A stretch of 43,688 nt of DNA, taken from positions 1-43,688 of IMG/VR virus record IMGVR_UViG_3300045146_000080; one strand, given 5' to 3'. A program made the translations under genes and the position numbers. This document shows, one piece after another, positions 1-43,688 of the stretch. The DNA comes from a virus. Below the pieces are notes generated by a model, which was not told the origin of the DNA, ran no database searches, and saw only the letters and a program-made list of their open reading frames with translations. Every line of letters begins with the position of its first letter. The stretch's first letter is position 1.

Positions 1-31
1 GTGGTAGTTCCTTGAGAATAGTATAGCACAT
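1..31 (-). CDS. 5' end of a small hypothetical gene, cut by the left edge
   Basis: Only the first ten codons are visible (MCYTILKELP). The ATG at 29-31 on the minus strand follows a strong ribosome site, AGAAGGAGG, with eight bases between. The gene runs off the left edge. A start-less reading frame of the same strand ends at 43530 near the right edge. If the last base of the window and the first base are the same G, the two pieces join in frame into one 62-residue protein rich in acidic and aromatic residues. I do not recognise a family. The start is sure; the joining is inference. Confidence 0.55.
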   Translation of the reverse strand, partial: MCYTILKELP

Positions 32-33
32 AT

Positions 34-279
34 CTATTTCCTCCTTCTGAAAAATGTGTCGGGCCAGAAGTATCCAACCTGATCTTCCTCAATCAACACC
101 AACCAACCTGTTTCGGGTTTGTTGGTGTAGGTGGGCCTCTCGAAGGTATCGCGGACGCGTACTTTTTTTCCCGCGAACCTATCGAATGCATCCTTTGGAA
201 TACAGTAGGTCTCTTTTGGCAATCTCTTTCTCATGGTGAGAATGGTGCCTGGTCGAGGTGCTTTGTGGATTGTTTTCAT
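34..279 (-). CDS. hypothetical protein, 81 aa
   Basis: This is a small, basic, single-domain protein that I do not recognise. It begins MKTIHKAPRPGTILTMRKRL and ends in a run of Arg and Lys. The ATG at 279 is preceded by AAGAGGT with five bases between, which is why I prefer it to an upstream alternative start at 339. Alternating short hydrophobic and charged stretches (YCIPKDAF, KKVRVRD, GWLVLIEEDQVGYFWP) suggest a compact beta-rich fold, but this is only an impression. It starts two bases after the stop of the 282-458 gene, so both belong to the leftward early operon. Confidence 0.7.
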   Translation of the reverse strand: MKTIHKAPRPGTILTMRKRLPKETYCIPKDAFDRFAGKKVRVRDTFERPTYTNKPETGWLVLIEEDQVGYFWPDTFFRRRK

Positions 280-281
280 TT

Positions 282-458
282 CTACCTCTTGACATACGCA
301 TTGAGACCAATGACAACAAGCTTCCCTTCGTACTCGCACTTTGTGGGAACGTTGCTATGAGTGCTGGCAAGCACGAGACTCTTCCCCGTCTTCGAGACCT
401 GCGGGTCGAGATCGATCTCGATGATGAGTTTTTTGTCGTTGATCGTTGCTGTTAACAT
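282..458 (-). CDS. conserved small phage protein, 58 aa
   Basis: The ATG at 458 follows AAGGAGACAAACA, a good ribosome site, and the frame is open to a TAG at 282. The sequence has the pattern of a small protein that I have seen in many phages: an N-terminal segment MLTATINDKKLIIEIDLD, a central SKTGKSLVLASTHSNVPT and a C-terminal VVIGLNAYVKR. No function is known to me. The likely fold is a small beta sheet. It lies between two other small early genes with almost no spacing, so it is probably cotranscribed with them. Confidence 0.75.
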   Translation of the reverse strand: MLTATINDKKLIIEIDLDPQVSKTGKSLVLASTHSNVPTKCEYEGKLVVIGLNAYVKR

Positions 459-498
459 TGTTTGTCTCCTTGCTGCATTGCAGCGGTTTGTGTGTGTA

Positions 499-678
499 TT
501 ACCTCTTCTTTCTATTGATCTGTCTTTCCTCCCACTCCTCCCAACACGTTGGGCAGCAAAACGTTTTGTTTTTCACTCTCGGCGCTGTACTTAGTATGAC
601 GACATCCTCGCCGCAGTTGGCACACTTTGTGCGAGGCCTGTCTGGGTGGAACAATCTATCGAATAGGTATCGTAGCAT
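499..678 (-). CDS. small zinc-ribbon protein, 59 aa
   Basis: The ATG at 678 follows AAAAAAGGAGGAATAGT, a very strong ribosome site. The protein has two Cys pairs: CANC at residues 19-22 and CPTC at 42-45, with another Cys at 41, which is the layout of a small zinc ribbon. The ends are basic. A closely similar pattern (RVKCPNCG, then FWCRWC) occurs in the broken frame at 1214-1394, so the two look like paralogues. Function is unknown. Such small ribbons in early phage operons often contact nucleic acid or host proteins, but that is family-level inference. Confidence 0.72.
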   Translation of the reverse strand: MLRYLFDRLFHPDRPRTKCANCGEDVVILSTAPRVKNKTFCCPTCWEEWEERQINRKKR

Positions 679-679
679 A

Positions 680-1039
680 CTATTCCTCCTTTTTTAGTTC
701 ATCTGTTATTCTTTTCAGTTGTTCGGGATCAATCTTAACGCTATTGAGGTGTTGTTCAACGAGGCCTGTTTCTTCCTCTTGTAGATTGTTAATAGTATCT
801 CGTTTGCTAACACGTTTCCCCGTTGATTCTATCACCTCGATAGCCTCCTCTACCGTCAACGCTTTGCCACTGCCTAAAATTGCTTTTATCGTCTGCGCTG
901 CTATGCAATTAGATACAACCGAGTTGATAGTCCATCGTTTGCTCGGATACTTTTGCCGATAGTATAAAACAAGCTCAGCCAGATCACGGATATCAACTCT
1001 TGCGGATACTACTGTTGTTCCGTATATTCTTTTTCCCAT
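680..1039 (-). CDS. hypothetical early protein, 119 aa
   Basis: The start MGKRIYGTTVVSARVDIRDL follows GAGGAGGAAGG directly upstream of the ATG at 1039. The protein is mostly helical in appearance. Its central part (residues about 20-75) contains YYRQKYPSKRWTINSVVSNC followed by a Val/Glu-rich helix. The first 70 residues look somewhat like a ribbon-helix-helix or small DNA-binding fold: a short strand, then two helices. I would not call it on that. Its 5' end overlaps the end of the next upstream gene by 47 bases in another frame, which is common in this tightly packed arm. Confidence 0.65.
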   Translation of the reverse strand: MGKRIYGTTVVSARVDIRDLAELVLYYRQKYPSKRWTINSVVSNCIAAQTIKAILGSGKALTVEEAIEVIESTGKRVSKRDTINNLQEEETGLVEQHLNSVKIDPEQLKRITDELKKEE

Positions 1040-1217
1040 CCTTCCTCCTCTTGTTTTCTATATAGTTGAAAAACTTCTCCTCGTCGAAGGCCGTGTTATC
1101 CTCTGCAAGTATACGGCATAGGATACGTACCATCATCCTACCGCGAATTTCGCCGGTATATACGCGGTCAGCAAAAAAGCGGTAGTGTCTTCGGCTAAAC
1201 AGTGGTCTTTTATTCAT
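993..1217 (-). CDS. small basic hypothetical protein, 74 aa
   Basis: The ATG at 1217 is preceded by AAGGAGTCGGT. The protein is strongly basic and starts MNKRPLFSRRHYRFFADRV, with a later ENKRRKDGKKNIRN tail. The core RHYRFFADRVYTGEIRGRMM and the following IAEDN-type turn recall small phage proteins of unknown role. The last 47 bases overlap the start of the 680-1039 gene. Both frames have their own ribosome site, so I keep both. A nucleic-acid-binding role is possible because of the charge, but nothing specific supports it. Confidence 0.62.
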   Translation of the reverse strand: MNKRPLFSRRHYRFFADRVYTGEIRGRMMVRILCRILAEDNTAFDEEKFFNYIENKRRKDGKKNIRNNSSIRKS

Positions 1218-1394
1218 ACCGACTCCTTATGATACTCTTTTTGTGCAATAGGTTGTTCAACAAAACGAGCTTCGAAAAATATCCTACACCATCTGCACCA
1301 AAACTGATCGTTGCACGGTAGCGTATACAAAACAACTCGTTTTGTTTTGCCACAGTTTGGGCATTTTACTCTCGCTGTGTGCGTAGTACATCAC
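1214..1394 (-). pseudogene. frameshifted small zinc-ribbon gene, paralogue of 499-678
   Basis: A ribosome-site-like GGAGAGGGGGTG leads into GTG-ATG at 1394-1389, which opens MYYAHSESK and soon goes out of register. One base over, the frame reads RVKCPNCGKTKRVVLYTLPC, then FWCRWC, and ends at a TGA at 1214 that overlaps the next ATG. This second frame has no ATG, GTG or TTG after its upstream stop. Removing one base near 1370 would give an intact protein of 58 residues, almost the size of the similar 59-residue protein at 499-678. It could be a real frameshift mutation, a sequencing error, a programmed +1 shift or an unusual start codon. Confidence 0.55.
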
Positions 1395-1418
1395 CCCCTC
1401 TCCACAACATAGTGTTTG

Positions 1419-1586
1419 TCAATAGCCCGCCGCAGTCGCGGCTGCCTCTTCCTCAACGTGTTCGTCGTGGTTGAGTTTCTGCACAATCTCGGCTGCCTCG
1501 CATTGATCGAACAGTATCCGTAAAATAGCCCGATCAGCGTGTTCGGACACAACGAGTCGAGATACGCAATCGCATAGTTTGTTCAT
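1419..1586 (-). CDS. small hypothetical protein, 55 aa, first gene of the leftward arm
   Basis: The ATG at 1586 follows AAAAGGAGATGGACT. An ATG seven bases earlier opens a different frame without support. The protein begins MNKLCDCVSRLVVSEHADRA, has a helical middle and an Ala/Glu-rich C-terminus. I do not recognise it. It is the gene nearest the regulatory palindrome at 1633-1655 and the origin-like stretch, so it is probably the first gene transcribed leftward. An upstream in-frame extension to 1781 would run through the palindrome and a low-complexity stretch and has no ribosome site, so I reject that longer form. Confidence 0.62.
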   Translation of the reverse strand: MNKLCDCVSRLVVSEHADRAILRILFDQCEAAEIVQKLNHDEHVEEEAAATAAGY

Positions 1587-1632
1587 AGTCCATCTCCTTT
1601 TGTTTGGTCGTCCTCGTTTCAACAACATAGCA

Positions 1633-1655
1633 ACGTGTTTAAAAAATAAACACGT
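1633..1655 (-). promoter_or_regulatory. palindromic element 1 of 9
   Basis: On the minus strand this reads AGACGTGTTTA, five Ts, TAAACACGT (the AG lies just outside the span). It is one of nine copies of a 23-bp dyad in the window. It points leftward and its centre is 58 bases before the start of the 1419-1586 gene. Both half-sites are intact here. See the matching finding for the role, which is inferred. Confidence 0.8.
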
Positions 1656-1659
1656 CTGG

Positions 1660-2040
<381 letters not shown>

Positions 2041-2069
2041 CAAAACAAAAGGCGGATTTTTGATCCGCC
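2041..2069 (-). terminator. rho-independent terminator of the 2107-2628 gene
   Basis: On the minus strand the stem GGCGGAT/ATCCGCC (2051-2069, seven pairs, five-base loop) is followed by TTTTGTTTTG at 2041-2050. It lies 38 bases after the stop of the 2107-2628 gene and faces the same way. It is the clearest intrinsic terminator in the window and would isolate that gene from the leftward early operon. Confidence 0.85.
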
Positions 2070-2077
2070 CTATGTTT

Positions 2078-2100
2078 CCGTTTCAATGGATGCCATTGTT
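2078..2100 (+). repeat. inverted repeat, left copy
   Basis: CCGTTTCAATGGATGCCATT followed by GTT. The reverse complement of 2661-2684 matches it with one inserted T and one mismatch (A against G). The pair brackets the 2107-2628 gene and its ribosome site; the terminator lies just outside this copy. Confidence 0.85.
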
Positions 2101-2106
2101 TTGTTG

Positions 2107-2628
2107 TTATTCAACCTGTTTCTGTAGTTTTTCGATCAGCGATAGAATATCAGCCTTTGACATTTTCGCCGTTGCACGTAGCGCTTTTTGCATATCCGGT
2201 ACAGACTTTTTGCCTGTTGTCATGTAGTCCCGCGCAAATACGGTTTTCCCATCTGCGTCTCGCACGGTCTCGATTTTCCCTGTTGATTTCAGGGCCTTCC
2301 CGTATTGCACGATGAACCACTGCAAAAATCCGTAGAGGATGTATGTCTGCGGACATCCGGTTGTATCAACCCTGCATGAGATTGTCTGCGGCTCATATGG
2401 GCGAATAATGTTTCCGTTTTCATTCAGTTTCATTGTACCACGTATGATCTTTCCATCTGGTGATTTTTTGTCCGGTTCCCGTTCTGGTTCCGCGGTAACA
2501 GTCATTTTCGGCACGGGCAGGATAACTCCATCATACACCGCGTCTTTGAAAAAGTCCGTTATCCGCTGAACCATTCCAATTGGCTTGGAGCCGTCGAAAT
2601 TCGGTTCCGGCTTTTTGTTCCCGACCAT
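2107..2628 (-). CDS. hypothetical protein, 173 aa, moron-like single-gene cassette
   Basis: The ATG at 2628 follows TAAGGAGAGCGCAACA. The protein starts MVGNKKPEPNFDGSKPIGMV, has a charged middle (PEREPDKKSPDGK), a central beta-rich part and a C-terminal helix (KADILSLIEKLQKQVE). I do not recognise it. It stands alone in a large non-coding region, has its own terminator at 2041-2069 and is bracketed by the inverted repeat 2078-2100 / 2661-2684. Its codons favour GGA, CCG, CTG and AAA and avoid the ATA, AGG and CTA codons so common in the structural genes, and CTAG is absent. These signs fit a late insertion. A role for the host or in exclusion is possible but not shown. Confidence 0.78.
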   Translation of the reverse strand: MVGNKKPEPNFDGSKPIGMVQRITDFFKDAVYDGVILPVPKMTVTAEPEREPDKKSPDGKIIRGTMKLNENGNIIRPYEPQTISCRVDTTGCPQTYILYGFLQWFIVQYGKALKSTGKIETVRDADGKTVFARDYMTTGKKSVPDMQKALRATAKMSKADILSLIEKLQKQVE

Positions 2629-2660
2629 TGTTGCGCTCTCCTTATATTAGTTGTTAGCGT

Positions 2661-2684
2661 AACAACGGCATCCATTGAAAACGG
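2661..2684 (-). repeat. inverted repeat, right copy
   Basis: On the minus strand this reads CCGTTTTCAATGGATGCCGT followed by TGTT, pairing with 2078-2100. It lies upstream of the ribosome site of the 2107-2628 gene. Confidence 0.85.
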
Positions 2685-3107
2685 TTTTCAAACAACTGTG
2701 AATTTTCCCGCGTCTGGTATATCAACCAGTCCGTGTTCGATCACGTGTATAATTTAACGAATCGTATCAAAAAAGTCAAGGCATTTATTTATATTTATTT
2801 TCGTAAATGTACAATCAATGGCATGATATTTGCACAAATGCCGTTTGCTTTGTTAGTGCATAGATATATAGCAACATAGTTATATAACAAAGCAGTTATA
2901 CAAACCAATATGCCTGCTCTATAATATATCTACTATCAAATATAGTCAATCACTATATAATATCTACCGAATATCGGCAGCCGTGCCAGCACCCCCCGCC
3001 TTATGGGAAATGAACTTCGGGCCATGAGTATATCATACCCTCTACATTTTGTCTAGTTTTTTCAAAAAAGGTCGTACAATTGTCATATCTTTGCGCGATG
3101 CAAAGGC
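2685..3107. other. AT-rich non-coding strand-switch region
   Basis: No gene is supported. The leftward and rightward arms diverge across this stretch, so promoters for at least one arm should lie here. Two similar motifs, CTATAATATATCTAC near 2926 and CTATATAATATCTAC near 2953, look like a direct repeat with a TATAAT core. Neither has a clear -35 box, and the host is unknown, so I do not call a promoter. A TATCTTTG near 3087 resembles a Bacteroidetes -7 box but lacks the matching upstream TTTG at the usual distance. Confidence 0.5.
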
Positions 3108-3130
3108 GGGTGTTTATTTTTTAAACACGT
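3108..3130 (-). promoter_or_regulatory. palindromic element 2 of 9
   Basis: The conserved half AGACGTGTTTA is on the minus strand, followed by five As and TAAACACC, so the second half-site is degenerate at its end. Unlike most copies it points away from the nearest downstream gene on the plus strand and toward 2628. It is followed on the plus strand by a GC-rich hairpin with a T run. Confidence 0.75.
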
Positions 3131-3133
3131 CTA

Positions 3134-3157
3134 GGCGGCGCCGCGCCGCTGGTTTTT
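3134..3157 (+). terminator. possible rho-independent terminator
   Basis: GCGGC GCCGC GCCGC forms a short GC stem (outer five bases pair) and is followed by TGG and six T. It lies about 100 bases before the small-terminase gene. It would stop rightward transcription that starts further upstream and read through element 2. The stem can pair in more than one way, so the exact hairpin is unsure. Confidence 0.5.
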
Positions 3158-3257
3158 TGTGCAAAAAAGTTCTTGCTTTTCCCTTCTATTATTTATATAT
3201 TACCGTTGGCCTATAAAACATCCCCTCGGCCCCCTGATTGTACAATTAGAGGATGCT

Positions 3258-3791
3258 ATGGAAGCCAGTGTTGATGTTGTTGATAGGATAGATAATAGAC
3301 GCAATCCAGACGGCAATCAGAACTACGACGTTACTCGTATTTGGGAAAACCATAACGAGATTATACGACTGCTCGTAGCCGGTGTCTCCCCAACCGCCAT
3401 CGCTAGATCGTTGAACATAACAACTCAAACCGTTTCAAATGTTAGGAATAGTCCGCTAGCACAACAGCGCATCGCCGAGTTGTCAGCGCAGCGAGATGCC
3501 GAGGCCGTTGATATTGCTAAACGTGTGGCCGAGATTGCGCCGTTGGCAGTAGATGTTTTGAAAAAGCATTTGATAGATGCCCTCGAGAATGATGAGGATG
3601 ATAAGGATAAGGCTAGGATAGGAACCACAGCCGCGCTGGGCCTTCTCGACCACGCCGTTCCTAAAAAGGTAGAGGGCAGGGTGATGCACGGCCATATCAC
3701 GCTAGATAGAATAAACGAGATAAAACAAAAAGCACTAGTCAGTATGCAACAGGTTGTAGTTGTTGAGGAGACTAGCGATGAAAGTAAGTGA
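3258..3791 (+). CDS. terminase small subunit (putative)
   Basis: The small terminase subunit recognises phage DNA and hands it to the large subunit for packaging. The ATG at 3258 follows AGAGGATGCT; a frame open from further upstream lacks a ribosome site. Residues about 30-60 carry a helix-turn-helix (IIRLLVAGVSPTAIARSLNI, then TTQTVSNVRNS), and the rest is helical and charged, ending in an acidic tail. Length 177 residues fits small terminases. It is the first gene of the rightward arm, although the large subunit is 6.5 kb downstream, which is an unusual separation. It could instead be a different HTH regulator. It overlaps the endolysin start. Confidence 0.6.
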   Translation: MEASVDVVDRIDNRRNPDGNQNYDVTRIWENHNEIIRLLVAGVSPTAIARSLNITTQTVSNVRNSPLAQQRIAELSAQRDAEAVDIAKRVAEIAPLAVDVLKKHLIDALENDEDDKDKARIGTTAALGLLDHAVPKKVEGRVMHGHITLDRINEIKQKALVSMQQVVVVEETSDESK

Positions 3792-4143
3792 GCATTTCGA
3801 CGACGGCGAGTTTCGCTGCCCCTGCTGTTCCTCTGTTAAAATAGACAGTGAGTTGATAAGTCGTCTAGAGATTGCTAGGAAACTAGCCGATATACCATTC
3901 GCTATAAACTCCGGTTATAGATGTCAAACGTTCAACGATTCGTTGGAAAACAGTGTTCCGACGTCTAGTCATATAACCGGCAAAGCCGTAGATATAGTTG
4001 CCAATGCTGGTGCTACTAGATATAATATCGTAAAATCGTTGATACTAGCCGGATTCAAGCGTATTGGTATAGGTGCGTCGTTCATACATGCAGATGTTGA
4101 TACAGACAAACCGCAGTTCACAATGTGGACATACTACGAATAG
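3778..4143 (+). CDS. endolysin, M15-type peptidase
   Basis: The protein is a small peptidase of the M15 (VanY / phage T5 Lys-like) group, which cuts peptide bridges in peptidoglycan. The characteristic zinc-site patterns are visible: SGYRCQTFNDSL at about residues 45-57, SSHITGKAVDIVA at about 65-77 (His and Asp ligands), and a late FIHADVDTD at about 100-108 (His ligand). Length 121 residues is typical of the bare catalytic domain. The ATG at 3778 follows GAGGAGACTAGCG and overlaps the end of the preceding gene. It has no signal peptide, so a holin or membrane partner is expected, and the next three genes supply candidates. Confidence 0.85.
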   Translation: MKVSEHFDDGEFRCPCCSSVKIDSELISRLEIARKLADIPFAINSGYRCQTFNDSLENSVPTSSHITGKAVDIVANAGATRYNIVKSLILAGFKRIGIGASFIHADVDTDKPQFTMWTYYE

Positions 4144-4152
4144 GAGACAGCT

Positions 4153-4662
4153 ATGAAGCCGTGGATGTACGTACTCTGTGTGATATTATCAATAGCGTTG
4201 ATAGCATCCTGTGTATTATATTGGGTGCATCCAAGGGTTGTTATTCGAGAAGTTCCCGCCTCTATCCCCGATAGTCTACTTGTCCATTTCAAACCAGCCA
4301 AACCAGATACTGTCTATAAAGTAGTCCTCCGAACAATAGAACGAGAAGGGAAGAAGGACACTGTTTTTGTTCCCATCGAGGCTGTTTATCCTGATACCAT
4401 GCCGATGATAGACGTTGTCGAGAAAACATTCCGCAAAACACTAACCGGTGTGGCGGTAGAGTCGTTTGTTAAAACATATTCCTTCGGCGAGGTATTTGAT
4501 ATTGAAAACAACATAAAGGCAACAATAGATAAAAAGTGGGTTGCCGACGAGATAAATAAGGTCGTCACCATAGAAGTATCGAAGGCGAAGAGAAAAGGAA
4601 TATATATCGGCGCTGGTGCTGCTATAGTTGTCGGAGCTGGTTTGTGCTTGCTGTCGAGATAG
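4153..4662 (+). CDS. membrane protein of the lysis cassette, 169 aa
   Basis: An N-terminal hydrophobic segment (residues 4-24, MYVLCVILSIALIASCVLYW) is followed by a long soluble middle with many Lys, Glu and Val, then a second hydrophobic stretch near the C-terminus (about 150-167, GAGAAIVVGAGLCLL). The ATG follows GGAGACAGCT. It lies between the endolysin and two further small membrane proteins. A spanin-like or holin-like role fits the context, but the hydrophobic C-terminus is unlike a typical i-spanin. I cannot choose between these. Confidence 0.6.
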   Translation: MKPWMYVLCVILSIALIASCVLYWVHPRVVIREVPASIPDSLLVHFKPAKPDTVYKVVLRTIEREGKKDTVFVPIEAVYPDTMPMIDVVEKTFRKTLTGVAVESFVKTYSFGEVFDIENNIKATIDKKWVADEINKVVTIEVSKAKRKGIYIGAGAAIVVGAGLCLLSR

Positions 4663-4672
4663 GGAGGTTGAT

Positions 4673-5050
4673 GTGGGAAACGGATCTGGTATTCCCCTTA
4701 AAAATATCGCTGTAGATGAAAATAAGGGGATTGTGTTTGTTCCAACGCTGCGGTCGTGGATAGCATTAATTCTATCGGTAATAGGTTTGATTGGTGCAAT
4801 TGCAGCTATTGGCCGTAGTTATTACATGGTGTGTGACAGAGCGGGAAAAGTTCCTGGACTTGAGAGAAAAGTTAAGAGAATAGAAGTAGAAATAGCGGTT
4901 GATCGTGAAGGTAACTGGGCCCTGTCGAAGGAGATAATGCGAAAGCTAGACCCCGACGGGGCAGAGAGTAGGATAACACAGATAGAGGCTATGAAACAGG
5001 CAATGCTCAATACGTTAGAAGAGCAGGAAAAACAAAACGGAGGAAACTAA
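4673..5050 (+). CDS. membrane-anchored coiled-coil protein, 125 aa (lysis cassette)
   Basis: I choose the GTG at 4673 because GGGAGG lies five bases upstream, and it lies only ten bases after the previous stop. Residues about 30-50 form one membrane segment (WIALILSVIGLIGAIAAIG). The following part is charged and helical (KVKRIEVEIAVDREGNWALS, then EQEKQNGG), consistent with a coiled coil. One membrane helix with a coiled-coil tail is the plan of an inner-membrane spanin, so this is the best i-spanin candidate here. No matching outer-membrane lipoprotein is seen in the lysis cassette itself. Confidence 0.6.
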   Translation: MGNGSGIPLKNIAVDENKGIVFVPTLRSWIALILSVIGLIGAIAAIGRSYYMVCDRAGKVPGLERKVKRIEVEIAVDREGNWALSKEIMRKLDPDGAESRITQIEAMKQAMLNTLEEQEKQNGGN

Positions 5051-5051
5051 T

Positions 5052-5252
5052 ATGGCAGATGTTGAAAAAAAGACAGCAGTGTGGTTGGCCATACTGCGGG
5101 CGCTGAGAGTTGTCGTAGCTGCTGGTTTTCCATATTTCATCTCGTGGGTGTTGCAGAATCCTGATCCTAGGTGGTCTGCGCTTGGCCCCATTATCAACGG
5201 TATAGCCAAGTACCTGCGAGACGTGTACAAATGGGAGTGGTTGCCTGTCTAA
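5052..5252 (+). CDS. small hydrophobic protein, holin candidate, 66 aa
   Basis: The ATG at 5052 follows GGAGGAAACTAAT. The protein has a hydrophobic and amphipathic stretch at residues 9-36 (VWLAILRALRVVVAAGFPYF, then ISWVL) and a polar C-terminus ending in KWEWLPV. Size and position after the endolysin fit a class III or other small holin, but small membrane proteins cannot be assigned by size alone. The hairpin at 5271-5318 follows it, so it closes the lysis operon. Confidence 0.55.
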   Translation: MADVEKKTAVWLAILRALRVVVAAGFPYFISWVLQNPDPRWSALGPIINGIAKYLRDVYKWEWLPV

Positions 5253-5270
5253 CTAGGGAGGTTTAACCGA

Positions 5271-5318
5271 GTAGGCCTGTACGGGTTTCCCCTCTCTCCC
5301 CTTACCGTATGGGCCTAC
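5271..5318 (+). terminator. hairpin closing the lysis operon
   Basis: Arms GTAGGCCTGTACGG (5271-5284) and CCGTATGGGCCTAC (5305-5318) pair over 14 positions with two G-U pairs and a pyrimidine-rich 20-base loop. There is no T run after it, so intrinsic termination is uncertain. It could also protect the 3' end of the mRNA. Palindromic element 3 follows 16 bases later. Confidence 0.6.
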
Positions 5319-5334
5319 TATATAAAACAATCAG

Positions 5335-5357
5335 ACGTGTTTAGAAATTAAACACAA
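5335..5357 (+). promoter_or_regulatory. palindromic element 3 of 9
   Basis: ACGTGTTTA, GAAAT, TAAACACAA, preceded by AG. The left half is intact and one G interrupts the A run. It comes directly after the 5271-5318 hairpin, and its AAGGAG overlaps the ribosome site of the next gene, whose ATG is 22 bases from the centre. Confidence 0.8.
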
Positions 5358-5367
5358 GGAGTTATAG

Positions 5368-5763
5368 ATGAAAAGGCTTTTGGTCGGTATATTGCTATTG
5401 TTTCCGATGTTGTCGATTGGTCAAACGACGACTAGTAGGTTTTCATTTCAGGACAGCCTCGTTGTAACAACAACAAAGAAGGATACAACGTTCACAACAG
5501 AGCGTTTCGAGACAGCCGAGATAATGTTCAGTGGCTGTGATGGCCTCGTTAGATTTGCCATGTCTACACAGGATACAGTAGGTTGGAATAGACAAGGTCC
5601 GGCTGCGAAGATGAAACACTACCGTCTCGTCGAGGAGGGAAACATTCTATACATAGTTCCAAATAAAGACCTCGGCATAACTGGTTTATATAGACTAGAC
5701 GTTCGATCAGTTAGTGGTAGTGGTATCATGTATTTGACAGGGACGAAGAAGGTTGGAGAATAG
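5368..5763 (+). CDS. exported hypothetical protein, 131 aa
   Basis: The N-terminus is a Sec signal peptide: MKR, a hydrophobic core (LLVGILLLFPMLSIG) and a likely cut before QTTTSRFSFQD. The mature part is beta-rich with many Thr and ends in a KVGE tail, with LYIVPNKDLGITGLYRLDVR near the end. I do not recognise it. No lipobox cysteine is present. It opens a block of three genes with signal peptides directly after palindromic element 3. Why a phage should export this protein is unclear; a virion part or a host-surface factor are both possible. Confidence 0.7.
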   Translation: MKRLLVGILLLFPMLSIGQTTTSRFSFQDSLVVTTTKKDTTFTTERFETAEIMFSGCDGLVRFAMSTQDTVGWNRQGPAAKMKHYRLVEEGNILYIVPNKDLGITGLYRLDVRSVSGSGIMYLTGTKKVGE

Positions 5764-5767
5764 TGCT

Positions 5768-7540
5768 ATGAAAAAACTACTCCTATCCCTATTAATAGTA
5801 TCAACAGCGACAGCCCAGATTGGTGTCAGACCGGGTGGTTTCATACGTAGATCTAGCACAGCGGCCTCTGCCAACCAAATAGCATATTGGGTTAATAGTC
5901 ATAAAATAGGTGGCATCACTGCTGGCAATAGTAGTATACTCGTCACCAATGGTAGTGGTGTGCCTAGCTGGGCTACCGATATACCGACTGCTGTTACTAT
6001 AGGAAGTGCTTATGTATATAGAGTTGGTGGAACGGATGTAGCTGTTGCGGATGGTGGAACTGGGAAATCCAGTTGGACTGTTGGTGATATTGCCTATGCC
6101 AGTGGTGCAACAACGCTGGCTGGATTGGCCGACGTAGCTGTTGGACAGGTGTTAATAAGCGGCGGAGCGTCTACCGCTCCATCCTGGTCTGCCTCGCCAT
6201 ATATAACTGGACAACTTGGTGTTGGTCTATCTGCTCTTGGTGGTGCTATCCACGTATATCGTGGAGCGTATGGGATAAATACTAGCGGTATAGTATTTGA
6301 CGCAGATGGTAACAGCGGATGGGTAGGTGGTGGTGATAATCAAGTAGATCTATATCTCAGCGGTTCTACATACTACAGAGCCGGAACAACAGGATTTTAT
6401 GTTAATAGAGGCGGAAGTTCTGGTGCGGCTTTATACTATGCTACATCAAGTCTATATACACCATCGTTGCTTCCCTATTTTGGAGACACAAACACAGGCA
6501 TCGGTGGGGACGGTTCTGATAGGATTTCACTTGTATCTGGAAGCGAGCCAAATCTAATAGTTACCACGAGTGGAGTAAATGTTTTAGATGCGTCTAGTGT
6601 TGGAAGTGAGTGTTTATCAAATGGTGCGCTTACTTCTGGAACAGGCTGGACTGTCACTGGTGATTTTGCGCTTGCATCTGACGCCGCAACATATACGCAT
6701 TCATTTGGAACTGGGACATTAAACCAAGCATCTGGCACAATGACGATAGCCGGACTTTCCAGTAGATTATATAGACTACAGTATACAACATCGAGTGTTA
6801 CTGGAACAGTCACTATGACCATCACGACATCATTTGCATCTGAGTCGTGGCCTATTTCAACATCCGCCGGTACATACTATGTCTATTTTAAAAGTGCTGT
6901 TGCCCCAGGCAGCTTTACCATATCAATTACAACATCTGCAACGGCAACGCTTACGATAGATGCACTATCGTTGAAAGAAGTTAATGATGGAGATATTCTT
7001 CTCCCAGGAGACATTGTAGCATACAATGGTGCTACCTTAGCAAATCCTGGCGCGACGATGGTTACTACTAATTCTGTAAGTGGTATGAATAAAACAGTCG
7101 TCACCTTTGCATCGTACTCTTTAACAATAACAGACGCAGCCGCAGCTGGAGCACACGGGTCTGTAAAACTTATAGACTTTCCAGAGGGACACATTAAACT
7201 GCTTGGTGGACATCAAAAACTAACATTCACCGAAACCGGAAGTGAGATAGACGCAGATGCAGTGTTCGATGCCGGTATTGGTTCTGCTGCTGTTGGTGTA
7301 GATAATGAAAAGTTAACAGGAACCGAGTGTGAAATAACTGGGGCAGAGGAGGCTGCGTTAGTAGCAAGTACATTGACATTCGATACGATAAATAGCACAG
7401 ATCAGACACTTGACGGTTCTGCTTCTGCAAGTGATGCATATTTAAACGTTGCGATAGCCGCAGCCGATTGTTCTGGCAATTCAACTTTGACTGTCACTGG
7501 AACAGCGACAATTTGCTGGATCTTGCTTGGTGACGATTAA
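5768..7540 (+). CDS. exported fibre-like protein, 590 aa
   Basis: The ATG at 5768 follows GGAGAATAGTGCT. The protein starts with a signal peptide (MKKLLLSLLIVSTATA, then QIGVRPGG). The mature part has tail-fibre traits: Gly/Ser/Thr-rich low-complexity strands and a DGGTGKSSWTVGDIAYASG segment at about residues 100-120, a pattern common in phage fibres. It is followed by repeated short beta segments and a C-terminal stretch with many Thr and Ala. No catalytic motif is visible. A virion fibre with a Sec signal is unusual. The gene overlaps nothing and is closely followed by another exported protein, so the pair may act at the host surface. Confidence 0.65.
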   Translation: MKKLLLSLLIVSTATAQIGVRPGGFIRRSSTAASANQIAYWVNSHKIGGITAGNSSILVTNGSGVPSWATDIPTAVTIGSAYVYRVGGTDVAVADGGTGKSSWTVGDIAYASGATTLAGLADVAVGQVLISGGASTAPSWSASPYITGQLGVGLSALGGAIHVYRGAYGINTSGIVFDADGNSGWVGGGDNQVDLYLSGSTYYRAGTTGFYVNRGGSSGAALYYATSSLYTPSLLPYFGDTNTGIGGDGSDRISLVSGSEPNLIVTTSGVNVLDASSVGSECLSNGALTSGTGWTVTGDFALASDAATYTHSFGTGTLNQASGTMTIAGLSSRLYRLQYTTSSVTGTVTMTITTSFASESWPISTSAGTYYVYFKSAVAPGSFTISITTSATATLTIDALSLKEVNDGDILLPGDIVAYNGATLANPGATMVTTNSVSGMNKTVVTFASYSLTITDAAAAGAHGSVKLIDFPEGHIKLLGGHQKLTFTETGSEIDADAVFDAGIGSAAVGVDNEKLTGTECEITGAEEAALVASTLTFDTINSTDQTLDGSASASDAYLNVAIAAADCSGNSTLTVTGTATICWILLGDD

Positions 7541-7554
7541 TATTTGAGGTTTAT

Positions 7555-9567
7555 ATGAAAAATAAACTGCTTCTTCTTTTTTTGTTGCCTGTGCTGTGTA
7601 TGGCGACTGGTTATAGAGTAACAATACCAAAAGTACAAACTATTAATCCTTGGGTAGATCTACGGGCGTTCTTACCGGCTGGAACGTCTGGACCAGGAAC
7701 GGCGTATTCCGACAGTACGGCAATAGCCAACGCCCTTGCGTATATATCAGATGGAGATATATTATATATACCAGATGGTAGATGGAATTTTAGTACAATA
7801 GATTCATCCACTGCGGTTATAACAAAAAATATTAGGGTTGTTGGAAATGGAAATGGTTCTACTATATATATGAGTACTGGCCCTGACGTAACAACAACAA
7901 TAAAGGTGAGGGATTGTGATAACGTATCCTTTGAAAATCTTAGATTCGTAGGCTGCTATAAAACTCTTACTTTTCAGGCCACTCTAAGCGACACGATGGA
8001 TAATGTTACGTTTAGAGATGTGACATTTGATAGTATACACCATTCCTGTGTTTCTATGGTTTCTGCGTCTAGGGCTTATTATATACGAAACCTTAAAATA
8101 TCTGGCTGTACTGTTATAAATAGTGCCTGTGGTTTTATGTTCGACTGTAATATATTGAATGGTCTTGTTTTTGGAAATACAGTTAGACATCTGCAAGAAG
8201 ATTCAAACGCAATGTACGGCTTCCTTCTAGGACGCGGTGATTATTATACGTCTAGTTCAATGTTGGTAACCTGCAATGTTATAGATGGTATCGAGGCAAC
8301 AGCCGACAACAATCAGGAGGTTCATGGTATATTAGTGAATGGTGTGCAGGCTGAGATATCTAATAATATAATCAGAAATATAATTCACGTAGATACTACT
8401 GGTCACTCTGAGGGGATATACGCAAAGGGAAATAGGATCAATATTTGTAACAACGTATTGTATAATGGAGGTATGTCTGAGGCTAGTATAATTATCAAGG
8501 GTACTACCAACGCATATCAGAGTTCAATAGAAAACAATATTGTTATAAAGGACGATGAGCCGCATGGAGCGTCTATAAAAGCACTATCTGACGTGCGAAT
8601 AGCAAACAACTATATTGTGTCTACAGCAACAGGTCTATATCAATACGATTGCATTGGAATATACACACAGGTTCAGACAACAAAAACTGTTGTTGAAAAC
8701 AATCATGTAGAGACTACAGGAATAGGTATTCGTGCTGGGGCAATATCTTCTGGAATCGGAGAGTTGATTATCCGCGGTAACTATATAAAAACCAAGAATC
8801 ACTGTGTGAAAACGGATGTTGGTAGTAATCCTAGTAGGATATTTATAGTAGATAATCCAATGATAGATTCTGATTCTCTATCTGCGCTGAATTTGTTACT
8901 TCCTGGAAATAATACCGTCATAAAGAATAATTTCTTTGACATGGATCTTCTATATACAACAGGCGTATATGGTATATATCTAGGCGATTGTGGCAACGTA
9001 GATTTTTCCAATAATATAGTTGATATAGACTCGTGCGGGACATCTCCATATTTAATAACCTTTTATCGTCCAGATGTGCTTAACTTTGATAATAATACTA
9101 TATACTACGCCGGTGTTGCTAGTAGGGTAATTTATGTTAAACAATCTGGTACTACGGTTGACTATATTGGATTCGGAAATAATAGATTTGTGATTGAGTC
9201 TGATTTGGTATCTATACCAACAAATATTATCTATGTTGAAGATTCAGTTACAACTGTCGATTTTTATGATAACGTGTTTACTAACTTATCCGCAGATACT
9301 GTACTGAATCCAGTATATTTCCACGACTGTTTTGGTGTGGGTGTATTTGATGGAAATAAGTTTGGCCGACGATTTAATTATGGTATGGTTTTTAATCACT
9401 TTGGAAATTTTATAGACACACTTGTGGTCATAGGAAATACTTTTATGGGTATAACTGGTGGTGGAATGTTGGCTAGTGCTAGTGGAGATACTACCTACTC
9501 TGACATACATGGAATATGTAAATGGGACACTACTATGGGCAACGTTGGTTTTACTAATGGTTATTGA
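7555..9567 (+). CDS. exported beta-helix protein, tailspike- or depolymerase-like, 670 aa
   Basis: A signal peptide (MKNKLLLLFLLPVLCMATG) precedes a right-handed parallel beta-helix. The fold is suggested by regularly spaced short units such as NVSFENLRFVGC, NVTFRDVTFDS, NISGCTVIN-like turns, NNHVETTGIGIRAG and VDFSNNIVDID, running through most of the chain. The N-terminal part (TAYSDSTAIANALAYISDGD, then ILYIPDGRWNF) is the usual cap of pectate-lyase-type tailspikes. Such proteins often bind or cleave polysaccharides. I see no clear catalytic pair, so the activity is unknown. The signal peptide is the odd feature, as tailspikes normally assemble in the cytoplasm. Confidence 0.7.
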   Translation: MKNKLLLLFLLPVLCMATGYRVTIPKVQTINPWVDLRAFLPAGTSGPGTAYSDSTAIANALAYISDGDILYIPDGRWNFSTIDSSTAVITKNIRVVGNGNGSTIYMSTGPDVTTTIKVRDCDNVSFENLRFVGCYKTLTFQATLSDTMDNVTFRDVTFDSIHHSCVSMVSASRAYYIRNLKISGCTVINSACGFMFDCNILNGLVFGNTVRHLQEDSNAMYGFLLGRGDYYTSSSMLVTCNVIDGIEATADNNQEVHGILVNGVQAEISNNIIRNIIHVDTTGHSEGIYAKGNRINICNNVLYNGGMSEASIIIKGTTNAYQSSIENNIVIKDDEPHGASIKALSDVRIANNYIVSTATGLYQYDCIGIYTQVQTTKTVVENNHVETTGIGIRAGAISSGIGELIIRGNYIKTKNHCVKTDVGSNPSRIFIVDNPMIDSDSLSALNLLLPGNNTVIKNNFFDMDLLYTTGVYGIYLGDCGNVDFSNNIVDIDSCGTSPYLITFYRPDVLNFDNNTIYYAGVASRVIYVKQSGTTVDYIGFGNNRFVIESDLVSIPTNIIYVEDSVTTVDFYDNVFTNLSADTVLNPVYFHDCFGVGVFDGNKFGRRFNYGMVFNHFGNFIDTLVVIGNTFMGITGGGMLASASGDTTYSDIHGICKWDTTMGNVGFTNGY

Positions 9568-9575
9568 GGATTGAT

Positions 9576-9950
9576 ATGCTAGCTGCATTAAAAGATTATA
9601 CTATCGAACAGGGCGCTGTTTTTGATGAACAGTTGCAGTGGCTTGATTCCGACGGGAACGTTGTTGATCTTACCGGATACACGGCTTTGGCACAGGTTAG
9701 AAAAAACAAGGCGGATACTTCTGTCACAACGACGTTCACGGTTACGCTCGGCGGGACCAACGGAACTATTCGTCTACAACTTACATCTGCGCAAACCAGA
9801 TCATTGAGTTTTGAGAGGGCATTTTGGGACATTGAATTGTGTCCTACTGGACTAGATGCAACCCTATTCAACAGCACATCAGACGATCTAATTCGCCTCG
9901 TCGAGGGGCAGATATTTTTGAGCAAGGAAACCACGAAAGGAACTTCGTGA
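9576..9950 (+). CDS. virion protein with BppU-like N-terminal fold, 124 aa
   Basis: The protein begins MLAALKDYTIEQGAVFDEQL, followed by DSDGNVVDLTGYTALAQVRK. This is the common phage immunoglobulin-like or BppU_N-type module found at the base of fibres and in head or baseplate decorations. Later it has a beta-rich C-terminal half (GTIRLQLTSAQTRSL, then FWDIELCPTG) and ends in a short tail. I take the ATG at 9576 after TTGAGGATTGAT; an in-frame TTG at 9564 is the alternative. Its TGA overlaps the next ATG. It probably anchors a fibre or adhesin to the virion. Confidence 0.65.
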   Translation: MLAALKDYTIEQGAVFDEQLQWLDSDGNVVDLTGYTALAQVRKNKADTSVTTTFTVTLGGTNGTIRLQLTSAQTRSLSFERAFWDIELCPTGLDATLFNSTSDDLIRLVEGQIFLSKETTKGTS

Positions 9951-10333
9951 TGGGCGTTTCTAGATATACTGTGACGAATAATAATAGACGTACCGTGACA
10001 GAGGTAAATAATGTTACGATAGTTCAGGACGTAAAAACAATACAGGTGGCCTCTATGAATACATTCAGTGACGGTGACGAAATTCCTTCCGTATTAGGGG
10101 GGAAATATTGGAAAACTGCCAATACTTCTTCTACTACTATAACTGATTTTGATGATCCTCCCGCCTCCGGTTATCATATCGTTGTTCTTTTTGATGATAA
10201 TTGTACTACTATACAACATGGATCTGATATTGATATGCCAAATGGAGTTGACCAAACATTTGCTACTGGTGATGTTATGGAGTTTCTCTGGAATGGTACA
10301 AAGTGGTTTGGTTGGAATTCTAGGACTGATTGA
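9950..10333 (+). CDS. small virion-type protein, 127 aa
   Basis: The ATG at 9950 shares its A with the stop of the previous gene. The sequence is beta-rich, starts MGVSRYTVTNNNRRTVTEVN and ends GDVMEFLWNGTKWFGWNSRT plus D. The C-terminal W-x-G-T-K/R-W pattern is shared loosely with the two capsid-region paralogues at 16399-17141 (SDGTRWI, SDGKSWI), so they may share a fold used at the end of small phage fibres and decorations. I read it as a structural accessory protein. There is no enzymatic motif. Confidence 0.55.
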   Translation: MGVSRYTVTNNNRRTVTEVNNVTIVQDVKTIQVASMNTFSDGDEIPSVLGGKYWKTANTSSTTITDFDDPPASGYHIVVLFDDNCTTIQHGSDIDMPNGVDQTFATGDVMEFLWNGTKWFGWNSRTD

Positions 10334-10340
10334 TAACTAG

Positions 10341-10363
10341 ACGTGTTTAAAAATTAAACAGCA
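10341..10363 (+). promoter_or_regulatory. palindromic element 4 of 9
   Basis: ACGTGTTTAA, AAA, TTAAACAGCA, preceded by AG. The right half-site is degenerate after TTAAACA. The centre lies 19 bases before the ATG of the large terminase gene. No other ribosome site is visible there, which is unusual in this window. Confidence 0.85.
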
Positions 10364-10370
10364 GACTACT

Positions 10371-11984
10371 ATGATTGAAAAAGACGAAACAGTTGTTTCG
10401 GTGAATGAAAGTAAAGAACTTGCTGATATTCTAGAAGAGTGTTATAGGGATACGGCGAAGTTTTGTACTGTACTGTTGTCTGACAATTTTACCAATGCCT
10501 TTTCCGATATACACAAACCTATCTTCGATAGATTGAATGAAAGGAAACCGAGAAAGAAGTTGGCCGTGGCTGGAACTAGGGGGATAGGTAAAACGACAAC
10601 AGCGCGGGCTAGGGCTGCGAAGGCTATCCTATTTGCTGAATCGAAATTTATTGTCTACGTTAGCAAATCGGCCACACACGCAGAGATGCAGACGGAAAAC
10701 CTGAAAAAAGATATAATGTCTAGTAGAGATATACGAGATATATTCGGAAGTGTTAGAACAAAAACAGTGCATGATGTTGAGGAAAGCTGGTCGAAGAAAA
10801 CGTGGGTTGCTAGTGTTGGGGATGGAGATAACAAACATTTCACGCTAGTGTTGCCGAGGGGTGTTGGGCAACAGGTATCTGGTTTACTGTGGAAATCACC
10901 TAGTGGTGAAAACATCAGACCCGATCTGATAATCTGCGATGATATGGAAGACCCGCTGACGATAGACAACGAGTTGCTACGGGCAGAGACAAGAGATTGG
11001 TTTTTTGGAAAGTTGTTAATGTGTGTTTCTAGGTTCGACCCCAATTGGGAAGTATTCTACATCGATACGATAAAACATGAAGATTGTCTGTTGCAATTTT
11101 TGATAGATGCAAGTGACTGGGATCACGTCGTTGCTGCTATATGCGACGAGAACTATAAAAGTCTAGCACCAGATTTCATGTCGGATGAGGATATTGCTAG
11201 GGAAGTGCAGTCGCATAGAGAAAAGGGTTTGATGGATGTCTTTGCACGAGAGATTATGTGCAAACCTATTTCGAAAGAGGATGCTACTTTTAAATCTGAC
11301 TATTTCAAATACTATGGTGAGGCAGACAAAACATTTGTTGATAGACTGCCATATATCATAAACGTTGTGATAATAGACCCAGCGAAGAAGGCGAAAGCAA
11401 CTAGTGCACAAACGGGAGAGGTTGTTTGGGGGATAGACACCGAAACAAATATGTTGTATATGCGATATGCAGAGGGGAAAAGGATACATCCTGACGAGCA
11501 GGTTAACGATGCTATTGATCTAGCCGCTAGGTATAGTGCTAGGGTTATTGGTGTTGAATCTACCGGTTCTGGTGAGTACGTTACCTATCCCTATATGAAT
11601 GAGATTATAAGACGCGGCCTCAATATGGAGGTTATAGAGTTGCAGGCAAGACGAGGGCAGGATGAATTCTCCGGAAAAGATGGTGGGAAAAAGATGAGAA
11701 TATCCTCGTTGTTGCACTTCTATCGTAGGGGTCTCGTTAGGCATAATATGGTTGGTATTGGTGCTTATGAAACGCAGTTGCTAGGATTTCCCAAGTCGAA
11801 GGATTGGGATATAATGGATGCTGCCGGTTATATAACCGAGATGTTGGACAAAGGTGGACTGTTTTTTGCAATGACTAATATGAAGGATGATAGTCAGCAA
11901 TCCGTCGAGAGTGAGTATGCAGAGGTTATGAGTGATGAGTACGCCGGCGTCAGCGTTAACAGTTTCTATGGTGCATCGCCATGA
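10371..11984 (+). CDS. terL: terminase large subunit
   Basis: This is the packaging motor ATPase and headful nuclease. Residues 68-76 (GTRGIGKTT) are the Walker A loop and 186-193 (LIICDDME) the Walker B motif. The C-terminal RNase H-like nuclease shows the acidic residues D336 in VVIIDPAK, E396 in VIGVESTGSG and D480/D483 in DWDIMDAAGY. Length 537 fits the family. No clear ribosome site is seen before the ATG, and palindromic element 4 lies immediately upstream. The stop overlaps the ATG of the next gene. It partners with the portal at 13171-15135. Confidence 0.92.
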   Translation: MIEKDETVVSVNESKELADILEECYRDTAKFCTVLLSDNFTNAFSDIHKPIFDRLNERKPRKKLAVAGTRGIGKTTTARARAAKAILFAESKFIVYVSKSATHAEMQTENLKKDIMSSRDIRDIFGSVRTKTVHDVEESWSKKTWVASVGDGDNKHFTLVLPRGVGQQVSGLLWKSPSGENIRPDLIICDDMEDPLTIDNELLRAETRDWFFGKLLMCVSRFDPNWEVFYIDTIKHEDCLLQFLIDASDWDHVVAAICDENYKSLAPDFMSDEDIAREVQSHREKGLMDVFAREIMCKPISKEDATFKSDYFKYYGEADKTFVDRLPYIINVVIIDPAKKAKATSAQTGEVVWGIDTETNMLYMRYAEGKRIHPDEQVNDAIDLAARYSARVIGVESTGSGEYVTYPYMNEIIRRGLNMEVIELQARRGQDEFSGKDGGKKMRISSLLHFYRRGLVRHNMVGIGAYETQLLGFPKSKDWDIMDAAGYITEMLDKGGLFFAMTNMKDDSQQSVESEYAEVMSDEYAGVSVNSFYGASP

Positions 11985-13162
11985 CTAGAACTAGCGTCAT
12001 AATTGCTGGAAAGCAATACTTCTTTGACGACGCTCTTACTGTTAACAATAAGGCACAGGTGACGTATACCTCTGCTGGTTCTATAACATTCACGGTATCA
12101 GGCGGAGCTCCTGGCACTGTTGATTTTATAGAGGATAGCGATAGTGGACTTGTAGCTGCTGGTTTTTGTCCCTGCGACGTTATTGCTATTACCGGTAGTG
12201 TTAATAACGATAATAAACTGTTCAACGTTATATCGGTGGCGGCAGATATAATGGAAGTTATGTCGATTGGCGAAATGGATGCAGAGGTCGGCGCTGTTGG
12301 AACTATCGAGATACATACTGTTTTAAACACAGCAGTTGGTGGGAGCGGTGTTGTAGATCATGGTGGTTTAGCTGGCCTTGATGACGATGACCATATCGTG
12401 TACCTACTAGCAGATGGTACTAGAAACATAGCCGGCGATATTCTTGTTAATACAGATAAGAAGATAAAGTTTAGAGATGCCGCTATATACATACAGTCGG
12501 CAAACGACGGTCATTTAGATCTAACTGCTGACACTGTGATAGATATGAATGGAACTACACAGTGGGGGGATGGTACTAACTATTTACAGGTATCATCCAC
12601 TGGTGTGCTAACTCTCGCGGGAACGTCTAAACGACATTTGTCTATGCGGCCATCATTTGTTGCAGGAAAAATCAGTGGTGGTGGTGCTCCTACTGCTGTT
12701 TCCATTGGAGCATATTCTGGATATTCTATGCCTATATGGTCTACACCAGCCAATCAATATGAAGAGCTATACTGGCGTTTACTGGTTCCTGGCCGGTGGG
12801 ATGGGGCTAGTGATATTGCATATAATCTAGTCGTAGCATTGTCTGCTGCCGAGGATGTTGGTGATGATTTTAATTTTCAACTATCTTGGGCGAATATAGA
12901 ACCAACTACTGGTGCTATGTCTTCTAGTACTACCGATGTGACTGTGGATACAAACATAACTGCCGGTCATAGTGCGCAGTATTCTATTTTTAAACTAGCC
13001 TTCACAATAGATTGGGATATTGTTACTCCCGATATTGCTATTAGTGATCTATTGGTAGGCAGAATTAGGAGAGTTGCTACGGCAGGTACTGAGGTTAGCA
13101 ATGAGGTTATTGTTTTGGATCATCAACTTGTATTTCAAGTAGATAAGTTATTTAAAGCATAG
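11981..13162 (+). CDS. structural fibre-like protein, 393 aa
   Basis: The ATG overlaps the TGA of the large terminase gene. Residues about 118-135 (VVDHGGLAGLDDDDHIVYLL) match a module that is very common in phage fibres and head or tail decorations (H-G-x-L-x-G-L-x-D-D-D-H). The next part (ILVNTDKKIKFRDAAIYIQS) is a typical triple-beta fibre segment. The C-terminal 200 residues form a beta-rich domain (VAGKISGGGAPTAVSIGAYS and following). I therefore read it as a structural protein. Its place between terminase and portal suggests a head component. No enzymatic signature is visible. Confidence 0.6.
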   Translation: MTRTSVIIAGKQYFFDDALTVNNKAQVTYTSAGSITFTVSGGAPGTVDFIEDSDSGLVAAGFCPCDVIAITGSVNNDNKLFNVISVAADIMEVMSIGEMDAEVGAVGTIEIHTVLNTAVGGSGVVDHGGLAGLDDDDHIVYLLADGTRNIAGDILVNTDKKIKFRDAAIYIQSANDGHLDLTADTVIDMNGTTQWGDGTNYLQVSSTGVLTLAGTSKRHLSMRPSFVAGKISGGGAPTAVSIGAYSGYSMPIWSTPANQYEELYWRLLVPGRWDGASDIAYNLVVALSAAEDVGDDFNFQLSWANIEPTTGAMSSSTTDVTVDTNITAGHSAQYSIFKLAFTIDWDIVTPDIAISDLLVGRIRRVATAGTEVSNEVIVLDHQLVFQVDKLFKA

Positions 13163-13170
13163 GAGTTGTA

Positions 13171-15135
13171 ATGCCTATCGATCTCAACCCAAATGTTGCT
13201 AGTGTCGCAGCGGTGCAAGAGGTTTCTGGATCATATGACTACGACTATCCAGATGATCTAGATATTCGGCCAGGGCAGAAAACGCATGAGGATTTAAAAA
13301 CACTCGTGTTGAAAAAGGCACGTGGTAGTCAAGAGGTGTTGAAAAGGAGATTCTCTGGTTGGAATGAGATTGATAAAACGTTGACTGCCTATATTGAGAG
13401 TGATGCCTCCGAAGAGGATGTCAACGATGAGGATTATAGAAAACCGACTACTATGGTCGTACCCGTCTCCTATGCAACCATAGAAACATTGTTGACATAT
13501 ATGACTGCTGCTTTTTTAGAGGAGCCTATTTTCAGATACGACGGAGTCGGGCCGGAGGACGTGCTTGGAGCTATTTTGATGGAGATTGTGATAGCACAAC
13601 AGTGTAGACGCGCGAAGGTTGCTCTCGAACTGCATACCATGTGGCGGGATAGTTTTGCCTATGGCTTCGGAGCAGCGCACGTTGGCTACGAAAATAGAAC
13701 CGCATTTAGAACTATACGCAGGCCGGAAACTGAGTTTTCGATGCTTGCGAATGCCGAGGTTTCTACTGGTAGGATAGTAACCACAAGGGAACAGCGGGTT
13801 GTTTTTAGTGGTTCTACTCTAACAGCAATAGATCCATATATGTGTTTGCCTGATCCTGACGTGCCTATACACGATGTGCAAAAGGGAGAGTTCTTTGGTT
13901 GGATAGAACGAACCAATTTGATGACCCTATTGTCGCTAGAACGAGACAATCCCGATGACTATTTCAATTGTCGTTATCTTAAACAGGTGTCCGGAACTAG
14001 TATATATAACCAGAAGGCATCCTCGGCCAGGGAGGAGAGGATTGGTGGAACGGTAGATACTGATTCGTTGGATATAACTAGACCAGTAGACGTTATACAT
14101 ATGTACGTGAAACTTATCCCGAAGGAGTATGGACTCGGTGATAGTGAATATCCAGAGAAGTGGTTAGTGTCGGTAGCGGGGGATAGTGTTGTTATAAAAG
14201 CGAAACAGCTCGGCCTCGACCACGATCAGTTTCCGGTTGTTGTGATGTCTCCTGACTATGATGGACACTCTATAACTCCGATAAGTAGACTGGAAACAGT
14301 GTATGAACTGCAAAAGACAATAGATTGGCTTTTTAGAAGCCATATTGCTAATGTTAGAAAGTCTATAAACGACATGCTTGTTGTTGATCCACAGTTGGTG
14401 AACATATTTGATTTGAAAAATCCGAAGCCGGGAAAACTTATAAGACTGCGGCGCCAGGCTTGGGGGCGTGGAGTGAAGGATGCTGTGATGCAGCTTGGCG
14501 TCGCAGATGTAACTAAGGGGCATATACAGGATGCTAGCTATATTACACAGATTATTCGCGAGACCACAGGAGCTGTTGACAGTATTAGTGGTATTCGTAG
14601 GCATACTAGCGAGCGTGTATCGGCTGCTGAGGCGACGCAGACTTCTAGGGGGGCATTATCAAGGCTCGAGAAGGCAGCGAAGATAGCAAGCATCCAGGCT
14701 CATTACGATATAGCATGGCAGATGGCATTCAACACACGACAGTTGATGGAAAGCGAAACGTACGCAAAAATAATCGGTGATTGGGGAACTGTACTCGCTA
14801 ACGATTTTGGTATGCCCGGCGTCCGAGGTAGGATTGCTGTGTCACCTAGTAGTTTGGACATTGACTTTGACGTTATCCCGCACGATGGCACGATACCGCA
14901 TAGCGGCGATCCGCAGATGTGGATACAACTGTTTCAGGTTATTGCTAATAATCCACTATTGGCACAGGAACTAGACCTTGTTAGGATTTTCAAATATGGT
15001 GCTAGGATGGCTGGGGCTAAAAATCTAGATGACTTTGTTAGAAAGGGACAGGGGGTTCAACAAAATATCAGCGTTGTCCCTGATGAACAAGTTATGCAGC
15101 AGGTTCAGGCCGGAAACCTACAACCAATGGTGTAG
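13171..15135 (+). CDS. portal protein
   Basis: The portal is the dodecameric ring at the capsid vertex through which DNA enters and leaves. The gene lies after the terminase and before a scaffold-like gene and the capsid gene, the usual order. The 654-residue length is within the podovirus range. Segments such as TMWRDSFAYGFGAAHVGYEN at about residues 153-172 and later IRETTGAVDSISGIRRH followed by TSERVSAAEATQTSRGALSR resemble portal helices and the crown part of podovirus and SU10-like portals. The start ATG follows AGGAGTTGTA. Assignment rests on these segments and on the neighbours. Confidence 0.85.
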   Translation: MPIDLNPNVASVAAVQEVSGSYDYDYPDDLDIRPGQKTHEDLKTLVLKKARGSQEVLKRRFSGWNEIDKTLTAYIESDASEEDVNDEDYRKPTTMVVPVSYATIETLLTYMTAAFLEEPIFRYDGVGPEDVLGAILMEIVIAQQCRRAKVALELHTMWRDSFAYGFGAAHVGYENRTAFRTIRRPETEFSMLANAEVSTGRIVTTREQRVVFSGSTLTAIDPYMCLPDPDVPIHDVQKGEFFGWIERTNLMTLLSLERDNPDDYFNCRYLKQVSGTSIYNQKASSAREERIGGTVDTDSLDITRPVDVIHMYVKLIPKEYGLGDSEYPEKWLVSVAGDSVVIKAKQLGLDHDQFPVVVMSPDYDGHSITPISRLETVYELQKTIDWLFRSHIANVRKSINDMLVVDPQLVNIFDLKNPKPGKLIRLRRQAWGRGVKDAVMQLGVADVTKGHIQDASYITQIIRETTGAVDSISGIRRHTSERVSAAEATQTSRGALSRLEKAAKIASIQAHYDIAWQMAFNTRQLMESETYAKIIGDWGTVLANDFGMPGVRGRIAVSPSSLDIDFDVIPHDGTIPHSGDPQMWIQLFQVIANNPLLAQELDLVRIFKYGARMAGAKNLDDFVRKGQGVQQNISVVPDEQVMQQVQAGNLQPMV

Positions 15136-15158
15136 ACGTGTTTAATTTTTAAACACGA
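15136..15158 (+). promoter_or_regulatory. palindromic element 5 of 9
   Basis: ACGTGTTTAA, TTT, TTAAACACGA, with AG before it. The centre lies 24 bases before the start of the 15171-15497 gene, and the portal stop codon is directly adjacent. Here the three-base centre is TTT instead of AAA. Confidence 0.85.
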
Positions 15159-15170
15159 TACTGGAGGCGT

Positions 15171-15497
15171 ATGGATACGCTATACGAAAAAGATAGTTTC
15201 GATCTCGATGTGTTGGATGGTATATCGTCTAGGGATATTGCCGACTTTGTTGAAAATAGGATATGGAATGCTATATGCCTCGACCTGAAAAAGAGGTTGG
15301 AGTTTACTGATTTTTTGCTAGAGTCAGCGCCAGTTGATGATGAATGGGGAGCTGATGAGCATGGTAGAAGAATATTGCTGCACGCAGGTGTGAAGAGGTT
15401 GCAGGGAGCCTGTGTTGAAATTAGATATTTACTAGAGTTACCAAATGCGTTTAAGGATGTGCTAATAGAAAAAGAGGAGGAAATAAAACGTGACTGA
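15171..15497 (+). CDS. hypothetical protein between portal and scaffold, 108 aa
   Basis: The ATG follows TGGAGGCGT. The chain is helical and acidic, beginning MDTLYEKDSFDLDVLDGISS and continuing with RLEFTDFLLESAPVDDEWGA. It has no recognised motif. It overlaps the start of the scaffold-like gene by eight bases. Genes in this place in related phages are often assembly helpers, but nothing in the sequence shows this. Palindromic element 5 lies directly upstream, so transcription of the head-assembly block may begin here. Confidence 0.65.
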   Translation: MDTLYEKDSFDLDVLDGISSRDIADFVENRIWNAICLDLKKRLEFTDFLLESAPVDDEWGADEHGRRILLHAGVKRLQGACVEIRYLLELPNAFKDVLIEKEEEIKRD

Positions 15498-16389
15498 TCC
15501 CGCCCCCAATGTTGACCAAAAAGTGAATGATGATCTCCAGAAGGAGATTGCCGATCTTCTTGGCGTTCCCGAGACGAAGGTTGATGATGTTAAACAGCAG
15601 GAAGAGGAACAGCCAAAGGAAGAAGAACCGGCCAAGGAAGAAAAGCCTCCGAAAAAGGAACAGGAAAAAGAGCCAGTAGTTCCCGACGAAGATGTCGAGG
15701 AGAAGGAAGAGGAAAAGGAACCGGAAAAGGAAGAGGAGGAGGAAGAAAAGCCAGACGATGAACTGACTACTTTTAGAAGCCAGTTGAACGACATGGCGAA
15801 GAAAAGCCTTGGCATAGAGGAACAGGAGACGCCGAAGAAAGAGGATAAAAAAGAGGCCACTCCTGTTGAAGAAAAGCGTGTTGAAACGCCGAGCACGCCG
15901 ATTGAAAAAAGACTCGAGTTGAGCGAGGAAGAGTTCAATAGTGCTATGGAGAGTGAGAAGGGATTCAACAAGACAATGCTGCCAAAGTTGGCAAACCTCG
16001 TTGAGGAGAGGGCGAAGTCTATTGTTGAAAACCGTATCACCGACCTGCTGCGTACACTTCCTAGTTCTATGAGCGAGATGATTAGGACGGTTGTTGATCT
16101 CCGCTTTGCAACACAACAGTTCTACGAGAGGAACAAGGATCTGAAAGATTTCAGGCCGTTTGTTTCGATGGTAGGAAATGAGGTTATGTCTAAAAATCCC
16201 GACAAGTCACTCGATGAGGCGTTTGTTTTGATTGAGCAGGAGGTTAGGAAACGGCTCAAACTTTCTACCCCAGGAGCTGCGAAACCGGCGAAGCCTGCTT
16301 TTGTTAATACGAGGGGGGCTAGGAAACCGCAGCCACCGAAGTTAGAGGGAATACGGGCCGAGATCGCTGATTTTATCAAACATGATTAG
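15490..16389 (+). CDS. capsid scaffolding protein (putative), acidic
   Basis: The gene starts with GTG after GAGGAGGAAATAAAAC. Residues about 30-145 are dominated by Glu, Lys and Pro in alternating blocks (PKEEEPAKEEKPPKKEQEKE and similar), a low-complexity coil. The C-terminal half is regular and helical and ends with a short basic segment and IADFIKHD. The composition, length of 299 residues and place between portal and capsid genes fit a scaffolding protein, which shapes the procapsid and is then released. No protease domain is visible, so scaffold removal would need another enzyme or exit through pores. Confidence 0.72.
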   Translation: MTDPAPNVDQKVNDDLQKEIADLLGVPETKVDDVKQQEEEQPKEEEPAKEEKPPKKEQEKEPVVPDEDVEEKEEEKEPEKEEEEEEKPDDELTTFRSQLNDMAKKSLGIEEQETPKKEDKKEATPVEEKRVETPSTPIEKRLELSEEEFNSAMESEKGFNKTMLPKLANLVEERAKSIVENRITDLLRTLPSSMSEMIRTVVDLRFATQQFYERNKDLKDFRPFVSMVGNEVMSKNPDKSLDEAFVLIEQEVRKRLKLSTPGAAKPAKPAFVNTRGARKPQPPKLEGIRAEIADFIKHD

Positions 16390-16398
16390 GAGAACAAT

Positions 16399-16761
16399 AT
16401 GAGTGAATTGACTGCGCAAGCTCGTATCAACAACGAGATTGCTTCGCCGAACGACAAGATCTATTTCTATACTCCGACCGATACCTCCGCAGTGCAGCTT
16501 ACTGTGAGGCAGCAAAAGGTTATTATCAATAATGCCTTTGCTTTTACAATAAGCTTGCCTCCCGTTGCAGAGGCGAAGGGGCTGACGTATGACATTACTG
16601 TGTTGACTAGTACAGCAGCCGTGACGGTTAGCAACTATGGCTATTCCACGACAGGAGATAGCTATGGTTGGACTGACATCACGTTAGACGCTGCCGGTGA
16701 GAGGACGCAGTTGTACTCAGACGGAACCCGTTGGATTGAGACGGAGGCGAAGTACTCGTAA
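16399..16761 (+). CDS. capsid-region beta protein, decoration-like, copy 1
   Basis: The 120-residue product aligns by eye with the next gene: YFYTPTDTSAVQLTV then LPPVAEAKGLTYDITV and LYSDGTRWIETEAK, against LFLTTDGADIQLLI, LPPVAEAEGLSYYIWI and LFSDGKSWIV. This is the fold common in small phage head fibres and decoration proteins. It follows the scaffold-like gene at nine bases after AGGAGAACAAT. A tandem duplication is the simplest explanation for the pair. I cannot tell whether they bind the capsid surface. Confidence 0.65.
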   Translation: MSELTAQARINNEIASPNDKIYFYTPTDTSAVQLTVRQQKVIINNAFAFTISLPPVAEAKGLTYDITVLTSTAAVTVSNYGYSTTGDSYGWTDITLDAAGERTQLYSDGTRWIETEAKYS

Positions 16762-17141
16762 TGGGTGATAAGTATATAAAAAGTCCTACAGCCAGTGATT
16801 TGACTACGAACAATAGGATATTGACCGATCCGGAGAAGAAACTGTTTTTAACAACGGATGGGGCTGATATACAACTGTTGATTCGTAATCAGTTTGTATA
16901 CATCACCAATACGGTTATTAGTAATCTATATCTACCGCCAGTCGCGGAAGCGGAAGGGTTGTCCTATTATATATGGATAGCCAATGACTCTAACGATCTA
17001 GTCGTCAAAGAGTTCGTGTCTGGTGTTGGTGGAGATAGTACTAATTGGGGCGGTGATTATACGCTGTACAACGCTGAGGATAATATCACCCTATTTTCGG
17101 ACGGTAAAAGTTGGATTGTAACCAGTAACAATATAGGTTAG
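16761..17141 (+). CDS. capsid-region beta protein, decoration-like, copy 2
   Basis: The ATG at 16761 shares its A with the stop of copy 1. The 126-residue chain starts MGDKYIKSPTASDLTTNNRI. Its core matches copy 1 over about 90 residues with the same LPPVAEA-x-GL and LFSDG-x-x-W landmarks. The pair is probably a diverged duplication, as the two differ in more than half the positions by eye. A head-decoration or head-fibre role is inferred from the fold pattern and from the position just upstream of the capsid gene. Confidence 0.65.
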   Translation: MGDKYIKSPTASDLTTNNRILTDPEKKLFLTTDGADIQLLIRNQFVYITNTVISNLYLPPVAEAEGLSYYIWIANDSNDLVVKEFVSGVGGDSTNWGGDYTLYNAEDNITLFSDGKSWIVTSNNIG

Positions 17142-17150
17142 GAGAATAAT

Positions 17151-18074
17151 ATGAGTTGGAAAGGATTACTTCTCCGTGCTGGTATTGAATCAGATGGCAC
17201 TAATGTCAAGATTCCGCTCGGAACCATTACTGCCAGAAACTTTGCCTCGGCTGTCGGTAACGTTTGGTATGTTGATAGTACAGTTACTACCAGTGGAACC
17301 GGCAAGTCGTGGAGTAAAGCATTCAAAACCATTACGGAAGCCGCTGCTGCTGTTTCGGCTAGGGATACTATTTGTGTTGTAGGCAGCTTTACAGAAGCAG
17401 TTACTCTGTCTACTGCTAAGGTATCTATCATAGGAATGGGTACTGGGCCTGATATGACTACGTGGACTGCGGCCACTGATGCTGTATGTCTCACTATCAG
17501 TGCTGCAGACTGCTATGTAGAAAACATCAGGCTTAGGCCTCCTGCGAGGACGTCTGGAAGTCCTGCTGCTATTCAATTAAGCAGTGCAGGATATACAACT
17601 ATTCGTAAGTGTAGGTTTCAAGGTAAGTCAACATCCTATTATGCTATCTACTCTCCTGTATGTAATAGTGATAATGTGGTTGTAGAGGATTGTGAGTTTA
17701 TCTATATGAACACTGCTACATACGGTGCGGCCATTCTCGGCGTTGAGGCTGGTGGTTTGTCGTACAGTGGCTGGCAGATTAGAAACTGCATTTTCAACAG
17801 TTGTGTCACGGCGATAGACATAAATGGTAGGGTTTGTAACATAACTGGTTGTACTATTTACGAGTATGGTATAAACTCTTCTGGGGCCGTCGCTGCTGTC
17901 TTGGCAAAAGGTATCGACTTGTCTGGTACTAGTTCTGGTGGTAACTCTGTTTGGGGCAATCAGCTTGGCGGTGCGTATAATGCTACTCTTTATGTTGTTG
18001 GTACTAGTGGTGATCAGTGGGGTGGTAACTTCAATGTACTGAGTGGTGGCGTCACTGCTGCCAATCCTTCGTAG
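17151..18074 (+). CDS. beta-helix protein in the capsid module, 307 aa
   Basis: The ATG follows AGGAGAATAAT. After an N-terminal anchor-like part (MSWKGLLLRAGIESDGTNVK) it has KAFKTITEAAAAVSARDTIC and VSIIGMGTGPDMTTWT, then short repeats such as NVVVEDCEFIY, GWQIRNCIFNS, RVCNITGCTIYE and GIDLSGTSSGGNS. These are the regular turns of a right-handed beta-helix (pectate-lyase-like). There is no signal peptide, unlike the spike at 7555-9567. Placed between scaffold and capsid genes and next to decoration-like genes, it could be a capsid-surface fibre or spike that binds glycans. No catalytic residues are evident. Confidence 0.65.
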   Translation: MSWKGLLLRAGIESDGTNVKIPLGTITARNFASAVGNVWYVDSTVTTSGTGKSWSKAFKTITEAAAAVSARDTICVVGSFTEAVTLSTAKVSIIGMGTGPDMTTWTAATDAVCLTISAADCYVENIRLRPPARTSGSPAAIQLSSAGYTTIRKCRFQGKSTSYYAIYSPVCNSDNVVVEDCEFIYMNTATYGAAILGVEAGGLSYSGWQIRNCIFNSCVTAIDINGRVCNITGCTIYEYGINSSGAVAAVLAKGIDLSGTSSGGNSVWGNQLGGAYNATLYVVGTSGDQWGGNFNVLSGGVTAANPS

Positions 18075-18087
18075 AGGAGAGTGATAT

Positions 18088-18249
18088 ATGATTGAAAAGT
18101 GTGAAGGATGTTTCACTATGGGTATTGTAGTTCACGATGGTGTTGAGTATTGTGACTACTGTGGTAAGCCCGTTGATAGGAGTGTTGTTCCTAAACAGAG
18201 TAAAAAGAAAGTTGAGGGTAAATCTATTGTTAATAGGAAGGAGATCTAG
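18088..18249 (+). CDS. small zinc-binding protein, 53 aa
   Basis: The ATG at 18088 follows GAGGAGAGTGATAT, and the TAG at 18247 is directly followed by the capsid ATG. The sequence MIEKCEGCFTMGIVVHDGVE, then YCDYCGKP has two CxxC pairs (C5/C8 and C22/C25) that fit a zinc ribbon, followed by a Lys-rich tail. It is too short for most gene finders but has a good ribosome site and stop. Its role at this place, between a beta-helix protein and the capsid gene, is unknown. Confidence 0.7.
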   Translation: MIEKCEGCFTMGIVVHDGVEYCDYCGKPVDRSVVPKQSKKKVEGKSIVNRKEI

Positions 18250-19560
18250 ATGGCTGCATTTCTTGGGATGAGGGGTACTGGAAACTGGGCTACCAATCAG
18301 ATGCCGGAATCCTGGCGAGAAACTATTTTGTATGAATATCCAAACGGTTCCGCGCCTATTACGGCTATGATGAGTATGTTCAAATCGGAAACTATTGATA
18401 GCGTTACACATCACTGGTGGACGAAAACGTTGCCCTCGCAGTCTGCGACGGTGACTGGTGTGTATATCAATAGCGATCTGAGCACGGCATATGTATATGC
18501 TACGCATCAGGCAACCTGCGGTATCGCTGGCTCTGTCGTGTTTGTGAAGATGGCGGAGGCTAGTGCGAAGGAGTTCCGTGAGGGGCATACTGTTGTGTTG
18601 AAAGATGCTAATATGTACGACGTTGATATTGTTGGAAAGGTTGTAGACGTCGTGTACAATGGGGCGTCTAGCTATGTTGCTGTTAAACTGCTCGAGGCAG
18701 ATGATAACTCCGCTACTCCAGGAACGTACAACCTCTCAACAGTAGATACTGCCGTCATAATGGGCAACATCAATCCGCAAGGCAGCCCGATGCCTCGTGC
18801 CGTTGCGTATGATCCTGTGGAATACTACAACTACACGCAGATTTGGCGTACTCCTCTTGAATTGACCAAAACTGCTATTGCCACAAAACTGCGCACTGGC
18901 GATGCCTATAAAGAGGCGAAGAGGGAATGCCTTGAACTGCACTCTATCGAAATGGAGAAGAGTGCTATTTGGGGAATCCGTGCTAGTGGAACTGGTGCGA
19001 ATGGAAAACCGGAGAACATGGCTGGTGGTTTGCTGTGGTTTGTGCGGAATAATGCTAGCAGCAACGTGAATGCCTATCAATACAACACGGACTATAGTGC
19101 ACAGACATGGCTCAATGGTGGTGAGGATTGGCTGGATTACTATCTCAGCGTCTTCTTCCGTTATGCTCCTAGTGACAAAGCAGTGGCTATTTGTGGTGAT
19201 GGTGCTATGCTCGGCGTTCAACGCCTTGCGAAAACATACGGTCAGTTTGACCTTGCATCAGCCACGAAATCGTATGGTATCGCTGTGACGGAGTGGAAGA
19301 GTGTGTTTGGAACCGTCCCGTTGAAAACACATCCTCTGTTTAGTCACATGGCCAGCACACGCAACTCGATGCTTATCTACTGCCCGCAGAACGTTCGGTT
19401 CATGCCCCTCAACACGAGGGATACTAAGTTTGAGACCGACCAAGCGGCGAAGGGTGTCGATGCTGTTGTGGAAGGGTTCCTGACGGAGGGAACCTACGAG
19501 TTCAGGTTCCCGAATCAGTTTATGTATCTCGAGGGAGTCGGTCTGGATAGTTTGGTGTAG
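18250..19560 (+). CDS. major capsid protein, DUF5309-type HK97 fold
   Basis: This 436-residue protein follows portal and scaffold genes. The C-terminal half has the features of the DUF5309 / SU10-like capsid family: KTHPLFSHMASTRNSMLIYC, then QNVRFMPLNTRDTKFETDQA and EGFLTEGTYEFRFPNQFMYL, the terminal domain that closes the shell. The N-terminal part (MAAFLGMRGTGNWATNQMPE) and a Trp-rich early segment (HHWWTKTL) are also usual. Codons here are less AT-biased than in most neighbours, as expected for a highly expressed gene. The start follows GGAGATCTAG. A hairpin at 19569-19596 closes the unit. Confidence 0.88.
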   Translation: MAAFLGMRGTGNWATNQMPESWRETILYEYPNGSAPITAMMSMFKSETIDSVTHHWWTKTLPSQSATVTGVYINSDLSTAYVYATHQATCGIAGSVVFVKMAEASAKEFREGHTVVLKDANMYDVDIVGKVVDVVYNGASSYVAVKLLEADDNSATPGTYNLSTVDTAVIMGNINPQGSPMPRAVAYDPVEYYNYTQIWRTPLELTKTAIATKLRTGDAYKEAKRECLELHSIEMEKSAIWGIRASGTGANGKPENMAGGLLWFVRNNASSNVNAYQYNTDYSAQTWLNGGEDWLDYYLSVFFRYAPSDKAVAICGDGAMLGVQRLAKTYGQFDLASATKSYGIAVTEWKSVFGTVPLKTHPLFSHMASTRNSMLIYCPQNVRFMPLNTRDTKFETDQAAKGVDAVVEGFLTEGTYEFRFPNQFMYLEGVGLDSLV

Positions 19561-19568
19561 TGTAAAAG

Positions 19569-19596
19569 ATATGGGCGGTCACTTGGCCGCCCATAT
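19569..19596 (+). terminator. hairpin after the capsid gene
   Basis: ATATGGGCGG (19569-19578) pairs perfectly over ten bases with CCGCCCATAT (19587-19596) around an eight-base loop. It starts nine bases after the capsid stop. There is no T run, so it may be a weak or factor-assisted terminator or an mRNA end protector. Confidence 0.7.
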
Positions 19597-19601
19597 AAGG
19601 A

Positions 19602-19624
19602 GCTTGTTTAAAAATTAAACACGT
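19602..19624 (-). promoter_or_regulatory. palindromic element 6 of 9, inverted relative to the genes
   Basis: The conserved half AGACGTGTTTA is on the minus strand (TAGACGTGTTTAA, TTT, TTAAACAAGC), so it points away from the downstream gene on the plus strand. The centre lies 31 bases before the 19644 ATG and directly after the 19569-19596 hairpin. This is the clearest exception to the general orientation. Confidence 0.8.
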
Positions 19625-19643
19625 CTAGGTATGGAGGATATAG

Positions 19644-20393
19644 ATGTCACTTTTAGCAGTTAGGCGTGATTTCGCAAAGCTGAGTGGTCGGCACGATCTT
19701 GTTACTAATTTCGGCGCTGGTACTTATACGGACAACGGGGCTGACTTCTTTCTAGACAGCGGTCAACGTATGCTGGATAGGAAGGCTGGTTTTCTACGGG
19801 CATATGCCTGGTATAAAAAGGACGTCGCTGTTGGGAGCTATAAACTCATATTTCAAAAGAGTGCTGTTGTGAAAGAGGTGTGGGTGAAGTGCTCCGGAGA
19901 GGATAGATACCAACTTGAAAAGAAGGATCTAGAATGGTTGAGGACTGAGTATGGAGATGATTATTCTGCGCTCGACCAGGATGCTCCCCTATACTATTCC
20001 CCGATGCCTATAAACCTAGCACCGACACAATCGGCGCTGACTGGTACTACCTATACCACCGAGTTCACCTACGATGTAGAGGAATTGTCGCTACCTACTG
20101 ATGACTATAATGCATATAGTGGTATATTGTTCATGCCTCCTGTGGATCAAACATATACTGTCTCCGTACTAGGTAGATTTGAGTCAAAAACACTAACGGG
20201 AGACGTTAAGACGTGGTGGACGGAGGTTCATCCTGATATATTGATACTAGCCGGCATGTGGTCACTCGAACGGTTTTATAGAAACTCGGAGGGACAACGA
20301 GACTATATGCTAGCCATCAATGATGCTATTAACGATCTCGATAGGGATTTGGTTGAACAAGAGGTTCAAGATATAGATGAGATGGAGGGATAG
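19644..20393 (+). CDS. head-tail adaptor, podovirus type
   Basis: The 249-residue protein lies just after the capsid block. It has the look of a P22 gp4 / T7 gp11-like adaptor: helical N-terminal part (MSLLAVRRDFAKLSGRHDLV, then GQRMLDRKAGFLRAYAWYKK), a beta middle and helical C-terminus (HPDILILAGMWSLERFYRNS and EGQRDYMLAINDAINDLD). Such adaptors bind the portal and form the first ring of the tail. The ATG follows GGAGGATATAG. The match is at the level of fold features and order, not a sequence hit. Confidence 0.7.
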   Translation: MSLLAVRRDFAKLSGRHDLVTNFGAGTYTDNGADFFLDSGQRMLDRKAGFLRAYAWYKKDVAVGSYKLIFQKSAVVKEVWVKCSGEDRYQLEKKDLEWLRTEYGDDYSALDQDAPLYYSPMPINLAPTQSALTGTTYTTEFTYDVEELSLPTDDYNAYSGILFMPPVDQTYTVSVLGRFESKTLTGDVKTWWTEVHPDILILAGMWSLERFYRNSEGQRDYMLAINDAINDLDRDLVEQEVQDIDEMEG

Positions 20394-20630
20394 ATGGCAA
20401 ACGTTACCGCGCAGTACAAAATGGCACTTGCTGCTGAAAAAGAAAGACAGCGCGCTGTTAAACATAATAAGGAACTTGCTAGAAATGTGTTCGTTGCGCT
20501 ATCGGATGTGTGGGAGTATCTTGATAATAATGCAGTAGACAAAGCACCAATGCCGTACGATGAACTGTTTAGGATATTTGAAAATATCGATAGAAAAAAG
20601 GCAGAGGAGGTGATTGTAAATGCCCTATAA
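20394..20630 (+). CDS. small helical protein, 78 aa
   Basis: It starts directly after the adaptor stop, with GAGGGATAG before the ATG. The chain MANVTAQYKMALAAEKERQR, then HNKELARNVFVALSDVWEYL and DNNAVDKAPMPYDELFRIFE is mostly helical. No family is recognised. Its stop overlaps the start of the next gene. It may be a tail-assembly helper; nothing proves it. Confidence 0.65.
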   Translation: MANVTAQYKMALAAEKERQRAVKHNKELARNVFVALSDVWEYLDNNAVDKAPMPYDELFRIFENIDRKKAEEVIVNAL

Positions 20631-20778
20631 AAGAGTAGGAAACAAGGTGATGCACAAGAAAGGCGGTAGGTGGTCTACAAAACAAACTTGTGCTAGTCCG
20701 GCTGCGGCATCTCGTGCTATTCGTCTGTTGCAGGGCGTCGAGCATGGATGGAGGCCGACTAGGAGGAGTGGTCGATGA
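20620..20778 (+). CDS. small basic protein, 52 aa
   Basis: The ATG at 20620 overlaps the end of the preceding gene, with AGGAGGTGATTGTAA upstream. The chain is MPYKRVGNKVMHKKGGRWST, then KQTCASPAAASRAIRLLQGV and EHGWRPTRRSGR: basic, with a Gly-Gly turn and a short helix. I have seen similar short basic proteins in many phage structural modules, without a known role. It is probably real, since frame, ribosome site and coding character agree. Its stop overlaps the next ATG. Confidence 0.7.
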   Translation: MPYKRVGNKVMHKKGGRWSTKQTCASPAAASRAIRLLQGVEHGWRPTRRSGR

Positions 20779-21026
20779 AAGAGATATATCTATCTGACTA
20801 TGTTTTCAACGGAGACAGTGTTCAGGCATTGCATTGGGTTTGGCCTCCTGCTGACATGGATGTGCTAAAAGATTACACAACAGGACTTCAGCAGTTAAAT
20901 CCAAAGGACAAATCTATCTTCTACGGAGAGTGGCTTATTATATATCCAAACGGAACCTATAAACTAGTTGACAATAGTACGTTTATCGCTGGTCTTCCCC
21001 CAACACCTCCACTTCCACCTGGGTGA
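20775..21026 (+). CDS. hypothetical protein, 83 aa
   Basis: The ATG overlaps the end of the small basic gene (TGATGA-type junction). The chain MKEIYLSDYVFNGDSVQALH, then WVWPPADMDVLKDY, ends with a Pro-rich tail (PPTPPLPPG) after a beta pair (EWLIIYPNGTYKLV). It lies directly upstream of the nozzle gene and is probably part of the tail set. No match is recognised. Confidence 0.6.
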   Translation: MKEIYLSDYVFNGDSVQALHWVWPPADMDVLKDYTTGLQQLNPKDKSIFYGEWLIIYPNGTYKLVDNSTFIAGLPPTPPLPPG

Positions 21027-21032
21027 GCTGTT

Positions 21033-22637
21033 ATGAAAGAGTTTTCTATATCTCTAAAAAGAAATATGTCTAACGGTCTCCGACCGGATGATCGTACTTC
21101 TATCAACTCCGGTTTTATGACTACTATGCAAAATGTTAGACTTGCGAAGATAGCCGACGACTATTCTGCTGCTACCTTTACGCCGATAACTGACCCCTTT
21201 GCCGCCGGCTATCTTGCTGGTCTATCTCCAGCCGTGACGGTTGCTCATCCATACCCGCAGATATTTAAGGGTAGAGAGGCTACCTTGATGTGTACCAACG
21301 CTGGCGTGTACGCTGTTACGGAGTCGACGAACTGGACTGTTTCGAAATATACTACTGTCGATGCCTATGATATTAGCTCGGCGAAGAGTATAACGGGACA
21401 GACCTATCCAAACGGTAGTTGGCACTTTGCCGATTTCGGTGGAGCCTGGGCATTGTTCAACGGAGGCAACGTTGTTTTCAAAACGGCTATGGATACTATG
21501 TTTGGTGTTACCTCTGACGTTAGGGTGGCTGATGATTTGATGATAACGACTGGCTGTGCTTTTCGGGGTAGGATGATTATGGCTGGTTTTCAATCTACTA
21601 GAGGAATGTGGTCGGAGAAATGGGAACAATTTCTACGAATGTCGTTTGATAGCGGGCATGGACTGGCGTTTCCAACAATACCAGGAACCAACTACGTTTG
21701 GTGGTCACAAATAGGCGACGGAGCTTTCTTTCTTCTCTATCCTGCTATGTATATAGATGGCCTGATTACGGATGATGAGGCAAATCCGTTTGGAGAAGTA
21801 GACCCAATGTTTTGGGATATGATAGAACGCAACGAGATGGGTTTTATGCCTATGAACTGGCAGGGTACTGTTCGTTGTGTTAAACCACTTGGAAACGGTA
21901 TTATGGTCTATGGGGATAATGGTATATCGTATATGCCGAAGTCGGATAATACATTTGGCCTCGTTGACTTGTTACCATATGGGATAGAAAGTAGAAGCTC
22001 CGTCGCTGGTACTGAACGAGAACACTGTTTTATTGACGAAGCTGGCTGGCTGTGGAAAATAGATACTACTTTGAAACCGGTTAGACTTGGTTATCGAGAA
22101 TACTTTGAGCCTATGCTAGGAAAGGATATAACTGGACACTACGATCCTATCGAGGATGAGTACCACTTTTCTGCGAGCGACTATTGTTTTCACCTGTCTG
22201 GAAATAGGTTGTTTGAATCTACCTTTTTGACTACCGGCCTTGCGGTATCGAGTGGTGGTACTGTTGGTCTGTATGCTAGACCATCTGATTCTGATAAAAA
22301 CTATGCTATCCTGACGACAGATACTATCGACCTTGGCATACGTGGGCTGAAAGCGATAGAGCGGGTTGTTGTTAGTACGGTTAATACAATGACAGTTAGT
22401 GTTGCCGTGCAGTGGAGGATGAAGTCGTCTGACTCCTTTACAACAACCGCCTATGCTGGTATAAACTATGAAGGTGTTGCATACTTTCCTATTACTGCCC
22501 TAGAGTTTAGGATAATTGTACGATGTACTGATTATACAGCGGTTGACTTTGATGATATAGCGGTGCAGTTTAAGGTAATGGATAAGAGGATTGTTCGCGG
22601 AACCTATGCACTTGAATATAGAGGTGGTGTTCAATGA
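21033..22637 (+). CDS. tail nozzle protein, podovirus type (T7 gp12 / P22 gp10-like)
   Basis: A 534-residue, beta-rich protein without signal peptide, directly after the adaptor block. The N-terminal MKEFSISLKRNMSNGLRPDD, then the repeated VYAVTESTNWTVSKYT and WHFADFGGAWALFNGGNVVF blades suggest the beta-propeller seen in podovirus nozzles. The motif GNGIMVYGDNGISYM and a C-terminal beta domain fit too. The nozzle closes the tail tube after the adaptor. The assignment is at the level of fold pattern and gene order. A tail tubular protein B label would be equivalent. Confidence 0.72.
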   Translation: MKEFSISLKRNMSNGLRPDDRTSINSGFMTTMQNVRLAKIADDYSAATFTPITDPFAAGYLAGLSPAVTVAHPYPQIFKGREATLMCTNAGVYAVTESTNWTVSKYTTVDAYDISSAKSITGQTYPNGSWHFADFGGAWALFNGGNVVFKTAMDTMFGVTSDVRVADDLMITTGCAFRGRMIMAGFQSTRGMWSEKWEQFLRMSFDSGHGLAFPTIPGTNYVWWSQIGDGAFFLLYPAMYIDGLITDDEANPFGEVDPMFWDMIERNEMGFMPMNWQGTVRCVKPLGNGIMVYGDNGISYMPKSDNTFGLVDLLPYGIESRSSVAGTEREHCFIDEAGWLWKIDTTLKPVRLGYREYFEPMLGKDITGHYDPIEDEYHFSASDYCFHLSGNRLFESTFLTTGLAVSSGGTVGLYARPSDSDKNYAILTTDTIDLGIRGLKAIERVVVSTVNTMTVSVAVQWRMKSSDSFTTTAYAGINYEGVAYFPITALEFRIIVRCTDYTAVDFDDIAVQFKVMDKRIVRGTYALEYRGGVQ

Positions 22638-23071
22638 TGATACAACTTTCTCCTGATAAAATAGGAGAACAGTGGGCTATTATACAGCCGGCTATCGAGG
22701 CTGTGTTTGAATCATCTGGAATACCTATGACGAATGCGGAAACTAATAATATACTACAAGGCATGATAGCAGGCAGGATTCAATGCTTCGTCAATGTTGT
22801 TGGAGAGGTTATTAAATCTATAATGGTTACCTATTTCACGTTCGATCCTCGTGGTACGAAAAGTTTGCTGATATATTCGTTATATGGCTATGTTCCAACG
22901 ACTGATAGTGAGTGGAAGGATGTCTATGATTATATGAAAAAATGGGCTGTTTCAAACGGCTGTGTTAATATAACAGCGTATACGCAAAACAATAGGATAT
23001 TAGATATTGTTAAAAAACTCGGTGGTAGGATAGAATCTTTTATAACACTAGGTATAGGAGGTGGACAGTGA
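22634..23071 (+). CDS. GNAT-fold-like protein in the tail block, 145 aa
   Basis: The ATG overlaps the previous stop. The chain MMIQLSPDKIGEQWAIIQPA starts like an acyltransferase-fold protein. A central DPRGTKSLLIYSLYG then DVYDYMKKWAVSNGCVNITA and YTQNNRILDIVKKLGGRIES follows the strand-helix order of the GNAT fold, with the GG-R/K tail. A similar gene occupies this place in many podoviruses, where its role is not established. It may be a folded-down virion protein rather than an enzyme. Catalytic acetyl-CoA residues are not clear. Confidence 0.55.
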   Translation: MMIQLSPDKIGEQWAIIQPAIEAVFESSGIPMTNAETNNILQGMIAGRIQCFVNVVGEVIKSIMVTYFTFDPRGTKSLLIYSLYGYVPTTDSEWKDVYDYMKKWAVSNGCVNITAYTQNNRILDIVKKLGGRIESFITLGIGGGQ

Positions 23072-24225
23072 GTGGTGGTGGAACGGCTAGTGGATCTGCA
23101 TTTCCAAATGCAGCGGGAGGATTTGCAAATCCTTCCTCTGCATATAGATCGTGGCTTGTGGGATATCAGGTAGGTACGGATCAGGGTGATGCTACTGTCA
23201 CTAGTGGCAACGATGTTGCTACTATATTAAATACTATTCTCGCGACTAGTAGTCCATACAACAGTGAAACAACACCCAGTCCAGATACGCTACTTGGATC
23301 TAGCGGAACTGGTTCACAGGCGGTTGTTACTAGTTTTAATACTCTGCCAAACGATATAGATGTCGATCCGGATACTATGTTTGATAACGCAGATACTAAA
23401 ACAGATTTCGGCGAGTATGCTACACAGGCAAAAACGTCTGCCGATACGTCTGGTATGTTTCCTAGCATATCAATAGCATCTGACGTTGTTGATATACATA
23501 CGGCTGAGCGCAGTGCAATATCGTCTGCCATATCTGATGCAGTAACTGCTGCTAGTAGTGCGATAGACGGCGCGCCGTTTGCCGACATGATTGATGCTTA
23601 TTCTATTAGGATTAAAAAGCAGTATCTAGCTGCTATGAGTAGATTTGTATCTGGCATGGCTGATATAAATGCGGTCAACTCATCTGCATTTATTTTTGGC
23701 GTTGCTAATATAGAGAGGCAGATGTTGGCTGATGTAAATGCGTATGCGGCTGGTTTGGATATTGATATGTTTAAAAGTACGCTTGCTTTGTATCTAGATA
23801 CTTTTAAACAAACATTCTCTGAACATATGAGAAACTATTTTACGCTGCGACAACTTCGGGCAAATAGTAGAGATTCTATGATATTGCAGGGAGTCGCCGG
23901 TCAGGTTGGTTTGTATGATGCTTTTCTCAAAACTAGGGACGGTTTGTTTAAGGCTAAACTTGAAAGTAGGTTTAGGTCGGCGGAGCTACAACATAAACTA
24001 AATATGGATACGTTTAGTGCACAGGTAGCCGAGCATAATAGACAGATGGAGATTGACGTTGAAGATTTACTATGGGATATAAAAGCGTTTGCATATCCGT
24101 TTAACTATCTTGGTGCTGCTGGTGGAGCGACCAACAAGCAGCCTGGTTTATCTCCAGCACAGCAAACTGTTAGCGCGATTGCTAGTGTTGGATCTACTGT
24201 CGCACAACTTGCAGCTGTTTTATAG
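23068..24225 (+). CDS. ejection (internal virion) protein, 385 aa
   Basis: GTG start after TAGGAGGTGGACA. Residues 1-100 are small and polar (Gly, Ser, Thr, Asp). Residues about 150-330 form long amphipathic helices (AAMSRFVSGMADINAVNSSA, MLADVNAYAAGLDIDMFKST and others). Position after the nozzle and before two further long helical proteins matches the three ejection proteins of podoviruses, which leave the head ahead of the DNA and build a trans-envelope channel. Without a search the match is by position and composition. Confidence 0.6.
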   Translation: MSGGGTASGSAFPNAAGGFANPSSAYRSWLVGYQVGTDQGDATVTSGNDVATILNTILATSSPYNSETTPSPDTLLGSSGTGSQAVVTSFNTLPNDIDVDPDTMFDNADTKTDFGEYATQAKTSADTSGMFPSISIASDVVDIHTAERSAISSAISDAVTAASSAIDGAPFADMIDAYSIRIKKQYLAAMSRFVSGMADINAVNSSAFIFGVANIERQMLADVNAYAAGLDIDMFKSTLALYLDTFKQTFSEHMRNYFTLRQLRANSRDSMILQGVAGQVGLYDAFLKTRDGLFKAKLESRFRSAELQHKLNMDTFSAQVAEHNRQMEIDVEDLLWDIKAFAYPFNYLGAAGGATNKQPGLSPAQQTVSAIASVGSTVAQLAAVL

Positions 24226-24234
24226 GAGGTGTAT

Positions 24235-25224
24235 ATGGCAAACAATTCTGAATATTTGATTGCTCCTGATATTCTCGCCGGGTGGCGTAAAACAAATCCT
24301 CCGGAGCAGGCGCAACAGCCAGTCATAAGCCCGTGGGTTGGTATATCTCGTCTGCTCGCTACCATCGGACAGGCGGCATCTGCTAGTGATCCGACTAGTT
24401 GGCAGAACCAACTGGCTAACTCTATGATAGGAATAACATCTGCTCAACAGGCGGGTGCTATACAAAAAGAGTTGGAGGCCGGTAGATCTATTCCGACTAG
24501 TGGAATAGGCATGTTCGGCGTCACGCCGCAGGAACGGCAGGCTGCTCTTGCTGAGCAAATGCAGAGACAGCAAATGGCTCTCGAGCAAACTCGTGCACAA
24601 CAGGCACAACAACAAATAGATTTGGAACGACAGCGGACTGGCTTTGAGGGTAGGAAAGTTGAGATGGAGGAGAAAAGGCTTCCCTACGAAATAGGTGCTA
24701 CTGAGGCAGATACCGCTGCTAGGAAAGCGTATGCGGCTAGTCTTCCGCCTTATTATAAACAGTTTACCCAGGAGGAAAAACTTACCAATCTCAGAGGCTG
24801 GTGGCAGTTGCAGGGAGATATAGTGAGAGCTAATGCTGATCTAGAAAAGGCTCGGGGATTAGAGATACCGAATATAACGGTGGATGAAAGAAAGGTTCTG
24901 GTACGAAAGTTGTATGATTCTATCAAAGATGAGCTTCCTAAAGAAGGAATATTTGGTCTTAGCAAGCCAAGTGTAGACGAGCTAGAGAAAAGGCTTAGAG
25001 AGGGAAAGATACCCGATAGTTTGTTGCCGAAAGTCAGGGCATTGCTGGCAATAAATAATAGCTTTGATATAGTAGCCAAAAATGATCTAACGGCCAGACA
25101 GGTTTGGATGGAGATTATGCTTTCTACCCCTGGAATGTATGATGAACTGTGGAAGGCTCCAACAACCGCTAAGCCATCCTATCCGCTTAGCTCTAAAAGC
25201 AGCGGGGTAACTAGATCATTTTAA
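24235..25224 (+). CDS. Gln-rich helical ejection protein, 329 aa
   Basis: The ATG at 24235 has AGGAGG five bases upstream; a GTG two codons earlier is the alternative. The middle (about 90-150) is a Gln/Glu/Arg-rich coiled coil (ERQAALAEQMQRQQMALEQT and RAQQAQQQIDLERQ). The C-terminal half carries acidic helices. Composition and place fit the second of the three ejection proteins. It ends just before palindromic element 7. Confidence 0.6.
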   Translation: MANNSEYLIAPDILAGWRKTNPPEQAQQPVISPWVGISRLLATIGQAASASDPTSWQNQLANSMIGITSAQQAGAIQKELEAGRSIPTSGIGMFGVTPQERQAALAEQMQRQQMALEQTRAQQAQQQIDLERQRTGFEGRKVEMEEKRLPYEIGATEADTAARKAYAASLPPYYKQFTQEEKLTNLRGWWQLQGDIVRANADLEKARGLEIPNITVDERKVLVRKLYDSIKDELPKEGIFGLSKPSVDELEKRLREGKIPDSLLPKVRALLAINNSFDIVAKNDLTARQVWMEIMLSTPGMYDELWKAPTTAKPSYPLSSKSSGVTRSF

Positions 25225-25228
25225 CAAG

Positions 25229-25251
25229 ACGTGTTTAAAAATTAAACACAT
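25229..25251 (+). promoter_or_regulatory. palindromic element 7 of 9
   Basis: ACGTGTTTAA, AAA, TTAAACACAT with AG before it. It follows the 25224 stop by four bases, and its centre lies 26 bases before the ATG of the large ejection gene, upstream of its TTGGAGG ribosome site. Confidence 0.85.
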
Positions 25252-25265
25252 ATCTTGGAGGTAAT

Positions 25266-28200
25266 ATGTCTTTCGAAAACGTCAAAAAGTTATACGGCAT
25301 TATGAAGGATGATTTTGGTTATGATATGCCTGACTTTGAAACGTTTCACTTCGATATACAAAAACCGGAAAACGTTAAGATTGCCTATGATATAGTTGGC
25401 AGTAGGTACGACGTACCGGATATGGAAACGTTTGCTAGGGATATATATTCAGATGAGGAAGAACGAGTAGCGAAGACTCCTATGACTCCAGCCGAGGGAG
25501 TTGCAGCCTCGTCAAACGTTTTGCGTGGTGTGTCTAATATGTTTAACACGCTAAACTGGCTGCTCAAAAAAGGGCAGTCTATCTATCCTTGGCAGGAGGA
25601 ACCAGATGATACCTTTCTGAAAAACATTGCCGATACTTATACTGCTACTGCTGACGAGTATAAAGATCAGATGTATCAGGGGCAGGATAGTATGTCCAAG
25701 ATAGCTACCCAGATTATCGCTGGTGGCTCCGAGATGCTCGGTGAGTTGCCTATGTATGCAATCGGTGGAGCACTCGGGAAGTTTGGACTGGCCGCTATTA
25801 TGGCCGCTAGCAAGGCCGCGGAAGCAGATGCCACTGGCGGTAATGAACTAGTCGAGGGGGCAAAGGGATTTGCCGTTGGTCATGCTATGCATACTGCAAT
25901 GGCCGCCACTAGGATGATCCCTATTCGTGGTGCGCTTGGCTGGCTCACGAGGAAGGCGGCTGGGGCTAGTATGTTATCTAGTCCAGAGATAATAGCACAG
26001 GCGCAGAAACCGCAGGAGGAACGAGATTTCTCCGGCGCTGCGTCTAGTGCTATCCTCGGTTTGTTTATGACTCCTGGCCGCGGGCAGCCGCCGAAACGAA
26101 ACGCCGCTGGGGAGGTTATTGCTCCTTCTCCTTTTGCCTCTGTTCGTGTGAAGGAGCGATTTAAAACATTCCTAGACGATGCCTTTGTCACCGAGCCTAT
26201 CAACGATTTCGGCCTCACTATGAAACATTGGTATAATGCTAGGTTTGGGAAGGAGAGTCCTGCTTTAAAAGATGTTATTGGGGATAAATTTGTATCTGGG
26301 CCGACTGCTCGCTTTGATACTGCTAAAAAGTTTGCTAGCTCTATAGAGGTCACACCGGAGAATAGCAAGCCGTTGTCTCCCGCGGAAGAGGTTATTGCCG
26401 AGACTACCCTCGGCAAAACTATCATGGGGGAACTCAACGGGATAGAACCACCGAGCAAACGCTTCGCTGCTATTCGAGAGACGTGGAAAAAGTTCAATGA
26501 TATATTCGATTCTGATGCTACTATATTCGATAGGGTGTACAATGCGTCCGAGCATCTCGGTGCTAGGATAAGATGGCTTGAACCAGAGGAAGCGAAGATA
26601 CTCCGCAGTGGGAGGTCGTACTCGGAGAAGAAAGAAATCTGGGCGATGCCTAATCCTACTATGATGTCGCACGAACTTGGACACGTTGTTCTCATTAATG
26701 AGTTGAAACTCGGCGCTGTTATTAGACGGAATAAGAAGACAGGCGCTATTCGAGAGGATCTTGGAAATAGAACACCACTGAAATCGCTCAATCTCGATAA
26801 AAAAGAGTTGCAGGATGTTTATAATAGTGTTACCAATGAACTCAATCCTCTCTGGGAAAAGTTGTATGGGAAAAAGTTAGAGAGGCGACATAACTATACG
26901 GCAGATAGTGAACGCGGCATAGCCGAACGAATGGCTGATTTTATTGGTTTGTATATCAGAAATCCAGAACAGGCTCGTGCTATTGCACCGAAACTTGCTA
27001 ATCAATTTGGTGCTAGACTGGAAGAGATACTCAAGCCGGTTGAACGAGTTACGACTCCGCAGGAAGTACTAGGACGGATGGCTAGCGAACAGATGAAAGT
27101 TGAGGCGGAGCCTGTTGGGGATCAGGTTGTTCCTCCTATCAAAATAGTGAAGGCGCATAAGGGGAATATAAACGAACTGCCTCCCGATATACAAGAGGTG
27201 ATAAACAAAAACGACCTGCGCTACGAAGGAAAACAGACGGCTGGCATTCCTGGAGAGGAATCTGTTGTACTCATGTCTATCAACAAAACGCAGGATACTC
27301 TCGGCATACCGGAGAGTAAACTTACGCCGGAGTATATACAACAGAGGGTGAGTGAAAAGCTAGCACAGCGGGCTGCGCCGCCTTCTATAGAAGGAGCATC
27401 AGAAATACCAACAGAGTTTGCCAATAGTACACTGGCTCGCCGTCTATTCGGCACTGCGAAAGGGAAGGGGATAGATAAGGTATCGTTGATCACTGCCGTT
27501 AAACAGTTGACTGGCGTCGATAAGATGAAGTTTGTTGGAGATGCTAATGATCCAAACGTGTTGACTGAACGAGATCTATCTGAATTACTCAGCAGGATGA
27601 AGGAGATAGATAGAGGTTGGACACAGAACGAGAAACTTCAATATATGTTGACTGGTGATAGACCAGTGCCGGAGATGGATGCTAAGATACACCTACTGAT
27701 GTCTATGAGGGAAAGTCCTATAGCTGGCGCACTTCGTGCTATTAACGATAAGTTTTTCCGTTCGATAGGAACATCGCTGCAAAAGGCGGGGCCTGTTGGG
27801 AAGGAGATATATAATAGGATTATTGCTGTTAACAAGTATAAATTCAACAAAAGCGCAGAAACATTGCATAAAATACACCTTGCTTTTAAACGCTTTTCTA
27901 CTGATGATTGGAGGAAGTTTGTATCTGCTGTTGATTCTGGCAAACAAGAGTTAGTGGATGCTCTCCCCGATCATATTCGCGCTGCTTATAAAGTATATAA
28001 CGATAACCTCGTTGTAGTTGATGGACTTATCAAAACACTTGGTCTCCGCACTAGACGCGCCGATGGTAGATCTGTTCCCTACGAAGGGAAGAAAGGGCCG
28101 TATTTTCCTCATATGTTTGAGTGGACTGAACTACGGTCAAAGGGTAGGAGGAGGGCGTTCATTAGAAATGTTATGAAACAAAAGGGAATCACCGAGGCCG

Positions 28201-29576
28201 AAGCCAACAAGATGTTGAATGATCTTATCTCACATAGGTCGCAGAAACTTGCTGGCAATATTGAGTATTCTAGAGAACTAGATACAGGTGGTTGGCTCGG
28301 TGATCCCAACGCTCCTCACTTCTCCGGCGCTCGCGCGAAGGAGGCTATTGATAGGTATTTCATACAAGCGTATACGAGGATAGCGGAGGCGCGATATTAT
28401 GATAGATATGGAAAAAATATAGACCCAAATCATACGTCGCTCAGTGAACTCATAATGTCCGACCCTGATGTTGTTAAACAGGCTCGACTCGGAAACCTGG
28501 TAAAGGCATTTCGTGGTCTCAATCCAGCCGATGCAGAACGGCCACTACTTGCAGCGCTGCGAAACCTAAACGTTATAAAGATGCTCGGCCTCACGGCTAT
28601 ACCTAACTTCTTTCAGACAGCCGTGACGCTTCCAAGCAAGGCATTCACCTTTGGTTTCTCTCGAGGCGTACGCATTCTCGCCGACGGGCTGAAGGAAGTA
28701 ATCACTAACCCAAACTTTGCTAAGTACGATGTTGGCGTTTCGATGATGGAAACTATTAAAAACATGACTGGTGTGTCTGGTCGTGGACTTACTGGTAGAG
28801 CTACGTCTAAATTTCTCAAGTTATACGGCATGACCGCAACCGAGACTGTGAACAATATAGTATCTGCCTCTATGGGAAAACCGTTTATAAAAGAGGCTAT
28901 GGCTATTGCTAATGGGGAATCGCCGAGTAGTATATTTGGAATTAGATATAGGAGGATGCCGTCTGCTCGACTTCGTAAACTTGCCATCGAGGAGCTGAGA
29001 AAGTTTGGTGTATCGGAGGATAGTATAAAGTCAGGTAAGTTGACGGATAGTGATATAACCGGTGCTGCCCTCCGCATGACTCGTATGACTCAGTTTGGTG
29101 GTGGGCCGGAGGACTTTCCTCTATTCTATTCTACCGAGTGGGGAAAAACACTGACACAGTTTAAAAAGTTCTCCTTCGGTATGACTAAACTAATGTACAA
29201 CGAGGTTGCTAAACCAGCCATGCGTGGAAACTTTGCTCCCCTTATCGGCACTATGATAGGTGGCATTGTTTCTGGGGAAGCTATCAACCTGATCAAACAG
29301 CAGATTATCCTGGGGAAGGATAGGGATGAGGATGTTATCAAGCGAGTTGTTGAGGATCTGGCTGCCGTTGGTGCGCTTGGTACGTTTATGGATGTTATAC
29401 AATCAGCCACGGCTGGGAATATTATAAAAACTATGGCCGGCCCGACGCTCGGCGAACTTGCTAGCACTATGGAGTTGTTGTCTCGTGGTGATGTATATGA
29501 AACGATTCGTAGACAGATACCTATTGTTCGGTCTACTGGAGCCTTCAAAAAGAAAAAGGATGAGGCTGGATGGTAG
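25266..29576 (+). CDS. large ejection protein with zinc-metalloprotease motif, 1436 aa
   Basis: The longest gene in the window. Near the start two units, YDMPDFETFHFDI and YDVPDMETFARDIY, repeat, as in some giant phage structural proteins. At 469-473 the motif HELGH (in NPTMMSHELGHVVLINELKL) is a zincin HExxH site; E554 (AERMADF) could be the third ligand, 81 residues on. The rest is long and mostly helical, with a hydrophobic segment near 145-165 (GALGKFGLAAIMAASKAAEA). Place at the end of the virion block fits the large ejection protein that degrades or crosses the envelope. A lytic transglycosylase domain, common in such proteins, is not seen. Confidence 0.65.
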   Translation: MSFENVKKLYGIMKDDFGYDMPDFETFHFDIQKPENVKIAYDIVGSRYDVPDMETFARDIYSDEEERVAKTPMTPAEGVAASSNVLRGVSNMFNTLNWLLKKGQSIYPWQEEPDDTFLKNIADTYTATADEYKDQMYQGQDSMSKIATQIIAGGSEMLGELPMYAIGGALGKFGLAAIMAASKAAEADATGGNELVEGAKGFAVGHAMHTAMAATRMIPIRGALGWLTRKAAGASMLSSPEIIAQAQKPQEERDFSGAASSAILGLFMTPGRGQPPKRNAAGEVIAPSPFASVRVKERFKTFLDDAFVTEPINDFGLTMKHWYNARFGKESPALKDVIGDKFVSGPTARFDTAKKFASSIEVTPENSKPLSPAEEVIAETTLGKTIMGELNGIEPPSKRFAAIRETWKKFNDIFDSDATIFDRVYNASEHLGARIRWLEPEEAKILRSGRSYSEKKEIWAMPNPTMMSHELGHVVLINELKLGAVIRRNKKTGAIREDLGNRTPLKSLNLDKKELQDVYNSVTNELNPLWEKLYGKKLERRHNYTADSERGIAERMADFIGLYIRNPEQARAIAPKLANQFGARLEEILKPVERVTTPQEVLGRMASEQMKVEAEPVGDQVVPPIKIVKAHKGNINELPPDIQEVINKNDLRYEGKQTAGIPGEESVVLMSINKTQDTLGIPESKLTPEYIQQRVSEKLAQRAAPPSIEGASEIPTEFANSTLARRLFGTAKGKGIDKVSLITAVKQLTGVDKMKFVGDANDPNVLTERDLSELLSRMKEIDRGWTQNEKLQYMLTGDRPVPEMDAKIHLLMSMRESPIAGALRAINDKFFRSIGTSLQKAGPVGKEIYNRIIAVNKYKFNKSAETLHKIHLAFKRFSTDDWRKFVSAVDSGKQELVDALPDHIRAAYKVYNDNLVVVDGLIKTLGLRTRRADGRSVPYEGKKGPYFPHMFEWTELRSKGRRRAFIRNVMKQKGITEAEANKMLNDLISHRSQKLAGNIEYSRELDTGGWLGDPNAPHFSGARAKEAIDRYFIQAYTRIAEARYYDRYGKNIDPNHTSLSELIMSDPDVVKQARLGNLVKAFRGLNPADAERPLLAALRNLNVIKMLGLTAIPNFFQTAVTLPSKAFTFGFSRGVRILADGLKEVITNPNFAKYDVGVSMMETIKNMTGVSGRGLTGRATSKFLKLYGMTATETVNNIVSASMGKPFIKEAMAIANGESPSSIFGIRYRRMPSARLRKLAIEELRKFGVSEDSIKSGKLTDSDITGAALRMTRMTQFGGGPEDFPLFYSTEWGKTLTQFKKFSFGMTKLMYNEVAKPAMRGNFAPLIGTMIGGIVSGEAINLIKQQIILGKDRDEDVIKRVVEDLAAVGALGTFMDVIQSATAGNIIKTMAGPTLGELASTMELLSRGDVYETIRRQIPIVRSTGAFKKKKDEAGW

Positions 29577-30108
29577 GTTTACAACGATATACAACTCCAT
29601 ATTCTAGTACCATTCGAAGTAGCGGTCTTATTCCTTTTAGATATTCATACCACTTCCTTTTTACTTTGTATACATAGCGTTCTACTATTTCAAGTCCTGC
29701 ACGCTTACACAGTAGTTTAAACTCATATTCTGTTATTTCATGGAAATGGTTTTTTGTTTTTAAAAAGCACGGGCGTTTTGGTAGTCCAATATACATAAAT
29801 CCGTCGGCCTTTAATAAAGACACGGCTAGATTTACACAACTCAGTGGATTGAATAGATGTTCTAACACATCCAAGCATAGAATAGTATCATATCCTTTTG
29901 TTGGCCAGTGGTTTAGATAATCTAAGTCTAGATGTCCAGTATTATGCATCTCAGTACTCTGCGGTGCTAGCGTGTCAGTCATCTTACTTTTTTGTCCTAG
30001 GTCTAGTGTGAGACCGAGGTTTCTTGTAGAGAAGAATTTTATTAGGGCCTTTCTTCTCTGTTCGTTTTGGTAGGTATTATCACTCAGTCCTGATAGTTCT
30101 TGTAGCAT
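29545..30108 (-). CDS. small class I SAM-dependent methyltransferase, 187 aa
   Basis: The protein shows a degenerate motif I (LTLDLGQKS) at about residues 33-41, then YDTILCLDVLEHLFNP (73-88) that matches the post-I and motif II region of Methyltransf_11-type enzymes, and LLKADGFMYIGLPKR as the next strand. The motif I glycines are fewer than usual. The target could be a small molecule, an RNA or a protein. It follows the DUF3987-like gene by 11 bases with an AAGGA site and overlaps the end of the convergent ejection gene by 32 bases. Confidence 0.65.
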   Translation of the reverse strand: MLQELSGLSDNTYQNEQRRKALIKFFSTRNLGLTLDLGQKSKMTDTLAPQSTEMHNTGHLDLDYLNHWPTKGYDTILCLDVLEHLFNPLSCVNLAVSLLKADGFMYIGLPKRPCFLKTKNHFHEITEYEFKLLCKRAGLEIVERYVYKVKRKWYEYLKGIRPLLRMVLEYGVVYRCKPTIQPHPFSF

Positions 30109-30119
30109 TTATCGTCCTT

Positions 30120-31304
30120 CTATGGTGTATATTCGATCTTACCCGTTAATGGACTATATGTACAAAACTTCTTGCCATCTCCTTTTAGATCAACGGTTGA
30201 CAACGTCTGCACGATCCGTTTCATAGTATCGTAATCAGCGTCGTGCATATGCATACCTAGCAATCTATCAAACGTTGTCACCTTCTGCAACATAATAGTC
30301 CTCATCACGTTGGCCGTCACGTCTGCAATGTCACTCTTCCCAATGCCGAGGAATACGCTCGGCATTCTTTTTTCTATCCTCTCTAGTTCATAGATGGCTC
30401 TATCAAAGTCAACTCCGTCCAATATCAGATTTCCGTTTTTCCTACTAGCATTCAATACCATACTCAACTTGAGGACGTGCGTCCCTCGTCTGGTTAGATA
30501 ACCTTCTAGGCGAGGATCTGTGAATGGTTGTTGTTCATCCTGCGAACCATACCATGCATCCCACTTGTCTACAAATGATTGTGTTGGTTTATATTCACCG
30601 TTCATCATGTATATACATTCAAGATCGTGGAGGAGTTTTGTTTCCAATATGATTTCATCCTCCGTTTTAAACGGGCGCGTCACGGTGCTTCCCTTTCGTG
30701 GTTCATAAACGAATATGATCCGTGATGTCAACCCGCCTCCAATGGCATCCTGCGGCATCGTGGTTTGTAATAATTTGGGTGTTGTTGCGCCGATCAAATT
30801 AACCCATACGTTTGTGATATTATCAATGCCTTGACTTTTAGTCTCGTATGTCCACGGGTTTGGACAATCGTACCAATTGCATAGATCTGCCATCAACTGC
30901 TGGTTGTTGTAACCGAGGAATACTGTTAGTTCCTCGCTGAAAATTGTGAGGCTAGATTGTACAACCGGTTCCCCTGCATCCGACACAAATCCTGCACCTG
31001 AACGTTTTAACCGTCTGATGAGTTGTTCACGAGTCACGGCCTCCGGAGACATAGCCACACCTACCTTCCGCAGCAGTGAACCGGCGGGTCGCATGGCTGT
31101 TCCCTTTCGAGAACCACTCGGGCCGACTAGCACAATATATAGATTGGGGAATAACATGCCTTCCCACAATAGAAAGCACTTGCGCTGTAAACAAGCGGCT
31201 ACTGTGGATATAGCTGTCCAACGTTTAAAACTACTCGGCGGTTCACTATTCTCTGTATATAACATCCATGATTCAATCCAGTCATCTAGAAACCTTTCTT
31301 CCAC
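30120..31304 (-). CDS. DUF3987-like P-loop ATPase, helicase or primase partner
   Basis: GTG start with GGAGG five bases upstream. The Walker A loop is GPSGSRKGT at 61-69. The N-terminal ERFLDDWIESWMLYTENSEP and SFKRWTAISTVAACLQRKCF form the region that precedes it in DUF3987 proteins. A later FSEELTVFL may hold the Walker B acid. Members of this family in phages accompany replication proteins and are often listed as putative helicases. Here it is next to the DNA polymerase, and no other helicase is visible in the window, so it is the best candidate. A primase domain is not seen in this chain. Confidence 0.65.
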   Translation of the reverse strand: MEERFLDDWIESWMLYTENSEPPSSFKRWTAISTVAACLQRKCFLLWEGMLFPNLYIVLVGPSGSRKGTAMRPAGSLLRKVGVAMSPEAVTREQLIRRLKRSGAGFVSDAGEPVVQSSLTIFSEELTVFLGYNNQQLMADLCNWYDCPNPWTYETKSQGIDNITNVWVNLIGATTPKLLQTTMPQDAIGGGLTSRIIFVYEPRKGSTVTRPFKTEDEIILETKLLHDLECIYMMNGEYKPTQSFVDKWDAWYGSQDEQQPFTDPRLEGYLTRRGTHVLKLSMVLNASRKNGNLILDGVDFDRAIYELERIEKRMPSVFLGIGKSDIADVTANVMRTIMLQKVTTFDRLLGMHMHDADYDTMKRIVQTLSTVDLKGDGKKFCTYSPLTGKIEYTP

Positions 31305-31488
31305 AGTGCCTCCGAAGTTGACCGGTTGCTCTATTGTCTCTTGTTATTTTTATATATAATCTTCTGCGTTTTATTCTAAAACGGAATTTGTGTACTAATG
31401 AACAATCGCAGCACGCTATTTTGTGATCTTCGTTTAGTGTATATCGCTCCTCTGTTCCATCCTCTACTATCTCATATTTGCTTTTCAT
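31282..31488 (-). CDS. small basic Cys-rich protein, 68 aa
   Basis: The ATG overlaps the polymerase stop (CTATGA), and its end overlaps the start of the DUF3987-like gene by 23 bases. The chain MKSKYEIVEDGTEERYTLNE continues with HKIACCDCSLVHKFRFRIKR and ends basic with RHCGRKVSR. A CxxC pair and a late H-x-C suggest zinc binding. Its place between polymerase and ATPase, by overlapping starts and stops, argues for cotranslation. I do not recognise it. Confidence 0.6.
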   Translation of the reverse strand: MKSKYEIVEDGTEERYTLNEDHKIACCDCSLVHKFRFRIKRRRLYIKITRDNRATGQLRRHCGRKVSR

Positions 31489-33956
31489 AGAGCCTCGAGG
31501 AATTTTGTTAGGCCGTCTATTGTTCCAACCTCCTGCATATCTTTCATATTTGTCAAACCAACAGATATAGACGCCGGTATTGTGAATGATCTCTGTCTCC
31601 ACACTAGTGGCTGTTCCAACGATGCTACTATGTTTTTGACTGCTTCTATGTGCGCCGTTAGTGGAACCGACCTCGGTATCTGGAACACAATACTATCGTG
31701 GACTTGGTTCAGCAGCTCTACGTGCTGAAACTTATCTTGGTTGTAGTATATATAGATCAAACCACGTCTATTTATGATGTCGGCCACTGTTGACTGTGGT
31801 GTGTAGGAATATGCTTCCTTGAATAACTCCTCCCCCCACTGTGCCATGAACATTCTCTTTCTGCCGAGCAAGTTAGTCAATGTTCTATTTCTACGCAGTT
31901 CCTCCTGTATCCAGTTCCACATAACCTGCACCCCTGGATATGCTGTATGATAGGCCATGCGAACTGTTTTGCCTATATTTTCTGGTATCTCTAGATCGTA
32001 CGCAAACTTTCTATAACCAAGACCGTAGTTGAATGCGTGATTGCTACGTTTTCCCCAGAACCGCTCGGTGTGGCCGCAGATAGTTGGATCAACGCAAAAT
32101 GGGCAACTGCCGTCTTTGTTACTAACTTTATCCACCGGCTTGTTTAGTATCAAACCGGCTGTCTGTTTGTGTACGTCTGCGCCGCTTTCAAACGCTTCTA
32201 TCATTTTGTGTTCTGGTGCTATATATGCAACTATTCTATTCTCCGCCTGGCTGAGGTCTATATTATATCCTATATACCCTTCGTCAAACAACATATGCTT
32301 TTTAAACTCCGGCGGATCGTTTTGTAGATTCATCCCCGTTTCCCAGATCGTCGTAGATGATGATAGTCGACCACTATCAGCAGCGCCGACAGGATTATAG
32401 CTACAGCGTAGGCGGTGATCGCTGTCGAGGGTGACGTCGAGATAGGTCGATTTAAGTTTTGACAGCTTACGACACTCAAGCAGAATGGAAGCTTCACTAG
32501 AGCCAGAACGAGACAGACGTTTGAGAGCATCCTCATCGCTCGTCCTTTTTCCCGTTGTTCTCTTCTTATACTCTTTATAGCCTTTTTCATCGTAGAGATA
32601 CTCCATAACTTGTCTGCTACTATTCCAATTAACTTCCTTCCCCGCTATCGTATTCAACATTTTTGTTAACTCTTTCACACGAGCATCTGCTTTCTCCGAC
32701 TCCCTCTTCAAACCATCAACATCTACTCGTATACCCCGCTCGCTCATGTATATCAACGGCTCTATTAATATCTTCTGATGGTTGTATGTATCTATGTTAT
32801 CTTTTATTTCTAGGTCTTTTATCAATCTAGGAAACGCTATCGAGCAAACGATACTATCCTTCGCGTTGTATTCCCAAAAACTTGTCTCGTCTCCGCCTAT
32901 CTTTATATACTTTTTCCCTTCGTCTTTATAGTAGGGTATTTCTGTATATATACTATTTATAAAATCCAATCCCTTTGGAAAGTCAGGAACGAGTATAGCT
33001 TGCGCTATCATGGTATCTTCTATATGCTTGACTACTATACCATACTTGCGGAATAGAAATTGACTGTCGAAGATAGCATTCTGTCCTATCTTCTTTATAT
33101 TGCTATCCTCTAGTATATCTGCGATTAACTTCCATACTAGGGCCTCGTCCTCTATATTGAAATATTCCCTACCGTGCGATATAAATGGTATTGATATGGC
33201 TATGTATTCTTCGTCCACACGAGTACAAAAACTAATACAACTAACTTCTAGATTGACAACCTCTATGTCAAACGCAACTGGATTGCCACTTGCCTTTATT
33301 GCCCCTAGAAAAAATGTTGTATCTTGTAGGGTTGGGGCTGTTATTATTTTGTGATCTGGCTGACGTAGTTCCCTATACTCCGACTCTCGTTTTGCCCTAT
33401 GCAAATCGTGGAGGATATAGTATCGCCATAGATACATACCACCTTCCCTACCTTGGTGAATACAGGCAGCGGGGTGGATGGATGCTAGTACCTTCCTCTT
33501 CGAGGGTAGTAAACTTTCGTAGATAGAACCGCGGCGTTTCGTTATACTTGGTGGATATATGCCGGTCAATGCGTATAGAGGAACGTTGCCAAACGCAATT
33601 ATTATATTAACGTCGGTTGCCTCTAGTTCGTCGTATAACTGTTGTTTATAGTGTAGATACTCGGGAGTTTCGTGTACTGGCTTTTTATCTAGATCTATAA
33701 AAGTAGATATATCATTTGTCTTTTTGCTGGTGGTTGGTGGCTGCTCTTTTATGACGTTTGTTATATAACAATCTGTGCGAATTATTCTTGCACTTGCCAA
33801 TAGCTGATTCAACAATGATCCGGCTGGGCCGACAAACGGCCTACCCTCCTTATTCTCCATAGCTCCTGGCGCTTCACCAACTATGGCTATCTTCGCCGAG
33901 GCTGGACCTTCTGGCCCGATTATCCTACGCAACGGGGGCTGTTGCTGGAACAACAT
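31485..33956 (-). CDS. fusion of uracil-DNA-glycosylase-like, exonuclease and family A DNA polymerase domains
   Basis: Three domains in order. Residues 22-180 look like a family 4 UDG: GEAPGAMEN (27-35) and the HP motif at 161-162 after VLASI; the usual Fe-S cysteine pair at the N-terminus is absent. Residues about 205-385 form a DEDD exonuclease: D230/E232 (AFDIEV), N293/D297 (GQNAIFD), Y363/D367 (YNAKD). Residues about 400-823 are polymerase A: D567 (DLSQAENR), R632/K636/Y644/G645 (motif B), H753/D754 (QVHDS). H640 occupies the place of Phe762 of E. coli Pol I. A CPFC-x5-CGH insert (618-629) sits before motif B. The start follows AGGAGCCTACA. Confidence 0.88.
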   Translation of the reverse strand: MLFQQQPPLRRIIGPEGPASAKIAIVGEAPGAMENKEGRPFVGPAGSLLNQLLASARIIRTDCYITNVIKEQPPTTSKKTNDISTFIDLDKKPVHETPEYLHYKQQLYDELEATDVNIIIAFGNVPLYALTGIYPPSITKRRGSIYESLLPSKRKVLASIHPAACIHQGREGGMYLWRYYILHDLHRAKRESEYRELRQPDHKIITAPTLQDTTFFLGAIKASGNPVAFDIEVVNLEVSCISFCTRVDEEYIAISIPFISHGREYFNIEDEALVWKLIADILEDSNIKKIGQNAIFDSQFLFRKYGIVVKHIEDTMIAQAILVPDFPKGLDFINSIYTEIPYYKDEGKKYIKIGGDETSFWEYNAKDSIVCSIAFPRLIKDLEIKDNIDTYNHQKILIEPLIYMSERGIRVDVDGLKRESEKADARVKELTKMLNTIAGKEVNWNSSRQVMEYLYDEKGYKEYKKRTTGKRTSDEDALKRLSRSGSSEASILLECRKLSKLKSTYLDVTLDSDHRLRCSYNPVGAADSGRLSSSTTIWETGMNLQNDPPEFKKHMLFDEGYIGYNIDLSQAENRIVAYIAPEHKMIEAFESGADVHKQTAGLILNKPVDKVSNKDGSCPFCVDPTICGHTERFWGKRSNHAFNYGLGYRKFAYDLEIPENIGKTVRMAYHTAYPGVQVMWNWIQEELRRNRTLTNLLGRKRMFMAQWGEELFKEAYSYTPQSTVADIINRRGLIYIYYNQDKFQHVELLNQVHDSIVFQIPRSVPLTAHIEAVKNIVASLEQPLVWRQRSFTIPASISVGLTNMKDMQEVGTIDGLTKFLEAL

Positions 33957-33963
33957 TGTAGGC

Positions 33964-33986
33964 TCCTGTTTAAAAATTAAACACGT
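33964..33986 (-). promoter_or_regulatory. palindromic element 8 of 9
   Basis: On the minus strand: TAGACGTGTTTAA, TTT, TTAAACAGGA. It points toward the polymerase gene, and its AGGAG overlaps that gene's ribosome site. The TAA stop of the methyltransferase fusion lies inside the element. Confidence 0.85.
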
Positions 33987-35359
33987 CTATACGATGAATA
34001 GTTAGGTGGCAGGTTTGCATTGACTCGGAGTGTGAACTTATCCTTTATGTCTTTATTCATCTCAAAACCGAATGCCGTGCAGTGTACGTTGTATGCAGCC
34101 AATATACCATTGCCGCTGCCGAGGAATGGTATTAGTATTCTGCTACCCGGCTTCACAAATGCATCATAGATAGCACACATCAACTCAACTGGTTTTTCTG
34201 TTATGTGTATTCTGCTTTCTGGGGCGACGGTTCGAAACGAGAATATATCGTGGGTTCCCTCTTTTGCCAATCGAGCAGATGGTTTTCGCATGTAGTAAAA
34301 TAGTTCGTAGCATCTAACGAGGTTGGTCTCTGCAGCCCTCACCTGCCCCGTTGGTTTCACCCACACGCAGGGAGTACCTGGGCCTTTCAACTTATACTTT
34401 TCACACAGTTTCCAAATCTCATTCCCGAGTGGATGATAGGCAAACCATAGCACTATCCAGCCCGTCTCCGATAATATTCGAACGCACTCTCCTAGAACTT
34501 TGTCTAGATACTCTAGATAGTCCCCCTCTGCTTTTGTATATCCGTCTACTTTCATTTTGTGCAGCGCCTCGTGTTCCACCGGCCTGGACTCTAGATCAAT
34601 AGCCCCCCAATCAGGGTCGAGTTCTATCAAATCCATACTATTATCTGGCACATCCTTTATCTTCTCAAAGAAGTCTCCTATTATATAGGAGTTCATTATC
34701 TGTTTGTGCAGTATTTTATCCGGCGTATCTGCACGTTCTTTTTCTACTGCCTTTGCTAGCTCCTTAGCCTCGTATGTTTTTTTCAATGTTTTCAACATCT
34801 TCATAGCCTCGGCCTTTGTGCCGGCTTCGGCTAGTTCTGGTATTACTTCTATTGCCTCTGCCAGTTCGATATCGAGTGATACGGTGGCTGCTGACTTGCC
34901 AAGCATCTTTGCCGTATCTCTCATACTATGCCCCTCTGATTGAGGAGCACTCCCCTTCGGGCCGTGTATTTCCTGCATGATTTTATGTATTCTATTTGTC
35001 AATGCTACCTGCTCGGCGTATTCCATATCCTTTCTATCTATATTCTCAAACAACTCTATTGCCCTGCTCTCCAACTCCGTTAGATCGGATGGATATATGC
35101 TGGCCTTCACCTCCGACCAACCTAGTTGCCGACATGCCTCGAGACGACGGCCTCCGGCTAGTAGTTGATATGGCTGCGCTGTGTCACCTGACTCCTTTAC
35201 AACAATAGGATGCCATAGGCCGTTGGTCTGTATGCTTTGCTTCAAACTTTCTATATCACCTAGATCTGTTCGATAACGATAACCCTTCAACAGTTCTAGG
35301 ATGGCTATTGTTTTCACTTCCTTTGGTTTTATCGCCCTCGCCGCCGGTCTCTCCTCCAC
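33977..35359 (-). CDS. ParB-like nuclease domain fused to a DNA methyltransferase
   Basis: I take the GTG at 35359, because GAGGAGG lies just upstream and the previous gene ends at 35362; an ATG at 35422 would give 21 more residues. Numbers follow the 460-residue form. Residues 10-112 are ParB-like: AGGRRLEACRQLGW with GGRR at 69-72, and ENIDRKDM at 105-112. A helix-turn-helix follows near 150-169. The methyltransferase part has DPDW at 248-251 where DPPY or DPPW is normal, then FLGSG at 412-416, the SAM-binding motif I after the catalytic motif (beta order). ParB-methyltransferase fusions are known in phages; the altered catalytic motif is unusual. Confidence 0.75.
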   Translation of the reverse strand: MEERPAARAIKPKEVKTIAILELLKGYRYRTDLGDIESLKQSIQTNGLWHPIVVKESGDTAQPYQLLAGGRRLEACRQLGWSEVKASIYPSDLTELESRAIELFENIDRKDMEYAEQVALTNRIHKIMQEIHGPKGSAPQSEGHSMRDTAKMLGKSAATVSLDIELAEAIEVIPELAEAGTKAEAMKMLKTLKKTYEAKELAKAVEKERADTPDKILHKQIMNSYIIGDFFEKIKDVPDNSMDLIELDPDWGAIDLESRPVEHEALHKMKVDGYTKAEGDYLEYLDKVLGECVRILSETGWIVLWFAYHPLGNEIWKLCEKYKLKGPGTPCVWVKPTGQVRAAETNLVRCYELFYYMRKPSARLAKEGTHDIFSFRTVAPESRIHITEKPVELMCAIYDAFVKPGSRILIPFLGSGNGILAAYNVHCTAFGFEMNKDIKDKFTLRVNANLPPNYSSYRRV

Positions 35360-35361
35360 AA

Positions 35362-35625
35362 CTACCTCCTCTTTGTTTTTACAAATCTGCACTTTGCAGG
35401 GATGACCTTTTCTTCTGTGCATTGGTATTCCATGTTGAGATCTCTGACTAGCGTTCCTAGCCTATCCCGAATAAGTTTAATCTCCTTCCATACTTCTTTA
35501 GAAACGTTATTCATTCTCTCATCTTCTGCAGCTATACTACGGGTCAGAGATCCCACCCGTTCAATCAGAAGCTCTACGTCTTGCTCGAGCCTGCGCAATC
35601 TCTTAAAAACGCTTATCATATTCAT
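35362..35625 (-). CDS. coiled-coil protein, 87 aa
   Basis: The frame opens with a TTG at 35661, but the likely start is the ATG at 35625 after GAAGAGGAGAAT, or the next one at 35619. The chain MNMISVFKRLRRLEQDVELL continues with heptad-like helices (LIERVGSLTRSIAAEDERMN and KEIKLIRDRLGTLVRDLN). It is likely a coiled coil. It lies two bases before the methyltransferase start and belongs to that operon. Function unknown. Confidence 0.55.
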   Translation of the reverse strand: MNMISVFKRLRRLEQDVELLIERVGSLTRSIAAEDERMNNVSKEVWKEIKLIRDRLGTLVRDLNMEYQCTEEKVIPAKCRFVKTKRR

Positions 35626-35657
35626 ATTCTCCTCTTCTATCACTGCCGGGGAAATTT

Positions 35658-35888
35658 TCAATCTATTATGACCCGTTTATTGCTATCCAACCTGAATCCA
35701 AATTCATCTAACACGCCTGAAACCTTGTGGATACTACCATCACGAAAAATACGCAAAATTCCTCCACCGCGTCTGCAATTTCCCTTTTCATCTACAACCA
35801 TCAAAACAATATCACCATCGTCTATTACAAGCCTCAATCTAACCATATCCTTCCTCTGAGGCTTTTCCTGATAGATTTCATACTTCAT
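35658..35888 (-). CDS. small hypothetical protein, 76 aa
   Basis: The ATG at 35888 follows GAGGAGGCATGAA. The chain MKYEIYQEKPQRKDMVRLRL, then DGDIVLMVVDEKGNCRRGGG is beta-rich and basic, with a Gly-rich turn and a C-terminal LDSNKRVIID. No family is recognised. It is at the edge of the accessory island at 35.6-38.4 kb. An open frame without a start ends two bases upstream. Confidence 0.6.
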   Translation of the reverse strand: MKYEIYQEKPQRKDMVRLRLVIDDGDIVLMVVDEKGNCRRGGGILRIFRDGSIHKVSGVLDEFGFRLDSNKRVIID

Positions 35889-35889
35889 T

Positions 35890-35976
35890 TCATGCCTCCT
35901 CATAGTTCTTTTCGAAATATTCTGGATTGATGTACCACCTGTCGTTGATGTTGTCTGGATTTCTGGCTTCCTTTAT
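35890..35976 (-). pseudogene. coding-like stretch without a start codon
   Basis: Between the collagen-like gene and the 35888 gene a frame reads IKEARNPDNINDRWYINPEY, FEKNYEEA and stops at 35890. The residues look like protein, but no ATG, GTG or TTG precedes it in frame before a stop. Fusion by a -1 shift at the end of the collagen-like gene is possible. Confidence is low. Confidence 0.25.
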
Positions 35977-36707
35977 TTTACTCTTTCAATCCACCAGCCT
36001 TCGCTGATAGACGAGTGCCAGACAGATCTATTCCCATTTACGTCAACTGCCCGCACAATCGGGATGATCTTAACCCCCACTGGAAGACCACGATATACAA
36101 AACTACACCGCGGCCTGTAGTTAATCGCATCCGCGGGCGTTCGTTTAAGTGGAGCATAGACTCCATTCACCAAATAGCTTGTCTCAAAGTAGCAGACCCT
36201 TTCGGGTTGGCCAGTTACATCAAGCCAGTCGTGTGTCCAAGCTACGGCTATTGAGTCAACTCTAATCGTAACCACGCTGTCTTGTGGAGTGTATATTACT
36301 TCTACAATCATATTTTCTACATGAGACGGCCACGTTCTAATCATGTCAACCACTTGTTGCATATCCTGCAGTGATTTACTTATTCTTATTACTTCGTTAA
36401 ACATCCACCATAGGGAATCATAGGGCCACTGCTCAAACCGTGACAACCTGTCACGGGTCAAGCTGTCCGATGTTTCAAGATGTTCGATTTTCTCGAACAG
36501 CTCGTCTTGCCGAACATCAATACTGTCCATTTCTGATTGAAACCAGTCCATGTCACAATCCGCACCCGGTGCGCCTCTCGGCCCAGTTGCTCCCTGCTTG
36601 CCCTGAATCCCCTGAATGCCTTGCGGCCCAGGATCACCCTTCGGCCCCTGTGGGCCGGTGCAAGAAAGCACTAATAGCAATGCCGCTGCTAATTTTAGGC
36701 TATTCAT
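35973..36707 (-). CDS. collagen-like lipoprotein, 244 aa
   Basis: An N-terminal signal with a lipobox-like VLSC16 precedes eleven Gly-X-Y triplets (residues 18-50; GPQGPKGDPGPQGIQG and following). This is followed by a helical stretch (EKIEHLETSDSLTRDRLSRF) and a beta-rich C-terminal domain with several Trp (VAWTHDWLDV, CYFETSYLVNGVYAPL) that recalls a fibronectin III or Ig fold. It thus looks like a surface lipoprotein of the infected cell. The gene is in the leftward arm, away from virion genes. Effects on host surface or superinfection are possible, not shown. Codon use differs from nearby replication genes. Confidence 0.7.
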   Translation of the reverse strand: MNSLKLAAALLLVLSCTGPQGPKGDPGPQGIQGIQGKQGATGPRGAPGADCDMDWFQSEMDSIDVRQDELFEKIEHLETSDSLTRDRLSRFEQWPYDSLWWMFNEVIRISKSLQDMQQVVDMIRTWPSHVENMIVEVIYTPQDSVVTIRVDSIAVAWTHDWLDVTGQPERVCYFETSYLVNGVYAPLKRTPADAINYRPRCSFVYRGLPVGVKIIPIVRAVDVNGNRSVWHSSISEGWWIERVK

Positions 36708-36946
36708 TAATTGGGTCTCCTGCGATTTTTCACCCCTTCAGATACGAAATATATGTCCAGACATAATTCATGCACAACATTGTATGCAAGTACAATAAGA
36801 ATTCCGATAATCCAGAACGGGAAAAGCATCGTTCTTGTTGTGTGCCGAAGGTAATCATGATATAACGGTAAATGGAAAAATCTTGCTCGGCACTCCGGCT
36901 TTTTTGTGTCGATCAGCCATCTCAAGTTACATTTCAGGTTATTCAT
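36707..36946 (-). CDS. small membrane protein, 79 aa
   Basis: The TAA overlaps the ATG of the collagen-like gene. The chain MNNLKCNLRWLIDTKKPECR is followed by one hydrophobic segment (about 40-61, TMLFPFWIIGILIVLAYNVV) and a basic end. The ribosome site is weak (AAGGGAATTAAT). A partnership with the lipoprotein is conceivable because the stop and start overlap, but nothing else supports it. Confidence 0.6.
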   Translation of the reverse strand: MNNLKCNLRWLIDTKKPECRARFFHLPLYHDYLRHTTRTMLFPFWIIGILIVLAYNVVHELCLDIYFVSEGVKNRRRPN

Positions 36947-36947
36947 A

Positions 36948-37193
36948 TTAATTCCCTTTGTTTATTTTGCCGGTTCCGTTGCATTCAGGGCATTTTACAA
37001 AATGCCATCCGTCTTCTGCGTGACTTTTGTTTTCCGCTTCAAGCCAAAGTGAGCGGAATGGCTCTTCTGTATCGCTTTCATGAATAGGAACCCATCCGGT
37101 TCCTTCGCATTGCCCATCACACATGGTTGCCGGATCTGGCGGTTTAATTCCAAGTGCTTTGTACCTGTCTGTAAATTCAAAAAACTTATTCAT
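36948..37193 (-). CDS. DnaJ-type zinc-finger protein, 81 aa
   Basis: The ATG at 37193 follows AAGGAGGCGAGAG. After MNKFFEFTDRYKALGIKPPD the chain carries CDGQCEGTGW (about residues 25-34) and, near the end, CPECNGTGKINKG (about 67-79). These are two CxxCxGxG repeats of the kind found in the DnaJ zinc centre. Here a single pair may bind one zinc. Such small proteins are common phage cargo. Role unknown. Confidence 0.7.
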   Translation of the reverse strand: MNKFFEFTDRYKALGIKPPDPATMCDGQCEGTGWVPIHESDTEEPFRSLWLEAENKSHAEDGWHFVKCPECNGTGKINKGN

Positions 37194-37226
37194 CTCTCGC
37201 CTCCTTCTGACTAAAACCACAGGCTA

Positions 37227-37439
37227 TCATTCGAATTCGTTTATTTCATCGGAGAACGATATTTCAACCGATTCCCCTAAAACCAATTTGAATGCATTAC
37301 CGAATGCCTTTTTGATTTCTGCGCGTTCGGCTGAACCAGTGGATGCATCAAATAAATCCTTTATTTCCCAGCTTGCAGCAGGAATACCCGCCGCATTGTC
37401 TCCTGGATAACATGCGTACAGAGTAACAAATGGTCCCAT
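37227..37439 (-). CDS. hypothetical protein, 70 aa
   Basis: The ATG at 37439 follows AAAGGAGAATAAG. An open frame further upstream to 37544 has no ribosome site and would cross a structured leader. The chain MGPFVTLYACYPGDNAAGIP continues with ASWEIKDLFDASTGSAERAE and ends with a beta strand and an acidic end. It is not recognised. The leader of this gene, 37440-37613, has marked inverted repeats. Confidence 0.6.
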   Translation of the reverse strand: MGPFVTLYACYPGDNAAGIPAASWEIKDLFDASTGSAERAEIKKAFGNAFKLVLGESVEISFSDEINEFE

Positions 37440-37613
37440 CTTATTCTCCTTTCTTATCAGAACCACAGGCCGGGATTCCCTACTCCGGCTACCCTCTCTG
37501 ACGTTCCCGCAACGTTGCATTAGTGCCATCAGCCCCGCGGACACTGACCATGCTTATTCGCATCTGTGGTTCACTTAATTGATGGGGTAGTCCAGGTCGC
37601 TCGGCGGGTGTTA
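37440..37613 (-). other. structured leader without a gene
   Basis: No gene is supported. GAACCACAG at 37460-37468 and CTGTGGTTC at 37564-37572 pair and enclose about 95 bases. Inside, GCCGG and CCGGC (near 37469-37490) form a hairpin. The segment CCTGTGGTT just before the ribosome site of the 37439 gene recurs before the ribosome site of the 37193 gene (minus strand of 37215-37224). A translation-control structure is possible. Confidence 0.4.
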
Positions 37614-37823
37614 TTAGGACGCACACTTACGACCCTCTGCACCGTAACTCGCATTCCATGCCTTTATGGCATCTTCCAGATCAAGATACCACTTTCTCCA
37701 CTTGTGTCCATTCTTGCACTCACATCTCCAAAACAGCCTGCCGTATTGAATACCATTAAATTCACGCTCTGATTTTGGTTCGGCGACGGCTCCACATCTC
37801 GGACACGGCAATGGCTTGGTCAT
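37614..37823 (-). CDS. Lar-like restriction alleviation protein (putative), 69 aa
   Basis: The ATG at 37823 follows AAAGGAGATAGAGAA. The chain MTKPLPCPRCGAVAEPKSER has a CPRC pair; the second pair (CECKNGHKWRKW) and the closing DLEDAIKAWN match the plan of the Lar family, where a zinc ribbon is followed by an E/D-A-I-x-x-W-N end. Lar proteins of the Rac prophage relieve restriction by host enzymes. Whether this one does is inferred from the pattern only. Confidence 0.6.
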   Translation of the reverse strand: MTKPLPCPRCGAVAEPKSEREFNGIQYGRLFWRCECKNGHKWRKWYLDLEDAIKAWNASYGAEGRKCAS

Positions 37824-38014
37824 TTCTCTATCTCCTTTCGGTCTGCCTGCGGATCGGCTGTGTCGGATAAAATCCTGAAACAAGCCGGATCAACTAATGG
37901 ACAATGATCCTGATAGTCAAACGTTATGTCCTTCACAAACTCAATCGCTAGATCGCTTTCATATAAATCCTCGTCCGCTTCACTTAGTGTTATTTCCACT
38001 ATTATCTTTCTCAT
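37820..38014 (-). CDS. small acidic protein, 64 aa
   Basis: The ATG follows GGGAGGCAGAGAA, and the stop overlaps the next ATG by four bases. The chain MRKIIVEITLSEADEDLYES is followed by FVKDITFDYQDHCP and is strongly acidic. It is not recognised. It is part of the chain of overlapping small accessory genes. Confidence 0.6.
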   Translation of the reverse strand: MRKIIVEITLSEADEDLYESDLAIEFVKDITFDYQDHCPLVDPACFRILSDTADPQADRKEIEK

Positions 38015-38397
38015 TTCTCTGCCTCCCTATATCCACAATGTTCACAAACCCACTGTAACTCCATGCCCGTAGAGCCTTTCGCGTGTTTGCATTTCGGACA
38101 AGGCTTATCTTCCTTCAAATCCACCCGCTTATCGGTAGTTTGTTCTATTACACGCAATCTGTAATATTCATTCTTGGCGTCATCAAAAGACTTTTTGATA
38201 CCATGCTGTTCGGTATAATGACCACCATCTTTGTGAATGATAGCCAGTAAATCGCGGAGTTTTTGTTCGTAGTCGAATGTCTGCGGATCGGCAACTACCC
38301 TAATAAAAAAATTGCAATGATCCACTCCGTTACGTAAATGACTGAATCTGCATTCATTGAAAAATTTACAAGCGGTGCATTCTTCCATCTTCCGCAT
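38011..38397 (-). CDS. zinc-ribbon accessory protein, 128 aa
   Basis: The ATG at 38397 follows GGGAGGCCGTC. An N-terminal C-x2-C with further Cys (CTACKFFNECRFSH) and a C-terminal ribbon (CPKCKHAKGSTGMELQW, then VCEHCGYRE) suggest two metal sites. The middle is helical (FDYEQKLRDLLAIIHKDGGH). No specific family is recognised. It closes the accessory island on its upstream side, next to the hairpin at 38421-38491. Confidence 0.65.
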   Translation of the reverse strand: MRKMEECTACKFFNECRFSHLRNGVDHCNFFIRVVADPQTFDYEQKLRDLLAIIHKDGGHYTEQHGIKKSFDDAKNEYYRLRVIEQTTDKRVDLKEDKPCPKCKHAKGSTGMELQWVCEHCGYREAEK

Positions 38398-38420
38398 GAC
38401 GGCCTCCCTTGATTTGGAAT

Positions 38421-38491
38421 GGAGCGCAGGTACAGACCCTATGCTCTATAACTATGTTCCGTTTATCTGTACTTTCTCGGCTCTGCGCTCC
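38421..38491 (-). ncRNA. hairpin leader element with GGAGCGCAG ends
   Basis: On the minus strand the element begins GGAGCGCAG and ends CTGCGCTCC, a perfect nine-base inverted repeat 71 bases long in all. Inside, GTACAG and CTGTAC make a second stem. The ends and an inner AGCATAGG are shared with the tRNA-like element at 39276-39324. It lies just before the ribosome site of the 38397 gene. No T run follows it, so it is not a terminator. Confidence 0.55.
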
Positions 38492-38496
38492 TATTT

Positions 38497-38802
38497 TTAA
38501 TCGTATATTACTTCCACACCACATCTTGTTGCTTCTTTTATCTCTTCCTTTGCACCCTCTGACATCGTATGATTTTTCATAACTATCAATGTATCTATCC
38601 TTTGTACTAACTCTAGGTATCCTCCTCTAAAAAACTTCTCTTGTTGTACGCCGTAGAACGCACCTGTGTTTAGGTGAGGACATATCACGAAATAGTTTAG
38701 TGATATATATTTCCTTGCCACATCGGATGCCTGTGCTATGTTATCCGCTATTTCCTCTATAGTCGGCGCTGAAAATTTTCCACATATCATAGCTATCTTC
38801 AC
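38497..38802 (-). CDS. DUF4406 / nucleoside deoxyribosyltransferase-like protein, 101 aa
   Basis: The GTG at 38802 follows GAGGAGGGC and overlaps the previous stop. The chain MKIAMICGKFSAPTIEEIAD, then the YISLNYFVICPHLNTGAFYG stretch and MKNHTMSEGAKEEIKEATRC follow the DUF4406 pattern: a strand-turn at the start, P-H-x-N/T in the middle and S-x-G-x-x-x-E-I near the end. The fold is related to nucleoside 2-deoxyribosyltransferases. Activity here is unknown. Confidence 0.65.
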   Translation of the reverse strand: MKIAMICGKFSAPTIEEIADNIAQASDVARKYISLNYFVICPHLNTGAFYGVQQEKFFRGGYLELVQRIDTLIVMKNHTMSEGAKEEIKEATRCGVEVIYD

Positions 38803-39026
38803 ACGCCCTCCTCTAGCTTTTTCATCAGGAACAATAGTTCAGCCTCTCCCATCCCATCTGCCGATAGCAGTTTGTCCATAGCGTTGACCTGCTTCTTCTC
38901 TTTTTTCACCGCCTCTTTCACTGCTCGTTTGGATGTTATCCTACTGAGTCGTATAGCTCTATGTACCGCTATAGCCTCATTGTTGTCCATTTGTAGGATG
39001 CTTTTCTTTATTTCTCTTAACTCCAT
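38799..39026 (-). CDS. small helical protein, 75 aa
   Basis: The ATG follows GAGGTCATAA. The chain MELREIKKSILQMDNNEAIA is followed by Lys-rich helices (KRAVKEAVKKEKKQVNAMDK). It looks like a short helical protein with a basic centre. It overlaps the preceding gene by 50 bases in another frame and has its own ribosome site. Not recognised. Confidence 0.5.
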   Translation of the reverse strand: MELREIKKSILQMDNNEAIAVHRAIRLSRITSKRAVKEAVKKEKKQVNAMDKLLSADGMGEAELLFLMKKLEEGV

Positions 39027-39243
39027 TTATGACCTCGAATTTTGCTAACACTGTTTTCGTTATGATAGCGTCTATGACTAACTCTGGATTCTTTTCTATT
39101 GCATCTAGCAGCCAATCCAAAACATAGGACATCACCGGTTTCCTCATACCCCACGGTATCAACTTATTCAACCGTATCTCCTGCTCGGTAGATATTTCTA
39201 CGTTAAGACGAGGAACTGTTCTTTCTATCTTTCTATCCTTCAT
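38977..39243 (-). CDS. ribbon-helix-helix-like DNA-binding protein, 88 aa
   Basis: The ATG follows TAGGAGATAACT. The region RLNVEISTEQEIRLNKLIPW followed by VMSYVLDWLLDAIEKNPELV has the strand-helix-helix order of ribbon-helix-helix repressors such as Arc and CopG. Such proteins bind palindromes as dimers, which makes this one a possible ligand for the nine palindromic elements. That link is inference. The 3' end overlaps the next gene by 50 bases. Confidence 0.55.
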   Translation of the reverse strand: MKDRKIERTVPRLNVEISTEQEIRLNKLIPWGMRKPVMSYVLDWLLDAIEKNPELVIDAIITKTVLAKFEVINGVKRNKEKHPTNGQQ

Positions 39244-39275
39244 AGTTATCTCCTATTTTGTTATATCTAGTTGGT

Positions 39276-39324
39276 TGGAGCGCAGGTGGGATTCGAACCC
39301 ACCTATGCTACCAAAGCTGCGCTC
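39276..39324 (-). ncRNA. tRNA-like element without anticodon arm
   Basis: On the minus strand GAGCGCAG and CTGCGCTC form an eight-base stem. Between them AGCTTTGGTAGC resembles a shortened D arm with the GG of the D loop, and GGTGGGTTCGAATCCCACC has a canonical T loop TTCGAAT on a five- or six-pair stem. No anticodon arm or variable loop is present. It lies between the genes at 39333 and 39243, about 30 bases before a ribosome site. A degenerate tRNA gene or a regulatory RNA are possible. Confidence 0.65.
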
Positions 39325-39332
39325 TTTCTATG

Positions 39333-39749
39333 TTACGCCTTCGGAATCACGAAACGTTTGATGTTGTTCTGCTCTCCGTAGTCATCACTCTCGTTGGTTG
39401 TGAGGATTGCGAATGCCTCACTCCCGTTGAGGGATTTCTGATCCTTGTCCACCATGTCGGCGAGCTGCTGTGCATTTTTGAATCGCAGTTTGAACGCATC
39501 CCTGAACGTGCGGATTCTGCGCAGTTTGCCGTTGGATTCGTCCTTACTATCGCTGTCTGTTGGGAACGATAACCACGTCGACAGTGGCTTCACATTTTCC
39601 TGGTCAACCACCCTGAACCTGATCTGGATGCCAGGCTTCTGATTTTTGTCGAGCTTCCCCTCTGCTCCTGTTATGGCTATCCTATGTTCTCCATCGGTAG
39701 CCACGCCGAGTTCCGGTACTCCATCGAGTTCGAAGTCGAGAATACCCAT
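39333..39749 (-). CDS. possible single-stranded DNA-binding protein, DUF669-like, 138 aa
   Basis: The ATG follows AAGGAGTAACAAG. The chain has beta-rich segments (GEHRIAITGAEGKLDKNQKP, then GIQIRFRVVDQENVKPLSTW) and a C-terminal NESDDYGEQNNIKRFVIPKA. DUF669-like phage proteins in recombination modules have this composition and length and are thought to bind ssDNA. The place beside the RecA-fold ATPase supports this. Not verified. Confidence 0.5.
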   Translation of the reverse strand: MGILDFELDGVPELGVATDGEHRIAITGAEGKLDKNQKPGIQIRFRVVDQENVKPLSTWLSFPTDSDSKDESNGKLRRIRTFRDAFKLRFKNAQQLADMVDKDQKSLNGSEAFAILTTNESDDYGEQNNIKRFVIPKA

Positions 39750-39778
39750 CTTGTTACTCCTTCTTTTTGTTTGTAGTC

Positions 39779-39801
39779 TTGTGTTTAATTTTTAAACACG
39801 T
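39779..39801 (-). promoter_or_regulatory. palindromic element 9 of 9
   Basis: On the minus strand: AGACGTGTTTAA, AAA, TTAAACACAA. The left half is intact and it points to the 39333-39749 gene, whose ATG is 41 bases from the centre. The preceding gene ends nine bases upstream. Confidence 0.85.
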
Positions 39802-39809
39802 CTTGCTTT

Positions 39810-40010
39810 TTACCCAATCTTGTTCAACAACTCATTCGCTGCTGTGATAACCCTCCTCACGGCCGTCCTCGCGTCCTGCACGAGACCTTCCAACGTTTCC
39901 TTCGGCGCTGCCGTAGGCGTTTGTACATACTCAAACGCAGGAATCTTCACCTGTTCCGCCTCGGTCTGCACTTTCTCCTCTTCTTTCTTGTCTGTGTTGA
40001 GCCAGCCCAT
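39810..40010 (-). CDS. small hypothetical protein, 66 aa
   Basis: The ATG at 40010 follows AAAGGAGGTGATACGA; a GTG three codons earlier is an alternative. The chain MGWLNTDKKEEEKVQTEAEQ has an acidic/basic low-complexity start, and the second half is helical (LEGLVQDARTAVRRVITAAN). Not recognised. It lies directly before palindromic element 9. Confidence 0.55.
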   Translation of the reverse strand: MGWLNTDKKEEEKVQTEAEQVKIPAFEYVQTPTAAPKETLEGLVQDARTAVRRVITAANELLNKIG

Positions 40011-40037
40011 TCGTATCACCTCCTTTCTGTTTGTTGT

Positions 40038-40820
40038 TTATGATCTATCTTCCGCCGGCAGTCCCGCCTTTTCGAGTAGCTTTTTTATGTTCGGCTCCTC
40101 CTGTGGCAGGAATATGCCGCTGCCTATTCTTGTTCTGGCTATATACTTCCCTGTCGGTCTTGTTAATAGCTTGACGTGGATGCCGTCTGACTTTTCCTCA
40201 TTTATCAATACGTATATCTCGTCAAATAGAATGGGAATGTTTATCTGCATACTCGGTATGCTAGCAAAACGAGCTATCATCTTCCCCTCTACTTCCTCCG
40301 GTTCTAGCGTTAGATGACCGGTTAATATGAAGTCGCAGGATAGGGCACAGCACTGTTTCATGTGGGATATAAAGGCATTGCCAATAGCTCCCCACTCTGG
40401 CTGGCTGACGTTGTCTCGTCCACTCTTTTTCATTGCATACTCTGCCATGCTCCTCAAAAACGTGGATGCGCTGTCTATACAATAGGTTCCAAACTTGTCG
40501 AAGAACTTTTCCCTCACCCTATTATTGAACTCCTTCTCCCATTCCGAGAAGGGAAACTCCTTCGACTTCGACCAGCGCATATCCGGCACTATTCTCCCCG
40601 CTTCTATGAGAGGTTTGAAATCTCTCAGCTTCGGCCCGCCTGGATCGAAACTATCTATCAACACGGGCATCCTCGCTGTTTTCAACAGCGTTGTTTTTCC
40701 TACGCCGAGTTGACCGAGAACGATAGCGTTGAACTTGTGTTGCGCGCTATCCTCTGCGTACATTTTCAATAACTTTTCTATTCCTGGGTCTACTGTCAAT
40801 GGTTGTTTCTGTTCTGCCAT
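40038..40820 (-). CDS. RecA-fold ATPase, Sak4-like recombinase, 260 aa
   Basis: Walker A is GQLGVGKTT (36-44) and Walker B ends at D116 in YCIDSAS. The later ILTGHL fits the sensor strand of phage AAA_24-type ATPases. Length and order match Sak4-type single-strand annealing proteins, which pair ssDNA. A RecB-like nuclease and a possible ssDNA-binding protein lie nearby, as in other Sak4 modules. A general P-loop packaging or nucleotide-binding protein is the alternative. The start follows TAAGGAGAAATAAG. Confidence 0.7.
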   Translation of the reverse strand: MAEQKQPLTVDPGIEKLLKMYAEDSAQHKFNAIVLGQLGVGKTTLLKTARMPVLIDSFDPGGPKLRDFKPLIEAGRIVPDMRWSKSKEFPFSEWEKEFNNRVREKFFDKFGTYCIDSASTFLRSMAEYAMKKSGRDNVSQPEWGAIGNAFISHMKQCCALSCDFILTGHLTLEPEEVEGKMIARFASIPSMQINIPILFDEIYVLINEEKSDGIHVKLLTRPTGKYIARTRIGSGIFLPQEEPNIKKLLEKAGLPAEDRS

Positions 40821-40821
40821 C

Positions 40822-41043
40822 TTATTTCTCCTTATATTGTTCTATTAGCCTCTTCGTTTCCACATCCCACGTGCTTAACACAGCGTCAACTCTTTCAATC
40901 GGCCATGCTATTGTTGGTACTAGATCTTCTGGTGTTGTCTCACACATGGCTACTTGGTACAACTGCTTTCTAGCGAGGGATAGTTTTCCTTTGCACCAAT
41001 ATCTCTTGGCCGCAAAGTCAAACTTTTTGTTGTTGCGCCGCAT
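40822..41043 (-). CDS. small hypothetical protein, 73 aa
   Basis: The ATG at 41043 follows GAAGGAGAGAAAA, and the stop lies one base before the Sak4-like start. The chain MRRNNKKFDFAAKRYWCKGK and a later WPIERVDAVLSTWDVE is basic and helical. Not recognised. Confidence 0.6.
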   Translation of the reverse strand: MRRNNKKFDFAAKRYWCKGKLSLARKQLYQVAMCETTPEDLVPTIAWPIERVDAVLSTWDVETKRLIEQYKEK

Positions 41044-41055
41044 TTTTCTCTCCTT

Positions 41056-42009
41056 CTATTTTGTTTCCACGTCTATATGTATATCTCCCTCTTTCATTTG
41101 TTTAAACGGTGTCCAATGTTCCTCTATCATACCGTCTGGTATGCTGTCTATTTTAGACAGCGGATTCGACCACGATAGGCAAAAATCATAGTATGGACAT
41201 ATCTTACCATAGGCAGCGCAGCCACTATCGTTGCGCTTGAAACATTGCAACGGCTGCTGTTTCTCTACTGCCTCCAATAGTTTCTCATGGTCGTCCTCGA
41301 TAGCGTTGTACCAACTGTTTACGGTGAACAGCCACTCGTTCATCATGTCTATTGACTTGTTGATAGGTATGCGGAGATGCTCATTGCCTCCTTTTTTGAA
41401 CAGAGTCATCTCCACCTTCCCGCCGTGTACTTGTTTTGGATCATATATGCAATTGATAACGTGGTAGTATAACAACATCTGCATAGATAGTTGCCATCTC
41501 GATTGATATGCTGTGTTGTTCTGGCTACCTGTTTTGTAGTCCACGAATATGTAGCCACTATCCAACCGGCATATTTTGTCGAGACGAAACAACATGATTC
41601 TCGATTGGTTGATAGGAACAGTGCCGAATATCTCGGTTGCCCACCTATCGTGTATCCTCACTGGTATCAACAACTCCTGGTAGGCTGATAGATGCTGTTT
41701 GATAGCCAGCTCCGCGTTGCCAGGATTCTTCGGGAAGTTTTCCATATCTGTATCCGGCGTGTATGACTGGCGATAGTAGTCGCAGAATGCTATCATAGCA
41801 TCCTGCACTATTTCCTTCTCTGGCTTTGTTTTCTCCGCTAGGTCTATTGATACACGCTCCATTGCTCTATGCCACGACTCGCCGAACACTAGATCTTTAT
41901 TCACTCTACTCGACGTCCAACCCAATTCGTGCCTATAAAAGAAGTAGCGGGGACAGCGCATATAGTCGGACATCTTGCTGCTATCTAGTTTGAGGTCAGT
42001 CTCTATCAT
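41056..42009 (-). CDS. RecB/Cas4-like PD-(D/E)XK nuclease with Fe-S cysteines, 317 aa
   Basis: The catalytic centre is visible: H47 in FGESWHRAME, D144 in RLDKI, then D157-x-K159 in FVDYKTGS and Q173/Q177. C19 near the start and C264, C271 and C277 near the end (CAAYGKICPYYDFC) fit the N- and C-terminal cysteines of the 4Fe-4S cluster of AddB/Cas4-type enzymes. The spacing differs from the common C-x2-C-x5-C, so this is provisional. The protein would resect ends for the nearby Sak4-like recombinase. Start at 42009 follows GAGGTGCCAG. Confidence 0.78.
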   Translation of the reverse strand: MIETDLKLDSSKMSDYMRCPRYFFYRHELGWTSSRVNKDLVFGESWHRAMERVSIDLAEKTKPEKEIVQDAMIAFCDYYRQSYTPDTDMENFPKNPGNAELAIKQHLSAYQELLIPVRIHDRWATEIFGTVPINQSRIMLFRLDKICRLDSGYIFVDYKTGSQNNTAYQSRWQLSMQMLLYYHVINCIYDPKQVHGGKVEMTLFKKGGNEHLRIPINKSIDMMNEWLFTVNSWYNAIEDDHEKLLEAVEKQQPLQCFKRNDSGCAAYGKICPYYDFCLSWSNPLSKIDSIPDGMIEEHWTPFKQMKEGDIHIDVETK

Positions 42010-42220
42010 CTGGCACCTCTTCGTATGACATTCCTGGGGCGGTTAGATATACCGCGGTTCCGGCTGATCCACACGCTTTTTTCCTCGCTACTTTTATAAC
42101 TGAGTCGTCATCGGTTATCTGTAACGATATGATAACTTTCTCGGAGTATACAAATAGTCTACCATTGACTATTTTGTATTTCCACAAGCAATGTTCGCTC
42201 TGTGCGAAATTGGTCTCCAT
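41996..42220 (-). CDS. small hypothetical protein, 74 aa
   Basis: The ATG at 42220 follows AAGGAGTAATAAG. The chain METNFAQSEHCLWKYKIVNG is beta-rich and ends with an acidic tail. It overlaps the nuclease start by 14 bases. Not recognised. Confidence 0.6.
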   Translation of the reverse strand: METNFAQSEHCLWKYKIVNGRLFVYSEKVIISLQITDDDSVIKVARKKACGSAGTAVYLTAPGMSYEEVPDDRD

Positions 42221-42224
42221 CTTA

Positions 42225-42434
42225 TTACTCCTTATTTCTTTGTTGTTCTTCGCGGAGTTCCTGCACTAGATCTTCATACTCTCCTTGTAACTGTTTTACC
42301 TCTTCTTCTGCATCCTCTGCTCTAACCAATGCTTGATGGAGTTCTCTCTCCATTTTACACAGCGGACACTCTGCCGCGTCGTATACGACTGTGCAGTTGT
42401 CTACACTGTGTTCACACGCTTTCGGGCTGATCAT
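42225..42434 (-). CDS. small zinc/coiled-coil protein, 69 aa
   Basis: The ATG follows AAGAGGAGGCAAACA. The first part (CEHSVDNC and later CPLC) may bind zinc, and residues about 30-69 form a coiled coil with Glu and Gln (LVRAEDAEEEVKQLQGEYED). Not recognised. The strong ribosome site supports it. Confidence 0.6.
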   Translation of the reverse strand: MISPKACEHSVDNCTVVYDAAECPLCKMERELHQALVRAEDAEEEVKQLQGEYEDLVQELREEQQRNKE

Positions 42435-42663
42435 TGTTTGCCTCCTCTTTTGTGTTGTTTTGTTCTTCTGTCACGACAAGCATCTCCTCCAAATCCGGTC
42501 TGCGCTTGTTGCAATAGCATGGCGTTGTTATTGTTATATCTGTTTTATCCTCCTTGTTTTTTCCAACTACTCTCCTATACACACCGAGACTAAAACAATC
42601 GTCACACTTTGGATCTGGTTGTAGTACGAGGAATTTCATTCCTCTATTGGTTGAGTTTGCCAC
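42412..42663 (-). CDS. small Cys-containing protein, 83 aa
   Basis: The GTG at 42663 follows AGGAGGAAAT; the ATG at 42639, which overlaps the previous stop, is an alternative start. The chain has CDDCFSLGVYRR and later CYCNKRR, which may hold a metal, and an acidic tail. The 3' end overlaps the next gene by 23 bases. Not recognised. Confidence 0.5.
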   Translation of the reverse strand: MANSTNRGMKFLVLQPDPKCDDCFSLGVYRRVVGKNKEDKTDITITTPCYCNKRRPDLEEMLVVTEEQNNTKEEANNDQPESV

Positions 42664-42986
42664 ATTTCCTCCTGCGTTTTTAGTAGTTCATCGAGGACTA
42701 TCGTCCTCGCTTTGTATGAGTTGGACTGTGCATGGTATTGCAGCCAGTTGACCCGTCCGTGTAGATGTGTCATGATAGCACTCGCCACGCAGTTCATAAC
42801 CGGTAGTGCAGTTATCATAAGATAGTCGTCGTAGTGACTATCCTTCAACACATCGTAGAACTCACGATACATTTTTGCTACTTGGAATGGATCTGTCTTC
42901 CCCTCCGAGAGGAATTTGATTTTTCCAAACTTCTCGGCAGGGCTGAAATCGTGGCCGCTTCTATTTGTGATATAGACGGTTGGCAT
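42636..42986 (-). CDS. hypothetical protein, 116 aa
   Basis: The ATG follows TAAGGAGACAGT. The chain MPTVYITNRSGHDFSPAEKF continues with a helical core (MYREFYDVLKDSHYDDYLMI) and ALPVMNCVASAIMTHLHGRV. No family is recognised. It is the first gene after the hairpin at 43013-43051. Confidence 0.65.
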   Translation of the reverse strand: MPTVYITNRSGHDFSPAEKFGKIKFLSEGKTDPFQVAKMYREFYDVLKDSHYDDYLMITALPVMNCVASAIMTHLHGRVNWLQYHAQSNSYKARTIVLDELLKTQEEMWQTQPIEE

Positions 42987-43012
42987 ACTGTCTCCTTATA
43001 CTTATTATAGAC

Positions 43013-43051
43013 GGGGGCTGGTATATTGTATTCCTACAACAACCAGCCCCC
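43013..43051 (-). terminator. hairpin between leftward genes
   Basis: GGGGGCTGGT (43013-43022) and ACCAGCCCCC (43042-43051) pair over ten bases. A TTGTA/TACAA inner stem lengthens it. No T run follows on the minus strand, so it may be a weak terminator or an mRNA protector. Confidence 0.6.
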
Positions 43052-43115
43052 TATATGGACGGACTTGTTCTAACCGAACCGGCCTTCAAACGGTTGGTTT
43101 GTTTTGGAATCCGTC

Positions 43116-43481
43116 CTACTTCTTCCCTGCGGGCTGCAGAAGTTCGCGCAGCTTTGCGAGCATCTGCTGCTTCTGTTCCACTGTCATGTTTGCAATCGCG
43201 GCAGTGGCCTTATCCACAGGCGACTTCCTCGGCCCAGCGACGCCAGGCTTCCACGTCGCCATAGCATCCGTGACCTCGTTGGGCTTCTTTCCCGCCACGA
43301 GCATTGTACGAGCGCAGTTGACGGCGTCAATATGAGCCTTCTGTTTCAGCTTGGTGTAGATGAGTTCCTTTCCCCACACCTTTGCCATGTCTTCGAGAGT
43401 GTCCGGAATCTCGATCTTGATGGTCGTGCTGACTTCGTTGGGCTTTCCTTCGTTCGCCTTGACGAGAATTTCTTCTTTCAT
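43116..43481 (-). CDS. hypothetical early protein, 121 aa
   Basis: The ATG at 43481 follows AAAGGAGCAATCAG. The chain has an N-terminal MKEEILVKANEGKPNEVSTT, a beta segment (TTIKIEIPDTLEDMAKVWG), a helical middle (KQKAHIDAVNCARTMLVAGK) and a Lys/Ala-rich tail. It resembles a small early phage protein of unknown role. Codons here favour GAG and ATC over those used in the structural genes. Confidence 0.65.
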   Translation of the reverse strand: MKEEILVKANEGKPNEVSTTIKIEIPDTLEDMAKVWGKELIYTKLKQKAHIDAVNCARTMLVAGKKPNEVTDAMATWKPGVAGPRKSPVDKATAAIANMTVEQKQQMLAKLRELLQPAGKK

Positions 43482-43529
43482 CTGATTGCTCCTTTTTGTT
43501 GTCTGTTTTGTTGGTGGGCTGCTCGATGT

Positions 43530-43688
43530 TTATTGTCTCCTCCTTTCTATACTATCGAGCATTTTTTGTATCGCATCTTGGTAGGCTGATATTGGTACTT
43601 CTGGATAGTTGAAATAGCAGTCTTCGAGGAAATCGTAGAAATGTTCTACCTGCTCATCGAACTCTATTTCCTGCGGTAGGTTGTCTGG
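43530..43688 (-). CDS. 3' end of a small hypothetical gene, cut by the right edge
   Basis: An open frame from the right edge to a TAA at 43530 reads PDNLPQEIEFDEQVEHFYDF, then LEDCYFNYPEVPISAYQDAI and QKMLDSIERRRQ. The start is not in the window. It would be the missing end of the gene that begins at position 31 if the window closes into a circle. Not recognised. Confidence 0.6.
   Translation of the reverse strand, partial: PDNLPQEIEFDEQVEHFYDFLEDCYFNYPEVPISAYQDAIQKMLDSIERRRQ

Follow-up and report, generated by a model that had tools for sequence, protein, structure and literature searches.

The stretch of DNA that we analysed (here called the window) is a virus record of 43,688 bases whose early genes lie on the minus strand. 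Upstream of a putative single-stranded DNA-binding (SSB) protein gene (39333–39749, minus strand) are a PD-(D/E)XK nuclease and a Sak4-like ATPase (40038–40820, minus strand), the latter a conserved neighbor within the same operon; downstream is a gene for a small protein (38977–39243, minus strand) that recurs after the SSB-like gene in related phages. Between the SSB-like gene and the small gene, 8 nt past the stop codon of the first and about 35 nt ahead of the start codon of the second, is a tRNA-like element that has no anticodon arm. The element had originally been placed in the leader of the downstream gene, but it could equally be called the 3′ untranslated region of the gene before it. 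Elsewhere in the window, 31485–33956 and 33977–35422 (both minus strand) hold a uracil-DNA glycosylase domain fused to an exonuclease and a family A DNA polymerase, and, beside it, an N6/N4 DNA methylase in fusion with a ParB-like domain.

Which of the two flanking genes encodes the DNA-binding protein? The original prediction pointed downstream, to a gene (38977–39243) for which our searches matched no family. The upstream gene has no Pfam match of its own; its homologues match DUF669, a weak match links it to PHROG 378 (“single strand DNA binding protein”), and the structure predicted for its product (pLDDT 90.8) finds its best solved match in PrgE of plasmid pCF10 (E 3e-6), a protein whose structure has been solved also with DNA bound. 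Judging from that model, the upstream product is probably an OB-fold ssDNA-binding protein, and this assignment is better supported than the one made for the downstream gene.

The element itself (39278–39324, minus strand, as are all of its parts) is 47 nt long with paired ends and, read as RNA from 39324 to 39278, runs 5′-GAGCGCAG CUUUGGUAGCAUAG GUGGG UUCGAAU CCCAC CUGCGCUC-3′. Its acceptor stem is 8 bp, formed by GAGCGCAG (39317–39324) and CTGCGCTC (39278–39285); the T arm, GTGGG-TTCGAAT-CCCAC (39302–39286), is perfect, and its stem can be extended to 6–7 bp. Only 14 nt (CTTTGGTAGCATAG, 39303–39316) separate the acceptor from the T stem, and there is no room made there for an anticodon arm or a variable loop. 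What remains of a D arm is a stunted hairpin of three pairs, GCU-UUGGU-AGC, which has the D-loop GG in its UUGGU loop, shares one base with the acceptor and, together with the linker AUAG, occupies 39303–39317. The eight-base stem, the shortened D arm, the T arm and the missing parts are thus all as first described. The acceptor and T stems make a helix of 13 bp (8 + 5, as against 7 + 5) in which all 13 pairs are intact. No NCCA end is directly encoded 3′ of the element; the sequence found there is CAACCA.

The predicted fold has an energy of −24.0 kcal/mol, compared with −13.9 ± 2.6 for shuffled sequences (z −3.8), and the tRNA-like form is the minimum-energy fold, but the nearest-neighbor ensemble gives the acceptor pairs a probability of no more than about 0.33, their rival being a local extension of the T hairpin, which on its own is the most certain part of the prediction. 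A descriptor consisting of a tRNA T arm, an acceptor of at least 7 bp and an insert of 8–35 nt matched three places in 1.96 Mb of related phages, the window element among them, and none in five Markov shuffles. The structure in the window exceeds chance, and the observation of an anticodon-less tRNA-like element is confirmed.

How should such an object be classified? It has one hallmark of a tRNA, an acceptor stacked on a T arm with a TTCRANY loop (8 bp and 5 bp, TTCGAAT), and not another, the anticodon arm with its 7-nt loop. ARAGORN calls no tRNA at the element, even with introns allowed, and an Rfam search of the window gives nothing at threshold there. The tRNA model RF00005, with which the element shares the acceptor stem, the T arm and the GG of the D-like loop but not the anticodon arm or variable loop, scores 14.9 bits against a cut-off of 29 bits. 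The best family below threshold is mascRNA-menRNA, RF01684 (24 bits, E 0.006, cut-off 42.5 bits), which covers the tRNA-like structures at the 3′ ends of MALAT1 and MEN-beta. These are likewise nondecoding and likewise consist of an acceptor, a T stem-loop, a small D stem-loop and a D/T elbow; unlike our element, mascRNA has a stem equivalent to the anticodon stem, and it belongs to an animal long noncoding RNA rather than to a phage operon. The tRNA-like domain of tmRNA likewise has the upper half of a tRNA and lacks an anticodon arm, but the element is a contiguous 47 nt with neither a tag-coding part nor pseudoknots; RF00023 aligns its T arm only (11.5 bits, model positions 347–363), with no full-length match, ARAGORN finds no tmRNA at the element, and we dropped that reading. 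A Y-RNA reading was checked and dropped as well. Compared as DNA with phage records, the element matches mainly tRNA T arms. A covariance model that we built from six anticodon-less elements of unrelated phages, none from the clade of the window, has this element as its sole match in the window (26.9 bits, with a rough E of 1.2e-7).

The pairing is conserved. Across the 18 elements that we aligned, 99.5% of the pairs in the 12-bp acceptor/T helix hold, 10 of the 12 show compensatory changes, and the covariation score is 0.968, against 0.229 ± 0.031 when shuffled; the signal is lost when the register is slid. Some of the 5′ strands in the 18 aligned cores were picked by complementarity, which biases these figures, although most were fixed independently by the adjoining D arm.

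Relatives of the window were gathered by alignment of its DNA polymerase (PolA), which gave 80 + 80 loci and, with the window, 110 nonredundant phages; searches with the SSB-like and Sak4 proteins singly had found no relatives. Among them, the order Sak4, SSB-like gene, boundary, small gene is widely conserved. Their 1.96 Mb contain 30 T arms of the tRNA type, of which 28 are on the sense strand and almost all are between open reading frames, the next start often coming 40–80 nt past the T loop. One-half of them (15 of 30) fall no more than 345 nt after the stop codon of the SSB-like gene, where about 0.3 would be expected; that is, they mark 15 of 99 such boundaries. The structures to which they belong range from a complete tRNA-Met (in the phage that we call L277) through long forms with bodies of about 83–165 nt to the short, anticodon-less design seen in the window and in L158. 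The sister of the window in the PolA tree, L127, has a longer tRNA-like structure at the same boundary. L158, in which the element reads GGAGCAT-CCGATGGTTCGGC-GGGGGTTCGATTCCCCT-A-ATGCTCC with a UGGU D-like loop, is far from the window in that tree, which means that the short form either had two or more origins or spread by transfer. These two are the only short forms at the SSB boundary in the clade; a third, in L270, lies between other early genes, and two further candidates (L142 and L201) were rejected, their 6-bp acceptors not being significant. T arms are patchily present over the PolA tree, which therefore speaks of frequent gain and loss. In L192 (about 4480–4715) and L277 (7115–7312), two tRNA-like structures stand in tandem at the SSB boundary, and L143 (about 7690–7760) and L146 (about 7230–7270) have in common, near theirs, the motif CTGCTGAGAGGCT within larger structures.

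What do the remaining phages have in this place? Most have a plain hairpin. The boundaries after the SSB gene are structured in general (mean −25.4 kcal/mol, against −16.2 for random 90-mers), and stems of at least 9 bp occur at 58% of them compared with 11% of random 90-mers. Where a T arm is present, another hairpin of at least 8 bp is found at only 4 of 15 boundaries, compared with 52 of the 84 boundaries that have no T arm (p 0.02, by a test that ignores relatedness), and terminator-like sites are found at 0 of 15 and 17 of 84, respectively. Boundaries with a tRNA-like structure thus tend to exclude plain hairpins. Seven of the tRNA-like elements start just 3–16 nt past the stop codon.

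It could be said that the element is itself nothing other than such a hairpin, stabilizing or attenuating an mRNA 3′ end, and that its tRNA look is incidental. The plain hairpins of most relatives and the certainty of the T hairpin within the predicted fold speak for this. We nevertheless consider it very unlikely, given that the exact TTCGAAT loop, the D-loop GG and an 8-bp acceptor occur together, that an independent covariance model matches and that no run of U residues follows. An intrinsic terminator was considered and dropped: a GC hairpin with a U-run is not what we find, no terminator-like site is present at the element on the minus strand, and the sequence that comes next is CAACCAACUAG.

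Short forms also occur outside the clade. A loose D-loop/T-arm pattern run over viral contigs was discarded, as it returned mostly ordinary tRNAs in which the anticodon stem or variable region fitted the pattern. A stricter one, for tRNAs with D and T arms no more than 20 nt apart, matched 8 loci among 2.9 million viral contigs, 6 of them with an intact acceptor (five distinct elements). Cellular genomes (257 Gb) yielded 15 loci, and the sole intact acceptor without Ns among these belongs to a prophage of Streptococcus porci. There, the anticodon-less element (L411, about 3815–3878) lies just upstream of the terminase genes. In Streptococcus phage Javan565, a tRNA-like gene that is fuller, similar at its ends and not annotated stands between terL and portal (L284, about 7162–7225). 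Among cultured phages, Polaribacter phage Danklef_1 has an element of 58 nt without an anticodon arm, annotated “tRNA-OTHER” (NC_062745.1, 43546–43603; L424, 1247–1304), directly after a strong hairpin. Like our element, it has an acceptor, a D arm and a T arm without an anticodon arm and is intergenic in a row of phage genes; it differs in its length, in its full 4-bp D arm, in its score of 50 bits (which passes the Rfam tRNA cut-off) and in the genes around it. Searches of the open-access literature turned up no account of tRNA-like elements that lack the anticodon arm within phage operons.

Could the element then be a tRNA gene in decay, that is, a phage tRNA once inserted after the SSB gene that has had its anticodon arm deleted and now does nothing? 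In favor of this, relatives do have fuller genes here (the complete tRNA-Met at the boundary in L277, a tRNA-Tyr-like gene with GTA in L268), and the anticodon-less form of the Streptococcus prophage has as its counterpart, in a related prophage, a fuller tRNA-like gene with similar ends. A complete tRNA gene at this place in relatives, or homologues without conserved pairing, had been named at the outset as evidence against the element; the first turned up in L277, but the pairing is conserved in the reduced forms. Simple decay, one of the roles suggested originally, fits poorly because the pairing is compensatory across lineages and because the same reduction is seen at the boundary in distant L158, with the acceptor, T arm and D-loop GG spared in both. 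All 13 helix pairs of the window element are intact, and over the 257 Gb of cellular sequence the pattern searched has an intact acceptor free of Ns in a single prophage only, which also counts against decay. We regard a functionless remnant as unlikely. The tRNA-Met of L277 does support a tRNA origin for the element.

We propose instead, with a probability of roughly 0.55, that the element is a tRNA-derived RNA that acts in cis as punctuation in an early polycistronic transcript, with host RNase P cutting at its 5′ end. Structure, recurrence at one boundary, covariation, sense-strand intergenic placement and the tendency to exclude plain hairpins are observations; the cut, the nucleases that make it and its consequence for the two genes are what we infer. 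The upper half of a tRNA (acceptor, T arm and remnant D hairpin), embedded directly after the SSB-gene stop codon, would be read by host RNase P through its acceptor/T helix and D/T elbow; the cut would create the 3′ end of the upstream mRNA, and RNase Z or an exonuclease may trim the 3′ side of the element, freeing the downstream mRNA. The element would in this way stand in for the plain hairpin or terminator found at the boundary in most relatives. A helix of about 12 bp (here, 13 bp) and the elbow bases TTCGAAT and GG are what one looks for in an RNase P substrate, which is suggestive only; the missing hairpin or terminator and the start 3–16 nt after the stop codon are the look that would be expected of a cis element making an mRNA end. 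Several observations speak against the proposal: the low probability of the acceptor pairs, the lack of a directly encoded NCCA end, the 8 + 5 rather than 7 + 5 bp of the helix, the presence of just two short forms at the boundary in the clade, and the patchiness of T arms over the tree. Of the roles first offered (RNase P cleavage, translation control and decay), processing of the RNase P type is the best fit. Nothing specific supports translation control, since the AGGAG of the next gene comes only well downstream of the end of the element.

There are precedents. T4 gene 32 encodes an ssDNA-binding protein, as the gene upstream of our element probably does. Host RNase P is reported to cleave phage RNAs that are not tRNAs, among them M3 RNA, the C4 antisense RNA of P1/P7 and T4 gene 32 mRNA, and RNase P is reported to cleave polycistronic mRNAs as well (PMC11143913); the likeness drawn here is one of RNase P cleavage, which for the window element is putative. 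In mascRNA and menRNA, processing by RNase P and Z depends on the elbow (PMC11693755), and these RNAs show that mimicry of the elbow is enough, with no decoding.

Two further explanations are to be set beside cis punctuation. The element might be released as a small RNA that acts in trans by mimicking a tRNA or serving as a decoy, for example for a tRNA nuclease of the host or for some other elbow-binding protein. Phage defense often targets tRNAs, to which phages respond by carrying tRNAs of their own; a fold this compact could persist as a small RNA, and anticodon-less tRNAs are present in other phages. However, a trans-acting RNA would not need to be tied to one gene boundary, alternating there with plain hairpins, and we identified no defense partner; we think it quite unlikely. 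The 3′ end of a tRNA is often part of a phage attachment site, and the element could be such a fragment left for an integrase. This we dropped as scarcely credible: the 43,688-base record has no PF00589 match (no tyrosine integrase), and the 5′ acceptor strand and D hairpin, superfluous in an attachment site, are present too.

If cis punctuation is correct, phages use tRNA processing to separate genes as mitochondria do, with tRNAs that cannot decode; the mRNA for an ssDNA-binding protein would be linked to RNase P, as has been reported for T4 gene 32; and these elements would provide, ready-made in nature, minimal substrates of RNase P with which to ask what smallest part of a tRNA suffices for the enzyme in vivo. 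Since the cultured Danklef_1 carries a comparable element, the idea is open to testing. The gene finder that we used misses most such elements: ARAGORN calls a tRNA at only three of the 30 T arms. More tentatively, and at somewhat less than even odds, we suggest that dsDNA phages repeatedly strip tRNA genes to nondecoding upper halves (in other lineages, the lower half is swollen by inserts of 60–180 nt) and use them as interchangeable RNase P punctuation that splits early operons, above all after the SSB gene.

Expanded tRNA-Leu-like RNAs were also seen in viral contigs: at least 121, of which 103 have an acceptor of at least 7 bp, with a normal acceptor, a Leu-type D arm, a T arm and 60–180 nt between, some having a hairpin in the D loop. 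Examples are L182 (289–394), L227 (about 6480–6700) and L235 (about 3220–3440), with others including L289–L408; ARAGORN calls none, and the Rfam tRNA model gives several about 29–41 bits. Finally, in L283 (1356–2052, minus strand), a tRNA-like element without an anticodon arm is the neighbor of a tRNA and of a tmRNA, the latter matching the alpha and the permuted tmRNA models alike.
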